Of a stretch of DNA of 64,000 nucleotides, positions 1 to 64,000 are shown one piece after another. The notes beneath the pieces were generated by a model. That model made no database searches and was not told the origin of the DNA. It worked only from the letters and a program-made list of their open reading frames with translations. The stretch comes from an uncultured Desulfobacter sp. (lineage in GTDB: Bacteria > Desulfobacterota > Desulfobacteria > Desulfobacterales > Desulfobacteraceae), in the NCBI RefSeq assembly GCF_963665355.1, contig NZ_OY762229.1:1798001-1862000 (forward strand). The letters are read 5' to 3'. The position numbers and the translations under genes were made by a program. Numbering within the stretch: position 1 is the first letter of the stretch; each line of letters opens with the position of its first letter.

Positions 1-2
1 AA

Positions 3-644
3 TTTGTTGAATGGGTCCGGCGACGGAAGTTGCCTGCAGGAAAAATCGGCATCCCTGCCGTCATGGGAACAAAACCGGGCGTATTTTTAAAAATATCCCA
101 GGCCCTTGACAGAAAAGTTTTTGAAATCCCAACCCTGCCGCCCTCGGTACCGGGATTGAGAATGTTCAACGCCCTGAAAAACTGCCTGCAGGAGTCAGGA
201 GGGGACGTGTTCTGGGGACATGCCGTAGAACGCGTCGAACAACATGCCGGCGTTATTGAGGCGATCACCCTGGAAAACCCGGGCCGTGCCACCCGCATTG
301 AGGGAAACGCATTTATACTGGCCACCGGCTCTTTCATAAGCTCAGGCCTTTATGCGCGGCAGGACGGCGTCATTGAAGAGCGTGTCTTTGGGCTTAAGCC
401 CTTTGCACCTGAAAAAAGGGACTCCTGGTTCAAACACAATTTTTTCGAAACCGGTCATGAGATTGAAAAGTCGGGAATTGTTGTAAATAATTCGTTTCAA
501 CCGGAACACGCGGATTTCAAAAATCTTTTTGTGTGCGGATCCATTCTGGCATTTTCCGAAATCATGAAATACGGCTGCGGCCACGGGTTGGCCATTTCAA
601 CCGGTGTGGCTGCCGCGCAAAAATGTGAGGAACAGCTGGGATGA
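3..644 (+). CDS. glpB: Anaerobic glycerol-3-phosphate dehydrogenase subunit B, C-terminal part (cut by window start)
   Basis: The reading frame is open from the first bases of the window, so the gene begins upstream; about 213 residues are present against roughly 420 for the family. GlpB is an FAD/FMN-type flavoprotein that links the GlpA catalytic subunit to GlpC at the inner membrane. The visible part has the flavoprotein-like segments AFILATGSFISSG and, near the end, FVCGSILAFSE followed by GCGHGLAISTG, as expected for the C-terminal dinucleotide-binding part of GlpB. Its stop codon overlaps the glpC start (ATGA), so the two are translationally coupled. glpK follows, which fixes the glycerol-3-phosphate assignment. 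A TTG at 30 could be mistaken for a start but lies inside the protein. Confidence 0.87.
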   Translation, partial: FVEWVRRRKLPAGKIGIPAVMGTKPGVFLKISQALDRKVFEIPTLPPSVPGLRMFNALKNCLQESGGDVFWGHAVERVEQHAGVIEAITLENPGRATRIEGNAFILATGSFISSGLYARQDGVIEERVFGLKPFAPEKRDSWFKHNFFETGHEIEKSGIVVNNSFQPEHADFKNLFVCGSILAFSEIMKYGCGHGLAISTGVAAAQKCEEQLG

Positions 645-1837
645 AGGAAAATTTTCAACATTGTATAAAATGTACCCTGTGTGAAGAACACTGTCCTGTA
701 TACCTTGTGGACCCAGGCTTTCCAGGGCCAAAGCAGGCTGGCCCCGACGCCGAGCGTTTCAGAATGGACAACCATATGCCGGTGGATGAATGGGTCAGAA
801 AATGCGCCCAGTGCAGACGATGCGACGTGGCCTGCCCCCATGACGTAAACCCGTCCCATTTCATTTTCCAGGCCATAGTCCGTTACGCCAGTGCCCATGG
901 CAAAGGTCTGGCTCCGTCTGTCTTTGCGGCAAACTTTTATCTGGGACGCCTTGGCTCCTTTTTTGCCCCCATCACTAATTTTGTGTCTGGAAATAAACAG
1001 ATGAAAAAGATGTTCAGGCTTCTGGGCATTTCAACCTATCTGCCGTTTCCCCGGTTTTATTTTCAAACCCTTTCCAGGAACAGGAAAAGAAAAGGAAGCG
1101 GCAAAGGAAAACCAAAGGTGGTTTTCTTCCACGGATGTTTTCTGGATAACAATGCGCCGGGAGTCGGACGCTCCATTATAGATGTGTTGGCAGGCCTTGG
1201 GATTAGGGTTGTGGTTCCGGCCCAGGTATGCTGCGGGTTGCCGGCCCTGGCCAACGGGGATTTAAACGGCGCAAAGAGATTTGCCCATAAAAATATCTCT
1301 GCCTTATCGGAATATATAGATAACGGGTACGATGTGATCTACTCCTGCCCATCCTGCGGTAATACCCTGACCCAGGATTATCCGGAAATTCTGGACGCTT
1401 CCCATGGAAAGAAAATAGCCCGGAACACCTATGATGTTTACGAATATCTATTAATGCTGATGAAAACAGGCGAAATCAATCCCTTCTTTTCTCCTGTGCA
1501 TAAAAGAGTTGCCTATCATATCCCCTGTCACCTGAGAGCCATGGGAATCGGCTATCCTGCCGCCAAACTGCTTGGAATGATTCCGGGACTGACCATCCGG
1601 ATCCACGACGACCATTGCTGCGGCCTGTCAGGCAGTTATGGGTTTAAAGCAAAGTTTGAAGAAACCGCCATGAAACTTGGAACCATTGCAGCCGATGCCA
1701 TCCTGGAAACGGCACCGGATATTCTGATCTCCGACTGTGGTACCTGCCGCATTCAGATGAGTCATTTCACAAAGCTGGATGCCATGGATCCCATCCAGGT
1801 TTTAAGCCTTTCCCTGAACCCGGGCCATAATAAATAA
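641..1837 (+). CDS. glpC: Anaerobic glycerol-3-phosphate dehydrogenase subunit C (iron-sulfur, CCG-domain)
   Basis: GlpC carries electrons from the GlpAB flavoproteins to the quinone pool and anchors the complex to the membrane. Two ferredoxin-type 4Fe-4S motifs are visible: Cys 8, 11, 14, 18 (CIKCTLCEEHCP) and Cys 55, 58, 61, 65 (CAQCRRCDVACP). The C-terminal half has two cysteine-rich CCG repeats, with CCGLP near residue 198 and CCGLSG near 326, as in GlpC and heterodisulfide reductase subunit B. At 398 aa it has the usual length. The start overlaps the glpB stop by four bases, and glpK begins 16 bp downstream after an AAAAGGA Shine-Dalgarno. The glycolate oxidase iron-sulfur subunit has similar domains, but the context favours GlpC. 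Confidence 0.9.
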   Translation: MKENFQHCIKCTLCEEHCPVYLVDPGFPGPKQAGPDAERFRMDNHMPVDEWVRKCAQCRRCDVACPHDVNPSHFIFQAIVRYASAHGKGLAPSVFAANFYLGRLGSFFAPITNFVSGNKQMKKMFRLLGISTYLPFPRFYFQTLSRNRKRKGSGKGKPKVVFFHGCFLDNNAPGVGRSIIDVLAGLGIRVVVPAQVCCGLPALANGDLNGAKRFAHKNISALSEYIDNGYDVIYSCPSCGNTLTQDYPEILDASHGKKIARNTYDVYEYLLMLMKTGEINPFFSPVHKRVAYHIPCHLRAMGIGYPAAKLLGMIPGLTIRIHDDHCCGLSGSYGFKAKFEETAMKLGTIAADAILETAPDILISDCGTCRIQMSHFTKLDAMDPIQVLSLSLNPGHNK

Positions 1838-1844
1838 AGAATAA

Positions 1845-3353
<1,509 letters not shown>

Positions 3354-3372
3354 AAACAGAGGTAACAGCAAA

Positions 3373-3711
3373 ATGCTGTATGCTTTACAACAGATCGTTC
3401 ATTACAGTTTACATTTGGCTTTTCCAGGTGTGATTTCCTGGTTATTTTTTAAAGAATGCTGGAAAAAGGCATGGTTAATAATGCTTTTAACAATGCTTGT
3501 GGATATGGACCATTTAGTGGCTGATCCGATGTTCGATCCGACAAGATGCAGCATAGGATTTCATCCTTTACATTCTTACTATGCCATTTTTGTTTATTTT
3601 CTGTTTTTTTTCTTTTCCAGGGCGAAAACGATCAAAATAGTGTCCATCGGGTTGCTTTTTCATATGTTCACGGATTATCAGGATTGTCTTTGGATGAAAT
3701 TGACAAGTTGA
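3373..3711 (+). CDS. DUF6122-like small membrane protein
   Basis: A 112-aa hydrophobic protein starting at ATG 3373, 19 bp after glpK. Much of it is membrane-spanning: an N-terminal HYSLHLAFPGVISWLF segment, a central helix with the acidic/His cluster VDMDHL, a third helix YAIFVYFLFFFFS, and a C-terminal HMFTDYQDC. The His and Asp residues at helix ends (HYSLH, DMDHL, HPLHSY, HMFTD) match the arrangement I recall for the DUF6122 family, small proteins possibly related to metal-dependent membrane hydrolases. Function is unknown. Its place directly behind glpK suggests co-transcription, but I see no functional link to glycerol use. Confidence 0.7.
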   Translation: MLYALQQIVHYSLHLAFPGVISWLFFKECWKKAWLIMLLTMLVDMDHLVADPMFDPTRCSIGFHPLHSYYAIFVYFLFFFFSRAKTIKIVSIGLLFHMFTDYQDCLWMKLTS

Positions 3712-3787
3712 ATGATCTTGTTTTTAGCGACTTGATTCTGCGGACGGGGCTGCTTTTGTCGGAGTTATGGGGATATCGTATCGTCGG

Positions 3788-4540
3788 TCATTTAAGTGCT
3801 GCATTCCGGTTATGGATTTTCTGTTGTTTAGCCAGTCGTTCCAGTACGTCGTGCCTGAAACCGTATTTCAGTAAATAATGACCGATGGGGCGCTGAAGAT
3901 TTTTTTGTTTGTATAAAAGCGCCAGAAGGTTCCGTTGTGTGAAATATTCATTTCGAACTGCATAATCACCAAATCTTTCATTGAATTTACGGTGGGTAAG
4001 AATATATTTCAGCTGTCCTGAATCAATTAAGCCCAAACTAACCGCAATCTGACCTATGGGCGGACGATCTCTGCGCTGCCGGACAATTATGTCAATAAGC
4101 GTATTCCAGGATATGTATCTGGAATAATAAAGATATTGACCAATCAACAGCTTCCTTTTGGGAATGGTTCCCTTGTTTGAATAAAAATGATCATTGCCTG
4201 GGTTTGAGTTAAATTTCTTCAGCGGTTTCCAATACTCTGCCGGGCGTTTGGGGGGGCAGGGCTTTGATAGTTGCATCAAAACGCGTCCATCCCCTTTTAT
4301 AGCGGCAATTAAACGTTCATAGGCCTGGGTAAGGGTCTGAAATCGTTCATTTAAAATTGTTTCATCCAGACCCAATGCCGCGGCACGATCCGGATGTGTT
4401 TCAAATACCTGGCAGCGGTATGCATCCTTAATTCCAGACGGCTTCAGATATTTTAAAAATTCTAGAGAAACCTCGACTTCAGGACCAAATAACACACCGC
4501 AGGCATCAAATAACTCTGAGGCGGTAGAATATGAATTCAT
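3788..4540 (-). CDS. J-domain protein with four MshEN-like repeats
   Basis: A 250-aa protein. Residues about 5-80 form a divergent J-domain with the HPD tripeptide at 49-51, so it may stimulate a DnaK-type ATPase. The C-terminal half contains four tandem repeats about 28 residues apart, each following the pattern xIGxYxxxxGxIxxxxLxxIL: near 131-152, 160-181 (PPIGQIAVSLGLID), 188-209 and 217-236. This resembles the MshEN domain found before type II secretion ATPases, where paired motifs of this shape bind cyclic di-GMP. The arginine and glycine spacing is only partly kept, so nucleotide binding is a guess. The gene converges on the glpK-side operon. Confidence 0.7.
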   Translation of the reverse strand: MNSYSTASELFDACGVLFGPEVEVSLEFLKYLKPSGIKDAYRCQVFETHPDRAAALGLDETILNERFQTLTQAYERLIAAIKGDGRVLMQLSKPCPPKRPAEYWKPLKKFNSNPGNDHFYSNKGTIPKRKLLIGQYLYYSRYISWNTLIDIIVRQRRDRPPIGQIAVSLGLIDSGQLKYILTHRKFNERFGDYAVRNEYFTQRNLLALLYKQKNLQRPIGHYLLKYGFRHDVLERLAKQQKIHNRNAALK

Positions 4541-4836
4541 TGAGTCTTCCAGTTCACATCTTAATTCAGAAAGAAACGGTTAAACTGATATCATCCAACC
4601 ATTGATATCATATGAATAATATATCCCCCAAACTGTCAAGACCGATTTTCGGATTTTGCATGGCAATATTATGCAATCAGGGGCTGCTTGTGATAACTTT
4701 CAAAGAATCATGAGGATGCCTTCTTCTTGTAAAACGGCCCTTAGGATAAGTCTCTTTGAGTTGGGCTGATCAGCGCATTGCATTATTTAGAAACAGAAAA
4801 ATAATTTCTAATGTTTTACGTTCTGTTGACATTTGT

Positions 4837-4946
4837 GGTACTGGGCTCGTACTATTCCAGAACACCATAAGTTGTGCTTTTTAAAATTGAAAACCCACGA
4901 TATCTTGTGGATTTTCTGCTACGCAGAATGATACGAGCCCAGTGCC
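4837..4946. repeat. 110-bp element with 15-bp terminal inverted repeats
   Basis: GGTACTGGGCTCGTA at 4837-4851 and its inverse complement at 4932-4946 match at 14 of 15 positions and enclose about 80 bp with no reading frame. It lies in the otherwise empty 4541-4971 stretch between the J-domain gene and the PEP-CTERM gene terminator. The size and terminal inverted repeats suit a small non-autonomous mobile element or a dispersed palindromic repeat, but no second copy was found in this window and no target duplication is clear. Apart from this element, 4541-4971 shows nothing recognisable beyond the expected promoter region of the J-domain gene. Confidence 0.5.
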
Positions 4947-4971
4947 AATCCGGCTAAAATCCCCAAAAAAC

Positions 4972-5001
4972 AAGGCAGAGCCAACTCAATGACTCTGCCT
5001 T
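4972..5001 (-). terminator. Intrinsic terminator of the PEP-CTERM gene
   Basis: Perfect 9-bp stem AAGGCAGAG / CTCTGCCTT (4972-4980 and 4993-5001) with a 12-base loop, 24 bp past the stop codon of the gene on the minus strand. Read on that strand, the hairpin is followed by a TTTTTT run. The other flank is also T-rich on the plus strand, so it could work in both directions. Confidence 0.8.
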
Positions 5002-5024
5002 TGTATTGTTTTTACCGAGATAAA

Positions 5025-5780
5025 TTATGCTGTTTTCTTTCTGTTCATTCCTGCGATGCCGAGGATACCAAGCCCGAAAAGAATGAATGTGGCTGGTTCT
5101 GGTACCGAAGATGAATCTTGATTGTCAAAAATTTCTTCTGCGGTACCTTCAACACCTACAGTAAATCCGTTCCAATATTCATTTGATAGGCTACGCCATG
5201 TAACCGTGTCAAAAGCACCTGTAAATCTAATAGTGCCGTGAGGTTCCCCTGTGCCGAGTAGTTGATACTCATAATTCCCACCTCCTAAATCGACAACAAC
5301 CTTATATGATGTACCAGCCCCCCAATAACCAATATCATTTCCATCAGAAATATTTCCAAAACTAAGAATTTCAAAATCTTGGTCAAATGCATAACCATTA
5401 CCGTTTAAACTCACATAAGAAAAAATTGGATTTGCGATAGTTTGTGAAAAGGATAGTGTTTGAGTACCAGCATATCGTAAGGCAATAATATCAGTACCTG
5501 TTGGAATGTTCTCAACAATATCACTCGTATAAGGTGATGTATCCTCATTTCGTCCATTGCGTCCGTTTTGCCAATAATCTATACCCGTACCGTCTAACTG
5601 AGCGAATCCAACACCTCTTTCGTTATAGTATTCAACATCGACGATTGCAGTGGGAGTAGTTAACGTTCCATAATAAGTATTTCCGTTCCCTGATGTCCAA
5701 TCAGTCCAAGAAATTGTATTTGCATACGCGCTCGAACAAAGCACTAAAAAACAAATTAACATAAACAATATTTTTTTCAT
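5025..5780 (-). CDS. PEP-CTERM sorting domain protein (exported)
   Basis: A 251-aa secreted protein starting at ATG 5780 behind a clear AAGGAGAGG ribosome site; an upstream in-frame start at 5831 would lie inside the riboswitch. Residues 1-20 are a signal peptide (MKKILFMLICFLVLCSSAYA). The C-terminus has the PEP-CTERM tripartite signal: VPEP, a hydrophobic helix (FILFGLGILGIAGM) and a basic tail (NRKKTA). This signal is recognised by exosortase in Gram-negative bacteria making exopolysaccharide. The rest is a low-complexity beta-rich domain rich in Tyr, Gly and Thr with no enzyme motif, suggesting a surface or matrix protein. Expression appears controlled by a sigma-54 promoter and a cyclic-dinucleotide riboswitch. 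No exosortase gene is in the window. Confidence 0.9.
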   Translation of the reverse strand: MKKILFMLICFLVLCSSAYANTISWTDWTSGNGNTYYGTLTTPTAIVDVEYYNERGVGFAQLDGTGIDYWQNGRNGRNEDTSPYTSDIVENIPTGTDIIALRYAGTQTLSFSQTIANPIFSYVSLNGNGYAFDQDFEILSFGNISDGNDIGYWGAGTSYKVVVDLGGGNYEYQLLGTGEPHGTIRFTGAFDTVTWRSLSNEYWNGFTVGVEGTAEEIFDNQDSSSVPEPATFILFGLGILGIAGMNRKKTA

Positions 5781-5812
5781 TTTCCCTCTCCTTAAAAATA
5801 AAAAAAAAGCCG

Positions 5813-5899
5813 AGGTGCACCCAATGTACAACCCTACTATCTTAATGGCCCGTGGCTTTCCGTCCCTGCTTCACAATTAGGTTTGGCATCAGCGCCTAC
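5813..5899 (-). ncRNA. GEMM-I-type cyclic dinucleotide riboswitch
   Basis: Read on the minus strand, the leader of the PEP-CTERM gene shows the ordered GEMM-I landmarks: CCAAACC, a short hairpin capped by a GUGA (GNRA) tetraloop, GGGACGGAAAGCC, then ACGGGCC, GATAGT and GGGTTG. The canonical motif has GCAAACC, a GNRA loop, GGGACGCAAAGCC, GGCC, a GAUAGC/GGUAGC-like receptor and GGGUU. The aptamer starts within a few bases of the predicted sigma-54 transcription start. It is followed by a TTTTTTTTT tract (complement of 5801-5808) just before the ribosome site, so control may be by termination or by ribosome-site access. Whether it prefers c-di-GMP or cGAMP cannot be decided by eye. Confidence 0.8.
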
Positions 5900-5907
5900 A
5901 AAGATTT

Positions 5908-5923
5908 TGCAATATTTATACCA
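5908..5923 (-). promoter_or_regulatory. Sigma-54 (-24/-12) promoter for the PEP-CTERM gene
   Basis: Minus-strand TGGTATAAATATTGCA fits TGGYAYRN4TTGCW at every position, with GG and GC exactly ten bases apart. The implied start near 5897 lies at the 5' edge of the riboswitch aptamer, which supports both calls. No sigma-54 activator gene is adjacent. Confidence 0.8.
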
Positions 5924-5940
5924 TCACGCCAAAGGGCTTT

Positions 5941-6568
5941 GCTGTTGGCTTTTACAGGTTTTTATGGAAATTCTTTTCCATATAATAAGTTACCATTTAT
6001 CTGTAATATTATATTTATTTTTACATAATTGGTGGCAAATAATTTCATAATCTGGAATAGTATTACCTTATTCAAGCATCGTAGCCGTCATTTTCAAAAT
6101 CCACTTCTTGAAAAATACCGCTGAAATTACAATCAGTTGCTAAGTTTCTGAACCGGATTTTCTCATGAATGGCCCATCTTATGATCGACCCCAGACTTTT
6201 TTTATCAAGAAAAGGGAACTTTTCTATTGAGCATGGGATAATTGCGTCTAAATTACACCTTAATAAGATGAATTGTCCTGCAGGAGAGCTTAACGTTGCC
6301 CAAAACGTCGTTTTCCAGGCATAAATAGCCGCACTCCGAGAAAAGATTTCCCGAAATTGTCCTTGGACAAGTGTTCAGAAATTTAGGTGGTGGATTTGGG
6401 TCGCTCTGTGAGCCTTTCCTGTTAGGCTTTTTCGAGTTAATTTAGCAAATTTCAGGAATTCATTTTTGGTGAGGTCCTGAATTATTCTGAAAAAATGATT
6501 TCCCAGAATGACACCAACCGTCTTCCCATTCAATGATGCTTATTTTATGCAGCGTTAGGGTATACTTA
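5941..6568. other. Gene-free stretch upstream of the sigma-54 promoter
   Basis: About 630 bp, AT-rich at 5980-6070, with no credible reading frame on either strand. The part nearest 5940 could hold upstream activator sites for the sigma-54 promoter. The part at 6130-6460 has a different, less AT-rich texture and may be decayed coding or mobile-element sequence, but I could not identify it. Confidence 0.4.
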
Positions 6569-7510
6569 CTAATGCGAGACAAGGCTTTCAAAAACAAACA
6601 AAATTGAGGGGAGTGACAACAGCGTAAACAGCAGGCTATATACCAGGTACTGGTTGACGATCTCCCGGTTCCCCTTAGCCCTTGAGGCAAATATCGGTAA
6701 AGCTGTGAGCGGGGGGGCCGCTGCCTGCATGACAATGATAAATGCGATGTTGTATTCAAGTTTAAAAAATAAAATTATACCTATGCCTGTGATCGGAAAC
6801 AGGACATTCTTAATGACAATGAATTTAATAATTTCACGCCAAACAGTCTTGCCGGTTTTTTGAAGATCCACATAAATATTTCCGCCAATAATAAGCATAA
6901 GCAGCGGGATGGTCATGCCTCCGACCATTTTCAGGGCCGTTAGAATAAATTCTGGAATCAGCTGATCCCCGTTTGTGAACTTCATAACAAGACCCAAAGA
7001 TGTTGCGATCAGTACCGGATTTATTGTTTTTTTCAGGCTGAACTGCTGCGTTCCTTTTTTAAAAAATAAGTGGTAGGTGTTAAAGAAAAAAGCCGGATAA
7101 AAAATTGTGAATAAAAATAAATCAATTAATAATGAAGCGTCGGGTCCGAAGGTTTCGGTTATGACAATAATTGGAATGAAAAGGCCGTTTTGAAAAACCA
7201 GAGACAGGTTCGTCTCTTCTTGAATTTCCTTTTGGAATAGACGTTTAAAAATATTTGCCATGATTATTGCAGCGATTGTAAAAATCACCCAATAGATTGG
7301 ATATAGATACCAGTCAGGAAAATTTGTCGGGTTAAACGTCTTGATTATTCGGAAAAAAATTAACGAAGGAAGTGCTATCTCTAAAACCAGCGGGGAAAGA
7401 AGGTCTAAAACATCTGTGGGAATTAACTTTCTTTTAGCTACAAAAAAGCCCAAAAGACCAATGAAAAACATAATTCCCACGGATTGAGATACAACGATAA
7501 ACATATTCAT
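6569..7510 (-). CDS. AEC-family (auxin efflux carrier-like) transporter
   Basis: A 313-aa integral membrane protein of the AEC/membrane transport protein family, which exports or imports small organic acids such as malate or malonate. About ten hydrophobic helices fall in two halves, with an N-terminal GIMFFIGLLGFFVAKRKLIP and the family-typical PSLIFFRI and GMTIPLLMLIIGGN segments. I place the start at ATG 7510, where GGAAGG sits at proper distance; the TTG at 7540 lies inside the upstream gene. It follows the ADP-ribosylglycohydrolase gene with 16 bp between them, so the two probably share a transcript. The substrate cannot be told from sequence. Confidence 0.87.
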   Translation of the reverse strand: MNMFIVVSQSVGIMFFIGLLGFFVAKRKLIPTDVLDLLSPLVLEIALPSLIFFRIIKTFNPTNFPDWYLYPIYWVIFTIAAIIMANIFKRLFQKEIQEETNLSLVFQNGLFIPIIVITETFGPDASLLIDLFLFTIFYPAFFFNTYHLFFKKGTQQFSLKKTINPVLIATSLGLVMKFTNGDQLIPEFILTALKMVGGMTIPLLMLIIGGNIYVDLQKTGKTVWREIIKFIVIKNVLFPITGIGIILFFKLEYNIAFIIVMQAAAPPLTALPIFASRAKGNREIVNQYLVYSLLFTLLSLPSILFVFESLVSH

Positions 7511-7526
7511 ACTGGCCTTCCTGCTA

Positions 7527-8552
7527 TCATTTTTGATCAAATAAATCGACAGCAGTCTCTTCGATCAGGCTTCTCAATTCAAGCCGTTGAATCCAACTCT
7601 CGGGGACGGCATGAATCCCGTTAATCGCCCCCAGGATGTTACCGGTGATGGAACCTGTTGAATCACTGTCGCCGGAATGATTGACTGCCAGCAAAACTCC
7701 TTTTTTGAAATCATTTCCAGAAACCAGTGAACAATAAATACCTAAGCCAAGTGCTTCCCCAGCAGTCCAGCCTTCTCCGATTTCTGCCAGGATATCAGGG
7801 TCTGGTTTTTTTTTATCCGCCAGTTCGAGTGCTGTATCAATGGCGCTTAACGTCTCTTCATTATTTTTGTGACATTTTAAAATTGAAATTGAATCATTAA
7901 TTGCAGTGGTGAGCGTTTCCCCTGAGATTAACCTGGAAAGGATTGACGCAAAGGTTCCTGATGCTAAATATCCGGTTGGATGGCCATGGGTCAGAGCAGC
8001 ACATTCACAACCGATTCGAAATGCTTTTTCCGGGTCATCATACATCAGTCCCACCGGAGCCATACGCATGACCCCGCCGCACCCTTTACTATTGTTTACA
8101 GGGTTGTCAATTGTACCCAATTCACCGGATTGCAACGCAGACAAGCAGCTGTTTCCCGGCGCTCTAAATGAAAAAAGTTCTTTATGCCCGGTCAAAACAC
8201 CATCAATTATTGAGCAGGTACCATAGGTATTAATGAGATGTTTCTGGCGCCCGGTTTCCTGGGTATATAGCCACCTTAAAAGTGCATGATATACAGCCAG
8301 GATAATGCCGGTATCGTCCTGGTATTCCTGCCTGACCCTGGATAGGATCAACCCTTCAGCGGTAAATAATGTCATCTGGGTATCATCAGTAATGCTGCCG
8401 ATACCACCGTATGCTTCGGCATAATCGGTCAGTCCTTCACTACCAAATAAAGATCTGATCTGTTCAAGGGACATAAATTCAATTGATGCCCCCAAAGCGT
8501 CCCCAACAGCGCCACCGATCAGACAGCCTTTAAAATATTCAAGCGATTTCAT
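7527..8552 (-). CDS. ADP-ribosylglycohydrolase family protein
   Basis: A 341-aa DraG/ARH-type hydrolase that removes ADP-ribose from proteins or small molecules using a dinuclear Mg/Mn site. The N-terminal GGAVGDALGASIEF, the TDDTQM motif near residue 56 and the C-terminal GDSDSTGSITGN carry the metal-binding acidic residues in the expected order. It is first in a probable two-gene operon with the AEC transporter. No ADP-ribosyltransferase (DraT) or nitrogenase gene is in the window, so a DraG role in nitrogenase control is not supported; a general or nucleoside-type substrate is equally likely. Confidence 0.9.
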   Translation of the reverse strand: MKSLEYFKGCLIGGAVGDALGASIEFMSLEQIRSLFGSEGLTDYAEAYGGIGSITDDTQMTLFTAEGLILSRVRQEYQDDTGIILAVYHALLRWLYTQETGRQKHLINTYGTCSIIDGVLTGHKELFSFRAPGNSCLSALQSGELGTIDNPVNNSKGCGGVMRMAPVGLMYDDPEKAFRIGCECAALTHGHPTGYLASGTFASILSRLISGETLTTAINDSISILKCHKNNEETLSAIDTALELADKKKPDPDILAEIGEGWTAGEALGLGIYCSLVSGNDFKKGVLLAVNHSGDSDSTGSITGNILGAINGIHAVPESWIQRLELRSLIEETAVDLFDQK

Positions 8553-8642
8553 GTTTCAATTCTTCTTTATGATGACTTATTTTCCAGTTGAGTATTCAAA
8601 TTTTACCCAGTGCTTAACACGATCCCAACATGCCGACTGAGA

Positions 8643-8700
8643 TTATTGTGCATTTTTGCAATCCTCATAGGCAATAACCCGGCATTGATATGCACAATAA
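8643..8700. repeat. Long inverted repeat upstream of the YceI gene
   Basis: TTATTGTGCAT (8643-8653) and its exact inverse complement ATGCACAATAA (8690-8700) are 36 bases apart. The position, 77 bp before the YceI start, fits a regulator binding dyad or a leader hairpin. The rest of 8553-8776 shows no other recognisable feature. Confidence 0.4.
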
Positions 8701-8776
8701 CAGACCATATATTATGGAACAAGACGAAACAAATTTACAACTTATACATTTCGTCGAAACCATAGGAGACAAAACC

Positions 8777-9364
8777 ATGAAAAAAGTGATCACATATGTC
8801 ATCGTAGCGTTTGCACTATTTACCACCCCACTCTTTGCCCAGACCTGGAACGTGGACCCGGCCCACACATCAGCTGATTTTTCAATTGCCCACATGGCCA
8901 TCAGCCGTGTTACAGGCAGTTTCAGTCAAGTGACGGGCCAGCTGGTGTTTGACAAAGAAGGCAACCATCCCGAGTCTGTTGACATATCCATTGATGTGGC
9001 ATCCATTGACACAGGAGTGGACCAACGGAATGAACATTTAAAAAGTCCCGATTTTTTTGATGTAAAAAAATATCCGACCATGACCTATACATCTAAAAGT
9101 ATCATATCCCAGGGTAAAGGACATTACAGAGTCCAGGGCATCTTGACTATGCATGGCGTAAGCAAACCGGTTACACTGGCCGTTGAGGGGTTGGTGAGCA
9201 ATGAAAAAGACCCATGGGGCAACACCCGCAAAGGCGCCCATGTCACCGCAGAACTCAATCGTAAGGATTTTGGCATCGTTTATAACGCGGTTTTGGAAAG
9301 TGGCAATCTGATGATCGGCGAAACCGTAGATATTGTGATTAACCTGGAGTTTATTAAACAATAA
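8777..9364 (+). CDS. YceI family periplasmic lipid-binding protein
   Basis: A 195-aa protein with a signal peptide (MKKVITYVIVAFALFTTPLFAQ) and a lipocalin-like YceI barrel that binds isoprenoid-type lipids in the periplasm. Diagnostic segments are WNVDPAHTSADFSIAHM at the mature N-terminus, the SIDTGVDQRNEHLKSPDFFD block and LTMHGVSKPVTL. The ATG at 8777 follows TAGGAGAC; an earlier in-frame ATG at 8690 would add a non-signal leader and falls in the inverted repeat. It stands alone, and its ligand is unknown. Confidence 0.92.
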   Translation: MKKVITYVIVAFALFTTPLFAQTWNVDPAHTSADFSIAHMAISRVTGSFSQVTGQLVFDKEGNHPESVDISIDVASIDTGVDQRNEHLKSPDFFDVKKYPTMTYTSKSIISQGKGHYRVQGILTMHGVSKPVTLAVEGLVSNEKDPWGNTRKGAHVTAELNRKDFGIVYNAVLESGNLMIGETVDIVINLEFIKQ

Positions 9365-9376
9365 AGACGGGGGGAC

Positions 9377-9413
9377 TTCAGCGGCCGGCTTTTTTGAAAA
9401 ACCGGCTGCTGAA
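9377..9413. terminator. Hairpin after the YceI gene
   Basis: TTCAGCGGCCGG (9377-9388) pairs with CCGGCTGCTGAA (9402-9413) with one mismatch, enclosing a T/A-rich loop. It begins 12 bp after the stop codon. There is no clean T-run after the stem, so it may be a factor-assisted terminator or an RNA-stabilising hairpin. The nearest gene beyond it is convergent. Confidence 0.5.
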
Positions 9414-9540
9414 GAAAAATATGCCGGGAGCTGTGAAGAATGGAAAAATGCAGTGGGAGCGTGTGTTTTCTATAACAGATATGGGCGAAAAGCAGATGCT
9501 GCATGTCCAAAAATAAAATAAAATCGGCAAGAGTCGGAAT

Positions 9541-10962
9541 TTAGATGTCCTGTCTGGATTTAAATTCCTTTTTGTCCAATCCGTGGCGGGTGAGCAGGCG
9601 GTTTAACTGGCGTGGGGTAATGCCCGCACTCTGGGCTGCGGCATTGATTTTGCCATTTGTTTGTGCCAAAAGAGCCCTGAGATAGGAGATCTCAAAAGTA
9701 TCCACGGCATGCTGCCGGGCCTGGGCCAGGGTCATCATTCCCTCACAGCTTTGATCAACATTATCGTCAAAGCTGAGCAGCATCTCCAATGGAAACCCGG
9801 CTGGTGTTAACTCTTTGGTGCGCTCAAGGATATAGGCCCGCTCCAGAATATTTTCCAGTTCTCTGATGTTGCCGGGCCAGTCATAACGTTTCAGGCTTTT
9901 AAGCACGGCATCATTAATTTTTTGAATTCCTTTGCCGTATTTCACATCCAGTTTTTTCAAGAATACCTGGATAAGGTAATCCAGATCTTCCAGGCGGTCT
10001 TTTAACGGCGGAATTTCAATGGGGAAAATGTTGAGCCTGTAATACAGGTCCTTGCGGAACTCCCCTTTTTTAACAAGGTCTTCGAGTTTGGCATTGGTGG
10101 CGGCAATGATCCTGACATCGGCCTTTAAAACAGATTCCCCGCCTACCCGGGTGAAGGAGCCGTCCTGGAGAACCTGCAGAAGTTTTATCTGGGTGGATGG
10201 GGATATGGTGCCGATTTCATCCAGAAAAAGGGTGCCCCCTTCGGCCATTTCAAACCGGCCGGGCTTTTTACGTTCCGCCCCTGTAAAAGATCCCTTCTCA
10301 TGGCCGAAAAGTTCGCTTTCGATCAGGTTTTCCGGGATGGCGCCGCAATGTATGGCAATGAAAGGTTTTTCATACCGTTCACTGTGCCAGTGAATCAGTC
10401 TTGCCAGGGTCCCTTTCCCGGTACCGGTCTCCCCTAACAGCAGAACGGTTGCCACGGTGGGGGCAACAGACCGGACATTGTCAAAAATTTTCTTCATGCC
10501 GGGATTTCTGGACCGGATAATATCCAGCCATTCGGTTTTCCAGAACCGGTCCCGCAGGTAGTCCAGCTCAAAGTCCCGCAATCGTGTCCTTGATGCCGAT
10601 AAAATCAGCATCTGGAACTCCTTGGCCTGCACCGGGGAAACCAGGTAGCCTGCAGCCCCCTGTTCAACCGCTTTCATGGCTCTGGTTGTGTCTGTACCGT
10701 CACACAGGACTATGAGCTGGACAAAGGGATTGGCATCAAGGAAAGGTTCTTTTAATAAATTGAATTGTTTTGACCTGTTCCCGGTTACCAGCAATTCAAT
10801 ATCGGCAATTATCATATCAAACGGGGTAGCAGTATGCATCTCCTTTGCCGTTTCAAGATCATGGGCCTGCCGGACACAGTACGCTTTGGGCGGACTGTTC
10901 GCTATGTCTGAAATAAACTGATAATCCTTCGACCTTCCGGTCAAAACCAGTATGTCTCTCAT
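9541..10962 (-). CDS. Sigma-54-dependent transcriptional activator (receiver-AAA+-Fis)
   Basis: A 473-aa NtrC-type bacterial enhancer-binding protein. Residues 1-120 form a receiver-like domain with a candidate phosphoacceptor Asp in FDMIIADIELL. The AAA+ core has Walker A GETGTGKG, the sigma-54 contact loop GSFTGA, Walker B TLFLDEIG and the arginine-finger region. The C-terminus has a Fis-type helix-turn-helix (AAQSAGITPRQLNRLLTRHGL). It is divergent from a DksA-like gene that has a -24/-12 promoter, so that gene is its likely target. It closely resembles the activator at 17187-18605, including the final LDK-EFK motif. No partner kinase is adjacent. Confidence 0.9.
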   Translation of the reverse strand: MRDILVLTGRSKDYQFISDIANSPPKAYCVRQAHDLETAKEMHTATPFDMIIADIELLVTGNRSKQFNLLKEPFLDANPFVQLIVLCDGTDTTRAMKAVEQGAAGYLVSPVQAKEFQMLILSASRTRLRDFELDYLRDRFWKTEWLDIIRSRNPGMKKIFDNVRSVAPTVATVLLLGETGTGKGTLARLIHWHSERYEKPFIAIHCGAIPENLIESELFGHEKGSFTGAERKKPGRFEMAEGGTLFLDEIGTISPSTQIKLLQVLQDGSFTRVGGESVLKADVRIIAATNAKLEDLVKKGEFRKDLYYRLNIFPIEIPPLKDRLEDLDYLIQVFLKKLDVKYGKGIQKINDAVLKSLKRYDWPGNIRELENILERAYILERTKELTPAGFPLEMLLSFDDNVDQSCEGMMTLAQARQHAVDTFEISYLRALLAQTNGKINAAAQSAGITPRQLNRLLTRHGLDKKEFKSRQDI

Positions 10963-11092
10963 AAAAATCCTAAAAAAGAATTCTGGGAATCCTGTCTAAG
11001 ACTGTTGGTGTTGGCGCAAAATTGTTTACCAATTACAAACAGGTCTGTCAATTCCATTGACATGGGCGGTCAGGGTAATTCTTTAAAGTCCC

Positions 11093-11108
11093 TGGCACTG
11101 TTATTGCT
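11093..11108 (+). promoter_or_regulatory. Sigma-54 promoter for the DksA-like gene
   Basis: TGGCACTGTTATTGCT has GG and GC ten bases apart and deviates from TGGYAYRN4TTGCW at only one position. The implied start near 11119 is about 140 bases before the DksA-like ATG. The divergent sigma-54 activator begins 130 bp upstream. Confidence 0.7.
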
Positions 11109-11256
11109 GTACTTAGGCATTAAGATGCCCGGATGCACTGCCTTGACTGCTGCCGGGTGACAGCGGTTGCGGCATGAAAGATGGTAGACTGCCCGGGTAT
11201 TTCCAGCCCCAAATCCTCATATTAAGCGGCCTTACCCACGCTTGGGAGTGAAAAAG

Positions 11257-11646
11257 ATGACCACGGAAATAATTGACAGACCCCACATCACAGATCAAAA
11301 TCTGGACCGTTTTGAAAAAATGCTGAACAACGCCATGAGAGAGCTGCTGGACCAGGCAGACTCCGCTGTATCGGAACTGATGGTGGAATGCAGCAGGGAC
11401 ACGGAACTTATTGACTCCACAGCAGCAGATATCAACCGCACCATGAATTTGCATCTGCACAGCCGGAAAAGCAAGCTGATTAAAAAAATCAAAGACGCGC
11501 TGAAAAGAATCGAGGAGGGGACCTATGGATATTGTGACATCTGTGGAGAGGAGATATCCCTCAAACGGCTGGAGGCCCGTCCTGTAACTTCCAAGTGCAT
11601 CGAATGCAAGGAGGCACAGGAGCGCTTGGAGTCCCTTACATCCTGA
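11257..11646 (+). CDS. DksA/TraR family zinc-finger regulator
   Basis: A 129-aa protein of the DksA/TraR family, which binds in the secondary channel of RNA polymerase and modulates initiation, often with ppGpp. Residues 12-85 form a long coiled-coil hairpin with an acidic tip (ELIDSTAAD), and the C-terminal finger has Cys 93, 96, 114 and 117 (CDIC and CIEC). The start at ATG 11257 follows GGGAG; an upstream in-frame TTG at 11242 is less likely. A near-consensus sigma-54 promoter and the divergent activator suggest conditional expression, unlike housekeeping dksA. A strong hairpin follows the stop codon. Confidence 0.87.
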   Translation: MTTEIIDRPHITDQNLDRFEKMLNNAMRELLDQADSAVSELMVECSRDTELIDSTAADINRTMNLHLHSRKSKLIKKIKDALKRIEEGTYGYCDICGEEISLKRLEARPVTSKCIECKEAQERLESLTS

Positions 11647-11659
11647 TTCGGACCTGGAA

Positions 11660-11698
11660 TGTCCGGGCAGAACTGTTCTCCATCGTTCTGCCCGGACA
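11660..11698. terminator. Strong hairpin between convergent genes
   Basis: A perfect 14-bp GC-rich stem (TGTCCGGGCAGAAC at 11660-11673 with its complement at 11685-11698) and an 11-base loop. It lies between the DksA-like gene and the convergent SDR gene and probably ends transcription from one or both. The T-run is only a weak TTTT some 10 bases later. Confidence 0.65.
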
Positions 11699-11710
11699 GT
11701 GGCGGTGGTT

Positions 11711-12409
11711 TTAAATCAACATAGCCCCGCCGTCAATGACGACGGATCTGCCTGTTGTATAGGAATTTTTCATTAAATAAATATATGCGTCAGCCACTTC
11801 ATCAGGTGAGGCAAGCCTGCCTGCAGGGAATTGTTCAGCATATTGCTCAACCTCCAAAGGCTTAGGTGAAACAAAGCCGGGGCTTACAACATTAACTCTG
11901 ATTGGTGCCAATTCCATGGCCAACAACCGGCAGAACGTCTCGGTGGCACTGTTGATAATAGTCATCGTTGAAAAGTTTTTGAAAATCTTTTCGCCGGCGA
12001 TGCCTGTGGTCATAACAATGCTGCCGTTTTGACGAATGTGACTGTGTGCCTTCTGGATAAGCTGGTACTGCCCCCAAAATTTTGTCTCAAATGCCTCTTT
12101 GGCCTGTTTAATGTCGGTTTCCACAAAAAGTGCCGGGGTTATCTGCGGCCTTGAGGTAATGACTAAATGATCAATCTCTCCGATTTTTTTTAATGCTGCT
12201 GCTGTTTGTTTTTCGGATGCCACATCAAAAGAATGTGCCTCAATGCCATGACCAACGGCAGTGATTAGATCTTCATATTTTTCTGCCGCATTTCTGGAGG
12301 CGATAATTAGTTTTCCCCCCGCTTTGCATGCCTGCTTTGCAACCGCGAGCCCAATGCCGGAACTGCCGCCAACAATGAGTATTCTTTTATTTTGTAAGGT
12401 GTTGTTCAT
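11711..12409 (-). CDS. Short-chain dehydrogenase-like protein lacking catalytic residues
   Basis: A 232-aa SDR-fold protein. The N-terminal cofactor motif GGSSGIGLAVA is intact and predicts NAD(P) binding, and the late NVVSPGFV and VIDGGAML segments are typical of the family. However, where the catalytic YxxxK should stand before the LLAMEL helix, the alignment gives Met and Asn, and the Ser of the triad is also not evident in MTTGIAG. It may therefore be a cofactor-binding or regulatory SDR rather than a classical oxidoreductase. The start at ATG 12409 is preferred over the 12451 start because it puts the beta strand and glycine motif at the normal position. It appears to be a single-gene unit. 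Confidence 0.8.
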   Translation of the reverse strand: MNNTLQNKRILIVGGSSGIGLAVAKQACKAGGKLIIASRNAAEKYEDLITAVGHGIEAHSFDVASEKQTAAALKKIGEIDHLVITSRPQITPALFVETDIKQAKEAFETKFWGQYQLIQKAHSHIRQNGSIVMTTGIAGEKIFKNFSTMTIINSATETFCRLLAMELAPIRVNVVSPGFVSPKPLEVEQYAEQFPAGRLASPDEVADAYIYLMKNSYTTGRSVVIDGGAMLI

Positions 12410-12496
12410 GTGTATTTTTACCTTTGACGTGATTCTTTGTATTTGATCCAATAGTGGGCCGATATTATCGCCTTCAATCCCCTAATTACCAAACCT

Positions 12497-13087
12497 CTAA
12501 GATGTCCGCCAGATCAAAAGGCCTTCACGCATCTGCATGGGACCCAGGCAGAACCGTTTTGTCAGATCCTGGGCGGCCCAGTCCCGCCTTATTTTCAGAT
12601 TGGCTGACCGTCCGTCCGGGCTGTCAAGCAACCGGACCATCCCCTTCATGCCCCGGATGGACTGCCTGCGGTAGGAATCAAAGCAGTACAGCCACTCTTC
12701 ATCCATGGCTGTTATCATAAGATAGTGTTCATCCCGGGGGGTTAAAAGGAAGTTGGACAGCACTACTCCGCCCTCGGACAGGCAGGATTTAATAAGTCCC
12801 TCCGGTTCTATGGAAATCTGTTCTTTTTCCAGAAACTGCGTAGAGACGGAAAAAGATTTCATCCGGTAGGAATTAAGCCAGTTGCCCACCAGGCGTACGG
12901 CATATTTACTGGTGCCGCCAACACCGAACCGGGAATTTCGCCCCACCGTATCAAGGCAGTAAAGGTAGATATGCTGGATGACCATGGGGGGGATTTCCTT
13001 GCGGTGGAATAAAAAGGATATGGCATTGGTAAGGGCTGTGGGTACACAATCATATTCAGAAATCTGGTAGTGAAAGGGAGAGTACAT
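12497..13087 (-). CDS. Peptidase C39-like family protein
   Basis: A 196-aa protein resembling C39-type cysteine peptidases. A Cys lies in YDCVPTALTNA (Cys 14), a His in DEHYLMI (about residue 121) and an Asp shortly after in YCFDSY, the order expected of a papain-like C39 triad. There is no signal peptide, no transporter domain and no precursor gene nearby, so it is not a bacteriocin-processing exporter. ATG 13087 is chosen for its AAGGATAG ribosome site; a TTG two codons earlier is possible. Substrate unknown. Confidence 0.7.
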   Translation of the reverse strand: MYSPFHYQISEYDCVPTALTNAISFLFHRKEIPPMVIQHIYLYCLDTVGRNSRFGVGGTSKYAVRLVGNWLNSYRMKSFSVSTQFLEKEQISIEPEGLIKSCLSEGGVVLSNFLLTPRDEHYLMITAMDEEWLYCFDSYRRQSIRGMKGMVRLLDSPDGRSANLKIRRDWAAQDLTKRFCLGPMQMREGLLIWRTS

Positions 13088-13356
13088 GAACAACTATCCT
13101 TGGGTATTAAACTTAAGCTTTATCCTGTTCCGGCTTCTTTTAATATCAATACGTAATGGTCCAGCGTCGTCGCCGTAACCCTGGTTATTTATCAGCCGTG
13201 TATCCCTAAAGCAAGAGCATATTACAGGGGTATCGTTGTCAGCCATTGGATACTTGGGTAATGGATGTTTGGATAAAAAGGACCATGCCGGAAGTTCAGC
13301 AGTATATGATGAGTAACGGCAGACCCAAAATTATTCTTGACTTGGGTTTTATTTTT

Positions 13357-13389
13357 TTGTTAACCATTGCACGTTATGAAAGTTAACCA
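13357..13389 (+). promoter_or_regulatory. Candidate BirA operator overlapping the birA start
   Basis: TTGTTAACC, 15 bases, then AGTTAACCA form a dyad very like the bacterial BirA binding site (TTGTWAACC-N14/15-GGTTWACAA, from memory of comparative studies). A possible TTGACT -35 element at 13337-13342 lies 17 bases before the left half-site. It would let the bifunctional BirA repress its own birA-bioYMN operon. The ATG of birA (13376) lies inside the site, so the message would be nearly leaderless or start further on. Confidence 0.6.
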
Positions 13390-14329
13390 TGTCTTGCCGG
13401 AGAAACGGCAACAGATTCTCACGCTATTGTACCAGGCAGCCGGAACGTCTGTTTCCGGGGTGAAAATCAGTGATGCTGCCGGAATATCAAGGGTGGCGGT
13501 CTGGAAACATATTAAGGCGCTGCAGCAGGCGGGTGTGGATATTGAGTCCCTGGCAACCGGGTATGCCCTTCGGGATCCAGGCAATCTGCTCTACCCGTTT
13601 TGTTTTCCAGACCCTTTGAAGGAAAAAATTTTTCATTTTCCCGAACTTGACTCCACCATGGATAAGGCCCGCCAAATGGCCCGGGCAGGTGCCGGCCATG
13701 CCTGTTGTGTCATTGCCGAGGGCCAGACAAAATCCAGGGGCCGGCTGAATCGACAGTGGCACTCTGGCCGGGGAGGGCTGTGGTTTACCCTGATCCTTAA
13801 GCCGGAGCTGCCGCCGCCTCTGGCCTGGGCTGTTAATTTTGCCGCCTCGACCTGCATGGTGGAAGTTCTCCACCGGCTATTTGGTCTGGAGATCCGGGTG
13901 AAATGGCCCAACGACCTGCTCCTGGACGGCCGCAAACTGTGCGGCATGCTTTCGGAGATGGAGACCCGGGCCGATATGGTTGACTTTTGGCTTTTAGGCA
14001 TTGGTCTTAATGTCAACAATACGCCGGATTCAGACCAATACCAGGCCATTGCCCTGAAAACAGCGCTGGGAAAGCCTGTCTCCAGAAAACAGATTCTGGT
14101 CCGGTTCCTGGAACTTTTTGAATCCCGGATTTCAGACATTGATCCGGCCGGGATTATCAGCCAGTGGAAAGAGAAGAGCTCCACCATTGGTGCCAGGGTC
14201 AGGATTCAGACCCATGACCGGATTTATGAGGGTACGGCCCTGGATGTGGATGATACCGGCACTCTTATGGTCAGGCAGGAGGACGGCACCACCAGAAGAA
14301 TTATTTACGGCGATTGTTTTTATCTCTGA
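13376..14329 (+). CDS. birA: Bifunctional biotin-[acetyl-CoA-carboxylase] ligase / biotin repressor
   Basis: A 317-aa protein that activates biotin to biotinyl-AMP and transfers it to carboxylase lysines. Residues 1-65 form a winged helix (ISDAAGISRVAVWKHIKAL), so it can also repress transcription. The catalytic domain has the biotinyl-AMP loop SRGRLNRQWHS, the KWPNDLLL motif with GRKLCGMLSE, and a small C-terminal SH3-like domain. It heads a tight operon with bioY and the ECF ATPase and T subunits. The start lies inside the proposed operator and has no strong ribosome site, so the exact first codon is uncertain. Confidence 0.92.
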   Translation: MKVNHVLPEKRQQILTLLYQAAGTSVSGVKISDAAGISRVAVWKHIKALQQAGVDIESLATGYALRDPGNLLYPFCFPDPLKEKIFHFPELDSTMDKARQMARAGAGHACCVIAEGQTKSRGRLNRQWHSGRGGLWFTLILKPELPPPLAWAVNFAASTCMVEVLHRLFGLEIRVKWPNDLLLDGRKLCGMLSEMETRADMVDFWLLGIGLNVNNTPDSDQYQAIALKTALGKPVSRKQILVRFLELFESRISDIDPAGIISQWKEKSSTIGARVRIQTHDRIYEGTALDVDDTGTLMVRQEDGTTRRIIYGDCFYL

Positions 14330-14357
14330 AACCCCCTTTGAAAGAATTAATACCCCT

Positions 14358-14882
14358 ATGGACCTCTCCGTCAGACCCGTTGTTTACTGTGCATTGTTTA
14401 TTGCCCTGATCAGTATCGGGGCATTTATCGCCATCCCGGTGGGACCTGTCCCCATTGTGCTTCAGAACATGTTTGTACTTCTGGCGGGTTTAATTTTGCC
14501 GCCGGCCTGGGCTGCCGGATGTGTGGCGGTTTATCTGGTCATGGGATTCGCAGGTCTGCCTGTGTTTGCCGGGGGCACCTCGGGTGTCGGCAAGGTGTTC
14601 GGTCCCACGGGAGGATATCTTCTGGCATACCTGCCCACTGCATTTATGGTTTCTGTTATCTGCGGTCATGACAACAAGGGGATGGTACGGGATGTGATCG
14701 CCATCATCGTCGGAATGGCCCTGATTTATGGCATGGGGGTTCCATGGCTTAAATATGTTCTGGCGCTCTCCTGGGCAAAGACCCTGGCCGTGGGCTTTTA
14801 CCCCTTCCTTTTGGGGGCGGTGGTTAAAATGGCGGCAGCGGTGGTGATTGCCCGAAAGCTTCGTCCGATGATTCGGTTATAA
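14358..14882 (+). CDS. bioY: Biotin ECF transporter S component BioY
   Basis: A 174-aa membrane protein with about six helices. It is the biotin-binding S component of an energy-coupling factor importer. The segments AIPVGPVPIVLQNMFVLLAG, VYLVMGFAGLPVFAGG and GPTGGYLLAYLP are diagnostic for BioY. The start at ATG 14358, 28 bp after birA, is chosen because the family begins just before the first helix. The ATPase and T component genes follow at once, so this is a dedicated BioMNY-type system. Confidence 0.94.
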   Translation: MDLSVRPVVYCALFIALISIGAFIAIPVGPVPIVLQNMFVLLAGLILPPAWAAGCVAVYLVMGFAGLPVFAGGTSGVGKVFGPTGGYLLAYLPTAFMVSVICGHDNKGMVRDVIAIIVGMALIYGMGVPWLKYVLALSWAKTLAVGFYPFLLGAVVKMAAAVVIARKLRPMIRL

Positions 14883-14887
14883 CAGTC

Positions 14888-15631
14888 ATGGCTCCTCCTC
14901 TTTTGGAAATAGACCGCCTGTGTCATGGTTATGATTCTGGAAAGACAGGGGTTTTTGACGTCTCCATGACCGTGGCCCGGGATGATTTCATCCTTCTTGC
15001 CGGGAAAAACGGGTGCGGAAAAACCACCCTGGTACGCCATTTCAACGGTCTTTTAACGCCGGATTTCGGCCGGGTGCTGCTCAACGGTCAGGATATAAAA
15101 AAAGACATCACCCGTGCCCGTCGGAGAATCGGCATGGTTTTCCAGGACCCGGACACCCAGATCATCGGGGATACCGTATTTGAGGAGACCGCCTTTGGCC
15201 TTGAGAATCTGAACATGGACCGGGATGAAATCAACGACAGGGTATGCCGTACCCTGGATCGGCTGGGTCTGAAAAATATGCACCACAGAAATCCCGCCAC
15301 CCTGTCCGGCGGGGAAAAACGGCGGCTGGCCATTGCCGGTATCCTGGTCATGGAACCGGAGCTCATTGTTTTTGACGAGCCCTTTGCCAATCTGGACTAT
15401 CCTTCTGTTCTGGCCCTGGTCCGGCTATGCCGGGAGCTGCACCGGTCCGGCCATGCCATTGTCATGACCACCCATGATGTGGCCCCGGTGATCGGGCTTG
15501 CCACAAGGATGGTGATCATGGACAAAGGCCGGATCATGGAGCAGGGCGACCCTCTGGCACTTGCCGCAACCCTTGAAGCCCATGGCGTGAAAAACCCGTT
15601 TACCCCCGTGGCCGAGGCCTGGTCCCTGTGA
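14888..15631 (+). CDS. bioM: ECF transporter ATPase (BioM/EcfA type)
   Basis: A 247-aa ABC ATPase that powers the biotin ECF importer on the cytoplasmic side. Walker A GKNGCGKTT, Q-loop region MVFQDPDTQIIGDTVFEE (typical of ECF ATPases), signature LSGGEKRR and Walker B LIVFDEPFANLDY are all intact. It starts 5 bp after bioY and its end overlaps the T-component gene by four bases. Only one ATPase gene is present, so a homodimer as in BioMNY is likely. Confidence 0.93.
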   Translation: MAPPLLEIDRLCHGYDSGKTGVFDVSMTVARDDFILLAGKNGCGKTTLVRHFNGLLTPDFGRVLLNGQDIKKDITRARRRIGMVFQDPDTQIIGDTVFEETAFGLENLNMDRDEINDRVCRTLDRLGLKNMHHRNPATLSGGEKRRLAIAGILVMEPELIVFDEPFANLDYPSVLALVRLCRELHRSGHAIVMTTHDVAPVIGLATRMVIMDKGRIMEQGDPLALAATLEAHGVKNPFTPVAEAWSL

Positions 15632-16377
15632 TGCTTTTTGCCTATCATCCCGGCAAGACCCTGCTGCACACCCTGGATGTCCGGTGCAAATGTGTTCTGG
15701 TCTGCCTGTTAAGTCTGACCGTGCTCAAGGCGGGATTGCCAGGGAATTTTGCCGGTCTGGGCCTTTTTATCCTCCTGCTGAAAAGGCTGGGGATGGGGCC
15801 TGTCACCCTTGTTGTTCCATTGAAGTGGTTTTTTGCTTTTCTGGCACTTATTTTTCTGTCCCGGTGGGCGGCCACGCCCGGAGATGCCATGGTCACTTTG
15901 TACGGCGTCTCTTTGACCCGCCAGGGATTTTCCGACGGCAGTCTGGTGGCGGCAGGCTTTCTCAACGTCATGCTGCTCGGGCTTCTTTTGACCGCCACCA
16001 CCCGGCCCATGGAGATCAAGGCCGCTGTCCAGTGGTTTTTCAAACCGATTCCCTTTATCCCTGAACAGAGGGTGGCTGTGATGATGGGCCTTGCACTGAA
16101 ATTTATGCCCCTGATCCTCGGCAACGCCCGGGACGTGTCCCATGCGGTTGATGCCCGGTGCGGTAATTTAAGGAAAAACCCCGTACAACGGCTTGTTTAT
16201 CGTACCTGGCCCCTGCTGAAAAAAACATTTCAATCCGCCGATAATTTGACCCTTGCCATGCAGGCCAGGTGTTACAGTGAAAATCGGACAGCCCCCCGGT
16301 TTTACTCCAATGGGAAGGAGGTCCCTGTCATGGTGGGGGCATTGGTATTGTCTGCAGCCATTCTCTGGATGCGGTAA
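15628..16377 (+). CDS. bioN: ECF transporter transmembrane T component (BioN type)
   Basis: A 249-aa membrane protein with about five helices that couples the ATPase to BioY. The two coupling motifs with Ala-Arg-Cys cores, AVDARCG near residue 172 and AMQARCYS near 210, match the conserved A-R-G-type motifs of EcfT. It overlaps the preceding ATPase gene (ATGATG-type junction). It closes the birA-bioYMN operon and is followed by the convergent Crp-type gene 69 bp away. Confidence 0.92.
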   Translation: MMLFAYHPGKTLLHTLDVRCKCVLVCLLSLTVLKAGLPGNFAGLGLFILLLKRLGMGPVTLVVPLKWFFAFLALIFLSRWAATPGDAMVTLYGVSLTRQGFSDGSLVAAGFLNVMLLGLLLTATTRPMEIKAAVQWFFKPIPFIPEQRVAVMMGLALKFMPLILGNARDVSHAVDARCGNLRKNPVQRLVYRTWPLLKKTFQSADNLTLAMQARCYSENRTAPRFYSNGKEVPVMVGALVLSAAILWMR

Positions 16378-16446
16378 CGGCGTTGAAAACGGTCAGGAAA
16401 ATATCTGGTGCCTGGCGCAAACCCGTTTATACCTGTATCCATGTTG

Positions 16447-17163
16447 CTACAAGCGGCCGGTATGGGACAGCTCCTGGATGGCTTCCCGGTTCCGGATTAC
16501 AATTTTTTTCCCTTCAACCCTGATCAAGTCGGCCTGATCCATCCGTTTGAGTATGCGGGAGATGGTTTCGGGGGTAGTCCCGATGAGGCTGGCCAGCTGC
16601 ACTTTAGACACCGGCAGGGTTACCCGGGTTGCAGGTGCCTCCTTTTTCCTGGATTGGCCGCCCTTTGAATGTCCGGCCGACGCCCCCTGGGACAGGGTCA
16701 GAATATATGCGGCCAGCCGCGCCGGAACCTCTTTGAGGCTTAGGTTCTCTATCTGTACCGTAAACTCCCTCAGGCGCCTGGACAAGTCCGCCAGCATGTT
16801 CATGGCAAGGGCCGGGAATGATGTGATCAGGTCCACAAAAGCATCCCTTGGCAGAAAAAGAATCTTTGATGGTTCCAGGGCCATGGCTGAGGCGGGAAAA
16901 CTTGTCCCCTGGAATACCGGGACCTCTCCGAATATATGACCGGGCCCGTAAATATGAAGGATCTGCTCTTTTCCCTCAAAGGATATTTTGAACACCTTAA
17001 TCTTTCCTTGGGCAACAATGTAAAAACCATTGCCCGGATCGCCTTCCTGGAAAATCAGTTCGCCTTTGTCAACTGTCAGCTCCCGGGATAAAGATAAAAG
17101 GGTGTTCTGCTGGTCCGGGGTGAGTCCGGAAAATAGGGGGATGGTGTGCAGATCTGTATCCAT
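16447..17163 (-). CDS. Crp/Fnr family transcriptional regulator
   Basis: A 238-aa regulator with an N-terminal cyclic-nucleotide-binding-type barrel (NGFYIVAQGKIKVFK, GHIFGEVPVF), a dimerisation helix and a C-terminal winged helix (ASLIGTTPETISRILKRM). The N-terminal cysteines needed for an FNR Fe-S cluster are absent, so the ligand is not oxygen sensed by that route; nucleotide or haem sensing remain open. It lies 23 bp downstream of the sigma-54 activator gene in the same direction and may share its transcript. This makes it a possible co-regulator of the divergent peptide/ligase operon. Confidence 0.87.
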   Translation of the reverse strand: MDTDLHTIPLFSGLTPDQQNTLLSLSRELTVDKGELIFQEGDPGNGFYIVAQGKIKVFKISFEGKEQILHIYGPGHIFGEVPVFQGTSFPASAMALEPSKILFLPRDAFVDLITSFPALAMNMLADLSRRLREFTVQIENLSLKEVPARLAAYILTLSQGASAGHSKGGQSRKKEAPATRVTLPVSKVQLASLIGTTPETISRILKRMDQADLIRVEGKKIVIRNREAIQELSHTGRL

Positions 17164-17186
17164 GGCTTTTCTCCCATTAACAGGGA

Positions 17187-18605
17187 CTATTTGGTCTTAA
17201 ATTCAGCTTTATCCAGTCCCAGCTTTTTCATTTTGGCATACAGCCCCCTGGGGTGAATGCCTGCAATTTTTGCGGTTTCGCCAATTTTGCCGCCGGTTTT
17301 TTTCAGCACCATGGCCAGATACAAAGCCTCCACCTGGTCATACACGGCGTCCCGGACCTGGGGCAGGGTCATGGTTTCCCATTCCCGGGGCAGGCAAAGT
17401 TCTGACGCCCCGCAATTCATTCTGACAGGTGCGGCATTATGGAAAACCGAGGGCAGCTCTTCCAGGGTGATGATATCTGACTTGCACAGCAGGACAGCCC
17501 GTTCAATAACGTTCATCAGTTCCCGTATATTGCCCGGCCAGTGGTAGTTGGACAAAGCTTCCATGGCCGGCTGGGAAAAGCGTTTGAGATTTTTGCCGAA
17601 TTTCTGCTGGTTCATGGTCAGAAAATGGTTGGCCAGTGAGGGGATATCCTCTTTACGTCTCCTCAGGGGCGGAAGAGTTAGTGAAATCACCCCGAGACGG
17701 TAAAAAAGATCTTTTCGGAAATTACCCTTTTCAACCTCATCTTCAAGGTCCTTGTTGGTGGCTGCAATAACCCGGACATCCACCCACACTGATTTTTCAC
17801 CACCAACGGGCGTAAATTCGAGTTCCTGCAACACCCGGAGCAGCTTGGTCTGCATCTGCAACGGCATGTCACCGATCTCATCCAGAAAAATAGTGCCGCC
17901 ATGGGCCAGTTCAAAGGCCCCCCGCCGGGAACGCACCGCTCCGGTAAAAGCCCCTTGCTCGTGCCCGAAAAGCTCGCTTTCCATGAGCTGTTCCGGGATG
18001 GCTGCCATATTGATGGCAATGAAGGGGCCTGTGGCTCTGTGGCTGTCTGTATGAATGGCTTTGGACAGATGCTCCTTGCCCACGCCGGTCTCCCCAAGCA
18101 GCAGTATGGTGGCGTCGCTGGAGACCACCTGCCGGGTTTCATCCAGAAACACCTGCATATCCCGGCTGTTGGAGGTGAAATCGTTAAGCCGGGGTAAAAA
18201 ACGTCCCCGCCGGTCAAACCGTTCCGAATAATAGAATTGACGGCGTGATTCCAGCGTTGTCTCAAGAGCTTCAAAAAGACTGTCCATGGGAATGCCGGAG
18301 TAAAACACCACATCAACACCCGAGGCCAGAAGATTGGCATGCTCTTCCGACGACTCCCGATTATGCAGAACGATGGTCATGGGCGATTCCGGAAGATCGT
18401 TGAGCAGGGAAATACTGGATTCGACGGGTTTGGGAATTGTGGCGCTGCTGACAATAAATACGTCGGCACAGCTTCTGGCAAGGGCTTGCCAGGAAAGGGT
18501 GCTGGGTTTAAAAAATTGAAGCTGAACATCCTGTTCAGCCAGCCTGTTCTCAAGCTCAGTGCGTATTTTTGTCTCTTTAATGGCACATGCCAGTCGAATT
18601 AACAT
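17187..18605 (-). CDS. Sigma-54-dependent activator with degenerate receiver
   Basis: A 472-aa enhancer-binding protein. The N-terminal receiver-like domain has DVFIVSSATIP where receivers usually carry the phosphoacceptor Asp, so it probably cannot be phosphorylated in the normal way. The AAA+ core is intact: GETGVGKEH, GAFTGA sigma-54 loop and TIFLDEIGD. The C-terminal Fis-like helix-turn-helix (AKIAGIHPRGLYAKMKKLGL) closely parallels the activator at 9541-10962. The ATG at 18605 is chosen; the longer 18686 start adds an odd hydrophobic leader. It is divergent from a perfect -24/-12 promoter, strongly suggesting it controls the 18983-22834 operon. Confidence 0.88.
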   Translation of the reverse strand: MLIRLACAIKETKIRTELENRLAEQDVQLQFFKPSTLSWQALARSCADVFIVSSATIPKPVESSISLLNDLPESPMTIVLHNRESSEEHANLLASGVDVVFYSGIPMDSLFEALETTLESRRQFYYSERFDRRGRFLPRLNDFTSNSRDMQVFLDETRQVVSSDATILLLGETGVGKEHLSKAIHTDSHRATGPFIAINMAAIPEQLMESELFGHEQGAFTGAVRSRRGAFELAHGGTIFLDEIGDMPLQMQTKLLRVLQELEFTPVGGEKSVWVDVRVIAATNKDLEDEVEKGNFRKDLFYRLGVISLTLPPLRRRKEDIPSLANHFLTMNQQKFGKNLKRFSQPAMEALSNYHWPGNIRELMNVIERAVLLCKSDIITLEELPSVFHNAAPVRMNCGASELCLPREWETMTLPQVRDAVYDQVEALYLAMVLKKTGGKIGETAKIAGIHPRGLYAKMKKLGLDKAEFKTK

Positions 18606-18713
18606 AAAAAGAGCATTCCATCTCCGGTAAAATATTGCCGATTTTATAAGATATCGAAGTGTATTAAAATTTTTACAAATAAGCAATATACTTTTATAAT
18701 GAGGTTTGGATTC

Positions 18714-18777
18714 CGATACGCCATAATAATCGCACTAAAAAATCGGCTAAAAAATACCATATTTATTGCGATATGCC
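18714..18777 (+). promoter_or_regulatory. Candidate upstream activator sites
   Basis: CGATAYGCC occurs at 18714-18722 and 18769-18777, and between them ATCGCA and TGCGAT form an inverted pair. They lie 110-170 bases upstream of the -24/-12 promoter, the usual distance for enhancer-binding protein sites. The similarity is modest and the surrounding 18606-18880 is very AT-rich. Confidence 0.3.
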
Positions 18778-18883
18778 GCTGTTTTTAGATTTAGGTAAAA
18801 ATTTTCTGAAAAAATCAGTACGACAGCTGTATTTCAAACGATAATATGTTGTATTTATTTATATTTAGTATTTTTTAAGAATC

Positions 18884-18899
18884 TGGCACACAGGTTGCT
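18884..18899 (+). promoter_or_regulatory. Sigma-54 promoter of the peptide/GNAT/ATP-grasp operon
   Basis: TGGCACACAGGTTGCT fits TGGYAYRN4TTGCW at every position, with exact GG-N10-GC spacing. ACACAGGTTGCT is repeated in tandem at 18902-18913, across the expected start near 18910. The divergent sigma-54 activator starts about 280 bp upstream. Confidence 0.85.
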
Positions 18900-18982
18900 A
18901 TACACAGGTTGCTGAAATTAAAACCAACCAGCAGGCCCAGGCCCAAACAGCCAATCCAAAAACTAAAGAGGAAAAGGAAGTC

Positions 18983-19144
18983 ATGAGCAAGGAAAAGATC
19001 AGCCGGAACAAAGGCAAAAGTCCAAGATTCAAAGAGAGTTATGATGAGGATTATGACTGGGAAGATCAGAAGGAAGACCAGAAACGCCGCAAAAAAATGA
19101 ACAAGCAGCCCAAACGCCCGACTGACCCAAAAGACAAATGGTAG
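18983..19144 (+). CDS. Small highly charged protein, first gene of the sigma-54 operon
   Basis: A 53-aa reading frame starting with MSKEKISRNKGKS and ending PKDKW, behind a good AAAGGAAG ribosome site 73 bp after the predicted transcription start. It is dominated by Lys, Arg, Asp and Glu, including an acidic middle (YDEDYDWED) followed by a basic stretch (QKRRKKMNK). No signal peptide or known domain is seen. The position and ribosome site argue that it is translated. It could be an accessory or regulatory protein, or a disordered chaperone for the next peptide; this is a guess. Confidence 0.65.
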   Translation: MSKEKISRNKGKSPRFKESYDEDYDWEDQKEDQKRRKKMNKQPKRPTDPKDKW

Positions 19145-19173
19145 TCCGTGTCCTGAATTTAAAGGAGAAAAAC

Positions 19174-19308
19174 ATGAATTCTGAAAAGCCAACCCATATA
19201 AACACCAACACTTACCCATGGAGCAATGTCTGCGCCATCGACGTCTATGCCGTAGCTTATAAGGTCGTTCGGGGGCTTGCCCGGATCAACGTAACTTACC
19301 AACATTAG
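19174..19308 (+). CDS. 44-residue peptide, possible substrate of the downstream enzymes
   Basis: A 44-aa frame with a strong AAAGGAGAAA ribosome site, starting MNSEKPTHINTNTYPWSNVC and ending ARINVTYQH. It has one Cys, a Trp and several Tyr/Thr/Asn, and resembles no domain I know. The GNAT-like gene starts 10 bp later. A tiny peptide directly ahead of an ATP-grasp and transferase gene set recalls precursors of ribosomally made modified peptides, but no cleavage motif is evident and the role is inference. Confidence 0.65.
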   Translation: MNSEKPTHINTNTYPWSNVCAIDVYAVAYKVVRGLARINVTYQH

Positions 19309-19318
19309 GTGAATAAAG

Positions 19319-20281
19319 ATGAAATCCATTATAATTACAGATCCGGAAGGTTGCCGTCAGGCCTGGGAAAAATATTGGCCGGTCCAGGACATATTTGATA
19401 TTTGGTCTGTCAGGCAATGTTTCAATGCAGCATTTAACAGACCTTTAAGTTTCCACCTCATCGAAGACAAGGGCCAGGTTGTGGGGTTTCTTCCCCTGAG
19501 CCGGGTTGAAGAGACCGGCGAGTATGTGTTTTTTCCCGGAGAGACCTGGAAAGGCAAGACCTGGCTGGAGCAGAATCGGGTTTTTGCGCAATCCCCTGAA
19601 GTATTCCAGGCATTGTGCGATTCCGTGCCCGGACCACTGAATTTAAGATACCTGCGTTTCAATCCGTTGTTTGAAAAAATGGAGCAGGCGGGTCCTGACG
19701 AGACAGGCTATCTTTTTTACCCCCGGATGCATGACTTTTCCATGGAAAATTTCTGGCTGGCATTCCCAGGAAAAACCAGAAAAAAACTCAAGGCAGATGT
19801 TAAAAAAATTGAAGAGCGGGAGCTTGCCTGGCGATACAATCATATGCCCGATATCTCTGAAATGTTTCGTCTGAACATGGCTGCATTTACATCGGATTCC
19901 TACTTTAGCGATGCGCGGTTTTACCGCTCCTTTGAACGGTTTGCCGCATATCTGCAGGAAATGGGCATGCTCAGGGTTACCACAGCCATCGTGGAAGGAA
20001 AAATCGCGGCCGTGGATATGGGCGCCGTTTTCAACAACACCTACACGGTGGTGGCCGGGGGTACCCACCCGGATTTTGTGGGTATTGCCAAGGTGATCAA
20101 CCTGCATCACTTGGAATGGGCTTGTCACAACCGCTTGGAAGCCGTGGATTTTCTGTGCGGCAGTTTTAGCTGGAAGGAACGGTTTCGTTTAAGCCCCAGG
20201 CCATCATATGAGATTCACACCCAGCCCGATGCGGCTGTTTTCCAGGGGAGCCATTATGGGCGAAAAGCCGTCTGCGCTTAA
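19319..20281 (+). CDS. GNAT/FemAB-like (BioF2-type) acyltransferase
   Basis: A 320-aa protein resembling the FemAB/BioF2-like branch of the GNAT superfamily, whose members move acyl or aminoacyl groups, some from aminoacyl-tRNA. The fold is suggested by RKKLKADVKKIEERELAW in the middle and by the late IAAVDMGAVFNNTYTVVAGG and GIAKVINLHHLEWACH segments, which match the usual acyltransferase core. ATG 19319 follows TAGGTGA. It overlaps the ATP-grasp gene by 26 bp, so they are translationally coupled. Substrate unknown; in this context it may acylate the 44-residue peptide or a small amine. Confidence 0.75.
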   Translation: MKSIIITDPEGCRQAWEKYWPVQDIFDIWSVRQCFNAAFNRPLSFHLIEDKGQVVGFLPLSRVEETGEYVFFPGETWKGKTWLEQNRVFAQSPEVFQALCDSVPGPLNLRYLRFNPLFEKMEQAGPDETGYLFYPRMHDFSMENFWLAFPGKTRKKLKADVKKIEERELAWRYNHMPDISEMFRLNMAAFTSDSYFSDARFYRSFERFAAYLQEMGMLRVTTAIVEGKIAAVDMGAVFNNTYTVVAGGTHPDFVGIAKVINLHHLEWACHNRLEAVDFLCGSFSWKERFRLSPRPSYEIHTQPDAAVFQGSHYGRKAVCA

Positions 20282-21548
20282 AAAAAAACAGGTGCTGGTC
20301 GTGGGCACCACATCCGACTACATTGAATGGATCAGAAATATCCGTCCCGGACAGGCCCTTTTTCTGACGGAACCAAAGGTTCGTCAGGATGCCACTGAAC
20401 CCTGTCCGGAGGCCGGCGAGGAAATTTTATGCCCCATCTGCGATATTGACGGCGCAGTTTCGGCCTTGGAGCAACACAAAAAAGACTTCGGGGTTACCCT
20501 GTCGGGTATTGCCTGCTTTGATTGCGAGTCCATGGAGGCCGCATCCATCCTGGCAGAAAAGATGGGCCTTTCCTACCACGATCTTGAGACTGTCAGGAAC
20601 AGCAGGGATAAATTTATCTCAAAACAGTTATGGCGGAAATGTCAGATCCCTTGCCCCCAGACCTGTCCGGTCAATACCGAAATTGAGGTGCTGAACTTTT
20701 TGGATGAATTGCCGGCAGGCATTGTACTTAAACCCTTTTGCGGTTCCGGCAGCGAGCTTGTATTTAAATGCGTGACCCGAAAAGAGTGCGATGCCGCATT
20801 CAATGAGGTATCAGACGGACTTGCCGCCCGGACCGGAAATCCATTGTTTAAACCCACGGATGCCGGTACATTCCAGATGCTGGCCGAGGAGTGGGTGGCC
20901 GGACCTGAATTTTCCTGTGATTTTCTTATGGAAAAAGACCGGGCCGTGGTCCTGCGCAGAACCCGGAAAATAAAGGTGGACAGCAGACCATTCGGCACCA
21001 TTTCAGGTTATGCGATATGCCGGGAAAACGGTGATGACCACGGAATGCCTTCCAATGAAATACTCTCGGATATTTTTTACAGAGCAGCCGGGGCCCTGGG
21101 TATAAAAACAGGCGTCTGCATGGTGGATTTTATTTTAAGGAACAGAAAACCAGTACTCATAGAGATGACTCCCCGGCCCGGCGGAGACTGTCTGCCTTTT
21201 CTGCTGAAGGAAGCCGGAAACATCGACATACTTGGTTTGACCCTGGATGCGGCCCAGGGTGATCCCTGGAAAAATGAAAAAAAAGGGCCATACAAACCCC
21301 TGGTGGCATTCCGTATCCATGCCCGTAAAAATGGTGTATTGAAACGCATCAAAACCGCTGCTGTGGAAGATGATAAACGGGTAAAAAGTATTCACCTGAT
21401 CCGCACCCCGGGACACAAAGTGACCATGCCGCCTTTGGACTATGATTCGTGGCTGTTGGGTCACATGATTATTGAACCTCACAGGCACAAATTTTTCGAA
21501 ACCGAGTGTCTTTTGATCGCCAAACGTATCGACATTGAAATGGGTTAG
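20256..21548 (+). CDS. ATP-grasp ligase
   Basis: A 430-aa ATP-grasp enzyme, a family that joins a carboxylate to an amine or thiol through an acyl-phosphate. The N-terminal pre-ATP-grasp domain (VLVVGTTSDYIEWI) is followed by the ATP-binding core: SRDKFISKQLWRKCQIPCP, the Gly-rich region LKPFCGSGSELV, the EEWVAGPEFSCDF segment, and the metal-binding end with DFILRN and VLIEMTPRPGGD. It resembles peptide or carnosine-type ligases rather than purine enzymes. ATG 20256 is chosen for its GGGGAG site. It sits between the acyltransferase and the decarboxylase in one coupled operon. Confidence 0.87.
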   Translation: MGEKPSALKKKQVLVVGTTSDYIEWIRNIRPGQALFLTEPKVRQDATEPCPEAGEEILCPICDIDGAVSALEQHKKDFGVTLSGIACFDCESMEAASILAEKMGLSYHDLETVRNSRDKFISKQLWRKCQIPCPQTCPVNTEIEVLNFLDELPAGIVLKPFCGSGSELVFKCVTRKECDAAFNEVSDGLAARTGNPLFKPTDAGTFQMLAEEWVAGPEFSCDFLMEKDRAVVLRRTRKIKVDSRPFGTISGYAICRENGDDHGMPSNEILSDIFYRAAGALGIKTGVCMVDFILRNRKPVLIEMTPRPGGDCLPFLLKEAGNIDILGLTLDAAQGDPWKNEKKGPYKPLVAFRIHARKNGVLKRIKTAAVEDDKRVKSIHLIRTPGHKVTMPPLDYDSWLLGHMIIEPHRHKFFETECLLIAKRIDIEMG

Positions 21549-21550
21549 GC

Positions 21551-22834
21551 ATGCTCGCAGCCAATAATGCACAGATGACAGACACAAGCTCCCTTTTGCC
21601 CCGGGAAAAAGTAATTGAATTCATAACTCCCTACTTAAAAAACAAGGGGGTGTACCTGGATATCGCCAGGGCCTTCGGATCACCCCTGTATGTTCTGGAA
21701 ACCGATGTCCTGGCAAGAAAAGCAGACCAGTTCAGGGCGGCATTCAGCCACAGACTGCCGGACACCTCTTTTTTTTACGCCATGAAGAGCAACAATCTGC
21801 CCCATCTTTGCGGACATCTGCTCAAACACGGATTCGGGCTGGATGTATCCAGCGGAGTGGAATTGTCCGTGGCCCTGGATCTGGGCGCGTCATCCATTAT
21901 TTTCAGCGGTCCGGGCAAAACCATCCAGGAGTTGGAACTTGCGGCCCGGTACCCGGACCGGGTGGTGATTCTCCTGGACAGTATCGGTGAAGCCCGGCGG
22001 CTGGCCTCGGTGCTTGAAGAAAAGAATGTCCGCATGCCCGTAGGATTGCGGCTGAACAACAATCCCGAAGGCCTGTGGCGCAAATTCGGGGTATTGCCGG
22101 AAAATTTGCTGTCTGCGTTTAAAGAGATCCAGTCCCTTGGCCGGCTGAATTTTCAGGGACTGCAGTTTCACTCCTCCTGGAATCTTAACCCGGACAGGCA
22201 GACCGCGTTTATTAAAAAACTGGGTCAAATCCTTTCCTCCATGCCTAAAGATTTCCTGGATGCGGTGAAATTTATTGATATTGGCGGCGGCTACTGGCCT
22301 GCCCAGGGGGAGTGGCTTTTGTCGGATGCGCCCCAGGACTATATCATTGATCCCGGGGTCTCCATTGATTTGTTCGCAAAACAATTGTCAGGAGCCATTA
22401 AAGAGCACATTCTGCCCTTGGCCCCGTGCCGGATCTGTTTTGAACCGGGCCGCTGGATCTGCAATGATGCCATGCACATTCTCATCCAGGTGGTGGACTG
22501 CAAAGAGACAGATCTGGTCATCACCGATGCCGGCGGCAATATGGTGGGATGGGAACGGTATGAAACCGATTACTGTCCGGTGATTAATTTGACCCGGCCC
22601 GGCCTTTGTGAAAAAAGATGCCATATTCTGGGCTCTTTGTGCACACCCCATGATGTCTGGGGATATGCCTATTTCGGTTCGGCCATCAGGGAAAATGACA
22701 TCCTCATGATTCCGGCCCAGGGTGCATATACTTACAGTCTGCGCCAGCAATTCATCAAGCCCGTTCCCCGGGTGGCAGTCAAGGACGGCGGACGGTATTT
22801 TCTTCTTCCCCAGTGCGTTGCACCAGGCGAGTAA
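21551..22834 (+). CDS. Fold-type III PLP-dependent decarboxylase (DAP/ornithine/arginine type)
   Basis: A 427-aa alanine-racemase-fold decarboxylase. The PLP lysine lies in YAMKSNNLPHL, followed by GLDVSSGVEL, the phosphate-binding IDIGGGYWP near residue 240, EPGRWI, and the active-site Cys motif CTPHDVWG from the partner subunit. Such enzymes decarboxylate diaminopimelate, ornithine or arginine, or relatives such as carboxynorspermidine. It begins 2 bp after the ATP-grasp stop, so it belongs to the same operon and probably supplies an amine for ligation. A lysine-biosynthetic LysA role is unlikely in this setting. Confidence 0.85.
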   Translation: MLAANNAQMTDTSSLLPREKVIEFITPYLKNKGVYLDIARAFGSPLYVLETDVLARKADQFRAAFSHRLPDTSFFYAMKSNNLPHLCGHLLKHGFGLDVSSGVELSVALDLGASSIIFSGPGKTIQELELAARYPDRVVILLDSIGEARRLASVLEEKNVRMPVGLRLNNNPEGLWRKFGVLPENLLSAFKEIQSLGRLNFQGLQFHSSWNLNPDRQTAFIKKLGQILSSMPKDFLDAVKFIDIGGGYWPAQGEWLLSDAPQDYIIDPGVSIDLFAKQLSGAIKEHILPLAPCRICFEPGRWICNDAMHILIQVVDCKETDLVITDAGGNMVGWERYETDYCPVINLTRPGLCEKRCHILGSLCTPHDVWGYAYFGSAIRENDILMIPAQGAYTYSLRQQFIKPVPRVAVKDGGRYFLLPQCVAPGE

Positions 22835-22856
22835 GATATTTAATCTGCAGCGGGTT

Positions 22857-25184
22857 CTATTGCGTGGCCTTGAGATAATCCTTCAGAAACATGAGATTCT
22901 GGTCGTCGGGATTCATTTTTAAGGCCTTTTCAAGCAGGGCCCCGGCCTTTTCCTTTTCTCCCTTGGCTGCCAGGTGCTTGATGTACAATTGGTAAAGCCG
23001 CACTTCATAGGGAAAGTCCTGGATTCCCTGCTCCAGGGTCCCGGCCATCTGGGCATTTTCCCCCAACCTGTTCTGGGTATAGGCCAGATACAATATCGCC
23101 TCCGGATCTTTTTTGAGCATCAGGGCTGCGGTCAGCTCCTGACGGGCATCTCCAAAGCGGTGATTGCCAAAGGCGTCAACCCCTTTTTGCTTATGTTCCA
23201 GAAACATGCGTGCCCGTTCTCCGGGGGTGATCTCCGTGTCGTCCACCAGCACCACCCGGCGTCCATGGGGATACGGGGCATCCAGAAGGCTTTTAACCAG
23301 GACATCACCCTCCAGTTTCAGGTCTGTGGCGGCTGCGGCACCAAGATAGTTATTTTCCAGAACAATTTTGCGCACCGTGCGCAATTCGCCTTGGGTATTG
23401 TCATAGAGGCTGCTGTTGGCAATGGCCACCTCGCCGTCTATGATATCCAGCCCGATGGCATTGTTTCTCAGCACACTTTTTTCGATTATTCCCTTGCCGC
23501 CGGAAATGATGACCCCTCGTTCGCAATCGGTTACATCCACCTGTTCCAGAGACATCACCCCGCTGCCCTTCAGCACCAGTCCGTCACCTTTGGCACCCTT
23601 GATGGAAACCATCTCAAGCCGGGTATTGCCGCTGTTCTCTATGCAGGGTGCGCAGCCTTTGATCACGGCATGGGCAATTTGCGCCTCTCCGCGATCAGAG
23701 ATTTCGAACCCCTTCCAGTCCTGGCCGCTAAAAATCACCGGATGCTCACTTGAACCGGCGATTTTCAAAATACCATCAACAACAATCCGATTATTGCCTT
23801 CGATGATGAGTGTTGTTCCCGGACCTATGGAAAAGGTGTGTCCTGCAAGGACATGTCCTTCGCTGGACAAGCGGTACACGCCAGGGACCAGATTGCCCGA
23901 CAGGGTCTCCTTAAGCGGCACCTCCTCAAAAAAAGGCACTGTCACCGAAAGGGTACGGCCCTGGGCGGAACGGTTCCCCGCCAGATCCACCGCAGCGACC
24001 CTGTAGTAACATGTTTCTCCCTGGGCAACAGTGTTGTCCAGCCATTCCAGCTGCTGGCTGCTGGCAATCACCTTGAAATCGCCCACGGCTGTGCTGCTTT
24101 TTTCCACCACGAATTCTTTCAGGGCTTCGCCCTGGGGCAGGTTCCATGTCAGATGCACCCCATCCTGTCCCGTCTGGGCCGTCAGCTTTTCCGGTGTGGG
24201 AGGGGGGACGCCGTCAATGGACACCGTGGATCCGGCTTCTATCCAGATCCGCTCAACGCCATTGGGGCGTACCAGCCGGATGGTGACGGGCTGTCCGGTG
24301 CTTTGATCCCCGGGTTGAACAACGTATATTCCCTGGTAGGTCCCTTCGCCAACCACCGAAAGGGGCAACCGTTTTTTGAACTGCCCGATGTCGAAGGTGC
24401 CGGACAGATCGTTTTCGGCTTTAACCGTGATCTTGACCGCATCACCCACGGCGAACACCCCACGGTCAATGTTGGAATCAACGGAACGAATCTCGGGCAA
24501 ACTTTTGCTATGGGGGTTATCGGGCACGGGCTGACTCACCCGATAGCCCCAGTCATAGATAACCAGCCGCATCTGTTTGCGTGCCGGTTCGTCGATGAAG
24601 GCACCTACCACGGTGGCTGTCAGCCCCACCACGCTGGTGGGCAGGGAAACCTTGCGCTTGGATGCACTCTCCTCCCAGGCGCCCACTTCGGTTCCCAGGC
24701 GATTGACCATTTTGATCCGGGCCTCGATTTTAAACAGATCGTAGGCCACGGAGAGGACCATGGTGGAGGTGATAATTTCGGGATAGACCAGGCCGTCGAC
24801 ACCCAGTTTGTCGCAAAGTGCCGAAGGCGCAATATCCTGCCAGGGCTCGCTGCCGAGCATTTGATCCACCTGGGGCATAAGCCGCATCCTATATCCCTTT
24901 CCCGCCAACTGGTTCTGGATCACCCCCCGGGTCAAGTTGCCGACGAACTCCCCTTTTTCGCTTTCGGCATCAATGGGAAAATCTCCGGCGACATCCTTTT
25001 CAATCTTGAGGAAACGCACCGGCAGAACCGCAAGCGTAACAGGTATTGCCTTGGGATCCATGGAAACGGTCTTGGTGGGTGTCAGGGCGGGCGTGCAGGA
25101 GACAAATTCCAACATCAGGGCCACAAACAACCAGGCCGAAAGAGCCTTGCCGGCATGCGAGCGGGTATGTTTCAAAATTTCCAT
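22857..25184 (-). CDS. Mosaic lipoprotein: GNA1162-like, fibronectin III, beta-helix, TPR
   Basis: A 775-aa exported protein. The N-terminus has a basic/hydrophobic leader and a lipobox-like EFVSC. Residues about 40-240 resemble the DUF799/GNA1162 lipoproteins (IPVTLAVLPVRFL, DKLGVDGLVYPEIITS). A fibronectin type III-like domain follows (PPPTPEKLTAQTG to YYRVAAVDLAGN), then a right-handed beta-helix of repeated turns, each with an isolated Gly and small hydrophobics. The C-terminal 150 residues are TPR-like (YLAYTQNRLGENAQM, GALLEKALKMNPDD). It probably acts at the outer membrane. It converges on the PLP decarboxylase gene with a 22-bp gap and has no clear partner. Confidence 0.75.
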   Translation of the reverse strand: MEILKHTRSHAGKALSAWLFVALMLEFVSCTPALTPTKTVSMDPKAIPVTLAVLPVRFLKIEKDVAGDFPIDAESEKGEFVGNLTRGVIQNQLAGKGYRMRLMPQVDQMLGSEPWQDIAPSALCDKLGVDGLVYPEIITSTMVLSVAYDLFKIEARIKMVNRLGTEVGAWEESASKRKVSLPTSVVGLTATVVGAFIDEPARKQMRLVIYDWGYRVSQPVPDNPHSKSLPEIRSVDSNIDRGVFAVGDAVKITVKAENDLSGTFDIGQFKKRLPLSVVGEGTYQGIYVVQPGDQSTGQPVTIRLVRPNGVERIWIEAGSTVSIDGVPPPTPEKLTAQTGQDGVHLTWNLPQGEALKEFVVEKSSTAVGDFKVIASSQQLEWLDNTVAQGETCYYRVAAVDLAGNRSAQGRTLSVTVPFFEEVPLKETLSGNLVPGVYRLSSEGHVLAGHTFSIGPGTTLIIEGNNRIVVDGILKIAGSSEHPVIFSGQDWKGFEISDRGEAQIAHAVIKGCAPCIENSGNTRLEMVSIKGAKGDGLVLKGSGVMSLEQVDVTDCERGVIISGGKGIIEKSVLRNNAIGLDIIDGEVAIANSSLYDNTQGELRTVRKIVLENNYLGAAAATDLKLEGDVLVKSLLDAPYPHGRRVVLVDDTEITPGERARMFLEHKQKGVDAFGNHRFGDARQELTAALMLKKDPEAILYLAYTQNRLGENAQMAGTLEQGIQDFPYEVRLYQLYIKHLAAKGEKEKAGALLEKALKMNPDDQNLMFLKDYLKATQ

Positions 25185-25655
25185 GGCATAAACTTTTTTT
25201 AATGTATTGTGATTATTGTGAAATAAATACAACCCTTGTCTGAACTAATATACTGCTAATACGCTTGGATTAGTGCGGTTGACCGCATTCATAAACCGTA
25301 TTGTATCATTAGGATATAGGATAGGAATTTGTTTTTTGTCAACCAAAATATATATGGATATAGAATATGGATTTTCTTTTTAGAATAAGGGGTTAGAATT
25401 TGAGCCGGTTTTCTCGTCAGCCTTTCACAGTGGCATTGTGCCCTCATTCATTGCCAAAGCATATTCTGCCATTAAAATTTTTTTCCTTGGTATTATAGTT
25501 CATATATCATCTGTCAAAGCTTACAGGCTTTCTCCATTGTATAGGTTCGGCAGTGCTCAGTTTCCCATAATTGCTTGCCTTAACTATATGAGAACTGTTA
25601 TAAATCAGCTAATTCTTCATTATATCCGTCAAAGTCAAAGAGAGGGCGTAAAATC
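25185..25655. other. Gene-free divergent region
   Basis: About 470 AT-rich bases between the mosaic lipoprotein gene and the HD-domain gene. It should hold both promoters; the one at 25336-25364 is the clearest. A frame from 25438 could encode 84 residues but overlaps the HD gene start and has no ribosome site, so I do not call it. Confidence 0.5.
25336..25364 (+). promoter_or_regulatory. Sigma-70-type promoter candidate
   Basis: TTGTCA (25336-25341), a 17-base spacer and TATAGA (25359-25364). It would give a leader of nearly 290 bases for the HD-domain gene. Confidence 0.4.
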
Positions 25656-26834
25656 ATGTCCGTTGATGCTGAACAGAAGATGCTTGGGATGATGGCATCG
25701 AAAAAAATTTTTCTGAAAAAATACAACCGGGCCAAACAATTATTTTGCGAACTGGTTGACAGACAAAGTCGCCTGTTAGTTGAAAATTCCCAGAAAAAAG
25801 AAGGCAACGACACACCGGACAAAATAGATGTTAAAGAGAGCATAAATTTCCTGAACGAAATCATGGATATGCTCCTGGAGACAGATCCGTTGATTTTGAA
25901 CAGCATAAAAGACTATTTTTCAATCAATGACTATCTTTTTCAACACTCATTGGGTGTCTGTTATATCGGAAGCATTGTGCTACAGCGCTTCAACAAGCTG
26001 TTTTCACAGCATATCAACAATATGCTCATTACCCAATTTAAAGAAACTCTGAAACACCGTCAGGCCGATGAGATGGCACAGTTTTACTACTACCCCCCTG
26101 AAGCTGTGCGCACCATTTCCCTGGGTTATCTTCTCCACGATATGGGTAAAATAAAGATCCCGCCTTCGCTGTTGAACAAAAAAAGCGAATTGACTGCAAA
26201 GGATCTCAAAGAGGTGCAAAAACATGCCGGAGAATACGGTGCCGCGTTTTTGACATTGAACGGTATCCATGATGTGTATGTGGAAAATATTGTCAAATAC
26301 CACCACGCGGCAATCTATCTTAATGAAAAAAATTCTTATCCTGACTATGAATCCCCTTCAGACCTGCCGCCTTATGTTAAAATTTGCAAAGTCGCAGACA
26401 AATATAGCGCCATGACCTTGAAACGAAGCTACGGCGAAGCGGTTAATCCGACCAAAGTGGTCAATACGATTTTTAAGGAATATTCCGGGCGTGACCCCGT
26501 TCTGCAGCTGATTCTCTATTCATTTGTCAAGGAAGTCGGGACCTGTCCTGCGGGAAGCATTCTGACTTTGAAAAACGGTCAGTCCGTTTATGTGGTGAAC
26601 AGCCGGGGGCCTGAGGTCATCATATTTACCGATCCGGACGGAAAGACCAGTGAGACAACGGGTCAAATCGTTAATCTTTCCAGCCCTGAAAGCAAACGTC
26701 AAAATCTGATTATTGACGGTCAGCATCTTCCCAAAACGCCGGTGGAAATGTTTAACCGGCTTCCTGCGTATCTGCAGGAATTTCATTTGGAAAAACCAGA
26801 CGAAAACGTGGCCCTGACTCCAGAAACATCCTGA
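25656..26834 (+). CDS. HD-GYP-like domain protein with degenerate GYP motif
   Basis: A 392-aa cytoplasmic protein. The middle has an HD phosphohydrolase core: HDMGKIKIPPSLL with the HD pair near residue 165, KYHHA near 211 and a later VADKYSAMT. The GYP loop of cyclic di-GMP phosphodiesterases is replaced by YLNEKNSYPDY and related sequence, so activity on c-di-GMP is doubtful although the metal-binding His and Asp are largely kept. The last 120 residues form a small beta-rich tail (GSILTLKNGQSVYVVN). There is no sensory domain. It is not in an operon. Confidence 0.8.
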   Translation: MSVDAEQKMLGMMASKKIFLKKYNRAKQLFCELVDRQSRLLVENSQKKEGNDTPDKIDVKESINFLNEIMDMLLETDPLILNSIKDYFSINDYLFQHSLGVCYIGSIVLQRFNKLFSQHINNMLITQFKETLKHRQADEMAQFYYYPPEAVRTISLGYLLHDMGKIKIPPSLLNKKSELTAKDLKEVQKHAGEYGAAFLTLNGIHDVYVENIVKYHHAAIYLNEKNSYPDYESPSDLPPYVKICKVADKYSAMTLKRSYGEAVNPTKVVNTIFKEYSGRDPVLQLILYSFVKEVGTCPAGSILTLKNGQSVYVVNSRGPEVIIFTDPDGKTSETTGQIVNLSSPESKRQNLIIDGQHLPKTPVEMFNRLPAYLQEFHLEKPDENVALTPETS

Positions 26835-27030
26835 TTACATGAAGTTACAATTATATTGTAACCCACCAGATGGCTGCTTTTCGTTCAATCTCGGGTTGTT
26901 CGAGGCTTTCTGATTTTAATCCCATCTGGGCATGAACGATTCTGACCTGGCAAGATCAGGACGGAGGTGATATTGTCCTGACAATAAATTTTGAATCAGA
27001 AATTCTGCAGGAAAAAGAGGATGGCGTACA

Positions 27031-27438
27031 ATGAGAGTATTATTCTGGTATTGTGATAAATTTGCCTGGACACCTACCATCAAAACCCTTGAACAAGCAC
27101 CGGTCTCAGAGCCGGATGAAAAACATAAAGTTGTCGTGGCGTTTGTCCATGTCGAACCCAAAGATATCGGGCCGGGCAGTTCATCCGAAACCAAACTTGT
27201 AAAAAATGCCAAATGGCTTGCCAGGAAATGGGATGTCACCAGGATACTGCTTCATTCATTTACCCATCTCGGGGAAGAAAAAGCAGATCCTGATGGGGCC
27301 AGGCTTCTTTTGGACAGAGTGAATCAAAGACTTGTGACGGCAGAATATGACGCATCCGTAACCGCCTACGGATACTACAACGACCTGGTCCTTGAAGCTC
27401 CTGGCCATCCCCTGGCCCGCATCTATAAGGAATTTTAG
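27031..27438 (+). CDS. Stand-alone threonyl-tRNA synthetase editing domain (archaeal type)
   Basis: A 135-aa protein matching the archaeal threonyl-tRNA synthetase N-terminal editing domain, which has a D-aminoacyl-tRNA deacylase-like fold and removes serine mischarged on tRNA-Thr. Recognisable parts are MRVLFWYCDKFAW at the N-terminus, VVAFVHVEPKD, ILLHSFTHLGEE in the middle, and AYGYYNDLVLEAPGHPLARI near the end. No synthetase catalytic domain is attached. It lies 4 bp before a Nudix gene, so they are likely co-transcribed. A role in tRNA proofreading or in clearing D-aminoacyl or related adducts is inference. Confidence 0.8.
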   Translation: MRVLFWYCDKFAWTPTIKTLEQAPVSEPDEKHKVVVAFVHVEPKDIGPGSSSETKLVKNAKWLARKWDVTRILLHSFTHLGEEKADPDGARLLLDRVNQRLVTAEYDASVTAYGYYNDLVLEAPGHPLARIYKEF

Positions 27439-27442
27439 AATT

Positions 27443-27856
27443 ATGGACAGGCCTTTTGTGGGTGTTGCCGTGATCGTCACCCGAAACAGGAAAGTGCTAT
27501 TGGGTAAAAGGAAAGGGGCGCATGGTGCAGGGTCCTGGGCGTTTCCCGGAGGTCATTTGGAATTTAACGAATCGATCATAGACTGCGCGTCCCGGGAGGT
27601 TTATGAAGAAACCGGCCTTTGCATCAAAAACTGCCGGTACGGCACATTTACCAATGATCTGTTTAAGGCGCATAACAAGCACTATGTGACGTTGTCTGTT
27701 GTCTGTGACTATGAATCCGGAGAACCGGAAATTAAAGAGCCTGATAAATGCGAAGAGTGGAAATGGTTTTCCTGGGATAACCTGCCGCAACCTTTATTCT
27801 TGTCACTGAGACATTTGCTTGATCAGGATTTTAATCCCTTTGCCATGGTAAAATAG
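27443..27856 (+). CDS. Nudix hydrolase
   Basis: A 137-aa Nudix pyrophosphohydrolase. The Nudix box is complete: GGHLEFNESIIDCASREVYEETGL (quoted in two parts, GGHLEFNESIIDC and ASREVYEETGL), residues about 38-61, giving the Mg-binding REVYEE core. The N-terminal VGVAVIVTRNRKVLLGKRKG strand and the later CEEWKWFSWDNLP are typical of the MutT/NUDT15-like group acting on nucleotides or nucleotide sugars. ATG 27443 is chosen; a longer frame overlaps the editing-domain gene. Its tight spacing behind that gene suggests a joint housecleaning role. Confidence 0.9.
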   Translation: MDRPFVGVAVIVTRNRKVLLGKRKGAHGAGSWAFPGGHLEFNESIIDCASREVYEETGLCIKNCRYGTFTNDLFKAHNKHYVTLSVVCDYESGEPEIKEPDKCEEWKWFSWDNLPQPLFLSLRHLLDQDFNPFAMVK

Positions 27857-27877
27857 AGACGACACTGCATTTCAAAA

Positions 27878-28039
27878 TTATAAAATTTCCTCTTTAATTT
27901 GTTTGAGTACGTTATTGGTCCTGAGCTGCTCTTCCCTGGCTGTTATAAAATAACGGATGTAGTTTGCATTGTTCAGGTGGGAGAACGGATCGCAATCCTC
28001 GAAATTTACCCTCTGGATGGCTTTCATGGTTTTAATCAT
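27878..28039 (-). pseudogene. N-terminal fragment of a hotdog-fold acyl-CoA thioesterase
   Basis: A 53-residue frame starting MIKTMKAIQRVNFEDCDPFS and continuing HLNNANYIRYFITAREEQLR. This is the beginning of a YbgC/4-hydroxybenzoyl-CoA-type thioesterase, with the catalytic Asp region and the HLNN helix start. Full-length proteins have about 130-140 residues, so most of the fold is missing and the stop codon follows abruptly at 27878. I take it as a decayed gene. The cut end lies 21 bp from the Nudix stop, so a deletion joined the two. Confidence 0.7.
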
Positions 28040-28132
28040 TTTATCGATAAGTTTCAATAAGTTGTTAAATTACATTTTATGTTTTCTTGTGGCTTGAGCT
28101 AGGGATTGATAGGCCAGGCCGGTTCATGGCCG

Positions 28133-28435
28133 TTATTCTCCCAGCCAGTCAAGCAGTGCTGACACCTCCTCTTCGGTGAGCAGGCTGTGAAGGTTTTGCT
28201 GACGGCGATCAATGTTCTTTCTTCGTTCCTGTTTTCTTCGGTCAACGCCCAGGCGTGCTTTGGTAATAGAGCGCCACCACATATAGAAGGTCCGCCGCTG
28301 ATTGTCCGGGGCCTCACGGAAATCATGCCGGCGTTCGCCCTGGCTGCGTCTGTCGTTTTCACTGCGTCGGTTGTGTTTGTTTTGGCGTCGATCCGGGTGG
28401 TGTGTGATTTTCGGGGGGCTCGTCGTGTCTATCAT
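28133..28435 (-). CDS. Small arginine-rich hypothetical protein
   Basis: A 100-aa protein with many DRR/RR units (DRRQNKHNRRSENDRRSQ, then DRRKQERRKNIDRR) and a C-terminal acidic helix (LTEEEVSALLDWLGE). There is no signal peptide. The composition suggests an RNA- or ribosome-associated protein, but this is a guess. The ribosome site is weak, so the start may differ. No overlapping alternative frame looks better. Confidence 0.5.
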   Translation of the reverse strand: MIDTTSPPKITHHPDRRQNKHNRRSENDRRSQGERRHDFREAPDNQRRTFYMWWRSITKARLGVDRRKQERRKNIDRRQQNLHSLLTEEEVSALLDWLGE

Positions 28436-28666
28436 TGCTCAACTATAGTATCCACTTCCTTTATCGAAAGACTCCCGACAAAGGTCATTTAAAGTCTTCG
28501 GGTCTTGAACTCCTTTCACAAGTAGGGCAACTTAACATGTTGATAAAGAATTGCAAGGTGGTTTTGTTTTTTTTAGCCGTGTCCGCCCGGAACAGGACGT
28601 TTTGTCCAAATGGTTAAATTTTTACGCCTTGAATTCAAATCTGAATTTCAGTTGTTTAAGGTCCCC

Positions 28667-29512
28667 TTAGGACTTGATCATGGATGTGAGCAAAGAAATT
28701 TCCCGGGCCCACAGGCTATCGTTCGGCGTTTCCAGAATCATGGGGATATGGTCCAGGCGTTTATCTTCCATAATTTTTTGAAACGCGCCAAGGCCAATCT
28801 GTCCCTTCCCTATGCTTTCATGCCGATCCACCCTGGAGTTGATCTGCTTTTTGGCGTCGTTCAGATGCATGCCCTTTAAGTTTTTAAAACCAATGATGGA
28901 GTCGAACAGGTCCCAGGTTCGTTCATAGCCTTCCCGGGTAACAAAATCATATCCGGCAGCAAAGGCGTGGCAGGTGTCAATGCATACACCGGTGCGGGAT
29001 TGATCTTCCACCTGGTCAATGATGGCCTTTATCTGCTCAAAGTCAAAGCCCACGTTGCTTCCCTGGCCAGCGGTGTTTTCTATCACGGCAATGACGTCCG
29101 GCACCTTTTGATGGGCAATGTTTATGGACTGGGCGATGGTGGCAAGGCAGTCATCCATGCCGATCTTTTTCAAGGTGGAACCCGGGTGGAAATTGAGCAT
29201 GGCAATGCCAAGCTGATGGCATCGTTGCATTTCATCTATGAACGCAAGTCTGGATTTTTCCAGTGCCGCTTTTTCCGGATGGCCAAGGTTGATCAAATAA
29301 GAGTCATGGGCAAGAATCTGCCCTGGTCCAAAACCTAAGGTGCCGCAGTTTACTTTAAAATTATTGATGTTTTTGTCCGATAAGGGCTTGGCCTGCCACT
29401 GCCGCTGATTTTTTGTAAAAAGGGCAAAACAGGTCGCCCCTATTTTTTGGGCGTTGCCCGGCGCATTTTCAACACCGCCTGCCGCACTCACATGGGCTCC
29501 CAGATATTTCAA
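28667..29512 (-). CDS. nfo: Deoxyribonuclease IV (AP endonuclease, endonuclease IV)
   Basis: A 281-aa zinc-dependent AP endonuclease for base-excision repair. The N-terminal [17 protein letters not shown] is diagnostic, with [12 protein letters not shown], the metal-binding [40 protein letters not shown] and the final ILETPN all present. I start it at TTG 29512, which has AAGGGAA just upstream and gives the normal N-terminus and length; the longer frame from 29587 runs back into the pump gene. It is last in the direction of the efflux genes with 25 bp spacing and may be read through from them. Confidence 0.95.
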
Positions 29513-29537
29513 TTTTTTCCCTTCATTTTTAGTGGTT

Positions 29538-32500
29538 TTATTCCTCTTTTGCCCGGTACCAGGCCGCCACCATGCAGGGCAGCACAAACAGGGTCAAAAT
29601 CGTGGCCCCTAAAAGCCCGCCGCCGATGCTTACGGCCATGGGTCCCCAGAATTTGTCCACGGCCAGGGGCATCATGCCCAGGATGGCAGCGGCTGCGGTG
29701 AGCATGATGGGCCGAAACCGGAACACCGTGGCCTTGATAATGGCATGGTAGCGGTTTTCCCCTGCGGCCACCTGTCGGTCGATCTGGTCCATGAGGATCA
29801 CGGAGTTGCGGATGATGATGCCGGACAGGGCCAGAATGCCCAGCTGGGAGAGAAACCCCATGGGCAGGTCAAAGATCAGAAGCGAGGCAATGACCCCCAT
29901 CAGCCCGAGCGGTGCCGTTAAAAGGGTCAGGATCATGTTTGCAATGTTCTGCAGCTGGATCATCAGGATGATTACGATAATCATGGCCATGGCCGGCACC
30001 AGTTCCAGAATATAGTCCGTGGCTTTTTTGCTCTGCTCGGCAAGCCCTCCGATCTCAATGGTGTATCCCGGGGGCAGGCTGTCCCGCACGGATTTCAAGG
30101 CATCATACACTTTTTTGCTGGCATCGTTGCCGGTGATGCCATTCACAGTTTCTGCCTGGACCGTGATGGTGGGCACAAGGTCGCGCCGCCAGATCAGGCC
30201 CTCTTCCATGCCGAAACGGATATCGGCAATCTGTTCCAGGGGGATGGTTTTGCCTTGTCCCACATGGATGGGCAGGGTGCGGATATCATCCAGGGATTGC
30301 CGGTCACCGGCAGAGAGCCGCAGCACAATATCCACGGTTTTATCATTTTCCCTGAACTGGCTCACCGGAATTCCCGACAGCTGGGACTGGATGGCCAGGG
30401 CCAGGTCGGAACTGGCAATGCCCAGGACTCTGGCCTTATCCTGGTCCACGCTGAATAGAAGCTTTTTGGTCTTTTCATACCAGTTGAAGTTGATTTCCTT
30501 TAAGTCCGGATCAGCCGCCATGACATCCTCAACCTTGTCGGCAATTTCCCGCACCTTTCCATAATCATGGCCGGATATGCGCAGCATGACGGGGTATGGC
30601 TCCGGCGGCCCCATCTGCAGGGTCTGGATATGGCCCCGGACGTTGGGAAAGGCGTTGTCCAGAAGATCCCGGATCTGTTCCTGGAGCTGTTTTCTTTCAT
30701 CCAGGCCTTTGGCCACGATGATAAACTGGGCAAAGTTGGACTTGGGCATAACCGGATCAAAGGTCAGTACAAAGCGCGGCCCGCCGGAGCCCACATAGCA
30801 GGCATAATGGTCAATGTTCGGATTACCGGAAATGGCGGTGATAAATTCCTTGGCCTGCTGTTCCGTGGCCTTTATGGAGGCCCCTTCGGGCAGGGTGAAG
30901 TCCACCACCAGTTCGGGGCGCACCGAGGCCGGGAAGAATTCTTCCCTGACATATTTGAAGCCATGCAATGCAAATACAAAGGTTGCCGCCGTAAGAATCA
31001 GCACGACATATTTGAACCGCAGGCACAGGACCAAGAGCCGTCTGAAGATTCGGTAAAAAGCCTTGTCATAAATATCGTGTTCCTTTTCCTCCTCTTTTAC
31101 GGGACGGGCCTTGATCAGATAGGTGCCGAACAATGGCGTCACCATGACCGAAACCACCCAGGATATCATCAAAGACAGGCTGATAACCGGAAACAGGGTC
31201 CTGCAGAACTCCGAAGAGACCCCGTCTGAAAAGCCGATGGGAGTGAAACCGGCACAGGTGATAAGGGTTCCGGTGAGCATGGGAAATGCCGTGGCCGTGT
31301 ATGCAAAGCATGCCGCCCGGGCCTTTTCCCAGCCTTGTTCCAGTTTCACGGACATCATCTCCACAGAGATCATGGCATCGTCCACCAGCAGGCCCAGGGA
31401 GATAATCAGCGCCCCCAGGGATACCCGGTGCAGGTCAATGCCGGACATCTTCATGGCAAGGAAGGTGGCGGCAACCACCAAAGGAATACAAAAGGCCACC
31501 ACCAGACCCGAACGAAGCCCTAGGCTTACAAAACTGACCACAAGAATAATGGCAATGGCCTCGGCCAAAGTTTCAATAAATTCATTAATGGAATCCTCTA
31601 CCACCCGTGGCTGGTTGGCCATCTGGTGGATGGAAAAGCCGATGGGCATTTCTTTTTTTATTTTTGAAAATGCCGCGTCAAGGGTCTGGCCAAGATGGAG
31701 AATATTTTCCCCGTCCTCCATGGACACGGCAATGCCGATGGCCGGTTCTCCGTTGAAGTACATCTTGGGGGCGCTGGGGTCGGCATAGGCCCGCCGGATC
31801 ACGGCTATGTCCGACAGGCGGAATGTACGGTCCAGGACCCGGATGGGAAGACTGCGCAACGCATCGATATTGTCGAAAAGTCCTGTTACCCTGATAAAAA
31901 TGTTGTCTGTAGTGGTTTCCAGCATACCGGAGGGGGTCACGGTGTTCTGCTTTTTGATGATGGCAGCCACAAGCAGGGGATCAATGCCCATGCGGGCCAG
32001 TTTTTTACTGTCCATTTCAATGTATATTTTTTCGGGCTGAACCCCTTCCAGGGTGACCTTTTTAACGCTTTTAATCCTTAGAATCTTCTGGCGGATATCT
32101 TCGGCCTTTTCCCGCATCTGTTCGTAGGTAAAGCCGTCGGATGTCAGGGCGTAGATGTTGCCGAAAACGTCATCAAACCGGTCATTGAAATAGGGTCCCA
32201 GGATACCTGCGGGCAGATCGTCAACCATGTTGTTGACCATGTTGCGCACCTCAAGCCATGTGGGCCGGATGTTGTCTGTATCCACAGAATCCTTGATGGA
32301 GACATAGATGACCGCCTGCTGGGGCCGGGAATAGCTTTTCAGATAATCCAGGCCCGGGATGTCCTGTAGTTCCTTTTCAATTTTATCGGTGACCTGCTGT
32401 TCCACTTCGGTGGCTGATGCCCCGGGCCAGCCCACGCCGATGATCATTTCGCGGATGGTGAAATTGGGGTCTTCCATGCGACCCATGTCCTGGTAGGCTA

Positions 32501-32588
32501 AAACACCGGCTACGGCTAAAAGAAAAATAGCGAACCAGATAAGCTGCCGGTGGTTCAGGGACCATTGTGTAAGGTTCAACTGTTCCAT
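29538..32588 (-). CDS. RND-family efflux pump inner-membrane protein
   Basis: A 1016-aa proton-driven RND permease (AcrB-like superfamily) of the hydrophobe/amphiphile or related efflux class. An N-terminal helix ([18 protein letters not shown]) precedes a large periplasmic domain, and a second set of six helices and periplasmic loop follows after residue 530. Transmembrane helix 4 has the proton-relay pair in [13 protein letters not shown]. The C-terminal helices include [17 protein letters not shown]. It is preceded by genes for its adaptor and TolC-like channel in the same direction. The substrate cannot be told. Confidence 0.93.
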
Positions 32589-32600
32589 TTTATTTGTCTT

Positions 32601-33728
32601 TTATTGGTTTGGAGGATTTGAGCGTGGAGAGGTCCGAACTTTCTGGCCTTCTATGAGTTTATGCACACCGGTGGTGATAATTTCATCCCCGGCGGATAAT
32701 CCCTGGGCAACCTGGATCTGATTCCCAAAACCTGTTGGACCTGGAGTAATTTTCTGTAAAACTGCTCTGTTTTCTTTGATTTTCCACACCATGGGGGTAT
32801 CTGCGGCCTGATAGATGGCGGACAGAGGTATAAATATCTGGTTGCTTTGTCCGCGGTGTTCGGCGTTGACGGCTGTGGCGGTCATGCCCAGGCGCACCGT
32901 GTCCGGGGGATCGGCAAGGGTAATCCGGGCTTTGTAGGTCCGGGTAACCGGATCTGCCACCGGCGAGACATACCTGACTTGCCCCTGTACCGTAAAATCC
33001 GGCAGGGCCCAGAAAGAGACCTGGAAAAGGGTCCCGGTGCCAAAGTGCGCCACCTGGTTTTCCGGCACAAAAATTTCAATTTCCCGCGTCTCTCCTTTGG
33101 CCATGATGACCACGGGCATGCCGGCCGCCACCACCTGCCCGGTTTCTGCCCGGACATCAAGCACCACACCATCGGCGTCCGCCTTAAGATCGCAATAGCT
33201 GAGATGATTGACAGCCTGGATGAGTTGGGCCCGGGCCTGTTTTAATACAGCCTGTGCCGAGTCCGCCCCGTTCTGGTACCGGTTAAATTCCGCCTTGCTC
33301 ATGTAGTCCTGTTCATAAAGGGCTTTGAACCGTTCGAGCAGATCCGCGGCCAGTGTATACTGGCTTTTGGCCGCATCCACCTGGGCACCGGCCGCCACCA
33401 CTGCTTCTTTGATATCCTTGGGGTCCACCTGCATGAGCAAATTCCCTTTCTTGACCCGGGTGCCGGTTTCCACGTGGCGGGCAATCACCTTGCCGGGCAC
33501 CCTGAACCCCAGGGCGGCCTCGTACCGGCCCCGGACCTCGCCCGAAAACAGGTGGGTCTTGGGGGGCGCTTGCAAGGCAATGGTCATACTGGTGACAAGA
33601 ACCGGCATGTCCGGTGCGGCCTGTTTCTGCTCCCGGTCCAGGGGATTTTTACACCCGGCCAGGGCCAGTGTGACTGTAAAACAGATGGTTGCAGTTATTT
33701 TTAACCACTGTTTGTGGTTGTGATTCAT
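32601..33728 (-). CDS. RND efflux periplasmic adaptor (membrane fusion) lipoprotein
   Basis: A 375-aa membrane fusion protein that bridges the RND pump and the outer-membrane channel. A lipoprotein signal ends in LALAGCKN. The lipoyl/barrel halves flank an alpha-hairpin: GFRVPGKVIARHVETGTRVKKG before it and ADGVVLDVRAETGQVVAAG after it. The start has an AAGGAGTAACC ribosome site. It lies between the TolC-like gene (5 bp gap) and the pump gene (12 bp gap). Confidence 0.92.
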   Translation of the reverse strand: MNHNHKQWLKITATICFTVTLALAGCKNPLDREQKQAAPDMPVLVTSMTIALQAPPKTHLFSGEVRGRYEAALGFRVPGKVIARHVETGTRVKKGNLLMQVDPKDIKEAVVAAGAQVDAAKSQYTLAADLLERFKALYEQDYMSKAEFNRYQNGADSAQAVLKQARAQLIQAVNHLSYCDLKADADGVVLDVRAETGQVVAAGMPVVIMAKGETREIEIFVPENQVAHFGTGTLFQVSFWALPDFTVQGQVRYVSPVADPVTRTYKARITLADPPDTVRLGMTATAVNAEHRGQSNQIFIPLSAIYQAADTPMVWKIKENRAVLQKITPGPTGFGNQIQVAQGLSAGDEIITTGVHKLIEGQKVRTSPRSNPPNQ

Positions 33729-33733
33729 GGAGG

Positions 33734-35068
33734 TTACTCCTTTCCCATAGCGCGTTCCAGTTCGGAGATCGCAATGTTGTACATGCTGGCTGCATGAATA
33801 TGGTTGGTTTTTGCCTGGGTTAAAGAGACTTCGGCATCCAGACGTTCCAGGGATGTGCTTAAGCCCACACGGTACCGGGTCCGGGCTGCATCCAGGGCCT
33901 CCTGGGCCGTATCCAGGGATTTTCTGGCCACATCAATGGATTTCCATGACACTTGGGCGTTGTGAAAGGCTTTTTCTACCTGGAGCCGGATACCGCGCTT
34001 CATCTGTTTCTTGGCCGTTTTGGCTTTTTCAAGCTGAATCCGGGCCCGGGATACCTTATGCTTGACCTGGCCGTTGTCATACAGATCCACGCTGGCCACG
34101 ATCCCGATCTGGGCCGCCGGATCTTCATTTTCAGGCTCATATTTATGGGCTTCCCCCACCAGGGCAAATGTGGGCAGCCAGTCGCTTTTGGCGATGAGAA
34201 TCTGCTCTTCGGCCATTTTGATTTTGGCATCCATGGCTCCAAGTTCGGGCCGCAGGTCCAGGGCGGTGGTGATGCAGGCCTCAAGGTGATCCGTGAGGGG
34301 CGGGCATCCCGGATCATCGTCAAAGGTAAATTTTGTGTCCATATCCACCCCGAGCACATAATTTAATGCCGTCATGGCAAGGGCCACATTGTTGTCGGCA
34401 TACAACTGCTGCTGCTGAAGGTCGGCAAGTTTCTCTTCGGCCCTCAGCAGGTCCAGTTTGGGTACGATTTTCAAGTCATGATAGGCCCTGGCTTCTTCGG
34501 CGTGCTGATTCATGCTCTCAACGGCCTCATCCAGGGCTTTAGACATCTGCCGGGCCAGGATTACTGTGTAATAGGCCTTTTTGGCTGCCAGGGCAAGGTC
34601 GTTGTTGGATGCGGTCATATCTTTTTTTGCATTATCCATATTGGCCAGGGCAAGACGCCGGGTGGCGGTCAGTTTTCTGCCTGTATACAAGGGCTGGGTC
34701 ACCTTGAGGCCGCCTCCGTAATAGGTACGGCTGTCGCTGGGCATGTCCTGGGTCTGGCCGGACAGGGCATTGCTGAGCCTGACAAGGCCCTGGTTGAGCT
34801 GCACCGTGCTGGGCTGGTCATCATACCTGAAAACACCGGCCTCCAGGGTCAGGGTCGGGCCAAAGGCGGAAACCGCCTGGGCCAGAACTTCATCTGCGAT
34901 CTGTATGTCCTGTCCGGCCATGCGGCGCTGCAGGCTGTTTTCCATGGCAAGCTGAACGGCCTTGTCTCTGGTCAGTGTATCCCGGTTATTCTGGGCCAGA
35001 CATGTGCCGGTAAAGAATGCCGGGCCCAGCAGAATAAGTGCAATAAAAGAAAAGAATGGGTTAGTCAA
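33734..35068 (-). CDS. TolC-family outer-membrane efflux protein
   Basis: A 444-aa outer-membrane channel protein. A signal peptide (FFSFIALILLGPAFFTGTCLAQ) leads into two long coiled-coil halves typical of TolC, each with heptad-rich segments such as AEEARAYHDLKIVPKLDLLRAEE. A TTG at 35068 with AGAGG six bases upstream is my preferred start; the longer frame begins with non-signal sequence overlapping the upstream gene region. It is the first of the channel-adaptor-pump set, 28 bp after the AI-2E family gene. Confidence 0.87.
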   Translation of the reverse strand: MTNPFFSFIALILLGPAFFTGTCLAQNNRDTLTRDKAVQLAMENSLQRRMAGQDIQIADEVLAQAVSAFGPTLTLEAGVFRYDDQPSTVQLNQGLVRLSNALSGQTQDMPSDSRTYYGGGLKVTQPLYTGRKLTATRRLALANMDNAKKDMTASNNDLALAAKKAYYTVILARQMSKALDEAVESMNQHAEEARAYHDLKIVPKLDLLRAEEKLADLQQQQLYADNNVALAMTALNYVLGVDMDTKFTFDDDPGCPPLTDHLEACITTALDLRPELGAMDAKIKMAEEQILIAKSDWLPTFALVGEAHKYEPENEDPAAQIGIVASVDLYDNGQVKHKVSRARIQLEKAKTAKKQMKRGIRLQVEKAFHNAQVSWKSIDVARKSLDTAQEALDAARTRYRVGLSTSLERLDAEVSLTQAKTNHIHAASMYNIAISELERAMGKE

Positions 35069-35096
35069 TGTCAACCTCTTGTTATAATATGTTTTT

Positions 35097-36161
35097 CTAT
35101 GACGGTCCGACTTTGGGCAAAGAATCTTTGAACACGACGCCGTAAATGTCCCAGATGGTGACAAACAAAGCAGCAATAATTGGTCCGATAATGATGCCGA
35201 TGATGCCGAACATGGCAATGCCGCCAAGGGTGGAAAACAGGATCAAAAGATCGTGCATCTCCGTGTCTTTGCCCACTAGCCGGGGACGCAGAAGATTGTC
35301 AACACTTCCCACCACCACCCCGCAGAAGACAACCAGGGCGCCGGCTCTGAACCAGGCGCCCTGGGCTCCCAGCCAGAGTGCCGCCGGAATCCATACCAGG
35401 GCGGTCCCAATGCCCGGTATGATGGACAGCACCGTCATCACCGCCCCCCAGAAAACCGAACTGTGGATACCCACCACGGCAAAGGCGATGCCGGATGCCC
35501 CGCCCTGGACAATGCCGATGATGGCGGTTCCCTTGATCGTGGCCCGGGTCACAGAGGTAAACCTGTCAAGTAACCGTCTTTCGTCTTTGTCGTCCAGGGG
35601 CATGTAATATAAAATTTTGTTTAGCAGTTTCTCCCCGTCCATGAGAAAAAAGAACATGGTATACAAAAGAATGGCCACCATAAATATAAAATTCATTGTG
35701 CCCATGGTGGCGGCCTGAAGCCCGTTGACAAAAAACTGGCTTGCAGTCCCGACAAGTTCTCCGGCCTTGGTGTATATGGTTTCCCTGTAGGGTTCTATAT
35801 GATCATAAACGGGCAGGCCTTCCAGCCACTGGGAAAGGGCTATGGGGGAGGACAATTGTTTCTGGACCCAGGGAGTTGCCGTCTGGCCCACCTTGATGGC
35901 CTGGGTGGTGACAATGCCCAGAAGACCGCTTAAAGGAAGAAGTACAATCAGAATGATAATCATTATGGTAATACCGGCCGCCGCTGTCTTTCTCCCCTTC
36001 AGCCATCTGGTAAGCCTCTGGTACCAAGGATAGGCCAGGGCGGAAAAAATCCCGGCCAGCAGAATGGCCATAAGAAAAGATTTAATCATTACAAGAAAAA
36101 CAGCGGAAATAAAAAACACCAGTAATAATAAAAATAACGGATGAATCAGGTCTCGGTTCAT
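35097..36161 (-). CDS. AI-2E family (PerM-like) transporter
   Basis: A 354-aa membrane protein with the AI-2 exporter/PerM topology: about seven helices, an N-terminal pair (LLLLVFFISAVFLVMI, then LMAILLAGIFSALAYP), a central soluble segment and the conserved end GGIAMFGIIGIIIGPIIAALF. Members export autoinducer-2 or act as Na/H antiporters; the name does not prove a function. GGAGG is found just before ATG 36161. It precedes the efflux genes and may share their promoter. Confidence 0.9.
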   Translation of the reverse strand: MNRDLIHPLFLLLLVFFISAVFLVMIKSFLMAILLAGIFSALAYPWYQRLTRWLKGRKTAAAGITIMIIILIVLLPLSGLLGIVTTQAIKVGQTATPWVQKQLSSPIALSQWLEGLPVYDHIEPYRETIYTKAGELVGTASQFFVNGLQAATMGTMNFIFMVAILLYTMFFFLMDGEKLLNKILYYMPLDDKDERRLLDRFTSVTRATIKGTAIIGIVQGGASGIAFAVVGIHSSVFWGAVMTVLSIIPGIGTALVWIPAALWLGAQGAWFRAGALVVFCGVVVGSVDNLLRPRLVGKDTEMHDLLILFSTLGGIAMFGIIGIIIGPIIAALFVTIWDIYGVVFKDSLPKVGPS

Positions 36162-36615
36162 GGAAATTTACCTCCGGTAAAGAAACTTTGGTGCAGTGTA
36201 CATGATTTGATCTGGTGATTCAATCGTTTCGCCTTTCTTATGACAAGCGGTGTTGCCATGGCTACCATTCTAAATTTCACCATCCAAGGGACTTATGTCC
36301 ATTGAACAGATAAAGGTCATGAACAGGATCATATCCTGAGTCAACCGTACGATCCGGCACTTTGGTTTTTTATCCCCATAAAAGGCCCGTTGGTCTGAAA
36401 CAATCTGTGGAAAACAACAACGGCATCAAGCCGTATTCCCGGAGTGGGCCTTTAAATCCGGGATATTAAACCCACGCTGTTCTTTATTTAGAAAACAGGA
36501 AATATGCGCCAGGTAAAGAAACAAAATTCAGGCAGTTTCTATCAAAATTATTCCAATTTATCCTTGTGCGGACAATCTGCAAACGATATAAATCCCATAG
36601 TCGAAAAATTCATGT
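36162..36615. other. Gene-free region beside the MITE-like element
   Basis: About 450 bases with only scattered short frames. It includes AAAGGCCC and GGGCCTTT some 60 bases apart as a loose inverted repeat near 36383-36453. It should contain the promoter of the minus-strand efflux operon. No gene or RNA could be recognised. Confidence 0.4.
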
Positions 36616-36758
36616 CCGGCACTGACCAGCGGCATTGTTTAACAACGTTTTATCAATAATCCCGCTTGCTGGTACAACCGGTTTAGCCATAACGAAGAAT
36701 TTTCAGAAACCGTACTGTCTTGGCCTTTGTATGGACGGGACTATTGATAAAACGCTTC
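36616..36758. mobile_element. MITE-like palindromic element, copy 1
   Basis: This roughly 142-bp stretch recurs at 41044-41186 in the same orientation with five differences, all transitions. Inside it, 36646-36664 (CGTTTTATCAATAATCCCG) and 36736-36754 are inverted repeats with one mismatch, spanning 109 bp. No transposase is encoded; a short frame runs through it into the next fragment. The features fit a non-autonomous element derived from the ends of an insertion sequence. Confidence 0.75.
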
Positions 36759-36778
36759 AGGTTCCGGTAAAAAACCGT

Positions 36779-36982
36779 ATGATTTTATACAAATATATGA
36801 GTCCTGAAGGTGCTCAAAAGGTCATTGAAACTGATGCTATAGCATTTTCTATAGCCAGTGAATTTAATGACCCCCTTGAAACCGAGGCAGGGTACCCGGT
36901 TCAACCAACAAACCCAATTGATGATGTATTTAATAATATTCGCTCTTGGGCTGCGCGACATATTTGGACTGAAAACAATTGA
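36779..36982 (+). pseudogene. DUF2971-like N-terminal fragment
   Basis: A 67-residue frame from ATG 36779 resembles the beginning of DUF2971 proteins: ILYKYMSPEGAQKVIETDAI and then SEFNDPLETEAG, corresponding to the family's opening LYKY and FNDPF motifs. Family members are usually over 200 residues, so the C-terminal part is lost. It directly follows the first MITE-like copy, whose frame reads into it. DUF2971 proteins are found in defence-like settings, but this one looks non-functional. Confidence 0.55.
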
Positions 36983-37047
36983 AAACCACTCTAATAAAAA
37001 CGGCTGATCGGGTAGCCGAGGGTTTTAATCCCCCAGCCCCCACAACA

Positions 37048-37071
37048 CCCTGCATGCGGGTCCGCACAGGG
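37048..37071 (+). other. GC-rich hairpin at the 5' end of the binding-protein gene
   Basis: CCCTG/CAGGG and TGCG/CGCA pair across a GGTC loop, with a two-base bulge. It lies between the DUF2971 fragment and the signal-peptide region of the next gene, in sequence that does not look like normal coding DNA. It may be the edge of an unrecognised insertion. Confidence 0.4.
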
Positions 37072-38490
37072 CGTTTCATCAGAATTACCGGGCCGAGGCC
37101 GGGTAATGAATTTTCACCCCGATTTCCGGTTTGGGGTAAAGAATACAGCAGGCTTTTCGTCGTAATCATCTGCTTTCTACTGGCTGGGTCCTTGAGGGCC
37201 GAGGCCTCGGATACGTCTGTCTACACCCTGGGGCTTGGAGATGGTGAGGTCGCGATCCAGGCGATCCAGCCCCGGGTGGCGGCGCTTTACGCCCGGGCAG
37301 GCCTTGGGGTAAGGTTTGTCAGACTGCCCCACAACCGCTCCCTGATCCAGGCCAACGCAGGAGAGCTGGATGGCGAAGCCGGCCGGATCCCACTGGATGA
37401 GGCCTTCCCCAATCTCATCCGGATCAAGATCCCGGTGCTTGAATTTCACGGTGCAGCCTATACGGCGAATCCGGCCATCAGGTCATTCTCTCCGGACCTG
37501 TTTGAAAAATACCGGTCCGGCCATGTCCTCGGCGTCCTCTGGGCCAAGGACATGTTGGCGGGCAAAGACGCAGTCACGGCAATGGCTCATCCGGCCTTGC
37601 TGCGCATGCTGGTGCAGGACCGGCTGGATATCGCGCTGATGAATGATACGGCTGGTTATCTTGCCCTGGCGCAGCTCGGGGAAGCCGGCTCAGCCATCCG
37701 CTGCCTGCCCGATTTTCATGTGTCCATTCCCATTTATACCTATGTCCACAAAAAACACGCCGCCTTTGTTCCGCGCCTGGAAAACGCCATGAAGGCGATT
37801 CTCTCCGACGGCGGCAGGGACACGGCCGATGCCAGAAATAAAGTCTACACCTTTTATTCAGGGCTGGCGTTTCCCGTGCGAACGGTGTTTGAACACCGGC
37901 TGGAGGAAGCCTTCTGCCGCATGGGCCGGACCTGCCGGGTGGTCTTTACCGGGTCGGCCCAGCGGGCTCTGGTCATGGCGGACCAACAGGGCGACGGCGA
38001 CCTCATCCGCCTGGCAGATATCACCACCCTGGCCCCCGAAAATACCCGGCACCTTTTGGTGGTGCCCGAATCCATCGGCCAACTGGCCTATTATACCTAT
38101 GTCCGGGGAGATCTCCCGGCCATGGACGTGAACGGATGGGACTCCCTGGCCGCTTATCGCAACGGTATGCGCATCGGCGTAAAAATTCTGGAAGAGAAAA
38201 TGCCCGGGACCGTGATCCGGCTCCCGGATGCGGATCGGCTGTTTAAAATGCTGGCCATGGGGCGGATAGACACGGTCACGGAACAGGAGGCGCTGGCAGA
38301 CAGCCTGATCTGGCAAAAGGGATATGCCCGGATCAGAAAGCTCAGTCCCCCGCTGATCAACCAGCCCGGTTATTGTCTGATCCATAAGAGGCACCGCTGC
38401 CTGATGCCCGACCTCATTTCCGCCCTGAAGGCCATCAAGGCGGAGGGCCGCCTTGACCAGAGTCTTTCCCATGGGCGCCATGGGCGCTAA
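37054..38490 (+). CDS. Periplasmic binding-like sensor protein (two SBP3-like domains)
   Basis: A protein of about 478 residues with a signal-like helix (LFVVIICFLLAGSLRAEA) and two tandem domains resembling family 3 solute-binding proteins (LGLGDGEVAIQAIQP to IPIYTYVHKKH, then a second half after residue about 270). There is no good start: ATG 37054 lies in a hairpin and a TTG at 36979 lies in the DUF2971 fragment, so the original 5' end may be lost. Its 3' end overlaps the hybrid kinase gene by 38 bp, so it probably binds a ligand in the periplasm and presents it to that kinase rather than to a transporter. Confidence 0.7.
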   Translation: MRVRTGRFIRITGPRPGNEFSPRFPVWGKEYSRLFVVIICFLLAGSLRAEASDTSVYTLGLGDGEVAIQAIQPRVAALYARAGLGVRFVRLPHNRSLIQANAGELDGEAGRIPLDEAFPNLIRIKIPVLEFHGAAYTANPAIRSFSPDLFEKYRSGHVLGVLWAKDMLAGKDAVTAMAHPALLRMLVQDRLDIALMNDTAGYLALAQLGEAGSAIRCLPDFHVSIPIYTYVHKKHAAFVPRLENAMKAILSDGGRDTADARNKVYTFYSGLAFPVRTVFEHRLEEAFCRMGRTCRVVFTGSAQRALVMADQQGDGDLIRLADITTLAPENTRHLLVVPESIGQLAYYTYVRGDLPAMDVNGWDSLAAYRNGMRIGVKILEEKMPGTVIRLPDADRLFKMLAMGRIDTVTEQEALADSLIWQKGYARIRKLSPPLINQPGYCLIHKRHRCLMPDLISALKAIKAEGRLDQSLSHGRHGR

Positions 38491-40693
38491 ACCCCTGGGG
38501 CCCCGCCCGGCCAAAAGGCGGCCAAGCCTGCTGAGAACCTTGATGGTTCAAATCGGTCTGGTGCTGGTGGCCGGGGGCATTCTGATCAATTCCGCGTTTT
38601 TTGTCTTTGCCTACAATGTCGGCAAACGGGACTTTGACAGCTACATGGCCCTGTCCACCCAGCAGATGGCCGATACTTTTACCCACCAGCTCTGGCTCTT
38701 TGATCTGGCCACCACCCGGCGGTTCTGCCATATGGCTGTGGATTCCGTCAACATTGCAGGGATCCGCCTTTATGACCACAACCAGAAAATAATCGCCGAG
38801 AGCGGCACTTTTCCCGATAAAGGCACCATCACCATCTTCCGGACCCTGACCTACCAGGACCAAACCCTGGTGGGCTACATGGAAATCCGGTTTGTGAACA
38901 CCCTTTTTGAGCAGCATTTGCTCATCACCGTCTTGGCGGCCTGCTGCATGGTGCTTTTTACCGCCGTGTCCAGTTTCACGTTGATTTTTTTGGTGTTGAA
39001 CCGCCATCTGACCCGGCCCTTGAAACAGCTTCACCAGGAGATGCACCAGATGACCTCAGGATCGTTCAGCGGGTCTGAGATGACCGGACAGAAGGCGGAG
39101 ATCCAGGGGCTTGTCAACGGATTCAACCAGATGGCCCGGGCCCTTGCGGCAAGGGAGCAATCCAAACAGCAGGCCGAACAGCGGCTTTCCGAGGAAAAAG
39201 CGGTCATGGAGGCCATTATCCAGACCCTTCCCGGCATTTTCGTTGTGCATGTCCAGGGCCAGGGCCTGGTCCGGTGGAACGACAATTTTGAGGTCATGTC
39301 CGGCCTGCCGTCCGATCAGATCCGGGGCAAGGCCATTACGCACTGGATCGATCCTGCCGAACGTGAGGGGATTGTTGAAAAGCTGGCGGCTGCTTTCAAT
39401 ACGGAAGCCTCGGGGGGCGAGTTTGAAGCGGAACTCTGTTTCAAAGCGGGCAAGGTTCCCTATCTGATTTCTGTAAGGCAGTGCCGTATCCAGGGGCAGA
39501 AGGTGACCATCGGCATGGGCATTGACCTGACGGAACGCAAAAGCCTTGAGGTTTCGCTGCGGCGGGCCCAGAAAATGGAGTCCATCGGGACCCTGGCCGG
39601 CGGGATCGCCCATGATTTCAACAATATTATCTTTCCCATGATGGGCTATGCAGAACTGCTCCGGGAGGACCTGCCCGACAAGAGCTTCCAGAAAGAGGCG
39701 GTGGAGGCGATCTATCGGGCATCTGTCCGGGCCGGCGCCCTGGTCCGGCAGATCCTGTCCTTGAGCCGGCAACAGGAAGAGGCGTTTATTCCCTTAAAGG
39801 TCCAGCCCATTCTCAAAGAGGCGGTGGGGCTGCTGGAGGCCTGCATTCCCAGAACCATCCGTATCCAGAAGACCATTGACTCTGACTGCGGTCTTGTGGT
39901 GGCCGATCCCACCCAGGTCCACCAGATCATCATGAACCTGGGCACCAATGCCTATCATGCCATGGAAAAGACCGGCGGCATTCTGTCTTTTTCGTTGCAG
40001 ACTGTGGAGATCGGTCCGGATCAAGGCGCGTCTTTGACCCTTTGTCCCGGCGCCCATGTCCTGCTTAAGGTCAAGGATACCGGTGTCGGTATTGATCCGG
40101 CCCATATCGACCGGATATTCGATCCCTATTTTACCACCAAGCTGCCCGGCCGGGGCACTGGGCTGGGTCTTTCCATTGTTCAGGGCATTGTAAGGCGCTG
40201 TCGGGGGGAAATCTGTCTGCAAAGCCGTCCGGGCCAGGGCACGGAGGTATCGGTTTACCTGCCTGTGGCTGAAACCCCGGAAGCCCTTCCGGTTGAAGAA
40301 TCCGGGCAGGATGTCCTGGCCGGCAAAGAGTCTGTTCTGCTGCTGGATGATGAGGCGGCGATCCTCAGTGTGGTCAGCGCCATACTTTCACGGCTGGGAT
40401 ACAGGGTGACCACCATGCAGGATCCTTTGAAAGCCGCCAGGCTGACGTCAGAAGAGCTGGCCGCCTTTGACCTGGTGATTACGGACATGACCATGCCCGG
40501 CATGACCGGAATCCAGCTCAACGGCCGCCTTAAGGCGTTGAGACCCGAGCTTCCCGTGATCCTGTGCTCGGGGTTCAGCCATGAGATCAATGGGGAAAAC
40601 ATCGCAGAGGTCAATATCCAGGCATATCTTGAAAAACCGGTGCAAAAGCAGATGCTGGCCAAAGTCATTCGCCGCGTTCTGGACGAGGCATAG
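38453..40693 (+). CDS. Hybrid histidine kinase (HAMP-PAS-HisKA-HATPase-receiver)
   Basis: A 746-aa membrane sensor kinase. Helices at about 31-53 and 157-181 bracket a short periplasmic domain; HAMP and coiled coil follow to about 245, then a PAS domain (about 247-362). The HisKA phosphoacceptor is His 387 in GGIAHDFNN, followed by an HATPase with GTGLGLSIVQGI, and a C-terminal receiver with DLVITDMTMPGMTG. The start at TTG 38453 overlaps the binding-protein gene; ATG 38471 is an alternative. This pair lies inside the segment bracketed by the two MITE-like copies. Confidence 0.9.
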   Translation: MTRVFPMGAMGAKPLGPRPAKRRPSLLRTLMVQIGLVLVAGGILINSAFFVFAYNVGKRDFDSYMALSTQQMADTFTHQLWLFDLATTRRFCHMAVDSVNIAGIRLYDHNQKIIAESGTFPDKGTITIFRTLTYQDQTLVGYMEIRFVNTLFEQHLLITVLAACCMVLFTAVSSFTLIFLVLNRHLTRPLKQLHQEMHQMTSGSFSGSEMTGQKAEIQGLVNGFNQMARALAAREQSKQQAEQRLSEEKAVMEAIIQTLPGIFVVHVQGQGLVRWNDNFEVMSGLPSDQIRGKAITHWIDPAEREGIVEKLAAAFNTEASGGEFEAELCFKAGKVPYLISVRQCRIQGQKVTIGMGIDLTERKSLEVSLRRAQKMESIGTLAGGIAHDFNNIIFPMMGYAELLREDLPDKSFQKEAVEAIYRASVRAGALVRQILSLSRQQEEAFIPLKVQPILKEAVGLLEACIPRTIRIQKTIDSDCGLVVADPTQVHQIIMNLGTNAYHAMEKTGGILSFSLQTVEIGPDQGASLTLCPGAHVLLKVKDTGVGIDPAHIDRIFDPYFTTKLPGRGTGLGLSIVQGIVRRCRGEICLQSRPGQGTEVSVYLPVAETPEALPVEESGQDVLAGKESVLLLDDEAAILSVVSAILSRLGYRVTTMQDPLKAARLTSEELAAFDLVITDMTMPGMTGIQLNGRLKALRPELPVILCSGFSHEINGENIAEVNIQAYLEKPVQKQMLAKVIRRVLDEA

Positions 40694-40752
40694 GGTTCTG
40701 CCGTCCCCGGATCCGGTAGTGCGCATCCCTTATCACCGGCCCGGGATAAGGG

Positions 40753-41043
40753 TCAGGTTCCGGCCGGCGCCTTGGGCAGCAGAAGGAAAAGGCCTGCCAG
40801 GATAAAGGAGAGGCTGAGAAGTTGTCCCATGTGCAGGGGAACGATGAGTTCAAAGGCGGCCGCCTCATAGAGCTGGACCGGATGCCGGGGCAGTGTATCC
40901 ACCCGGTCGAACACCACGCCCCAGGCCCGTTGGGTGGGCAGGCCCACGATCTCGGAGTTCATGAAGTTTCCCATGCGGATCAGGGCGCCGCCAATGGCTG
41001 CGGGCCGAACGATGCGGTCGCAAAGCCAGAGCAGGGAAAAAGC
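40753..41043 (-). pseudogene. lgt: Broken prolipoprotein diacylglyceryl transferase gene
   Basis: Residues such as GGALIRMGNFMNSEIVGLP, then AWGVVFDRVDTLPRHPVQLYEA, are the signature region of Lgt, which attaches diacylglycerol to lipoprotein cysteines. The N-terminal half is missing: the frame runs into the second MITE-like copy at 41044. An internal deletion also joins LYEAAAFE to the last helix (HMGQLLSLSFILAGLFLLL), skipping about 80-100 residues. It cannot make a functional enzyme. A working lgt must exist elsewhere because the window encodes lipoproteins. Confidence 0.8.
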
Positions 41044-41186
41044 CCGGCACTGACCAGCGGCATTGTTCAACAACGTTTTATCAATAATCCCGCTTGCTGG
41101 TACAACCGGTTTAGCCATAACGAAGAATTTTCGGAAACCGTACTGTTTTGGCCTTTGTATGGGCGGGACTATTGATAAAGCGCTTC
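41044..41186. mobile_element. MITE-like palindromic element, copy 2
   Basis: Same sequence and orientation as 36616-36758, about 96 percent identical. Its inverted repeats are at 41074-41092 and 41164-41182. On its left it truncates the lgt remnant; on its right it ends a few bases before the stop codon of the MaoC-like gene. The spacing between copies is about 4.3 kb. Confidence 0.75.
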
Positions 41187-41189
41187 TGG

Positions 41190-41675
41190 TTAAGGGTAAA
41201 GGCGTGCCAGAAATTCGGCAACACAGGCCGGCTTTTCACCATCTTCAATATCAATTGTAATAAGATAACAGATCTGTATGCCGCCCTTCACCTCTTCCAC
41301 TTCATGGATTGTGGTTCTTGCCCGAATTCTGGCGCCGGCTTTAACAGCTGAAGGAAAGCGAACCCGGTTAAGGCCATAGTTTACGCGATACTTCATGCCG
41401 GGATAATTTTTCTGAAAAAAATCAGGATGATTGCTTTCAGTTAAACAAGGCAGCAAAGACAATGTCAAATACCCGTGGGCAATTGTTGATTTATAGGGAG
41501 ACTCTTCTTTGGCCCGCTGAACATCTGTATGAATCCATTGCACATCACCGGTAACCTGGGCAAACTCATTAATTCGTTTCTGGTCAATCTCAAGCCAGGG
41601 ACCCACATGAATTTGTTGGCCAATCTGTGGCTGGATAAAATTTAAAAACGCCTGACAATTTTTTTGATCGCTCAT
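41190..41675 (-). CDS. MaoC-like (R)-hydratase / NodN family protein
   Basis: A 161-aa hotdog-fold protein of the MaoC/NodN-like hydratase group, which hydrates trans-2-enoyl-CoA to (R)-3-hydroxyacyl-CoA. The catalytic segment is present: FAQVTGDVQWIHTD with the Asp and His spaced as in the hydratase-2 motif, followed by IAHGYLTLSLLP. Length is normal. The C-terminus lies only four bases from the MITE-like element but appears intact (FLARLYP). A perfect 11-bp dyad 33 bp before the start suggests a dedicated repressor. No other fatty acid genes are adjacent. Confidence 0.87.
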   Translation of the reverse strand: MSDQKNCQAFLNFIQPQIGQQIHVGPWLEIDQKRINEFAQVTGDVQWIHTDVQRAKEESPYKSTIAHGYLTLSLLPCLTESNHPDFFQKNYPGMKYRVNYGLNRVRFPSAVKAGARIRARTTIHEVEEVKGGIQICYLITIDIEDGEKPACVAEFLARLYP

Positions 41676-41707
41676 GGTTTTGATCTCTTTGATTTAATAA
41701 TTTTTGA

Positions 41708-41740
41708 CAATACCTGTAATTTGTTTAAGTACAGGTATTG
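41708..41740 (-). promoter_or_regulatory. Perfect 11-bp dyad upstream of the MaoC-like gene
   Basis: CAATACCTGTA (41708-41718) and its exact inverse complement TACAGGTATTG (41730-41740) are 11 bases apart. The position fits an operator of the minus-strand gene. The regulator is unknown. Confidence 0.5.
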
Positions 41741-41860
41741 CCGTAAAGGGTCCTGAAATCAAGATTTTATTCTGACTATTATCTCCCATAAAATGAACAT
41801 TGGAGCAAGATAGAATAAATAAATTTAATCTTGCGTTGCGTTATCTGGGATGGCTAATAT

Positions 41861-41880
41861 ATAATGGCATTGACCATTAT
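41861..41880 (+). promoter_or_regulatory. Short dyad upstream of the membrane sensor gene
   Basis: ATAATGG-CATTGA-CCATTAT is a perfect 7-bp inverted repeat, 123 bp before the sensor start. The rest of 41741-42002 is AT-rich and also includes GCAAGAT/ATCTTGC near 41806-41834. Confidence 0.3.
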
Positions 41881-42002
41881 ATTACCATTTCAAATCATAA
41901 CATTATATCAAGCATTGTATCGGAGAATTTTAGAAGCGGGGCTATCTAAAATTTAATAGATTGATTTTGAATTACATACTTTTGGAAAGTTAATTTTATT
42001 TT

Positions 42003-43028
42003 ATGGCTCAGAGTATTTTTTACATTGCACTCCTTGTAAGTCTTTATTTCACAACTTTTGTAAATTATCTCCTTTTTCATACTCTGGCAGAAATTTTTAG
42101 TATCGTTGTAGCCGGGTCGTTGTTCATGATTACCTGGAATTCCCAAAAATATATAAAAAATCCGTATCTTTTGTTTATTGGTGTTGCATACTTTTTTATC
42201 GCTTTTTTAGATTTGCTTCACACGCTTTCTTACAAAGGGATGCCAATATTCACAGACTATGACTATTACGCCAATCAATTGTGGATTGGTGCACGTTACA
42301 TGGAATCTATAACACTTCTCCTGGCCTTTTTCTTTTTGAATAGCAACAGGCAGTTCAAGCCCGAACTCCTGTTTTTGATCTACACGATCATAACCGCATT
42401 TCTTGTTGCAAGTGTTTTTGTCTGGCAATCCTTTCCTGTCTGTTTTATAGATGGATCCGGCCTGACTACGTTCAAAAAGATAAGTGAATACATTATTTGT
42501 ATCATTCTTGTTGTTTCCATGGGACTGCTTTATAAAAACCGCAACATATTTGAAAGAAAAATTTATAATTGGATAATGACATCAATGGGTTGTACGATTA
42601 TTTCTGAGTTGGCGTTTACTTTTTACATCTCTAATTATGGTTTTTCAAATCTTATAGGCCACTATTTCAAAATTTTTTCGTTTTATTTCATTTACAAAGC
42701 CATTGTTGAAACAGGTATTAAAGAGCCGTACAAAATTATATTCAAGGAATTGAACACCACCATAAAAAGTCTTAATGATGAAATCACAGTAAGAAAAAAT
42801 CTTGAACGAGAAAAAGAAGAAAATATTACGAAACTGAAAAAAGCCCTTGAAGATATAAAAACCTTGAACGGATTGATTCCTATCTGTTCTTACTGTAAAA
42901 AAATCCGTGATGACAAAGGTTATTGGAACCAGTTGGAAATATATCTTAATGAACATTCAGAAGCTACTTTAAGTCATGGTATCTGCCCTGAATGCCTAAA
43001 GGAACATTTTTCTGATTATGTTGAATAA
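42003..43028 (+). CDS. MASE3-like membrane sensor with C-terminal Cys motif
   Basis: A 341-aa protein. Residues 1-240 form about eight membrane helices resembling the MASE3 sensory domain (FFIAFLDLLHTLSYKGMP, ANQLWIGARYMESI). A coiled coil (about 255-290) follows, and then a short zinc-ribbon-like ending: GLIPICSYCKKIRDDKGYW, then HGICPECLK. This ending is common at the C-terminus of signalling proteins in this bacterial group. No kinase, GGDEF or other output domain is attached, so the output is unknown. Base composition is more AT-rich than in neighbouring genes. Confidence 0.75.
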   Translation: MAQSIFYIALLVSLYFTTFVNYLLFHTLAEIFSIVVAGSLFMITWNSQKYIKNPYLLFIGVAYFFIAFLDLLHTLSYKGMPIFTDYDYYANQLWIGARYMESITLLLAFFFLNSNRQFKPELLFLIYTIITAFLVASVFVWQSFPVCFIDGSGLTTFKKISEYIICIILVVSMGLLYKNRNIFERKIYNWIMTSMGCTIISELAFTFYISNYGFSNLIGHYFKIFSFYFIYKAIVETGIKEPYKIIFKELNTTIKSLNDEITVRKNLEREKEENITKLKKALEDIKTLNGLIPICSYCKKIRDDKGYWNQLEIYLNEHSEATLSHGICPECLKEHFSDYVE

Positions 43029-43149
43029 ATAGAGCTTGCTGTTTAAGAGGTAATTATTTGAATTCTGATATATTTTCATCATGAAAATGAAAGGCAAAAC
43101 TATCAAATCCTCAAAAATGCTGGCGGCTTAATCCTGATTAACCTTAACC

Positions 43150-44826
43150 TTAAACTTTAAACTGATTTACAGCGTCATTCAATTTTTCAGTCACCTTGGC
43201 AAGGTTATCAACACCTTCCAGTATCTTATCACTGTTCTGGTCAGTTTCTTGGGCCGCCTGGTTCACGAGAGTGATATCCTGGGCAATGTCTCCGATAACG
43301 GTGGACGCATGGCTGACATTTTCGTTAACGTCCTGGATGCCTTGGCCTGCCTGGGCAATATTATTTGATATCTCCTGGGTAGTAACGGACTGCTCTTCAA
43401 TTGCAGCTGCAACAGTGTTTACAATTTCGTCAATTTCATTGATTACACCTACGATCTCCTGGATAGAGGATACAGATTCTTCTGTACTGGACTGAACGCC
43501 TTTGATCCGTTCATTGATCTCACTGGTTGCATTTGCAGTCTGCTGGGCGAGGGCTTTAATTTCTCCTGCAACCACAGCAAATCCTTTCCCTGCCTCTCCG
43601 GCCCGTGCCGCTTCAATGGTGGCGTTAAGTGCCAGAAGGTTGGTTTGTTCCGATATATCCTTAATGGCATCGGTTACTTTGGATATCTGAGACGCTGCCG
43701 ATCCGAGTTCATCCACCTTAACAGATACCTGATTGGCTTTTTCCACAGCATTGCCGGTGATCTTGCTTCCCCTGGAAATATTCGTTGAGATTTCTCCTAT
43801 GGTGGCGGTCATCTCTTCTGCTGCCGCAACAACAGCCTGGATGCTGGCCGCGGCCTGCTCAGTGGCAGAGGCGACGGAATTCATATTGCTGCTCATCTCT
43901 TTGACAGCTACTGAGGCTGTATTGGATTTTTCAACCGTGCCCCTTGAGCTTGTGGTGATATTATTTGAAAGATCCTTAATTGTTGAGGCGGATGTGTTAA
44001 CGGTTATTGAGCTGTCCTTTATGTCTGTTATGAGGCTTTTCAAGCTTGTGGACATTTTACTGAGAGAATTGGCAAGGCTCCCGATTTCATCTTTTTGTTT
44101 GATAACAAGAGTTTGGTCAAAATTGCCTTCTGCTACATAGCCTGCAAAATCCACGGCGTTACGAAGTGCGGTGGCTATGGAGTGGCTGAAGCCATAGGCT
44201 GTTAAAGCCGAAAAGATCAGGACAGTGATAATTCCGATAGTGAGAGTTTTTGTATTTGCAATATTGTGCTCGCCAATTGCCGCAAATGAATTTAACAAAT
44301 CATCTTTGTGCTCATCAACAATTTTATCGATGATCCCGGCCAGTTTTTCAGCAAACGGGTCAAACTCCGTCATCATTGGATTACCTTTTTCCGGACCATC
44401 GTCAATATAGGCCTGGGCCATTTTTTTGCCCATGGTGTAATAATCGTCCAAACTATTTTTCATATCCTTGAGCAACTCAACCATCTCAGTTTCACCGTAT
44501 TTCTTATGTTCGACAATAGAGAATTCTATTCTTTTGACTGCATCCCCGTAATAATTTTCGGCTTCTGCATATCCATCGTCATACCCTTGTGCCCCCCTTG
44601 TTGCAGAGATATCGGTGAGCCATTGTTGAATCTGTTCAATGTCCCGTTTGGTTTCAATAAAATTTAGGGTGTGCGGGAGTACTTCATTTTTTACCGTTTC
44701 AAGTTCTTTACTATTCTTATTGTTCAGGCCGTTAATTACAATGCCAACAATAACAAAAAAGATACAGACAACACCAAACCCCAAAAAAAGTTTAAGCCTG
44801 ATAGAGAGATCATTTAATTTTCCCAT
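43150..44826 (-). CDS. Methyl-accepting chemotaxis protein
   Basis: A 558-aa chemoreceptor. A first helix ([19 protein letters not shown]) and a second near 196-215 flank a four-helix-bundle-like periplasmic domain. HAMP follows, then the long coiled-coil signalling region whose hairpin tip reads [19 protein letters not shown], with [13 protein letters not shown] immediately after. It therefore should bind CheA/CheW. No che genes are in the window. The start at 44826 has a GAGGAA site. Confidence 0.95.
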
Positions 44827-45011
44827 TGCTGTTCCTCACGGTAATTAAATCAATCGCGAATACCATTTGAATATTCGGAACTCGTCTTAATTCAAGCTCA
44901 TAATATTCAAATTCATAATTGGGCAGTGATAAGAATTTTGAAATTCTACGTTGGATATTATAGCTGATAATATTTTGATTTCAAAGTAAAAACTTTGTGG
45001 ATGGTTTTTCA

Positions 45012-46139
45012 TCAACGATGAGAGCCGGAAAGCAGTTTCCGCTCTTCCTCATGATCCGCATACTGCAGCGCAATCTGCCGGAATTCATCGTGGTATTCCC
45101 TAAATATCTCCAGGATATCAGGGTCGAAATGATCGGGCATCACCCGCCCATCCCCGACAGTGATAATCTCCATTGCCTTTGCATGGGAAAAAGGCGGTTT
45201 ATACACCCGTTTGCTGATCAGAGCATCGTACACGTCAGCCAGGGCCATCAAGCGGCCGGATAATGGAATATCTTCACCTTTCAACCCATACGGATACCCG
45301 GTCCCATCCCATTTTTCATGGTGTGTATAGGCGATCTCCTTGCCCACCCGCAAAAAGGTGGTGGAATCCATGCTTCCAAACGCCTGCTCCGATTTAGACA
45401 AAGCATCCCCGCCGTAAATAGGGTGTCTTTTCATTATCTTGAATTCCTCGTCAGTCAGACTTCCGGTTTTAAACAGGATACTGTCCGGAACGCCAACCTT
45501 GCCGATATCGTGCAACGGTGAGGATTTAAACAATAAATCAACCATTTCTTCATCGAGGAATTTTCTGAATCTGGGATGTTTGGCAAGGAGCTCTGCTAAA
45601 ATCCGGACATAATTCTGGGTGCGTATGATGTGTCCGCCGGTCTCATTGTCCCTGTATTCGGTGAGCACTGCAAGACCAAGGATGGTTACATCCTGGGTAT
45701 GAACAAGCTCCCGGGTACGCTCCCTGACTTTTTCTTCCAGAATACGGCTCTGATTATACAGCGCAAGATGCGTTTTAACACGGGCTTTCACCAGTGTCGG
45801 GCTGAGCGGCTTGGTGATATAATCAACACAGCCGGCATCAAATCCCTTGGATTCGTCAATGACATCGCCTTTGGCCGTAACAAAAATCACAGGAATGTTT
45901 TTGGTATCCGGACATTCCTTCAGGCGGCGGCAGACTTCATACCCATCCATGTCCGGCATCATGATATCCAGCAGGATCAAATCCGGTTTATTTTTGCCGG
46001 CAGTAATTTTCAGGGCCCTTTTTCCGTTTAGTGCAGCTTTTATTTTATAATCATTTTCAAGAAGGCCAATTAAAACATCAATGTTTTCAGAGATGTCATC
46101 AACGATTAATAAAGTCGGCCTGGATATATCCTCGTGCAT
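45012..46139 (-). CDS. Response regulator with HD-GYP domain (RpfG-like)
   Basis: A 375-aa protein that probably degrades cyclic di-GMP when phosphorylated. The receiver domain (1-125) has the acidic pair in LLIVDDIS and the phosphoacceptor in DLILLDIMMPDMDG. The HD-GYP domain (about 150-365) is complete: HDIGKVGVPDSIL, HHEKWDGTGYPYGL and ALADVYDAL. A strong AAGGAGG precedes the ATG. It lies between the chemoreceptor and the binding-protein/kinase pair, and could take phosphate from either nearby hybrid kinase. Confidence 0.94.
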   Translation of the reverse strand: MHEDISRPTLLIVDDISENIDVLIGLLENDYKIKAALNGKRALKITAGKNKPDLILLDIMMPDMDGYEVCRRLKECPDTKNIPVIFVTAKGDVIDESKGFDAGCVDYITKPLSPTLVKARVKTHLALYNQSRILEEKVRERTRELVHTQDVTILGLAVLTEYRDNETGGHIIRTQNYVRILAELLAKHPRFRKFLDEEMVDLLFKSSPLHDIGKVGVPDSILFKTGSLTDEEFKIMKRHPIYGGDALSKSEQAFGSMDSTTFLRVGKEIAYTHHEKWDGTGYPYGLKGEDIPLSGRLMALADVYDALISKRVYKPPFSHAKAMEIITVGDGRVMPDHFDPDILEIFREYHDEFRQIALQYADHEEERKLLSGSHR

Positions 46140-46254
46140 CTGTGGAAACCTCCTTTATAAGATTCAGATTCAAGTTAATAAAAAAAATTCTATAGATATC
46201 CCACGTAGTCAAGTATAATATTAAAAGTTTTTAGCAAATTATAGAGGCAATCCA

Positions 46255-47421
46255 TTGAAAAAATATTATTTTGTCGCCTTTGCACTGATTGGTGTTTTTT
46301 TCTGGCGATATACCCTCCAAAATAACTATATTGTCGGCAACCAGATCGTTTTGGGGCAGAGCTGTCCTCTAACCGGTCCGGCAGCCCAGCTTGGCCTGCA
46401 AATGATGAAAGGGGCAACGGCCTATTTTTCATCTATTAACAAGCAAGGTGGTGTACATGGGCGAACCATAAGTCTAATTACGAACGATGATTTTTACGAG
46501 CCGGATTATGCCAGGAAAAACACCATTGAACTGATAACCCAGCAGCATGTTTTCGCGATGTTCGGCGAGGTGGGCACCCCCACTTCCAAGGCTGCATTGC
46601 CGGAGATTCAAAAATATCATGTCCCTTTCCTGATGCCGTTTACCGGCGCAGAATTTCTAAGAAACCCGCCGAATCCACTGATTGTCAACCTGCGCAACAG
46701 CTACTATGCCGAAACCCAAGCACTGGTGGAATATTTAGGTTTAACGTATCATATAGAAAAAATTGCTGTTTTCTACCAGAATGACAGTTATGGGAAAACC
46801 AGTTTGGAAGGTGTGAAACGTGCGCTGGAAAAGCGAGGCCTGAAAATTGCCGCTGAAGGCCGTTATCGAAGAAACACCTTATCCTATCGAAACGCCCTGC
46901 AGACCATTAAACTATCAGAACCCGATGCGGTGATCATGCTTGGGGCCTATAAGCCGTGTGCCGAGTTCATCAAGTCGGCCAAGAAAAGTGGCATGGAACG
47001 TACCGTATTTTGTAATATTTCATTTGTGGGCAGTGATGATTTGATCCGGGCCCTTCAAGGGCAGACAGAAAATGTTTTAATTTCCCAGGTCGTACCTCTT
47101 CCGTGGGATAATAAAAATGAGGCTGCCCAGGAGTACCGGGAAATTTATAGAGCACATTATCCAGATGATCCATACGGTTTCGTTTCATTTGAAGGATTCC
47201 TTGCCGCCAAACTGGTTGTCAAAGCTTTGGAAAAGGCGGGCCAGGCCCTTAACCGGGAAAATTTCATGGAGGCTTTTGAACAGCTTGACAGGAAAGCTTT
47301 GGACGGATTTGAAATAACGATTACACCGAATGACAGGCAGGCACTGGAACGGGTGTTCATTACGGATTACCACGATGGAAATTTTCGACAACTTGAAGAG
47401 GTGTGGGTGACCAATGATTAA
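46255..47421 (+). CDS. Periplasmic ligand-binding protein (Leu/Ile/Val-binding type)
   Basis: A 388-aa periplasmic binding protein of the branched-chain amino acid/amide type. After an N-terminal anchor (YYFVAFALIGVFFWRYTL) come IVLGQSCPLTGPAAQLGLQM and the two-lobed fold with FYQNDSYGKTSLEGVKRAL and VSFEGFLAAKLVVKAL. No transporter permease or ATPase genes are next to it; instead its end overlaps the hybrid kinase gene by eight bases. It probably acts as the sensor subunit for that kinase. TTG 46255 is used, with AGAGG eight bases upstream. Confidence 0.88.
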   Translation: MKKYYFVAFALIGVFFWRYTLQNNYIVGNQIVLGQSCPLTGPAAQLGLQMMKGATAYFSSINKQGGVHGRTISLITNDDFYEPDYARKNTIELITQQHVFAMFGEVGTPTSKAALPEIQKYHVPFLMPFTGAEFLRNPPNPLIVNLRNSYYAETQALVEYLGLTYHIEKIAVFYQNDSYGKTSLEGVKRALEKRGLKIAAEGRYRRNTLSYRNALQTIKLSEPDAVIMLGAYKPCAEFIKSAKKSGMERTVFCNISFVGSDDLIRALQGQTENVLISQVVPLPWDNKNEAAQEYREIYRAHYPDDPYGFVSFEGFLAAKLVVKALEKAGQALNRENFMEAFEQLDRKALDGFEITITPNDRQALERVFITDYHDGNFRQLEEVWVTND

Positions 47422-50400
47422 TCGCGGATTATCCTATCTTCGATCGTTAGATGTATCTGTTCAGAGTCGCTTCCTTGTTGTTGTGATCGGGATTCTGATT
47501 TTTTCTTCCGCCGCAGCATTGGGAGGATATGTGATTTTTTCCAAAAATCTGTTCCAGGATATGTCTGATCTGCATGTGAACCCTATCCTGCACTTGAATG
47601 AAATGAAAGATATCTACACCATCAACACCCTTGATACGATTGATGAAATGCTCAGTGGCCATGTCTCTCCAGATGACGCAGAGGATATCCTCAAGCTTGC
47701 CCAAAATCTGGTAAAAAAAGAGTGGTTGTCATATCGTTCCATTTCTGAATCTATAAAACATCATCACAACCTGTTTAACCATGCTGCAAAAAAGCATTTG
47801 CTTGACGAAGGAGAGAAAAATCTTGGTACAGTTCAACAACGGATCAATGAGTTGGTGGGTGTCATAAAGACAGAAGACAAGGCAGATATACCGGATATGC
47901 TTTCCCAGCAGATTCGGCCGGTTATCATCAGTGCCATCGATAGTCTCAATGACCTGATTGAATCTGAGGTGGCCGATATCCGATACAGCACGCAATCCAT
48001 GCAGCATCATTTTAATCATCTGATTTTTATTGTATGTCCCATTTTTGCTCTTGGTTTTGCCCTGGTTTTTATTTTTGTCAGATTCATTCTGTCCAATATC
48101 AGAAACATTACTCAACAGCTCAGTAAGTCACAACAGAAACTTTCGGACGCAAATCGGTTACTGGAATACCGGGTTGACCAACGAACAAGTGAAATTCTGG
48201 AAGCCAAGACGCAGTTTGAATCCCTGGTTGAAAATATGGGGGATAGTTTTGTTGTTTACCGGTATGAACCCGATGGTACTGTTTTTTATGTCAACAGTTC
48301 AGTAAAGTCTGTGTTTGGCATTTCACGCGAAAAAATTCTCGGCGCCGACTGGTCAAAAATCATCCAATGGAGCGGGGACTCCCTGGCGCGTGCCCAAGCG
48401 AATACGGTGAAACTTCTGACCGGGAAAACGGTGTTTGCCCAAACCGAGCGCTCTTTTATTCATCCCGACGGCCGGGAAAGGTTTGTACGAACTTCGGACC
48501 ATGTTGTTCGCGACAATAAAGGCAACGTTATATCCATTGACGGTTTTCTTGAAGAGATCACCTTGAGCAGAAAAACAGAAATGGAAAAGAGGCAGAGCGA
48601 AGAGGCCCTGTTGGTCGCAAACCAGAATCTGACCCAGTCTGTTCTGCTGGCCGAAGAAATGGCCGAAAAAGCCAAATCAGCCAATAAAGCCAAAAGTGAA
48701 TTCCTGGCCAACATGAGCCACGAGATCAGAACGCCCATGAATGCCATCATCGGCATGTCCAGCCTGGCTCTGCAGATGGATCTGGAGGAAAAAACACGCA
48801 ATTATATTTCCAAGGTGCACAGCTCTGCAGAGTCATTGCTGGGCATCCTCAACGACATCCTCGATTTTTCCAAAATTGAGTCTGGAAAAATGGATCTGGA
48901 ACACATCGACTTTTGCCTGGAGGATGTGATGCTCAACCTGTTGAATGTCATCGGTATCAAGGCCGGCAGGAAGGGGCTGGAAGTGATGTATAATGTCTTT
49001 CCCGAGATTCCTGTGGCGTTAGCGGGCGACCCCATGAGGCTGGGCCAAATTCTGCTGAACCTGTGTAATAATGCGGTTAAATTTACGGACAGGGGGGGCG
49101 ATATTGTTGTTTCGGTTTCCATGGATAAAGAGGGAGACCTCGGCAATAAGGTCAGACTGCGGTTCTCAGTTAAGGATTCCGGTATCGGGATGAGCACGGA
49201 AGAACAGAAAAAATTGTTTCAGCCGTTCAGTCAGGCCGACACTTCCGTTACCAGAAAATACGGTGGAACAGGCTTGGGACTCTCCATTTCCAATCAACTG
49301 GTCCGGATGATGGGGGGGCGGATGTGGGTTGAAAGTGAACAAGGGGCCGGAAGTACCTTTTATTTCACGGCATTGTTCGGAAAACAGGAGAAACAGCCGA
49401 CAGCCCTGCGTATTAACGGGCTTACATCTCTGCACATTTTGATTGTCGATGACAACGATTCCTCTCGTGATATCCTGACCCGGCAGCTTTCCAGTTGCAA
49501 CGCGACTTGTGATCAGGCCCATTCAGGCGAAGCGGCCTTGACGATGTTGAAACAAATGGATGAACATGATCCTTATGACTTGGTGTTGATGGACTGGCGT
49601 ATGCCCGGGTTGGATGGTATTGAGACAGCCAGGCTGATTCAAAACGAGACAAGGCTTGCCCATCTTCCGACAATCATTATGATTTCGGCCTATGACCGCC
49701 TTCAAATCCATAAAGCAGTCAAAGATCTTAAACTGGCTGGTTTTCTTGCCAAGCCCATTATGCCTTCCACGCTTCACAATGCAATTTTGAGGGCTATGGG
49801 CCACAAGACAATTGAATCGGATCTAAGCGCCAACAGCCCTGAAAAGGTGACAACGGCCATCGATAAGCTACGCGGTGCCAGGGTGCTTTTGGTTGAAGAC
49901 AATGAAATAAACCAGGAGCTGGCCATGGAACTTTTAGTGAATCACGGCATCCAGGTAGATTGCGCCTTTAACGGGCAGCAGGCGTTGGAACGTCTTGGCC
50001 AGCAGCACTATGACGGCGTTTTAATGGACTGCCAGATGCCGGTTATGGACGGGTATACCGCCACCCAAAAAATACGGCAAAACCCTGGGTTTAAAAAATT
50101 GCCCATCATCGCCATGACTGCCCATGCCATGGTTGGGGATCGTCAAAAAACCCTTGATGCGGGCATGAATGATTATATTTCCAAACCCCTCAATGTGGGC
50201 AGGATGTTTATGACCATGGCCAGGTGGATAGTCCCTGCGGGCCCTGTGGGGAAAAGTGATGTCAAGCCCCTCAAAAGGGATGTCGGGCAAGATCTGCCAA
50301 ATATTCCGGGCATTAATATCGAAGCCGGTTTAAAGGTAACCCTGAACAATATCGAACTGTACCGCAAGTTGCTTTTAAAGTTTTTGGACAATCAGGCCGA

Positions 50401-50890
50401 TTTCGTCGAGACTTTTAAAAAGGCCTGGGAAAACGATGACTCCCGGGCCGCAGAAATTGTCGCTCACTCCTTGAAAGGCGTGGCCGGAAATCTTGGGATG
50501 ATAGAGGTATTCACCTGCGCGTCTGCTCTGGAGACCGCCCTTAAGGATGACGCTGAAAATGTTGGTGCCTGGCTTGATGAAGTTTCCGCCAAATTGAACC
50601 CTGTGCTTGCCGGGCTGCGGATCCTGCGGGAAAAATCCTCTGCCGAAACACCAGACGCGGATGTCATTGTTGAATTCAATGGCATTGAACCCCTGCTGGA
50701 CGAGCTTGGAAACCGCCTGGGTGAAAACGACACGAAATCCATTGAGGTGGCAAACAAACTTGTTCCTTTTTTTCGGGACACAAAGCATGATGGCGCGTTT
50801 GAGCAAATAATACAGTCGATTAAGGAGTATGATTTTGAGCGGGCTGAAAAGGATTTGCAGAAATTTGCTTCTACGCTTGGGGGAACCTAG
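47414..50890 (+). CDS. Hybrid histidine kinase (PAS, two receivers, Hpt)
   Basis: A 1158-aa sensor kinase containing a full phosphorelay. Helices at about 20-43 and 197-220 flank a periplasmic helical domain. A PAS domain (about 273-390) precedes HisKA with the phosphoacceptor His in [13 protein letters not shown] (about 437) and HATPase with GGTGLGLSISNQLV. Receiver 1 has LVLMDWRMPGLDG (Asp near 727), receiver 2 has [13 protein letters not shown] (near 871), and the C-terminal Hpt has HSLKGVAGNLG (near 1018). It is coupled to the upstream binding protein and converges on another hybrid kinase with a 10-bp gap. Confidence 0.94.
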   Translation: MINRGLSYLRSLDVSVQSRFLVVVIGILIFSSAAALGGYVIFSKNLFQDMSDLHVNPILHLNEMKDIYTINTLDTIDEMLSGHVSPDDAEDILKLAQNLVKKEWLSYRSISESIKHHHNLFNHAAKKHLLDEGEKNLGTVQQRINELVGVIKTEDKADIPDMLSQQIRPVIISAIDSLNDLIESEVADIRYSTQSMQHHFNHLIFIVCPIFALGFALVFIFVRFILSNIRNITQQLSKSQQKLSDANRLLEYRVDQRTSEILEAKTQFESLVENMGDSFVVYRYEPDGTVFYVNSSVKSVFGISREKILGADWSKIIQWSGDSLARAQANTVKLLTGKTVFAQTERSFIHPDGRERFVRTSDHVVRDNKGNVISIDGFLEEITLSRKTEMEKRQSEEALLVANQNLTQSVLLAEEMAEKAKSANKAKSEFLANMSHEIRTPMNAIIGMSSLALQMDLEEKTRNYISKVHSSAESLLGILNDILDFSKIESGKMDLEHIDFCLEDVMLNLLNVIGIKAGRKGLEVMYNVFPEIPVALAGDPMRLGQILLNLCNNAVKFTDRGGDIVVSVSMDKEGDLGNKVRLRFSVKDSGIGMSTEEQKKLFQPFSQADTSVTRKYGGTGLGLSISNQLVRMMGGRMWVESEQGAGSTFYFTALFGKQEKQPTALRINGLTSLHILIVDDNDSSRDILTRQLSSCNATCDQAHSGEAALTMLKQMDEHDPYDLVLMDWRMPGLDGIETARLIQNETRLAHLPTIIMISAYDRLQIHKAVKDLKLAGFLAKPIMPSTLHNAILRAMGHKTIESDLSANSPEKVTTAIDKLRGARVLLVEDNEINQELAMELLVNHGIQVDCAFNGQQALERLGQQHYDGVLMDCQMPVMDGYTATQKIRQNPGFKKLPIIAMTAHAMVGDRQKTLDAGMNDYISKPLNVGRMFMTMARWIVPAGPVGKSDVKPLKRDVGQDLPNIPGINIEAGLKVTLNNIELYRKLLLKFLDNQADFVETFKKAWENDDSRAAEIVAHSLKGVAGNLGMIEVFTCASALETALKDDAENVGAWLDEVSAKLNPVLAGLRILREKSSAETPDADVIVEFNGIEPLLDELGNRLGENDTKSIEVANKLVPFFRDTKHDGAFEQIIQSIKEYDFERAEKDLQKFASTLGGT

Positions 50891-50900
50891 TGTCCAAACA

Positions 50901-53450
50901 CTATTTCGCAGAAATCCATTTCGCCATGGTTTTATACATCTCATCGGGAGCAATCGGTTTAGCGATATGATCGTTCATCCCGGCTGCCAACGCCTTTTCC
51001 CGGTCACCCACCATCGCATTGGCCGTCATGGCAATGATGGGTAATTCCTTGAATTTTTCCTGCTCCCGGATTTTTCGGGTTGCTTCGTATCCGTCCATTA
51101 CGGGCATTTGACAGTCCATCAGCACGCCGTCAAATTTTTGATCCGCCAAAATATTGAGTGCTTCCTGACCATTATTGGCCGTTTCAACCGAAATATTATT
51201 ACGGGTTAAAAGTTCCCTGACCAGTTCCTGGTTAAGGTCGTTATCTTCAACGATGAGAACTCTGCTGCCGTCAATTTTTTTCAGTGCCTGATTAAGTGGC
51301 CCTTCGCTTATTTCCGCAGATGAACCCATTTTGTCAGGATGAACAATCTGCTTGCCAAGACAAACCATAAAGGAAAAAGTACTGCCGACATCCTCTATGC
51401 TCTCCACCCAAATCTGACCATCCATCAGTTGAACAATTTTTTTGGAAATCGCCAGGCCAAGACCGGTTCCCCCATATTGGCGGGTTGTCGAGCCGTCTGC
51501 CTGGGTGAATGGCTGGAATAGTTTTTTCTGCTGTCCGGGAGACATGCCGACGCCTGTATCCTGAACTGAAAACTTTAAAACAACCGTTGACTCGTCTTCT
51601 TCCTTGGTGGCGACTATCAGGGATACCGTGTCTCCTTCATTGCTGAATTTTACGGCATTGCCACCAAGATTGACCAAAACCTGACTTAGTCGATGGGGAT
51701 CACCAATCAGGGCTCTGGGGACATCTCGTTCAATCTTTACCACAACTTTAACCCCCTTTTTTTGGGCGCAGAAACTGATGGTGTTAACCATGTTGTCGAT
51801 GATCTCTTTCAGTTGGAAATCTATCTCTTCCATTTCCAGCTTTCCGGCATCAATTTTTGAAAAATCAAGGATGTCATTGAGAATGGCAAGAAGGTTTTCT
51901 GCGGAGTAGTGTGCCTTTTCAATGTAATTTTTTTGTTTATCATCAAGGTTTGTCTGCAGTGCCAGGTGCATCATGCCAAGGATGGCGTTCATGGGTGTCC
52001 GGATCTCGTGGCTCATGTTGGCAAGAAATTCGGATTTAGCCTGGTTGGCGGCTTCGGCGTCTGACTTGGTTATCTGCAGTTCAAAATTGGCGGTTTCAAG
52101 ATCCATCGTCCGTTCTCTGACACGTTTTTCAAGTTCATCATGGGCGTCCTGCAGGGCGGTCAGCAGATTTTCCCTTTCATCAATGGACCTGCTGATGGAA
52201 TGAATCATTTTATTCAGTATGTTTCCCAATGCCTTGGTTTCCCTTGTCCCTGTGATGGGGATCTCAGCAGATGATATTCCGCCCTTTTCAATGCCTTCAA
52301 CGGAGACCATCAGTTTTCTTAGGGGATTTGTCAGGGTTTTTGAAAGAAGTACGGATAAAATAATGGAAAGTACAAGGAAGATGGTTGACATCAAAAAAAT
52401 GGTTTTAATCAGAACACGGGATGCACTTTCAATTTCATCCACATAAACAGAGCTTGCAATATACCAGTCAAGGGGAGGGAAGTATTTAGTGTAGGTCCGT
52501 TTTAAAAATTTGAATTCCCCTTTATGCCCTGGTTTGTCCCAGATATATTCATAAGCCTTGCCAGGCGTTTGAGAAGCTGTCATCAGATCTTTTAACATGA
52601 GTTGTCCTGTGGAGGGGTTGACCAGGACACTGCCGTCAGTCCCGGTGAGGGATGGGTGGACGAGCATTTGATTGTCGCCGGTGAAAATAAACATGTAGCC
52701 GGTTTCGGCCAGGTGGACCTTTGAAAATGTCTGCTGAAGTTCAAAGATGACCGCATCCAACCTTTTCCGGGCGTCGAGTTCAATATCTTCAATATAAACC
52801 CCGGTTCCGATCACCCAGTCCCATGGTTTGAAAAGTGCGACATAAGAAATTTTGGGCTGATCTTCGGTCAGGCCGTTTTCGGTGGGTTTGGACCACAGGT
52901 AATCGACATATCCCTGTCCACTGGCAAGGCAGATATCCACAAATGCCTGGAAAAGATTTTGTTTAACCCCCTTGGCGCAGTTGAATTTTGGATCGTCAAG
53001 AATAGTATTGTCCAGTTCAGGGATAGTCGGGTGCATGATCATCCTGGGTATCGGTCGTCCGGTGTCATTGATCCACAGGTACCCCACTCCCTTGTCATAT
53101 TTCATATCCCGGATAATGGCGATGGCTTGTTTTTTCGCCTGATCCTCGGTCAGAATGCCCTGGCGGAACTTATCGTAGAACTGATTGACCGCGATAATAG
53201 CTATATTGACAACGTTTTTTCTTTCGTTTTTCCGGGTTTCAAGTAGATTTTTTTTATGAAAAAGCAGACTGTCGTATTCATTTTCGACATTCAGCGCAAC
53301 CGTGTTCAGTATATTTCTTGCGTTCTCTTCCTGAATTTTGGACAGGGTTTTTAAGGTTTCTTTCTGAACATAATAGATGATGCCGGTAACCGTTGAGACA
53401 ACAATAAACACAACTATCATCAATATTCTTGATCGCAGGGATTGTAACAT
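50901..53450 (-). CDS. Hybrid histidine kinase with periplasmic Cache domain
   Basis: An 849-aa sensor kinase starting at ATG 53450 with CGGAGAAC just upstream. The first helix ([18 protein letters not shown]) leads to a large double Cache-type extracellular domain ([25 protein letters not shown], then a second [15 protein letters not shown] and [14 protein letters not shown]). A second helix near 336-358, HAMP and coiled coil follow, then HisKA with [13 protein letters not shown], HATPase with [12 protein letters not shown] and a receiver with [13 protein letters not shown]. It lacks an Hpt domain, so phosphate must pass to another protein. The kinase region is very similar to that of the convergent gene. 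Confidence 0.94.
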
Positions 53451-53637
53451 GTGTTCTCCGGGTAATGTTTCGGCAAGAAAGGTCTGTGTCACTAATAACA
53501 TTTTTTACAGTCACAGAGCCAGGCATTTTCAATTATTGCCGATATAAAATAAGATAAAATTTGCCAAGGCACTGATGCGGCACCAAAAAAGTTGGAACTA
53601 CGGTTAACTTTTTTTATAATGGTTTTCTGTGATTTTT

Positions 53638-54582
53638 TTACCGGAGCAATTGGTCGGTTGTCTTCTCAAGCAACGGCCCGGGATCAACCAGTTGCCCCTG
53701 TACAGAAACAGACAGATGCAGGTGTGGCCCCGTTGACCGCCCCGTGCTGCCGGCTCTGCCTATAATCTGCCCCCGTTTTACAAAGTCCCCCTCAGAAACG
53801 TCGAATTTGCTCAGGTGGAAGTATAGAGAAACAACTCCGTTACCGTGATCTATATATATCGAGTTGCCAGAATAATAATGGGGTTCAGCCAGAACAACCC
53901 TGCCATCAGCCATCGCTTCTATGGCTGTTCCTGTGGGTGCCCTGAAATCCAGTCCCCGGTGGGGACTGTTGGGTTTGCCGTTCAGCACCCGTTGCAGGCC
54001 ATAAGCACTGGTGATTTTTCCCTGTACTGGCCGGTGAAAGGGCAGTTGCCACAGCCTCTGATCTGACCAGGTATTTTTGGCTTTCTGAATCCGAGGTCTT
54101 TCCGCTTTTATCCGCTCAAGTTCAGCGGCGGGCGGGTCCACCATTTTTGACGGCAGGGTCAGCTCCTGACGGGGATATGTTCGGGAAACAATACGTATTG
54201 ACCGCTGCCAGACGGTCTCCTCTCCTCCTGCCCAGGCCCGGACCAGAAGTTTTTGACGACCTGACTTGGTGGTTCGGATATCTGTCCCCAACATGGCAAT
54301 CGCTATATGGCGTCCGTTCCACTGGGAGACTGACGGTACAAACTCCCGGTCCATCCAGCTCACAGAAATTTTTTCAAAGGCCTGGGCTGATGTCAGACGA
54401 ACAAGAAAAGGCTGCCCCAGACCCGTCTGTTTCGGATGGGCCAGGAAGATCGCCTTTTTGTCATCGGTGTTGGTTTCTGCCTGGCTGATGGCAGTAATTG
54501 TAAGGAATATAAATAATACAGCAGTGCAGGATCTGATACTCAATTTGAAGGTTCCTATTCCGTAAGTTTTAAAAAATTTCAT
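53638..54582 (-). CDS. M23 family metallopeptidase (LytM-type)
   Basis: A 314-aa exported peptidoglycan endopeptidase. A signal peptide (residues about 15-35) is followed by a beta-rich domain and the catalytic M23 domain. Zinc ligands are visible in HRGLDFRAPTGTAIEAM (His and Asp) and GRSTGPHLHLSV (HLH motif). This full set suggests an active enzyme rather than an EnvC-type activator. It is divergent from the Mla-like operon, with about 140 bp between starts. Confidence 0.93.
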   Translation of the reverse strand: MKFFKTYGIGTFKLSIRSCTAVLFIFLTITAISQAETNTDDKKAIFLAHPKQTGLGQPFLVRLTSAQAFEKISVSWMDREFVPSVSQWNGRHIAIAMLGTDIRTTKSGRQKLLVRAWAGGEETVWQRSIRIVSRTYPRQELTLPSKMVDPPAAELERIKAERPRIQKAKNTWSDQRLWQLPFHRPVQGKITSAYGLQRVLNGKPNSPHRGLDFRAPTGTAIEAMADGRVVLAEPHYYSGNSIYIDHGNGVVSLYFHLSKFDVSEGDFVKRGQIIGRAGSTGRSTGPHLHLSVSVQGQLVDPGPLLEKTTDQLLR

Positions 54583-54723
54583 CTGGCTAATTTCATAATA
54601 TACAAACGGCCCTCTTCTTTTCTACTTTTTTATAAACTTTGGGGTTATATTTTTTAACTTCCTGAAGTAGTATGGCTCAAATGATATCAACTCATCGGAT
54701 ACAGACATGAGATCATTGTATAT

Positions 54724-55494
54724 ATGCCTGCCTTGAAACCAGTCATACCCCCGCCGGCCGGGAACGGGATAAGGGAAATTCTGTTTCTCATGGGAGAAAC
54801 CATAATCGGGTGTTTTCATATCCGGCGGGGCGGTTTTCAGTACCTGGGTTTCCAGGTCATTCAGCAGGTTTATTTTACGGCGGTTCAATGCCTGGTGACC
54901 AGCGCGCTTCTGGGGGTGATGGTGGGGGTGATGGTGATCATTCCCATGGTATCTTTGGGAATCAGCGAACTCAATATTCTCAGAACTATTTATGATGCCG
55001 CAGTGTATCACACGCTTTTGCCTATTATGCTGATATTCCTGGTTATCGGCCGGTCCGGGAGTGCCATTACCACTGAACTGGGGTCGCTGAGGATTAACCG
55101 GACTTTGGAGTCCCTTGCCGCCATGGGAATCGAGCCCTACCACTTCCTGGTGCTGCCCAGGGTCCTGGCCATGGTGTCGTCCCTTATCATGTTATATATC
55201 TGGACCACCCTGTGGTCTGTGCTCAGCGTCACAATCCTGGGACCGGCCAAACTGCATGCATCGGCCAAAGGGGTTGTCACGGCGTTGATTCACCATGTAA
55301 AATATACGGATTTTTTATTAACCTTTGTGCTGCTGGCTTATGTCGCCGTCGTGATGGTGCTTGTACACGCCTACTTCGGCCTGGCCGCCACCTCTAAAAT
55401 GATGATTGCCCGGAATCTGCCCCGGGCGTTTATCTGGTCTCTTTTTGTGAACTTAACCCTGGTGATATTATTTTCGGCGCTTCGACATGTCTGA
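54724..55494 (+). CDS. MlaE-family ABC permease
   Basis: A 256-aa permease of the phospholipid/retrograde lipid transport type. After about 60 residues come five helices, including ALLGVMVGVMVIIPMVSLG, and the family hallmark GRSGSAITTELGSLRINR followed by LAAMGIEPYHFLVLPRVLA. It should form the inner-membrane part of a lipid transport complex with the ATPase and MCE proteins encoded next. Its stop overlaps the ATPase start by eight bases. Confidence 0.92.
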   Translation: MPALKPVIPPPAGNGIREILFLMGETIIGCFHIRRGGFQYLGFQVIQQVYFTAVQCLVTSALLGVMVGVMVIIPMVSLGISELNILRTIYDAAVYHTLLPIMLIFLVIGRSGSAITTELGSLRINRTLESLAAMGIEPYHFLVLPRVLAMVSSLIMLYIWTTLWSVLSVTILGPAKLHASAKGVVTALIHHVKYTDFLLTFVLLAYVAVVMVLVHAYFGLAATSKMMIARNLPRAFIWSLFVNLTLVILFSALRHV

Positions 55495-56140
55495 ATCTTC
55501 GATTGTTGAAATCACAGGCGTCAGCCTGAAGAGCACCCATGAAATTCATCTTTGTGTTGAACAGGCAGATCGTGTTCTGATATCAGGAGGAGAGGGCTCC
55601 GGAAAAACCACCCTGCTGAAAATCATGAATGGGCTGGTCGAACCGGAAAAAGGCAAGGTGATGCTGTTTAATAATGATATTCGGTCATTGTCCCAGTCCG
55701 GACTTTTAAAGTTGAGACAAAATATCAGTTACCTTGGATTTCCCCAGGGTCTGCTGGAGAATTGGACCGTTTATCAAAACTTAAGCCTGCCTCTGAAATA
55801 TCATTGGAATATGGATGATCATGGGTGTGATAGAAGAATTGAGGAGATAGAACAATACCTTGGGCCGATCCGGGAATTGCTGGGATACCCGGTCTTCTGG
55901 ATGGATAGTGAAACCCAGCGACTCTTGACGGTGTTCAGAGGACTTGTCATTCGCCCCCGTCTGCTGCTGCTTGATCCCGATGAAATGAAACTGTCTAAAC
56001 CGGGGCAGCTTGACGGTATACTTCAGTATGTGACCAGGACACAGACCACCACGGTCATTACCGATTCAATTTACCTGAAAAGCTGTGCCATGGAAACGTT
56101 TCGGACATTTAATCTGACCCCTGGAGGAGAAATGCCATGA
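55487..56140 (+). CDS. MlaF-like ABC ATPase with degenerate motifs
   Basis: A 217-aa ATPase from the Mla-like operon. Walker A (GGEGSGKTT) is intact, and the Q-loop region is near SYLGFPQGLLEN. However, the LSGGQ signature is replaced by sequence around MDSETQRLLTVFRGL, and Walker B ends LLLLDPDE rather than LDEP, so the usual catalytic Glu position is altered. The protein is also shorter than MlaF (about 270 residues). It may hydrolyse ATP poorly or act with an unseen partner. It overlaps the permease and the MCE gene at its two ends, which argues it is still used. Confidence 0.85.
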   Translation: MSESSIVEITGVSLKSTHEIHLCVEQADRVLISGGEGSGKTTLLKIMNGLVEPEKGKVMLFNNDIRSLSQSGLLKLRQNISYLGFPQGLLENWTVYQNLSLPLKYHWNMDDHGCDRRIEEIEQYLGPIRELLGYPVFWMDSETQRLLTVFRGLVIRPRLLLLDPDEMKLSKPGQLDGILQYVTRTQTTTVITDSIYLKSCAMETFRTFNLTPGGEMP

Positions 56141-57201
56141 CGCAACCCTATGCGCTTATCAGCCGACGCCGGAACCGCTCTATGAAAATAGCTGTGGGGT
56201 TATTCATGGTTTTTACGGTGTTTGTTATGCTGTTTTTTCTCTGGATCGGCCAGAATCAGCTTACGCCTTTCAGTAAAACAGTCTCATTCAGGTCTAAGAT
56301 TATGAATGCGGAAAATATCCAGGAAGGGATGCCTGTGATGATTTCAGGCATGGTTGTCGGTGACGTATCCCGGCTTGAACTGCAATCTGACGGCACTGTC
56401 GACATGGAGATCCGGATTAATCAGAAATTCCATCCCATGGTCACCACAGGTACCATACTCAAATTAAGCACCTATATTATCGGTTCTTCCAAATTGAATC
56501 TGGAAACCCCGAAGCCCGATCTGCCCAGGCTTGAGGAGAATGGTTTTCTTCCCTTTCCCAGTGAGAATCTGGCCCAGGAGCTCATGGCAAAACTTCCGGA
56601 TCAGATTGCACGTATTGAAGCGATATTGGAAAATGCCGAAAAAATCACACGACTGTTATCAGACGAAAAAGGACCCATGTTCAGCACCATGGAAAACCTG
56701 CAGTCCACAACGCTGGTGCTGAAAAATTTTATGGACAACCAGATCGGCACGGCTGGTCGGATTACCCAAAGCATGGAACAATACCAGTCCATTCTGGACC
56801 AGCTCGGCGGGCTCATTGATGAGGTGCGCCAGACCGTGACCACGGTGCGCATCCCGTTGAACCGGCTTTCCCCCATTATGGCCAATATTGAAGAAAGTAC
56901 GGGATTGAGTGCCATCTCCAGCGCCCAGTTAAAAGAAATTCTGGTCCGGGCAAACCAGAATATGGGCGTGGTTGAACAGATCCTGGCCGACCTGAAATCC
57001 ACCATAGGTCAGGTTAATAATTTTACTCCTGAACTGAACCGGATGCTCATTGAAACCCGGAGTCTGGCAGACCAGGCCTCCGAGGTTCTTGACGCGGCAC
57101 AACACTCACTGCTGTTGAAAAATGCTTTCCCCAAAACCCTGCGGGCGCCCGTCCAGTCGGACCCAAGGATCGAGTGGCCCCTTGGTACGGAGGGTGAATA
57201 G
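56137..57201 (+). CDS. MlaD-like MCE-domain protein
   Basis: A 354-aa protein anchored by one N-terminal helix (MKIAVGLFMVFTVFVMLFFLW). The MCE domain follows (about 45-120) with VSFRSKIMNAENIQEGMPV and GMVVGDVSRLEL, the lipid-channel fold. The C-terminal 200 residues are helical and probably extend the periplasmic tube. It should bind lipid in the periplasm and dock on the MlaE-like permease. It overlaps the ATPase gene by four bases and ends one base before the next lipoprotein gene. Confidence 0.92.
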   Translation: MTQPYALISRRRNRSMKIAVGLFMVFTVFVMLFFLWIGQNQLTPFSKTVSFRSKIMNAENIQEGMPVMISGMVVGDVSRLELQSDGTVDMEIRINQKFHPMVTTGTILKLSTYIIGSSKLNLETPKPDLPRLEENGFLPFPSENLAQELMAKLPDQIARIEAILENAEKITRLLSDEKGPMFSTMENLQSTTLVLKNFMDNQIGTAGRITQSMEQYQSILDQLGGLIDEVRQTVTTVRIPLNRLSPIMANIEESTGLSAISSAQLKEILVRANQNMGVVEQILADLKSTIGQVNNFTPELNRMLIETRSLADQASEVLDAAQHSLLLKNAFPKTLRAPVQSDPRIEWPLGTEGE

Positions 57202-57202
57202 C

Positions 57203-58039
57203 ATGAAAATGATGGTGGTCTGCATTGTGTCCGGTCTGATGGCCATTGCCGGGTGTGCCGGCACACCTTATAACGGGGTTGCAGAAAAACGCATCAACAC
57301 AAGCCTGGCCAAGGCCGAAGAATTTTATAATCTGGGAATGTACGCCAATGCTGCCCTTGCCTTTGAAAAAGTCGTTCGACTGGCCGTGGTTGAACAGAAT
57401 GCCGGCCTGATAACCCAGGCCCAATTTAGATACGCCTTAAGCCTTGAACGCTGTTTCGCCGATCCTGCGCTGATCCGAAACGCCTGGGACAGCGCCTGGC
57501 ACTATGCCCGGGGCTACGATACCATGACCTTTGACATCGCCCTGGGCTGGCTGAACTACCGGATCTCTTTTTCCGATTCCCGGCAGGCCCATGAAGTCGA
57601 CCAGGCCCTGGTCCGGCTCCAGCAGGATTTTCCCCCAAAAAATATTTTGGAAAAACTGCAGTGGCTCAATCTTTCCGGCAAATGGTATATGGTGCAGGGC
57701 ATGCCGCATAAGGCCTGGGACGCCCTGGATGAGGCCATGAAACTCGTGGACGGTCAAGACAGGAACATCTTGGAAAACAGGGATCTGGCCCAGGCGGTTT
57801 CTTTGACCTTGTATAACCGGGCCATGATTCTGGTGGGTCGCAAAGACTTTGAAAACGCCATGGGACTTTTTAACCGGTCCCTGGCGCTGGACCGGCAAAA
57901 CAACAACATCAGCGGTGTTTACGCTAACCTGGAAGCCCAGGCGAAACTGCTTGATGTAAAGGGCGAAACCATGCGGGCCGAAACCATCCGGGAGCAGCTT
58001 TTACAGATCAGGCAATATATTTCAAACCTGTCTTTCTGA
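57203..58039 (+). CDS. TPR-like lipoprotein of the Mla-like operon
   Basis: A 278-aa lipoprotein with signal and lipobox LMAIAGCAG. The rest is helical with TPR-like pairs (LAKAEEFYNLGMYANAALAFEK in part, NRAMILVGRKDFENAMGLFN). ATG 57203 is one base after the stop of the MCE gene. It likely acts as an outer-membrane or periplasmic partner of the lipid transport complex, in the position occupied by other accessory lipoproteins in such operons; this is inference. Confidence 0.82.
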   Translation: MKMMVVCIVSGLMAIAGCAGTPYNGVAEKRINTSLAKAEEFYNLGMYANAALAFEKVVRLAVVEQNAGLITQAQFRYALSLERCFADPALIRNAWDSAWHYARGYDTMTFDIALGWLNYRISFSDSRQAHEVDQALVRLQQDFPPKNILEKLQWLNLSGKWYMVQGMPHKAWDALDEAMKLVDGQDRNILENRDLAQAVSLTLYNRAMILVGRKDFENAMGLFNRSLALDRQNNNISGVYANLEAQAKLLDVKGETMRAETIREQLLQIRQYISNLSF

Positions 58040-58194
58040 GCTGTATTTTTATTCGCTATGTCAAATGTTATTGTCCAGCCAGTCAATTATATGACACTTC
58101 CGATTAAATCTTCCTGATTAAGTTTTGATAAATTAATTCAAGAATGTACCCAGATTTCCGATGTAATTAACTAAATATAGGGCAAAGGTGTTTC

Positions 58195-58210
58195 AGGTAT
58201 ACCATTTGCA
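58195..58210 (+). promoter_or_regulatory. Possible sigma-54 promoter
   Basis: AGGTATACCATTTGCA matches TGGYAYRN4TTGCW at all but the first base, with exact GG-N10-GC spacing. It is 72 bp before the LPP20-like gene start, giving a leader of about 60 bases. No activator gene is adjacent. Confidence 0.5.
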
Positions 58211-58281
58211 TCAGATTCCAATAGCACTGAAAAAACTCTCTGAGGTCAATTAAAAAGAGTGTATTTTAAAAGGAGAATATC

Positions 58282-58881
58282 ATGAAAAAATTGATTTGCC
58301 TTGCTGCTGTGTTGCAACTGTTTTTCATGTGTTCCTGTTATTCCAGGAACCATGCCCCCAGTACAACCGGCCGCAGCGTCATTGAAGAAACCAAGCCTTT
58401 GGAAAACGATCGTGTCGTAGTATTTAAAGCTACAGGAAAAGGTATGGCGCCCGAAACCGCTGTCCGGCGCGGCGAAGCAATGATTTTAGGAGAAAGGGCG
58501 GCCGTGCTGGACGGATACAGGCTGCTTTTGGAAAAACTCAGGGGCGCTTTGGTGGATACCTACTCCAAAAGAAAAGGTGTTGAAATCAATATGGACACAA
58601 TTACCTCCCAGGCCCGGTCCTACTTGAAAGGCGTTGAAATTCTGGAAACAAAGGTTGATGAGTTTGGTATCTACCATGTGGACATGCAGGTCAGAGTCTT
58701 TTTTGCGTACAACAATGAGTTAATATGGTGGCCCACCGGATTAAGCTCCACCGGCGCATTCCTCCCTGCAGTCATATACGAGGCAAGGACTGTCCCATCA
58801 CGATATGCCCGGTGTGAAGGCTATCCGTGGTGCGGCGGTTACTACTATTACGGTTCCGAGTACGGTGACATGATTCATTAA
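58282..58881 (+). CDS. LPP20-like lipoprotein
   Basis: A 199-aa lipoprotein with a short signal and lipobox around FMCSCYS. The central domain (GKGMAPETAVRRGEAMILGERAA in part, then YLKGVEILETKVDEFGIYHV) matches the LPP20/FlgO-type fold. The C-terminal 50 residues are aromatic- and Gly-rich (WCGGYYYYGSEYGD). AAAGGAG precedes ATG 58282. It is likely outer-membrane associated. A sigma-54-like promoter lies upstream. Confidence 0.82.
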   Translation: MKKLICLAAVLQLFFMCSCYSRNHAPSTTGRSVIEETKPLENDRVVVFKATGKGMAPETAVRRGEAMILGERAAVLDGYRLLLEKLRGALVDTYSKRKGVEINMDTITSQARSYLKGVEILETKVDEFGIYHVDMQVRVFFAYNNELIWWPTGLSSTGAFLPAVIYEARTVPSRYARCEGYPWCGGYYYYGSEYGDMIH

Positions 58882-58950
58882 AAGATTTTCATCGATAGTT
58901 TTTTTATATGAAAGACTGGGTAGGTTACTCAGATCTTTCAACCTTCGTTG

Positions 58951-58988
58951 CGGGCTGAGTCTGACAGTTGATATGCCAGATCAGCCCG
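58951..58988. terminator. Hairpin between convergent genes
   Basis: CGGGCTGAGTCTG pairs with CAGATCAGCCCG (one bulged G) around a 13-base loop. It lies between the LPP20-like gene and the convergent ABC-2 permease gene and probably ends transcription. There is no clear T-run. Confidence 0.55.
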
Positions 58989-58994
58989 TGGCTG

Positions 58995-60116
58995 TTATAC
59001 TGATCGGCGCCTGAACAACCATGCGGCCAGGGGCAGGGTGATGCACGCCATGATCAGTAACGGCCAGATCTGGGGCCAGACCGTGGCAAGATCCGCGCCT
59101 TCAAGAAAAATTCTGCGAAGGGCTGTGATGATGTGGCGCACCGGATTGAACATGTCTGCTCTCTGAAGCCACACCGGCATATTCTCCACGGGCGTGGCAA
59201 GCCCTGACAGCGTAATTGCGGGCATCAGGAACAAAAACGCGCCCAAAAGTCCCTGCTGCATGGTGGTGGACAGGGACGACACGAGTAGTCCGATGCCCAC
59301 AATGGTAATGATAAAGGACAGCAGGGAAACCATAAGGGCGATAATCGTTCCCCGGAAGGGAATGTGAAACCATAGCACCGCGCCGCCGGCAAAGATCAGG
59401 GCGTCCAGCATGCCAAAGACAATGCCGGGGATGGACTTGCCCGCCAGGATCTCCAGGGGACTGAACGGGGCCACCAGAAGCTGGTCAAAGGTGCCGAACT
59501 CCCGTTCCCTGGCAACGGAGAGGCTCGTGAGAATCATGACCACCACCGTGCTGATTACGCCTCCCAGGGCGGATACCATGAACCACCGGCTGCTTAAGTT
59601 TTCGTTGAACCAGGCCCGTTCCACCAGGGCAAGCCCCGGGCCGCCGATCGGGGTTATACCTTGTTCCCAAAGAGTTTCATTAAAATTTTCCACAATGGTA
59701 CCCAGGTATCCAATGGCAATCATGGCCACGTTGGGGCTTTTGCCGTCGGCGATAATCTGGATCTGTGCCGGCTGGCCGGATCGCAGATCTTCTTCAAACT
59801 GCGGTCCGATATGGATTACCAGCCGGGCTTTTTCATTGTCAATACTCTCGTTTACCTGGCCGGCATTTTCAAGATACTCTGTGCGTATGAAGCGTCCTGA
59901 GCCTTCAACCTCTGCCAGAAATGACCGGGAGAGCACGGACCGGCATTCGTCAAGTACGGCATACCGGACGTTTTCCAGATCAAAGGTTGCGCCATAGCTG
60001 AAGACAAAGAATTGTATAATGGGCGGTCCGATGACCACAAACCGGCTTTTAGGGTCCTTCATAATGGTGAGAAGTTCCTTTAATACCAGTGCTGCCAGGC
60101 GTCTTAGTGTCTGCAT
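58995..60116 (-). CDS. ABC-2 type permease (YbhR-like)
   Basis: A 373-aa permease with an N-terminal helix (SRFVVIGPPIIQFFVFSYG), a large extracytoplasmic domain and five C-terminal helices beginning near residue 180 (MVSALGGVISTVVVMILTS). The cytoplasmic segment REREFGTFDQLLVAPFSPLEIL is the ABC-2 hallmark. It pairs with the adjacent homologous permease (2-bp gap) and the fused ATPase to form an exporter like YbhFSR. No substrate can be inferred. Confidence 0.92.
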   Translation of the reverse strand: MQTLRRLAALVLKELLTIMKDPKSRFVVIGPPIIQFFVFSYGATFDLENVRYAVLDECRSVLSRSFLAEVEGSGRFIRTEYLENAGQVNESIDNEKARLVIHIGPQFEEDLRSGQPAQIQIIADGKSPNVAMIAIGYLGTIVENFNETLWEQGITPIGGPGLALVERAWFNENLSSRWFMVSALGGVISTVVVMILTSLSVAREREFGTFDQLLVAPFSPLEILAGKSIPGIVFGMLDALIFAGGAVLWFHIPFRGTIIALMVSLLSFIITIVGIGLLVSSLSTTMQQGLLGAFLFLMPAITLSGLATPVENMPVWLQRADMFNPVRHIITALRRIFLEGADLATVWPQIWPLLIMACITLPLAAWLFRRRSV

Positions 60117-60118
60117 GA

Positions 60119-61261
60119 TTACTCCAGTCGCTTTGACATTTTGCGAAATGCCAGCCCCATAAACAAAATCGCCATGAATGCCAGCACCAGGGCATTGGGA
60201 AGCAGCACGGGCCAGACGTCTCCGGCAGCAAACAGGGTGTGGGCGATGGTGACAAAATACCGGGCCGGAAAGATATAGCTGATGATCTGGATGAATTTCG
60301 GTGTGGATTCAAGGTCAAATATCAGGCCGGAGAGAAAAAATGCCGGTAAATAACCCGCCATAATGGAGGTTTGGGCCGCCACAAACTGAATGCGGATGGC
60401 CGCGGAAAGAAAAAGCCCGAATCCGAGGCAGGTCAGCATGAACAGAGAACTTAAACCCACAAGCGCACCCACGGACCCCCGGAACGGCACCCCGAAAAGG
60501 GTTGTCCCCACCATCACGGACATGCCCATGCCGAACATACCCAGAACATAATAGGGCAGGATTTTGCCCAGCAGGATATCAATTTTGCGCAGAGGCGTCA
60601 CCAGCATGGCTTCCATGGTACCGCGCTCCCACTCCCGGGCAATGACCAGGGCTGTCAGAAGAATCCCGATGAGTGTCATGATCAGGGTGATCAGTCCCGG
60701 AACCAGAAAGTAGCGGCTGATGGCAGCCTCGTTGAACCAGATGCGCGGGGATGTGGTGACCAGGGGCCCCACGGCGGTCTGGCCCCGGGCCGTCCGCAGG
60801 GATGCCCACTTGGCGCCAATGGTTTTCATATATCCTTCAATGAGCCGGGCACGGTTGGCGTCGGTGCCGTTGATGATCAGCTGGACCGGCGCCCTGTAAC
60901 CGGTATCGGTGCCTGCCGCCGCGCCTTCAAGGATTTGTGTGAAATTATTCTGTAAAAGGATAATACCGTCGGCTTTATGTTCCAGAACAAGAGTCGTTGC
61001 CTGGTCCATGCTTTCAGCCATGGTGATTTTAAAGTTTGTGGAATTGGCAAATCTTGCCGCAAGTTCCCTGGACATGGGGCCTTTGTCATTATTGACAAGC
61101 ACCATGGGTACATGTTCGGCATCCAGGCTCACCCCATACCCGAAAATGACCAGCAGAACCATGGGCATGACCAGGGCCAGGATGATGGAGCTGGGATCCC
61201 TTACAATCTGGAGGGTCTCCTTGCGAAGCACTCCGAACAGGCGCATGAAAAACCGGGTCAT
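60119..61261 (-). CDS. ABC-2 type permease (YbhS-like)
   Basis: A 380-aa permease with the same layout as its neighbour: N-terminal helix (ILALVMPMVLLVIFGYG), an extracytoplasmic domain, five C-terminal helices and the cytoplasmic loop AREWERGTMEAMLVTPLRKI. Its start overlaps the stop of the ATPase gene by four bases. The two permeases probably form a heterodimer. Confidence 0.92.
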   Translation of the reverse strand: MTRFFMRLFGVLRKETLQIVRDPSSIILALVMPMVLLVIFGYGVSLDAEHVPMVLVNNDKGPMSRELAARFANSTNFKITMAESMDQATTLVLEHKADGIILLQNNFTQILEGAAAGTDTGYRAPVQLIINGTDANRARLIEGYMKTIGAKWASLRTARGQTAVGPLVTTSPRIWFNEAAISRYFLVPGLITLIMTLIGILLTALVIAREWERGTMEAMLVTPLRKIDILLGKILPYYVLGMFGMGMSVMVGTTLFGVPFRGSVGALVGLSSLFMLTCLGFGLFLSAAIRIQFVAAQTSIMAGYLPAFFLSGLIFDLESTPKFIQIISYIFPARYFVTIAHTLFAAGDVWPVLLPNALVLAFMAILFMGLAFRKMSKRLE

Positions 61262-63117
61262 GGCCGACCTTCCCGGGAAAGGGCGATAAAGGCATCATCC
61301 ATGGTGGGGTCCTGGTTTTCAGGTGTCCGGGCAAGAGTGCGGATATGGCCGGGCGTACCCATGGCCAGGGTTTTGCCCCGGCTGATGATCACCATGCGGT
61401 CGCAGTATTCCGCCTCTTCCATAAAATGGGTGGTGACGATGACGGTGACACCCTGCTCGGCAAACCCGTTGATGCGCAACCAGAATTCGCGCCGGGCAAA
61501 GGGATCCACCCCGGAGGTGGGTTCGTCCAGAAACAGGATGTCCGGCTGGTGGAGCAGGGCGCAGGCCATGGAAAGTCGCTGCTTATATCCCCCTGGAAGT
61601 CCGCCGGCCGGTTTGTTCTGCCAGGGGCCCAGTCCGAATTCGTCAAAGGCCCAGGCCATACGGTTTTTGAGCTGTCCGTTGGAAAGTCCGTAGGCCCTGC
61701 CGAAAAATTTAAAGTTTTCCACCACACTGAGCTGGCCGTATAAAGAGAACTGCTGGGCCATATACCCGAGCCGGGCCCGGGCTTTGGCACGCGATTTCCG
61801 CAGATTGTGGCCCGCCACCCGGATCTGTCCGGATGTGGCCGGCAAAAGTCCGCACAGCATGCGGAAGGTGGTGCTTTTTCCGGCACCATTGGGGCCCAGC
61901 AAGCCAAAGATTTCACCCCGCTGAACATCAAGGGTCAGGTTGGAAACCGCCGTAAAATCCCCGAATTTTTTGCATAGATTGCTTGTTATGACTGCCGCAT
62001 GATCCCCTGATGAGTGAACCGCCGCCAATGGTTTTGCCTGATCCTGATTCTGTTCAGGCCGGTGAAGCTGGGCGTCTCCCCTTGGGATCAGGGCCATAAA
62101 CGCATCCTCAAAGGCCGGCACTGCTGTTGTGATTGTGCCGGCAGGACGCTGGAGCAGCGTTGCAATTTTTTGTTTTCCGGTTTCCCGGGCATTACCGGCT
62201 TCCAAGGGTCGTGAACTGTCGGCAGGCGCGGGAGAAGAGTCTTCCCCTGGGATATCAAGCACCACCCGCACCCGCCCGGTCCGGATGGTGGCATCGCTGA
62301 TGCCTGCCTGTCCGGCCAGCCGGGTATAGATCTGCCTGGCCCGCATCTGTTCATCCGGGGCGGCCAGGAATACGCGATCCCTGATGCCGGCCGTAAAACT
62401 GGCCGGACTGCCCTGGGCCAGAAGCCGGCCCTGGTGCAGGACACTGACCTGGTCGCAGCGCTGGGCCTCATCCAGATAGGCTGTGGAGACCAGAACCCCG
62501 ATTTTGTCTTTTTCCACCAGGTCATAGACGATTTTCCAAAGCTCGCGCCGGGACACCGGATCCACACCCACGGTGGGTTCGTCCAGAAGCAGTAATTCAG
62601 GGGATTTCACCAGGGCACAGGCCAGGCCCAGTTTCTGTTTCATGCCGCCGGAAAGTGCCCCGGCCCGTCTTTTGGTATAGGCGGCCAGGTCGGTCATGGC
62701 CAGAAGTGTGGCAAAGCGGTCATGGCGCTCTTTAAGGGGAACGGCCTGGAGATCCGCATAGAGTCTTAAATTTTCAATGACGGTCAGGTCCTGGTACAGA
62801 CCGAATTTCTGGGGCATATACCCCACGCGGCTCTGGATCTCTAAACTGCGCGCCACGCTGTCCAGCCCCAGCAGGGCCATCTGCCCGGATGTGGGAACCA
62901 GCAGACCTGCGGCAATGCGGATGAGAGTGGTTTTTCCTGCCCCGTCTGCGCCCACAAGGCCGGTGACCCGGCCCTGGGAAATCTTGAGACTGACCCGGTC
63001 CAGGGCTTGGGTTTTTTTGCCCTTTCCGGTGTCAAAGGTTTTGGACACACTGTCTGCAGACATCAGCAGCTCGTTTGCCTCCCGGGGGGGCTTTGTGGAT
63101 AATGCCAGGTTGTTCAT
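61258..63117 (-). CDS. Fused double ABC ATPase (YbhF-like)
   Basis: A 619-aa protein with two complete ATPase domains. Domain 1 has GADGAGKTT, LSGGMKQKLGLACAL and LLLLDEPTVGVDPVSRREL; domain 2 has GPNGAGKST, LPGGYKQRLSMACAL and ILFLDEPTSGVDPFARREF. A linker of about 70 low-complexity residues joins them. It powers the export system with the two ABC-2 permeases downstream and the HlyD-family protein upstream (26-bp gap). Confidence 0.94.
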   Translation of the reverse strand: MNNLALSTKPPREANELLMSADSVSKTFDTGKGKKTQALDRVSLKISQGRVTGLVGADGAGKTTLIRIAAGLLVPTSGQMALLGLDSVARSLEIQSRVGYMPQKFGLYQDLTVIENLRLYADLQAVPLKERHDRFATLLAMTDLAAYTKRRAGALSGGMKQKLGLACALVKSPELLLLDEPTVGVDPVSRRELWKIVYDLVEKDKIGVLVSTAYLDEAQRCDQVSVLHQGRLLAQGSPASFTAGIRDRVFLAAPDEQMRARQIYTRLAGQAGISDATIRTGRVRVVLDIPGEDSSPAPADSSRPLEAGNARETGKQKIATLLQRPAGTITTAVPAFEDAFMALIPRGDAQLHRPEQNQDQAKPLAAVHSSGDHAAVITSNLCKKFGDFTAVSNLTLDVQRGEIFGLLGPNGAGKSTTFRMLCGLLPATSGQIRVAGHNLRKSRAKARARLGYMAQQFSLYGQLSVVENFKFFGRAYGLSNGQLKNRMAWAFDEFGLGPWQNKPAGGLPGGYKQRLSMACALLHQPDILFLDEPTSGVDPFARREFWLRINGFAEQGVTVIVTTHFMEEAEYCDRMVIISRGKTLAMGTPGHIRTLARTPENQDPTMDDAFIALSREGRP

Positions 63118-63143
63118 ACTGTCTCTCGCCGATTTTTCCCGAA

Positions 63144-64000
63144 TCAGTTCCCGGACGTTTCTGGAGCAGTCGTCCGGGATTCGGTTTTATTTTCATTAAT
63201 GGCCACGGTTACGGGTGTGCCCAGGCGCAGAATGTCTTTGGGATCTTTCACAAAAATTCTGGTTTCGTATACCAGCTGGGTGCGCAGGTCTTCGGTGGCC
63301 ACGGCCCTGGGGGTAAATTCCGCCACAGGGGAAATAAACCCCACCCATCCGTCCAGGGGCTGGCCGGGCAGGGTGTCTGTGGCAATTTGTGCTGTCATGC
63401 CCAGATTGATTCTCCCCAGCATGGGCTCGGGGATGTATGCCCGTACCCATTTGGGATCACAAAGCGCCAGGATAAAGGCAGGTTTGGATGGCCCTGCAAG
63501 CTCTCCTTGTTCCAGAATTCTGGACTGGATGATGCCGTCGGCAGGGGCGATCAGGGTCATGTCGTCCAGGCGGATTTTTAACTGGTCAAGGCTCGCCCCA
63601 AGGGCTTCGAGCTGATGACGGGCTGCGGCGATATCCTCTTTGCGCGGCCCTTCAATCAGCAGATCCAGGGCTTTCTGGCTTGCCGACAACTGGGCCTGTT
63701 CAACCTTTAACTGGGCGTTGGCATCATCATAGTTCTGGATACTGGTGGCCCCGGACCGGGAGGTGGCCTTGAGGCGCGTTACGGTGCGGGAGGCATTGTC
63801 CACCCGGGTTTTGCCAGCCAGCACTTCTGCCCTGGCCTGGTCAATCTCCTGGGGGCGGCTGCCTGTTTCCAGTTTGGCCACGGTCGCCTGCTGGGCCGCA
63901 ATCTGGGCCTGCAGTTCCCGGATGGCAGCCTCAAGCTTTGTGGTGCGAAGTTTTGCCAGAACCTGGCCTTTTGTGACGCGCATGCCCTCCTCAACCAGGA
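63144..64000 (-). CDS. HlyD-family periplasmic adaptor (YbhG-like), cut by window end
   Basis: About 285 residues of the C-terminal part are visible; the frame is open past the right edge, where VEEGMRV precedes the apparent ATG, so the ATG at 63983 is internal. The protein has the lipoyl motif (TKGQVLAKLRTTK), a coiled-coil hairpin (LEAAIRELQAQIAAQQATVA) and the second lipoyl half (ADGIIQSRILEQGELAG) followed by a barrel domain. It should bridge the inner-membrane exporter to an outer-membrane channel. Confidence 0.9.
   Translation of the reverse strand, partial: LVEEGMRVTKGQVLAKLRTTKLEAAIRELQAQIAAQQATVAKLETGSRPQEIDQARAEVLAGKTRVDNASRTVTRLKATSRSGATSIQNYDDANAQLKVEQAQLSASQKALDLLIEGPRKEDIAAARHQLEALGASLDQLKIRLDDMTLIAPADGIIQSRILEQGELAGPSKPAFILALCDPKWVRAYIPEPMLGRINLGMTAQIATDTLPGQPLDGWVGFISPVAEFTPRAVATEDLRTQLVYETRIFVKDPKDILRLGTPVTVAINENKTESRTTAPETSGN

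Follow-up and report, generated by a model that had tools for sequence, protein, structure and literature searches.

Short open reading frames inside operons of biosynthetic enzymes raise the question of whether they encode peptide precursors, and of what the operon then makes. We examined one such case in a 64,000-nucleotide stretch of the genome of an uncultured Desulfobacter sp. (contig NZ_OY762229.1; referred to here as the window). An initial annotation had described a sigma-54-driven cassette of two mini-proteins, a transferase, an ATP-grasp ligase and a PLP decarboxylase, and had proposed as its product either a modified 44-residue peptide or a small amine conjugate.

Layout and control of the cassette

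The promoter, the divergent sigma-54 activator and the three enzyme families of that description were all recovered (Table 1), and the genes are as tightly packed as it had stated: the ATP-grasp gene overlaps the end of the transferase gene and nearly touches the decarboxylase gene. All five frames are open, although the 44-codon frame appears not to be a gene of its own.

Table 1 Features of the cassette and its control region in the window
Feature	Positions	Strand	Basis
Sigma-54 activator (bEBP), divergent, dedicated	17187..18605	-	PF00158 (Sigma54_activat), E 7e-70
Sigma-54 -24/-12 promoter, TGGCACACAGGTTGCT (TGGCAC-N5-TTGCT)	18884..18899	+	Seen in sequence
Charged mini-protein, 53 residues	18983..19144	+	53-codon open frame, kept in relatives
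Predicted speDC remnant, 44 codons, central in-frame deletion	19174..19308	+	Alignment with intact relatives
FemX-like transferase (double GNAT), 320 codons	19319..20281	+	PF13480, E 4e-16
ATP-grasp ligase, L-amino-acid-ligase kin (BL00235, BacD), 430 codons	20256..21548	+	PF13535, E 5e-10
PLP decarboxylase, 427 codons, CTPHD motif	21551..22834	+	PF02784, E 9e-20

The promoter motif matches the -24/-12 consensus of sigma-54. The site exceeds chance expectation: of 57 related intergenic regions (those with a divergent activator 100–2,500 bases away, among the best 80 of 220 relatives), 55 contain a counterpart that scores at least 9 of 11, against approximately 1.3 expected in shuffles that preserve base composition alone. 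Of the same best 80 relatives, 69 have 2.6 kb or more of upstream sequence at the locus, and the divergent activator is found at 53 of these; a Pfam search of the first 140 or so residues of the window activator returned no receiver-domain (Response_reg) match. The 53-residue protein, for which a Pfam search gave nothing above the cut-off, is conserved: 18 of the 25 other loci encode a homologue.

The 44-codon frame as a gene relic

Judged by alignment, the 44-codon frame joins the start and the end of a 129-codon gene for a pyruvoyl-dependent decarboxylase (speDC), the middle of which has been deleted in frame. Both ends align with the intact gene of relatives, and the processing serine and catalytic centre are deleted from the window copy. 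An intact SpeD-family gene (128–135 amino acids) stands at the same place in 17 of the 26 genomes examined, and a shortened copy in 7, that of the window among them. Compared across related clusters, the test that the initial annotation had set for its peptide reading, the short frame is not kept as such: content differs between the seven short frames, which retain unlike parts of the intact gene in the alignment, and the remnant in G033 is recognisable by a few residues only (the 29 residues counted there come from the tail of a longer frame and start at an internal methionine).

The short frame may nevertheless function in its own right, as a translational-coupling leader or as a small peptide retained after the enzyme was lost, a reading that we consider possible if somewhat unlikely. 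It would fit the retention of both the start and the stop of the intact gene in the short frames of the window, G005, G006, G015 and G016. The stop overlaps an AGGTG sequence in the window and at 9 of the 11 other loci listed, and the frame is perhaps still open because of this overlap with the Shine–Dalgarno sequence of the transferase gene. However, two synonymous and five nonsynonymous changes separate the G016 remnant from that of G006 (dN/dS of 0.6, from too few sites for a test of selection).

Predicted identity of the intact SpeDC

The intact enzyme of the relatives matches the AdoMet_dc family (PF02675, E 2e-23). Its AlphaFold model (pLDDT 89.7) retrieved the Thermotoga maritima AdoMet decarboxylase in a Foldseek search (1tmi; E 7e-9, TM 0.78/0.85), whereas a sequence-profile search of solved structures matched no AdoMet decarboxylase. 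Six intact sequences share 58–63% identity with the second (SpeDC) domain of a Desulfotignum SpeD–SpeDC fusion, compared with 20–22% for its AdoMet decarboxylase domain. This fusion equals SpeD1SpeD2, the characterised protein of D. phosphitoxidans, in its reported length (278 amino acids) and serines (positions 79 and 229); the second domain of SpeD1SpeD2 is described as a pyruvoyl-dependent L-ornithine decarboxylase (PMC10407285). The IETS processing-site stretch is invariant in all 26 aligned SpeD sequences and its serine is the equivalent of Ser229. The intact cassette enzyme is therefore predicted to be a SpeDC, closer to the ornithine decarboxylase domain than to AdoMet decarboxylase. 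It shares the fold and processing serine of the D. phosphitoxidans domain; in contrast to it, the cassette enzyme is stand-alone rather than fused, persists in the window only as a remnant, and belongs to an operon behind a sigma-54 site with three enzymes that are not known from polyamine synthesis.

Apparent replacement by a PLP ornithine decarboxylase

The support for ornithine decarboxylase activity of the cassette SpeDC is comparative. A PLP ornithine decarboxylase is encoded elsewhere in all 7 genomes with a shortened speDC, including that of the window, versus 1 of 17 with an intact gene (Fisher P = 2e-5, a value that ignores phylogeny), which looks like non-orthologous replacement. A wider, overlapping, class-wide set gave 8 of 13 genomes without intact speDC versus 0 of 33 with it (P = 5e-6). 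G025, with a broken cassette, was excluded from both comparisons and G045, which has no SpeD, from that of 7 versus 17; G140 and G209 were counted as intact although their SpeD and decarboxylase sit on different contigs. The PLP enzyme has a CDSAD motif, its nearest solved relatives are lysine/ornithine decarboxylases, and its neighbourhood (1.5-kb flanks) is common to just two pairs of genomes. SpeDC would be the amine-making enzyme of the set, a role that the initial annotation had given to the PLP decarboxylase of the cassette, and its apparent substitute sits elsewhere in the genome.

The rule of replacement has gaps beyond the family. Class-wide, 5 of the 13 genomes without intact SpeDC have no close PLP decarboxylase; for three of these, G104, G113 and G141, which have the three-enzyme core and no SpeD, an ornithine decarboxylase search gave no match at E 1e-25, and G091 is missing the transferase as well as intact SpeDC. 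G007 (a MAG with 7% contamination) has both an intact speDC and the PLP enzyme, and G011, G059, G070 and G143 combine intact speDC with a relative at 29–32%. A PF02784 frame of 640–653 amino acids, perhaps an arginine decarboxylase (a name guessed from its size), is present in G011, G017 and G018, with intact speDC, and in G033, with a short one.

Several other candidates were rejected. The strongest PF02784 matches of G008, G011 and G014 resembled ornithine decarboxylases but carry CETGD (that of G011, the only one of the three scored, exceeds the lysA cut-off), and strong matches in G104, G141 and G136 have CES[GS]D, as in DAP decarboxylases, and were not counted. For an OKR-type decarboxylase as putrescine source, 14 genomes yielded a single, weak match. 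Reciprocal loss, between the speDC of the cassette and the SpeDC part of the chromosomal fusion, also failed as an explanation: G006, G015 and G016 are without the cassette copy and have lost the processing serine of the fusion domain too, and in the G005 fusion a histidine is changed to tyrosine. Given these exceptions and the failure of reciprocal loss, speDC may provide putrescine to the cell at large and not to the cassette pathway alone.

Spread of the module

The module of SpeDC, FemX-like transferase, ATP-grasp enzyme of the amino-acid-ligase type, FigC/BtrK-like decarboxylase and divergent sigma-54 activator recurs across phyla. We found 220 relatives and examined the best 80, among which all three downstream enzymes are present at 63 of the 69 loci with enough flanking sequence. 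The three-enzyme core also occurs without speDC, in G045 (L046), G104, G113, G141 and G182, as would be expected if speDC were a general putrescine source that lies in the operon by chance and the other three genes made a product without putrescine. We regard this as unlikely, as at least the transferase stands beside SpeD at 78 of the best 80 of the 220 relatives, across phyla. In two pairs of genomes, each without intact speDC, dN/dS of the three enzymes is 0.04–0.19; the three-enzyme pathway has been kept in them.

Transferase, ligase and decarboxylase

The transferase model (pLDDT 90.7) has Sbb17, Sba18 and FemX as its nearest Foldseek matches (top entries E 4e-12 to 1e-11). It is predicted to share the double-GNAT fold (FemX/MprF type) of these aminoacyl-tRNA-dependent peptide synthases, although at just 11–18% identity. 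The ATP-grasp ligase matches the L-amino acid ligases BL00235 (E 2e-28) and BacD (E 2e-14) in profile searches and differs from them as a subfamily of its own, with a conserved PRPGGDCLP stretch. At two loci of one Desulfamplus MAG, ligase and decarboxylase are fused in one frame.

By bit score against solved sequences, the cassette PLP decarboxylase is nearer to FigC (139 bits), DAP decarboxylase (126) and BtrK (124) than to ornithine decarboxylase-type chains (at most 91). Compared with the FigC/FslC, SbnH, AcsE, MccE and BtrK decarboxylases (PMC7857480), it has CTPHD where BtrK has CTPED. FigC, its best solved match, is the N-citrylornithine decarboxylase of rhizoferrin synthesis, and both transferase and decarboxylase weakly match XrtA-associated NCBIfam models; the cassette might accordingly make an amine-bearing siderophore or modify the cell surface, in a rhizoferrin-like or XrtA/PEP-CTERM-like way. 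This seems doubtful: membership of either system was rejected on scores far under the curated cut-offs (decarboxylase, 94 versus 500 bits for the rhizoferrin FslC model NF041039 and 109 versus 478 for dCO2ase_PEP1, TIGR03099; transferase, 26 versus 260 for femAB, TIGR03019), and neighbour clustering of 81 loci revealed no further protein common to more than 13 of them.

A proposed pathway to a putrescine conjugate

On balance, we favour an operon under sigma-54 control that makes a putrescine-derived conjugate and whose first step has, in the window genome, moved to a PLP ornithine decarboxylase. Ancestrally, SpeDC, a self-processing pyruvoyl enzyme, would convert L-ornithine to putrescine; in the window Desulfobacter this step would have been handed to the chromosomal PLP enzyme as speDC shrank to 44 codons. 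The ATP-grasp enzyme would join the carboxyl group of an amino acid (perhaps the gamma-carboxyl of glutamate) to the amine as an amide, the FigC/BtrK-like decarboxylase would strip the alpha-carboxyl from the conjugated amino acid (conjugated amino acids being the substrates of FigC and BtrK), and the FemX-like transferase would add an aminoacyl group, probably from aminoacyl-tRNA. The product would be an aminoacylated putrescine conjugate, with the substrates and the order of the last three steps as we infer them. The small amine conjugate of the initial annotation remains plausible from its enzyme set. Our text searches of the literature found no paper describing the SpeDC–FemX–ATP-grasp–decarboxylase combination, nor had that annotation known of a described pathway with its own gene set.

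The fungal E-64 pathway similarly forms an amide with an ATP-grasp enzyme, without an NRPS and using an amine, its second amide being made by an amide bond synthetase (PMC12568646). The cassette, for which this chemistry and an amine substrate are proposed, differs in being bacterial, and neither a FemX-like nor a SpeD enzyme appears in the abstract on E-64 (PMC12568646).

The wider reading is more tentative and perhaps slightly less probable than its converse: an undescribed, sigma-54-induced aminoacyl (pseudo)peptide of putrescine, made in many phyla without NRPS or ribosome, with the ornithine decarboxylase repeatedly swapped for a PLP enzyme within the Desulfobacter family and relic frames left behind. 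If true, it would constitute a widespread putrescine-conjugation route uniting tRNA-dependent and ATP-grasp peptide chemistry, a biosynthetic home for stand-alone SpeDC enzymes beyond spermidine synthesis, and a natural experiment in which a pyruvoyl enzyme is replaced by a PLP enzyme with the relics still present.

Relic frames and peptide mining

Small-ORF and RiPP mining calls for caution, because the relic of a gene, if still in frame, can have exactly the appearance of a peptide precursor. The frame in the window is open, follows a Shine–Dalgarno-like sequence, lies inside an operon and has short counterparts at the same place in six other relatives, yet the proposal that it is a RiPP precursor modified by the cassette enzymes is highly improbable given the full-length enzymes at this position, with their invariant processing-site region, the unlike parts kept by the short versions, and the divergence of the G016 and G006 remnants at 5 of 38 residues, against 8 nonsynonymous changes over 318 codons of their transferases.

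Cassette layout and the 44-codon frame

The window sequence contains every element that the initial annotation had read there: a sigma-54 site, frames of 53 and 44 codons, three packed enzyme genes with overlapping or almost adjoining ends, and a divergent activator. In the host genome, G000, the window spans C2:1798001-1862000. Family searches assign the enzymes to PF13480 (a FemX-like transferase), the ATP-grasp ligases and the Orn/DAP/Arg decarboxylases.

Positions of the cassette, its promoter and small frame, and the chromosomal fusion gene
Feature	Position	Basis or location
Cassette with divergent sigma-54 activator	window 17187-22834	sequence reading
-24/-12 site	window 18884-18899	sequence reading
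53-codon frame	window 18983-19144	between the -24/-12 site and the 44-codon frame
SpeD-SpeDC fusion of the host genome	G000:C2:4277402-4278223 (L054)	outside the cassette

A search for the cassette decarboxylase in 59 genomes, including the host's own, gave 26 matches at a cut-off of E 1e-40, and we compared the 25 non-self loci over stretches of at most 16 kb each, four of them shorter. The transferase adjoins the decarboxylase in all 26 genomes and the ligase is present in 25. The exception, G025, has a decaying cassette (locus L050) with SpeD broken, the transferase in pieces only, the ligase gone and the decarboxylase shortened. Conservation, which had been proposed as a check on both small proteins, held for the 53-codon frame (with homologues, outside the window, at 18 of 25 loci) and failed for the 44-codon frame, where 17 of the 26 genomes encode a full-length protein of 128-135 residues that belongs to the SpeD family (AdoMet_dc, PF02675). 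At this position, flanked by the 53-codon frame and the transferase, short frames of 29-61 residues occur in seven genomes (the window, G005, G006, G015, G016, G033 and G035); the frame is broken in G025 and absent from G045.

In a DNA alignment covering seven genomes, the window frame consists of the 5' and 3' parts of a full speDC gene, the middle having been removed in frame; the earlier view of it as a gene of its own is thus abandoned. In G033, only a few residues make the remnant recognizable. G015 retains a different part of speDC from that kept in the window, G005, G006 and G016, which indicates at least two deletions within the genus; it groups with G004, in which speDC is intact (support 0.996), and G033 and G035 are placed elsewhere in the tree than the genus members with short frames. 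In the window and at 9 of the 11 other loci displayed, the stop codon of the frame overlaps AGGTG, the likely Shine-Dalgarno sequence of the transferase gene, and this overlap may be the reason that open short frames persist.

Identity of the intact cassette SpeD

The 278-residue fusion of Desulfotignum phosphitoxidans is described by Li et al. 2023 (PMC10407285) as having an ornithine decarboxylase (ODC) as its second domain and serines 79 and 229 as processing sites. The fusion of G030 (probably a Desulfotignum) is also 278 residues long with its two serines at 79 and 229, and six cassette SpeD proteins share 58-63% identity with its second domain compared with 20-22% with its first. Because the cassette proteins also cluster with fusion second domains, apart from AdoMet decarboxylases (a tree without support values), and an AlphaFold model (pLDDT 89.7) matches AdoMetDC structures, we consider the intact cassette SpeD most likely to be a pyruvoyl ornithine decarboxylase. 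It is extremely conserved, with a mean column identity of 72% over 26 sequences; the means are 52% for the decarboxylase, 48% for the transferase and 41% for the ligase.

The SpeDC half of the fusion lacks the processing serine in G001, G002, G004, G006, G009, G015 and G016. Reciprocal decay of the cassette speDC and the chromosomal fusion was not borne out, as G006, G015 and G016 are short in the cassette yet have lost the fusion serine too. Two loci encode a further SpeDC-like protein on the minus strand, about 4 kb away from the cassette (L095:3628-3966 and L096:5330-5668).

A PLP ornithine decarboxylase in genomes with shortened speDC

Among the loci returned by a PF02784 search of 14 genus genomes, the five with shortened speDC carry a PLP decarboxylase whose motif is CDSAD and whose closest solved relatives are lysine/ornithine decarboxylases. 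Across the 59 relatives, this PLP ODC (at least 79% identity) occurs in 7 of 7 genomes with short speDC versus 1 of 17 with intact speDC (P = 2e-5, Fisher's exact test, not corrected for phylogeny), the single exception being a MAG (7% contamination). This looks like replacement of the pyruvoyl enzyme by the PLP enzyme. In G045, where SpeD is absent, there is a 31% relative.

In a wider sample of 194 class-wide genomes (completeness of at least 90%), 47 have the cassette decarboxylase. With G025 excluded, a close PLP ODC (at least 78%) is found in 8 of 13 genomes lacking SpeDC versus 0 of 33 in which it is intact (P = 5e-6). This set overlaps the first; besides the first test set and G045 it has five further SpeDC-lacking genomes, among which only G091, with a cassette that is also without the transferase, adds a close ODC. 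The SpeDC-lacking G182 has a 33% relative. A general rule linking speDC loss to the PLP ODC is contradicted by G104, G113 and G141, which have no such enzyme at E 1e-25 though the three-enzyme core is present without SpeD, and by four genomes in which SpeDC is intact and a 29-32% relative occurs. The loci of those three genomes (L210, L211 and L212, respectively) also include the activator. Over 1.5-kb flanks, the neighbourhood of the PLP ODC is shared only inside each of two pairs, G000/G005 and G006/G016; beyond these, G005 and G007 have a single 32-residue match.

In two genome pairs whose members are all without intact speDC, the three enzymes have dN/dS values of 0.04-0.19 and the activator has values of 0.035-0.06; the pathway therefore appears to have been retained after speDC loss, provided that the loss is older than the split of each pair.

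Predicted chemistry

Bit scores of the cassette decarboxylase are highest with FigC (139), followed by a DAP decarboxylase (126) and BtrK (124), whereas ODC-type chains reach at most 91. Its motif, CTPHD, differs from CMQHD in FigC, CTPED in BtrK and CDSAD in the host PLP ODC. A study of rhizoferrin (PMC7857480) places FigC, SbnH, AcsE, MccE, BtrK and DAPDC in one clade outside polyamine synthesis, several members of which decarboxylate conjugated amino acids. The ligase has its nearest matches in 4dim and in two amino acid ligases, BL00235 and BacD. For the transferase model (pLDDT 90.7), the nearest entries are Sbb17 and Sba18, which are aminoacyl-tRNA-dependent peptide synthases, followed by FemX and MprF. 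Ligase and decarboxylase form a single open frame at L098:11864-14458 and L111:7212-9980, both from one Desulfamplus MAG (nTSbin20), which suggests that they catalyse consecutive steps. On the basis of these relatives and this fusion, we propose that putrescine would be formed and joined in an amide by the ATP-grasp enzyme, that the conjugate would be decarboxylated by the cassette PLP enzyme, and that the transferase would aminoacylate the product; the substrates and the order are putative. Full-text searches of open-access literature turned up no description of this gene set.

The module across phyla

Searching the SpeD alignment against GTDB release 220 (one genome per species) yielded 220 relatives. 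The best 80 of these 220 come from Desulfobacterota and from MAGs labelled Planctomycetota, Krumholzibacteriota, Omnitrophota, Sumerlaeota, Hydrogenedentota, Nitrospiraceae, Armatimonadetes and Eisenbacteria. Among these 80, 69 loci have 4 kb or more of downstream sequence, and 63 of them carry transferase, ligase and decarboxylase; 69 have 2.6 kb or more of upstream sequence, and 53 of those carry the divergent activator. No further protein is common to more than 13 of 81 loci at the clustering used. A -24/-12 site scoring at least 9 of 11 occurs in 55 of 57 activator-SpeD intergenic regions, against about 1.3 expected.

A predicted TetR-like regulator gene directly precedes SpeD at four loci, none of which yielded a divergent sigma-54 activator (L107:2547-3209, L114:1870-2532, L115:9222-9878 and L138:9268-9942). 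Small proteins with many acidic and basic residues, like that of the 53-codon frame, lie between promoter and SpeD at the distant loci L097 and L127 as well. The small protein encoded upstream of SpeD at L051:3320-3541 belongs to the treble-clef zinc proteins (PF13451, E 5e-13) and differs from the charged 53-residue protein of Desulfobacter.
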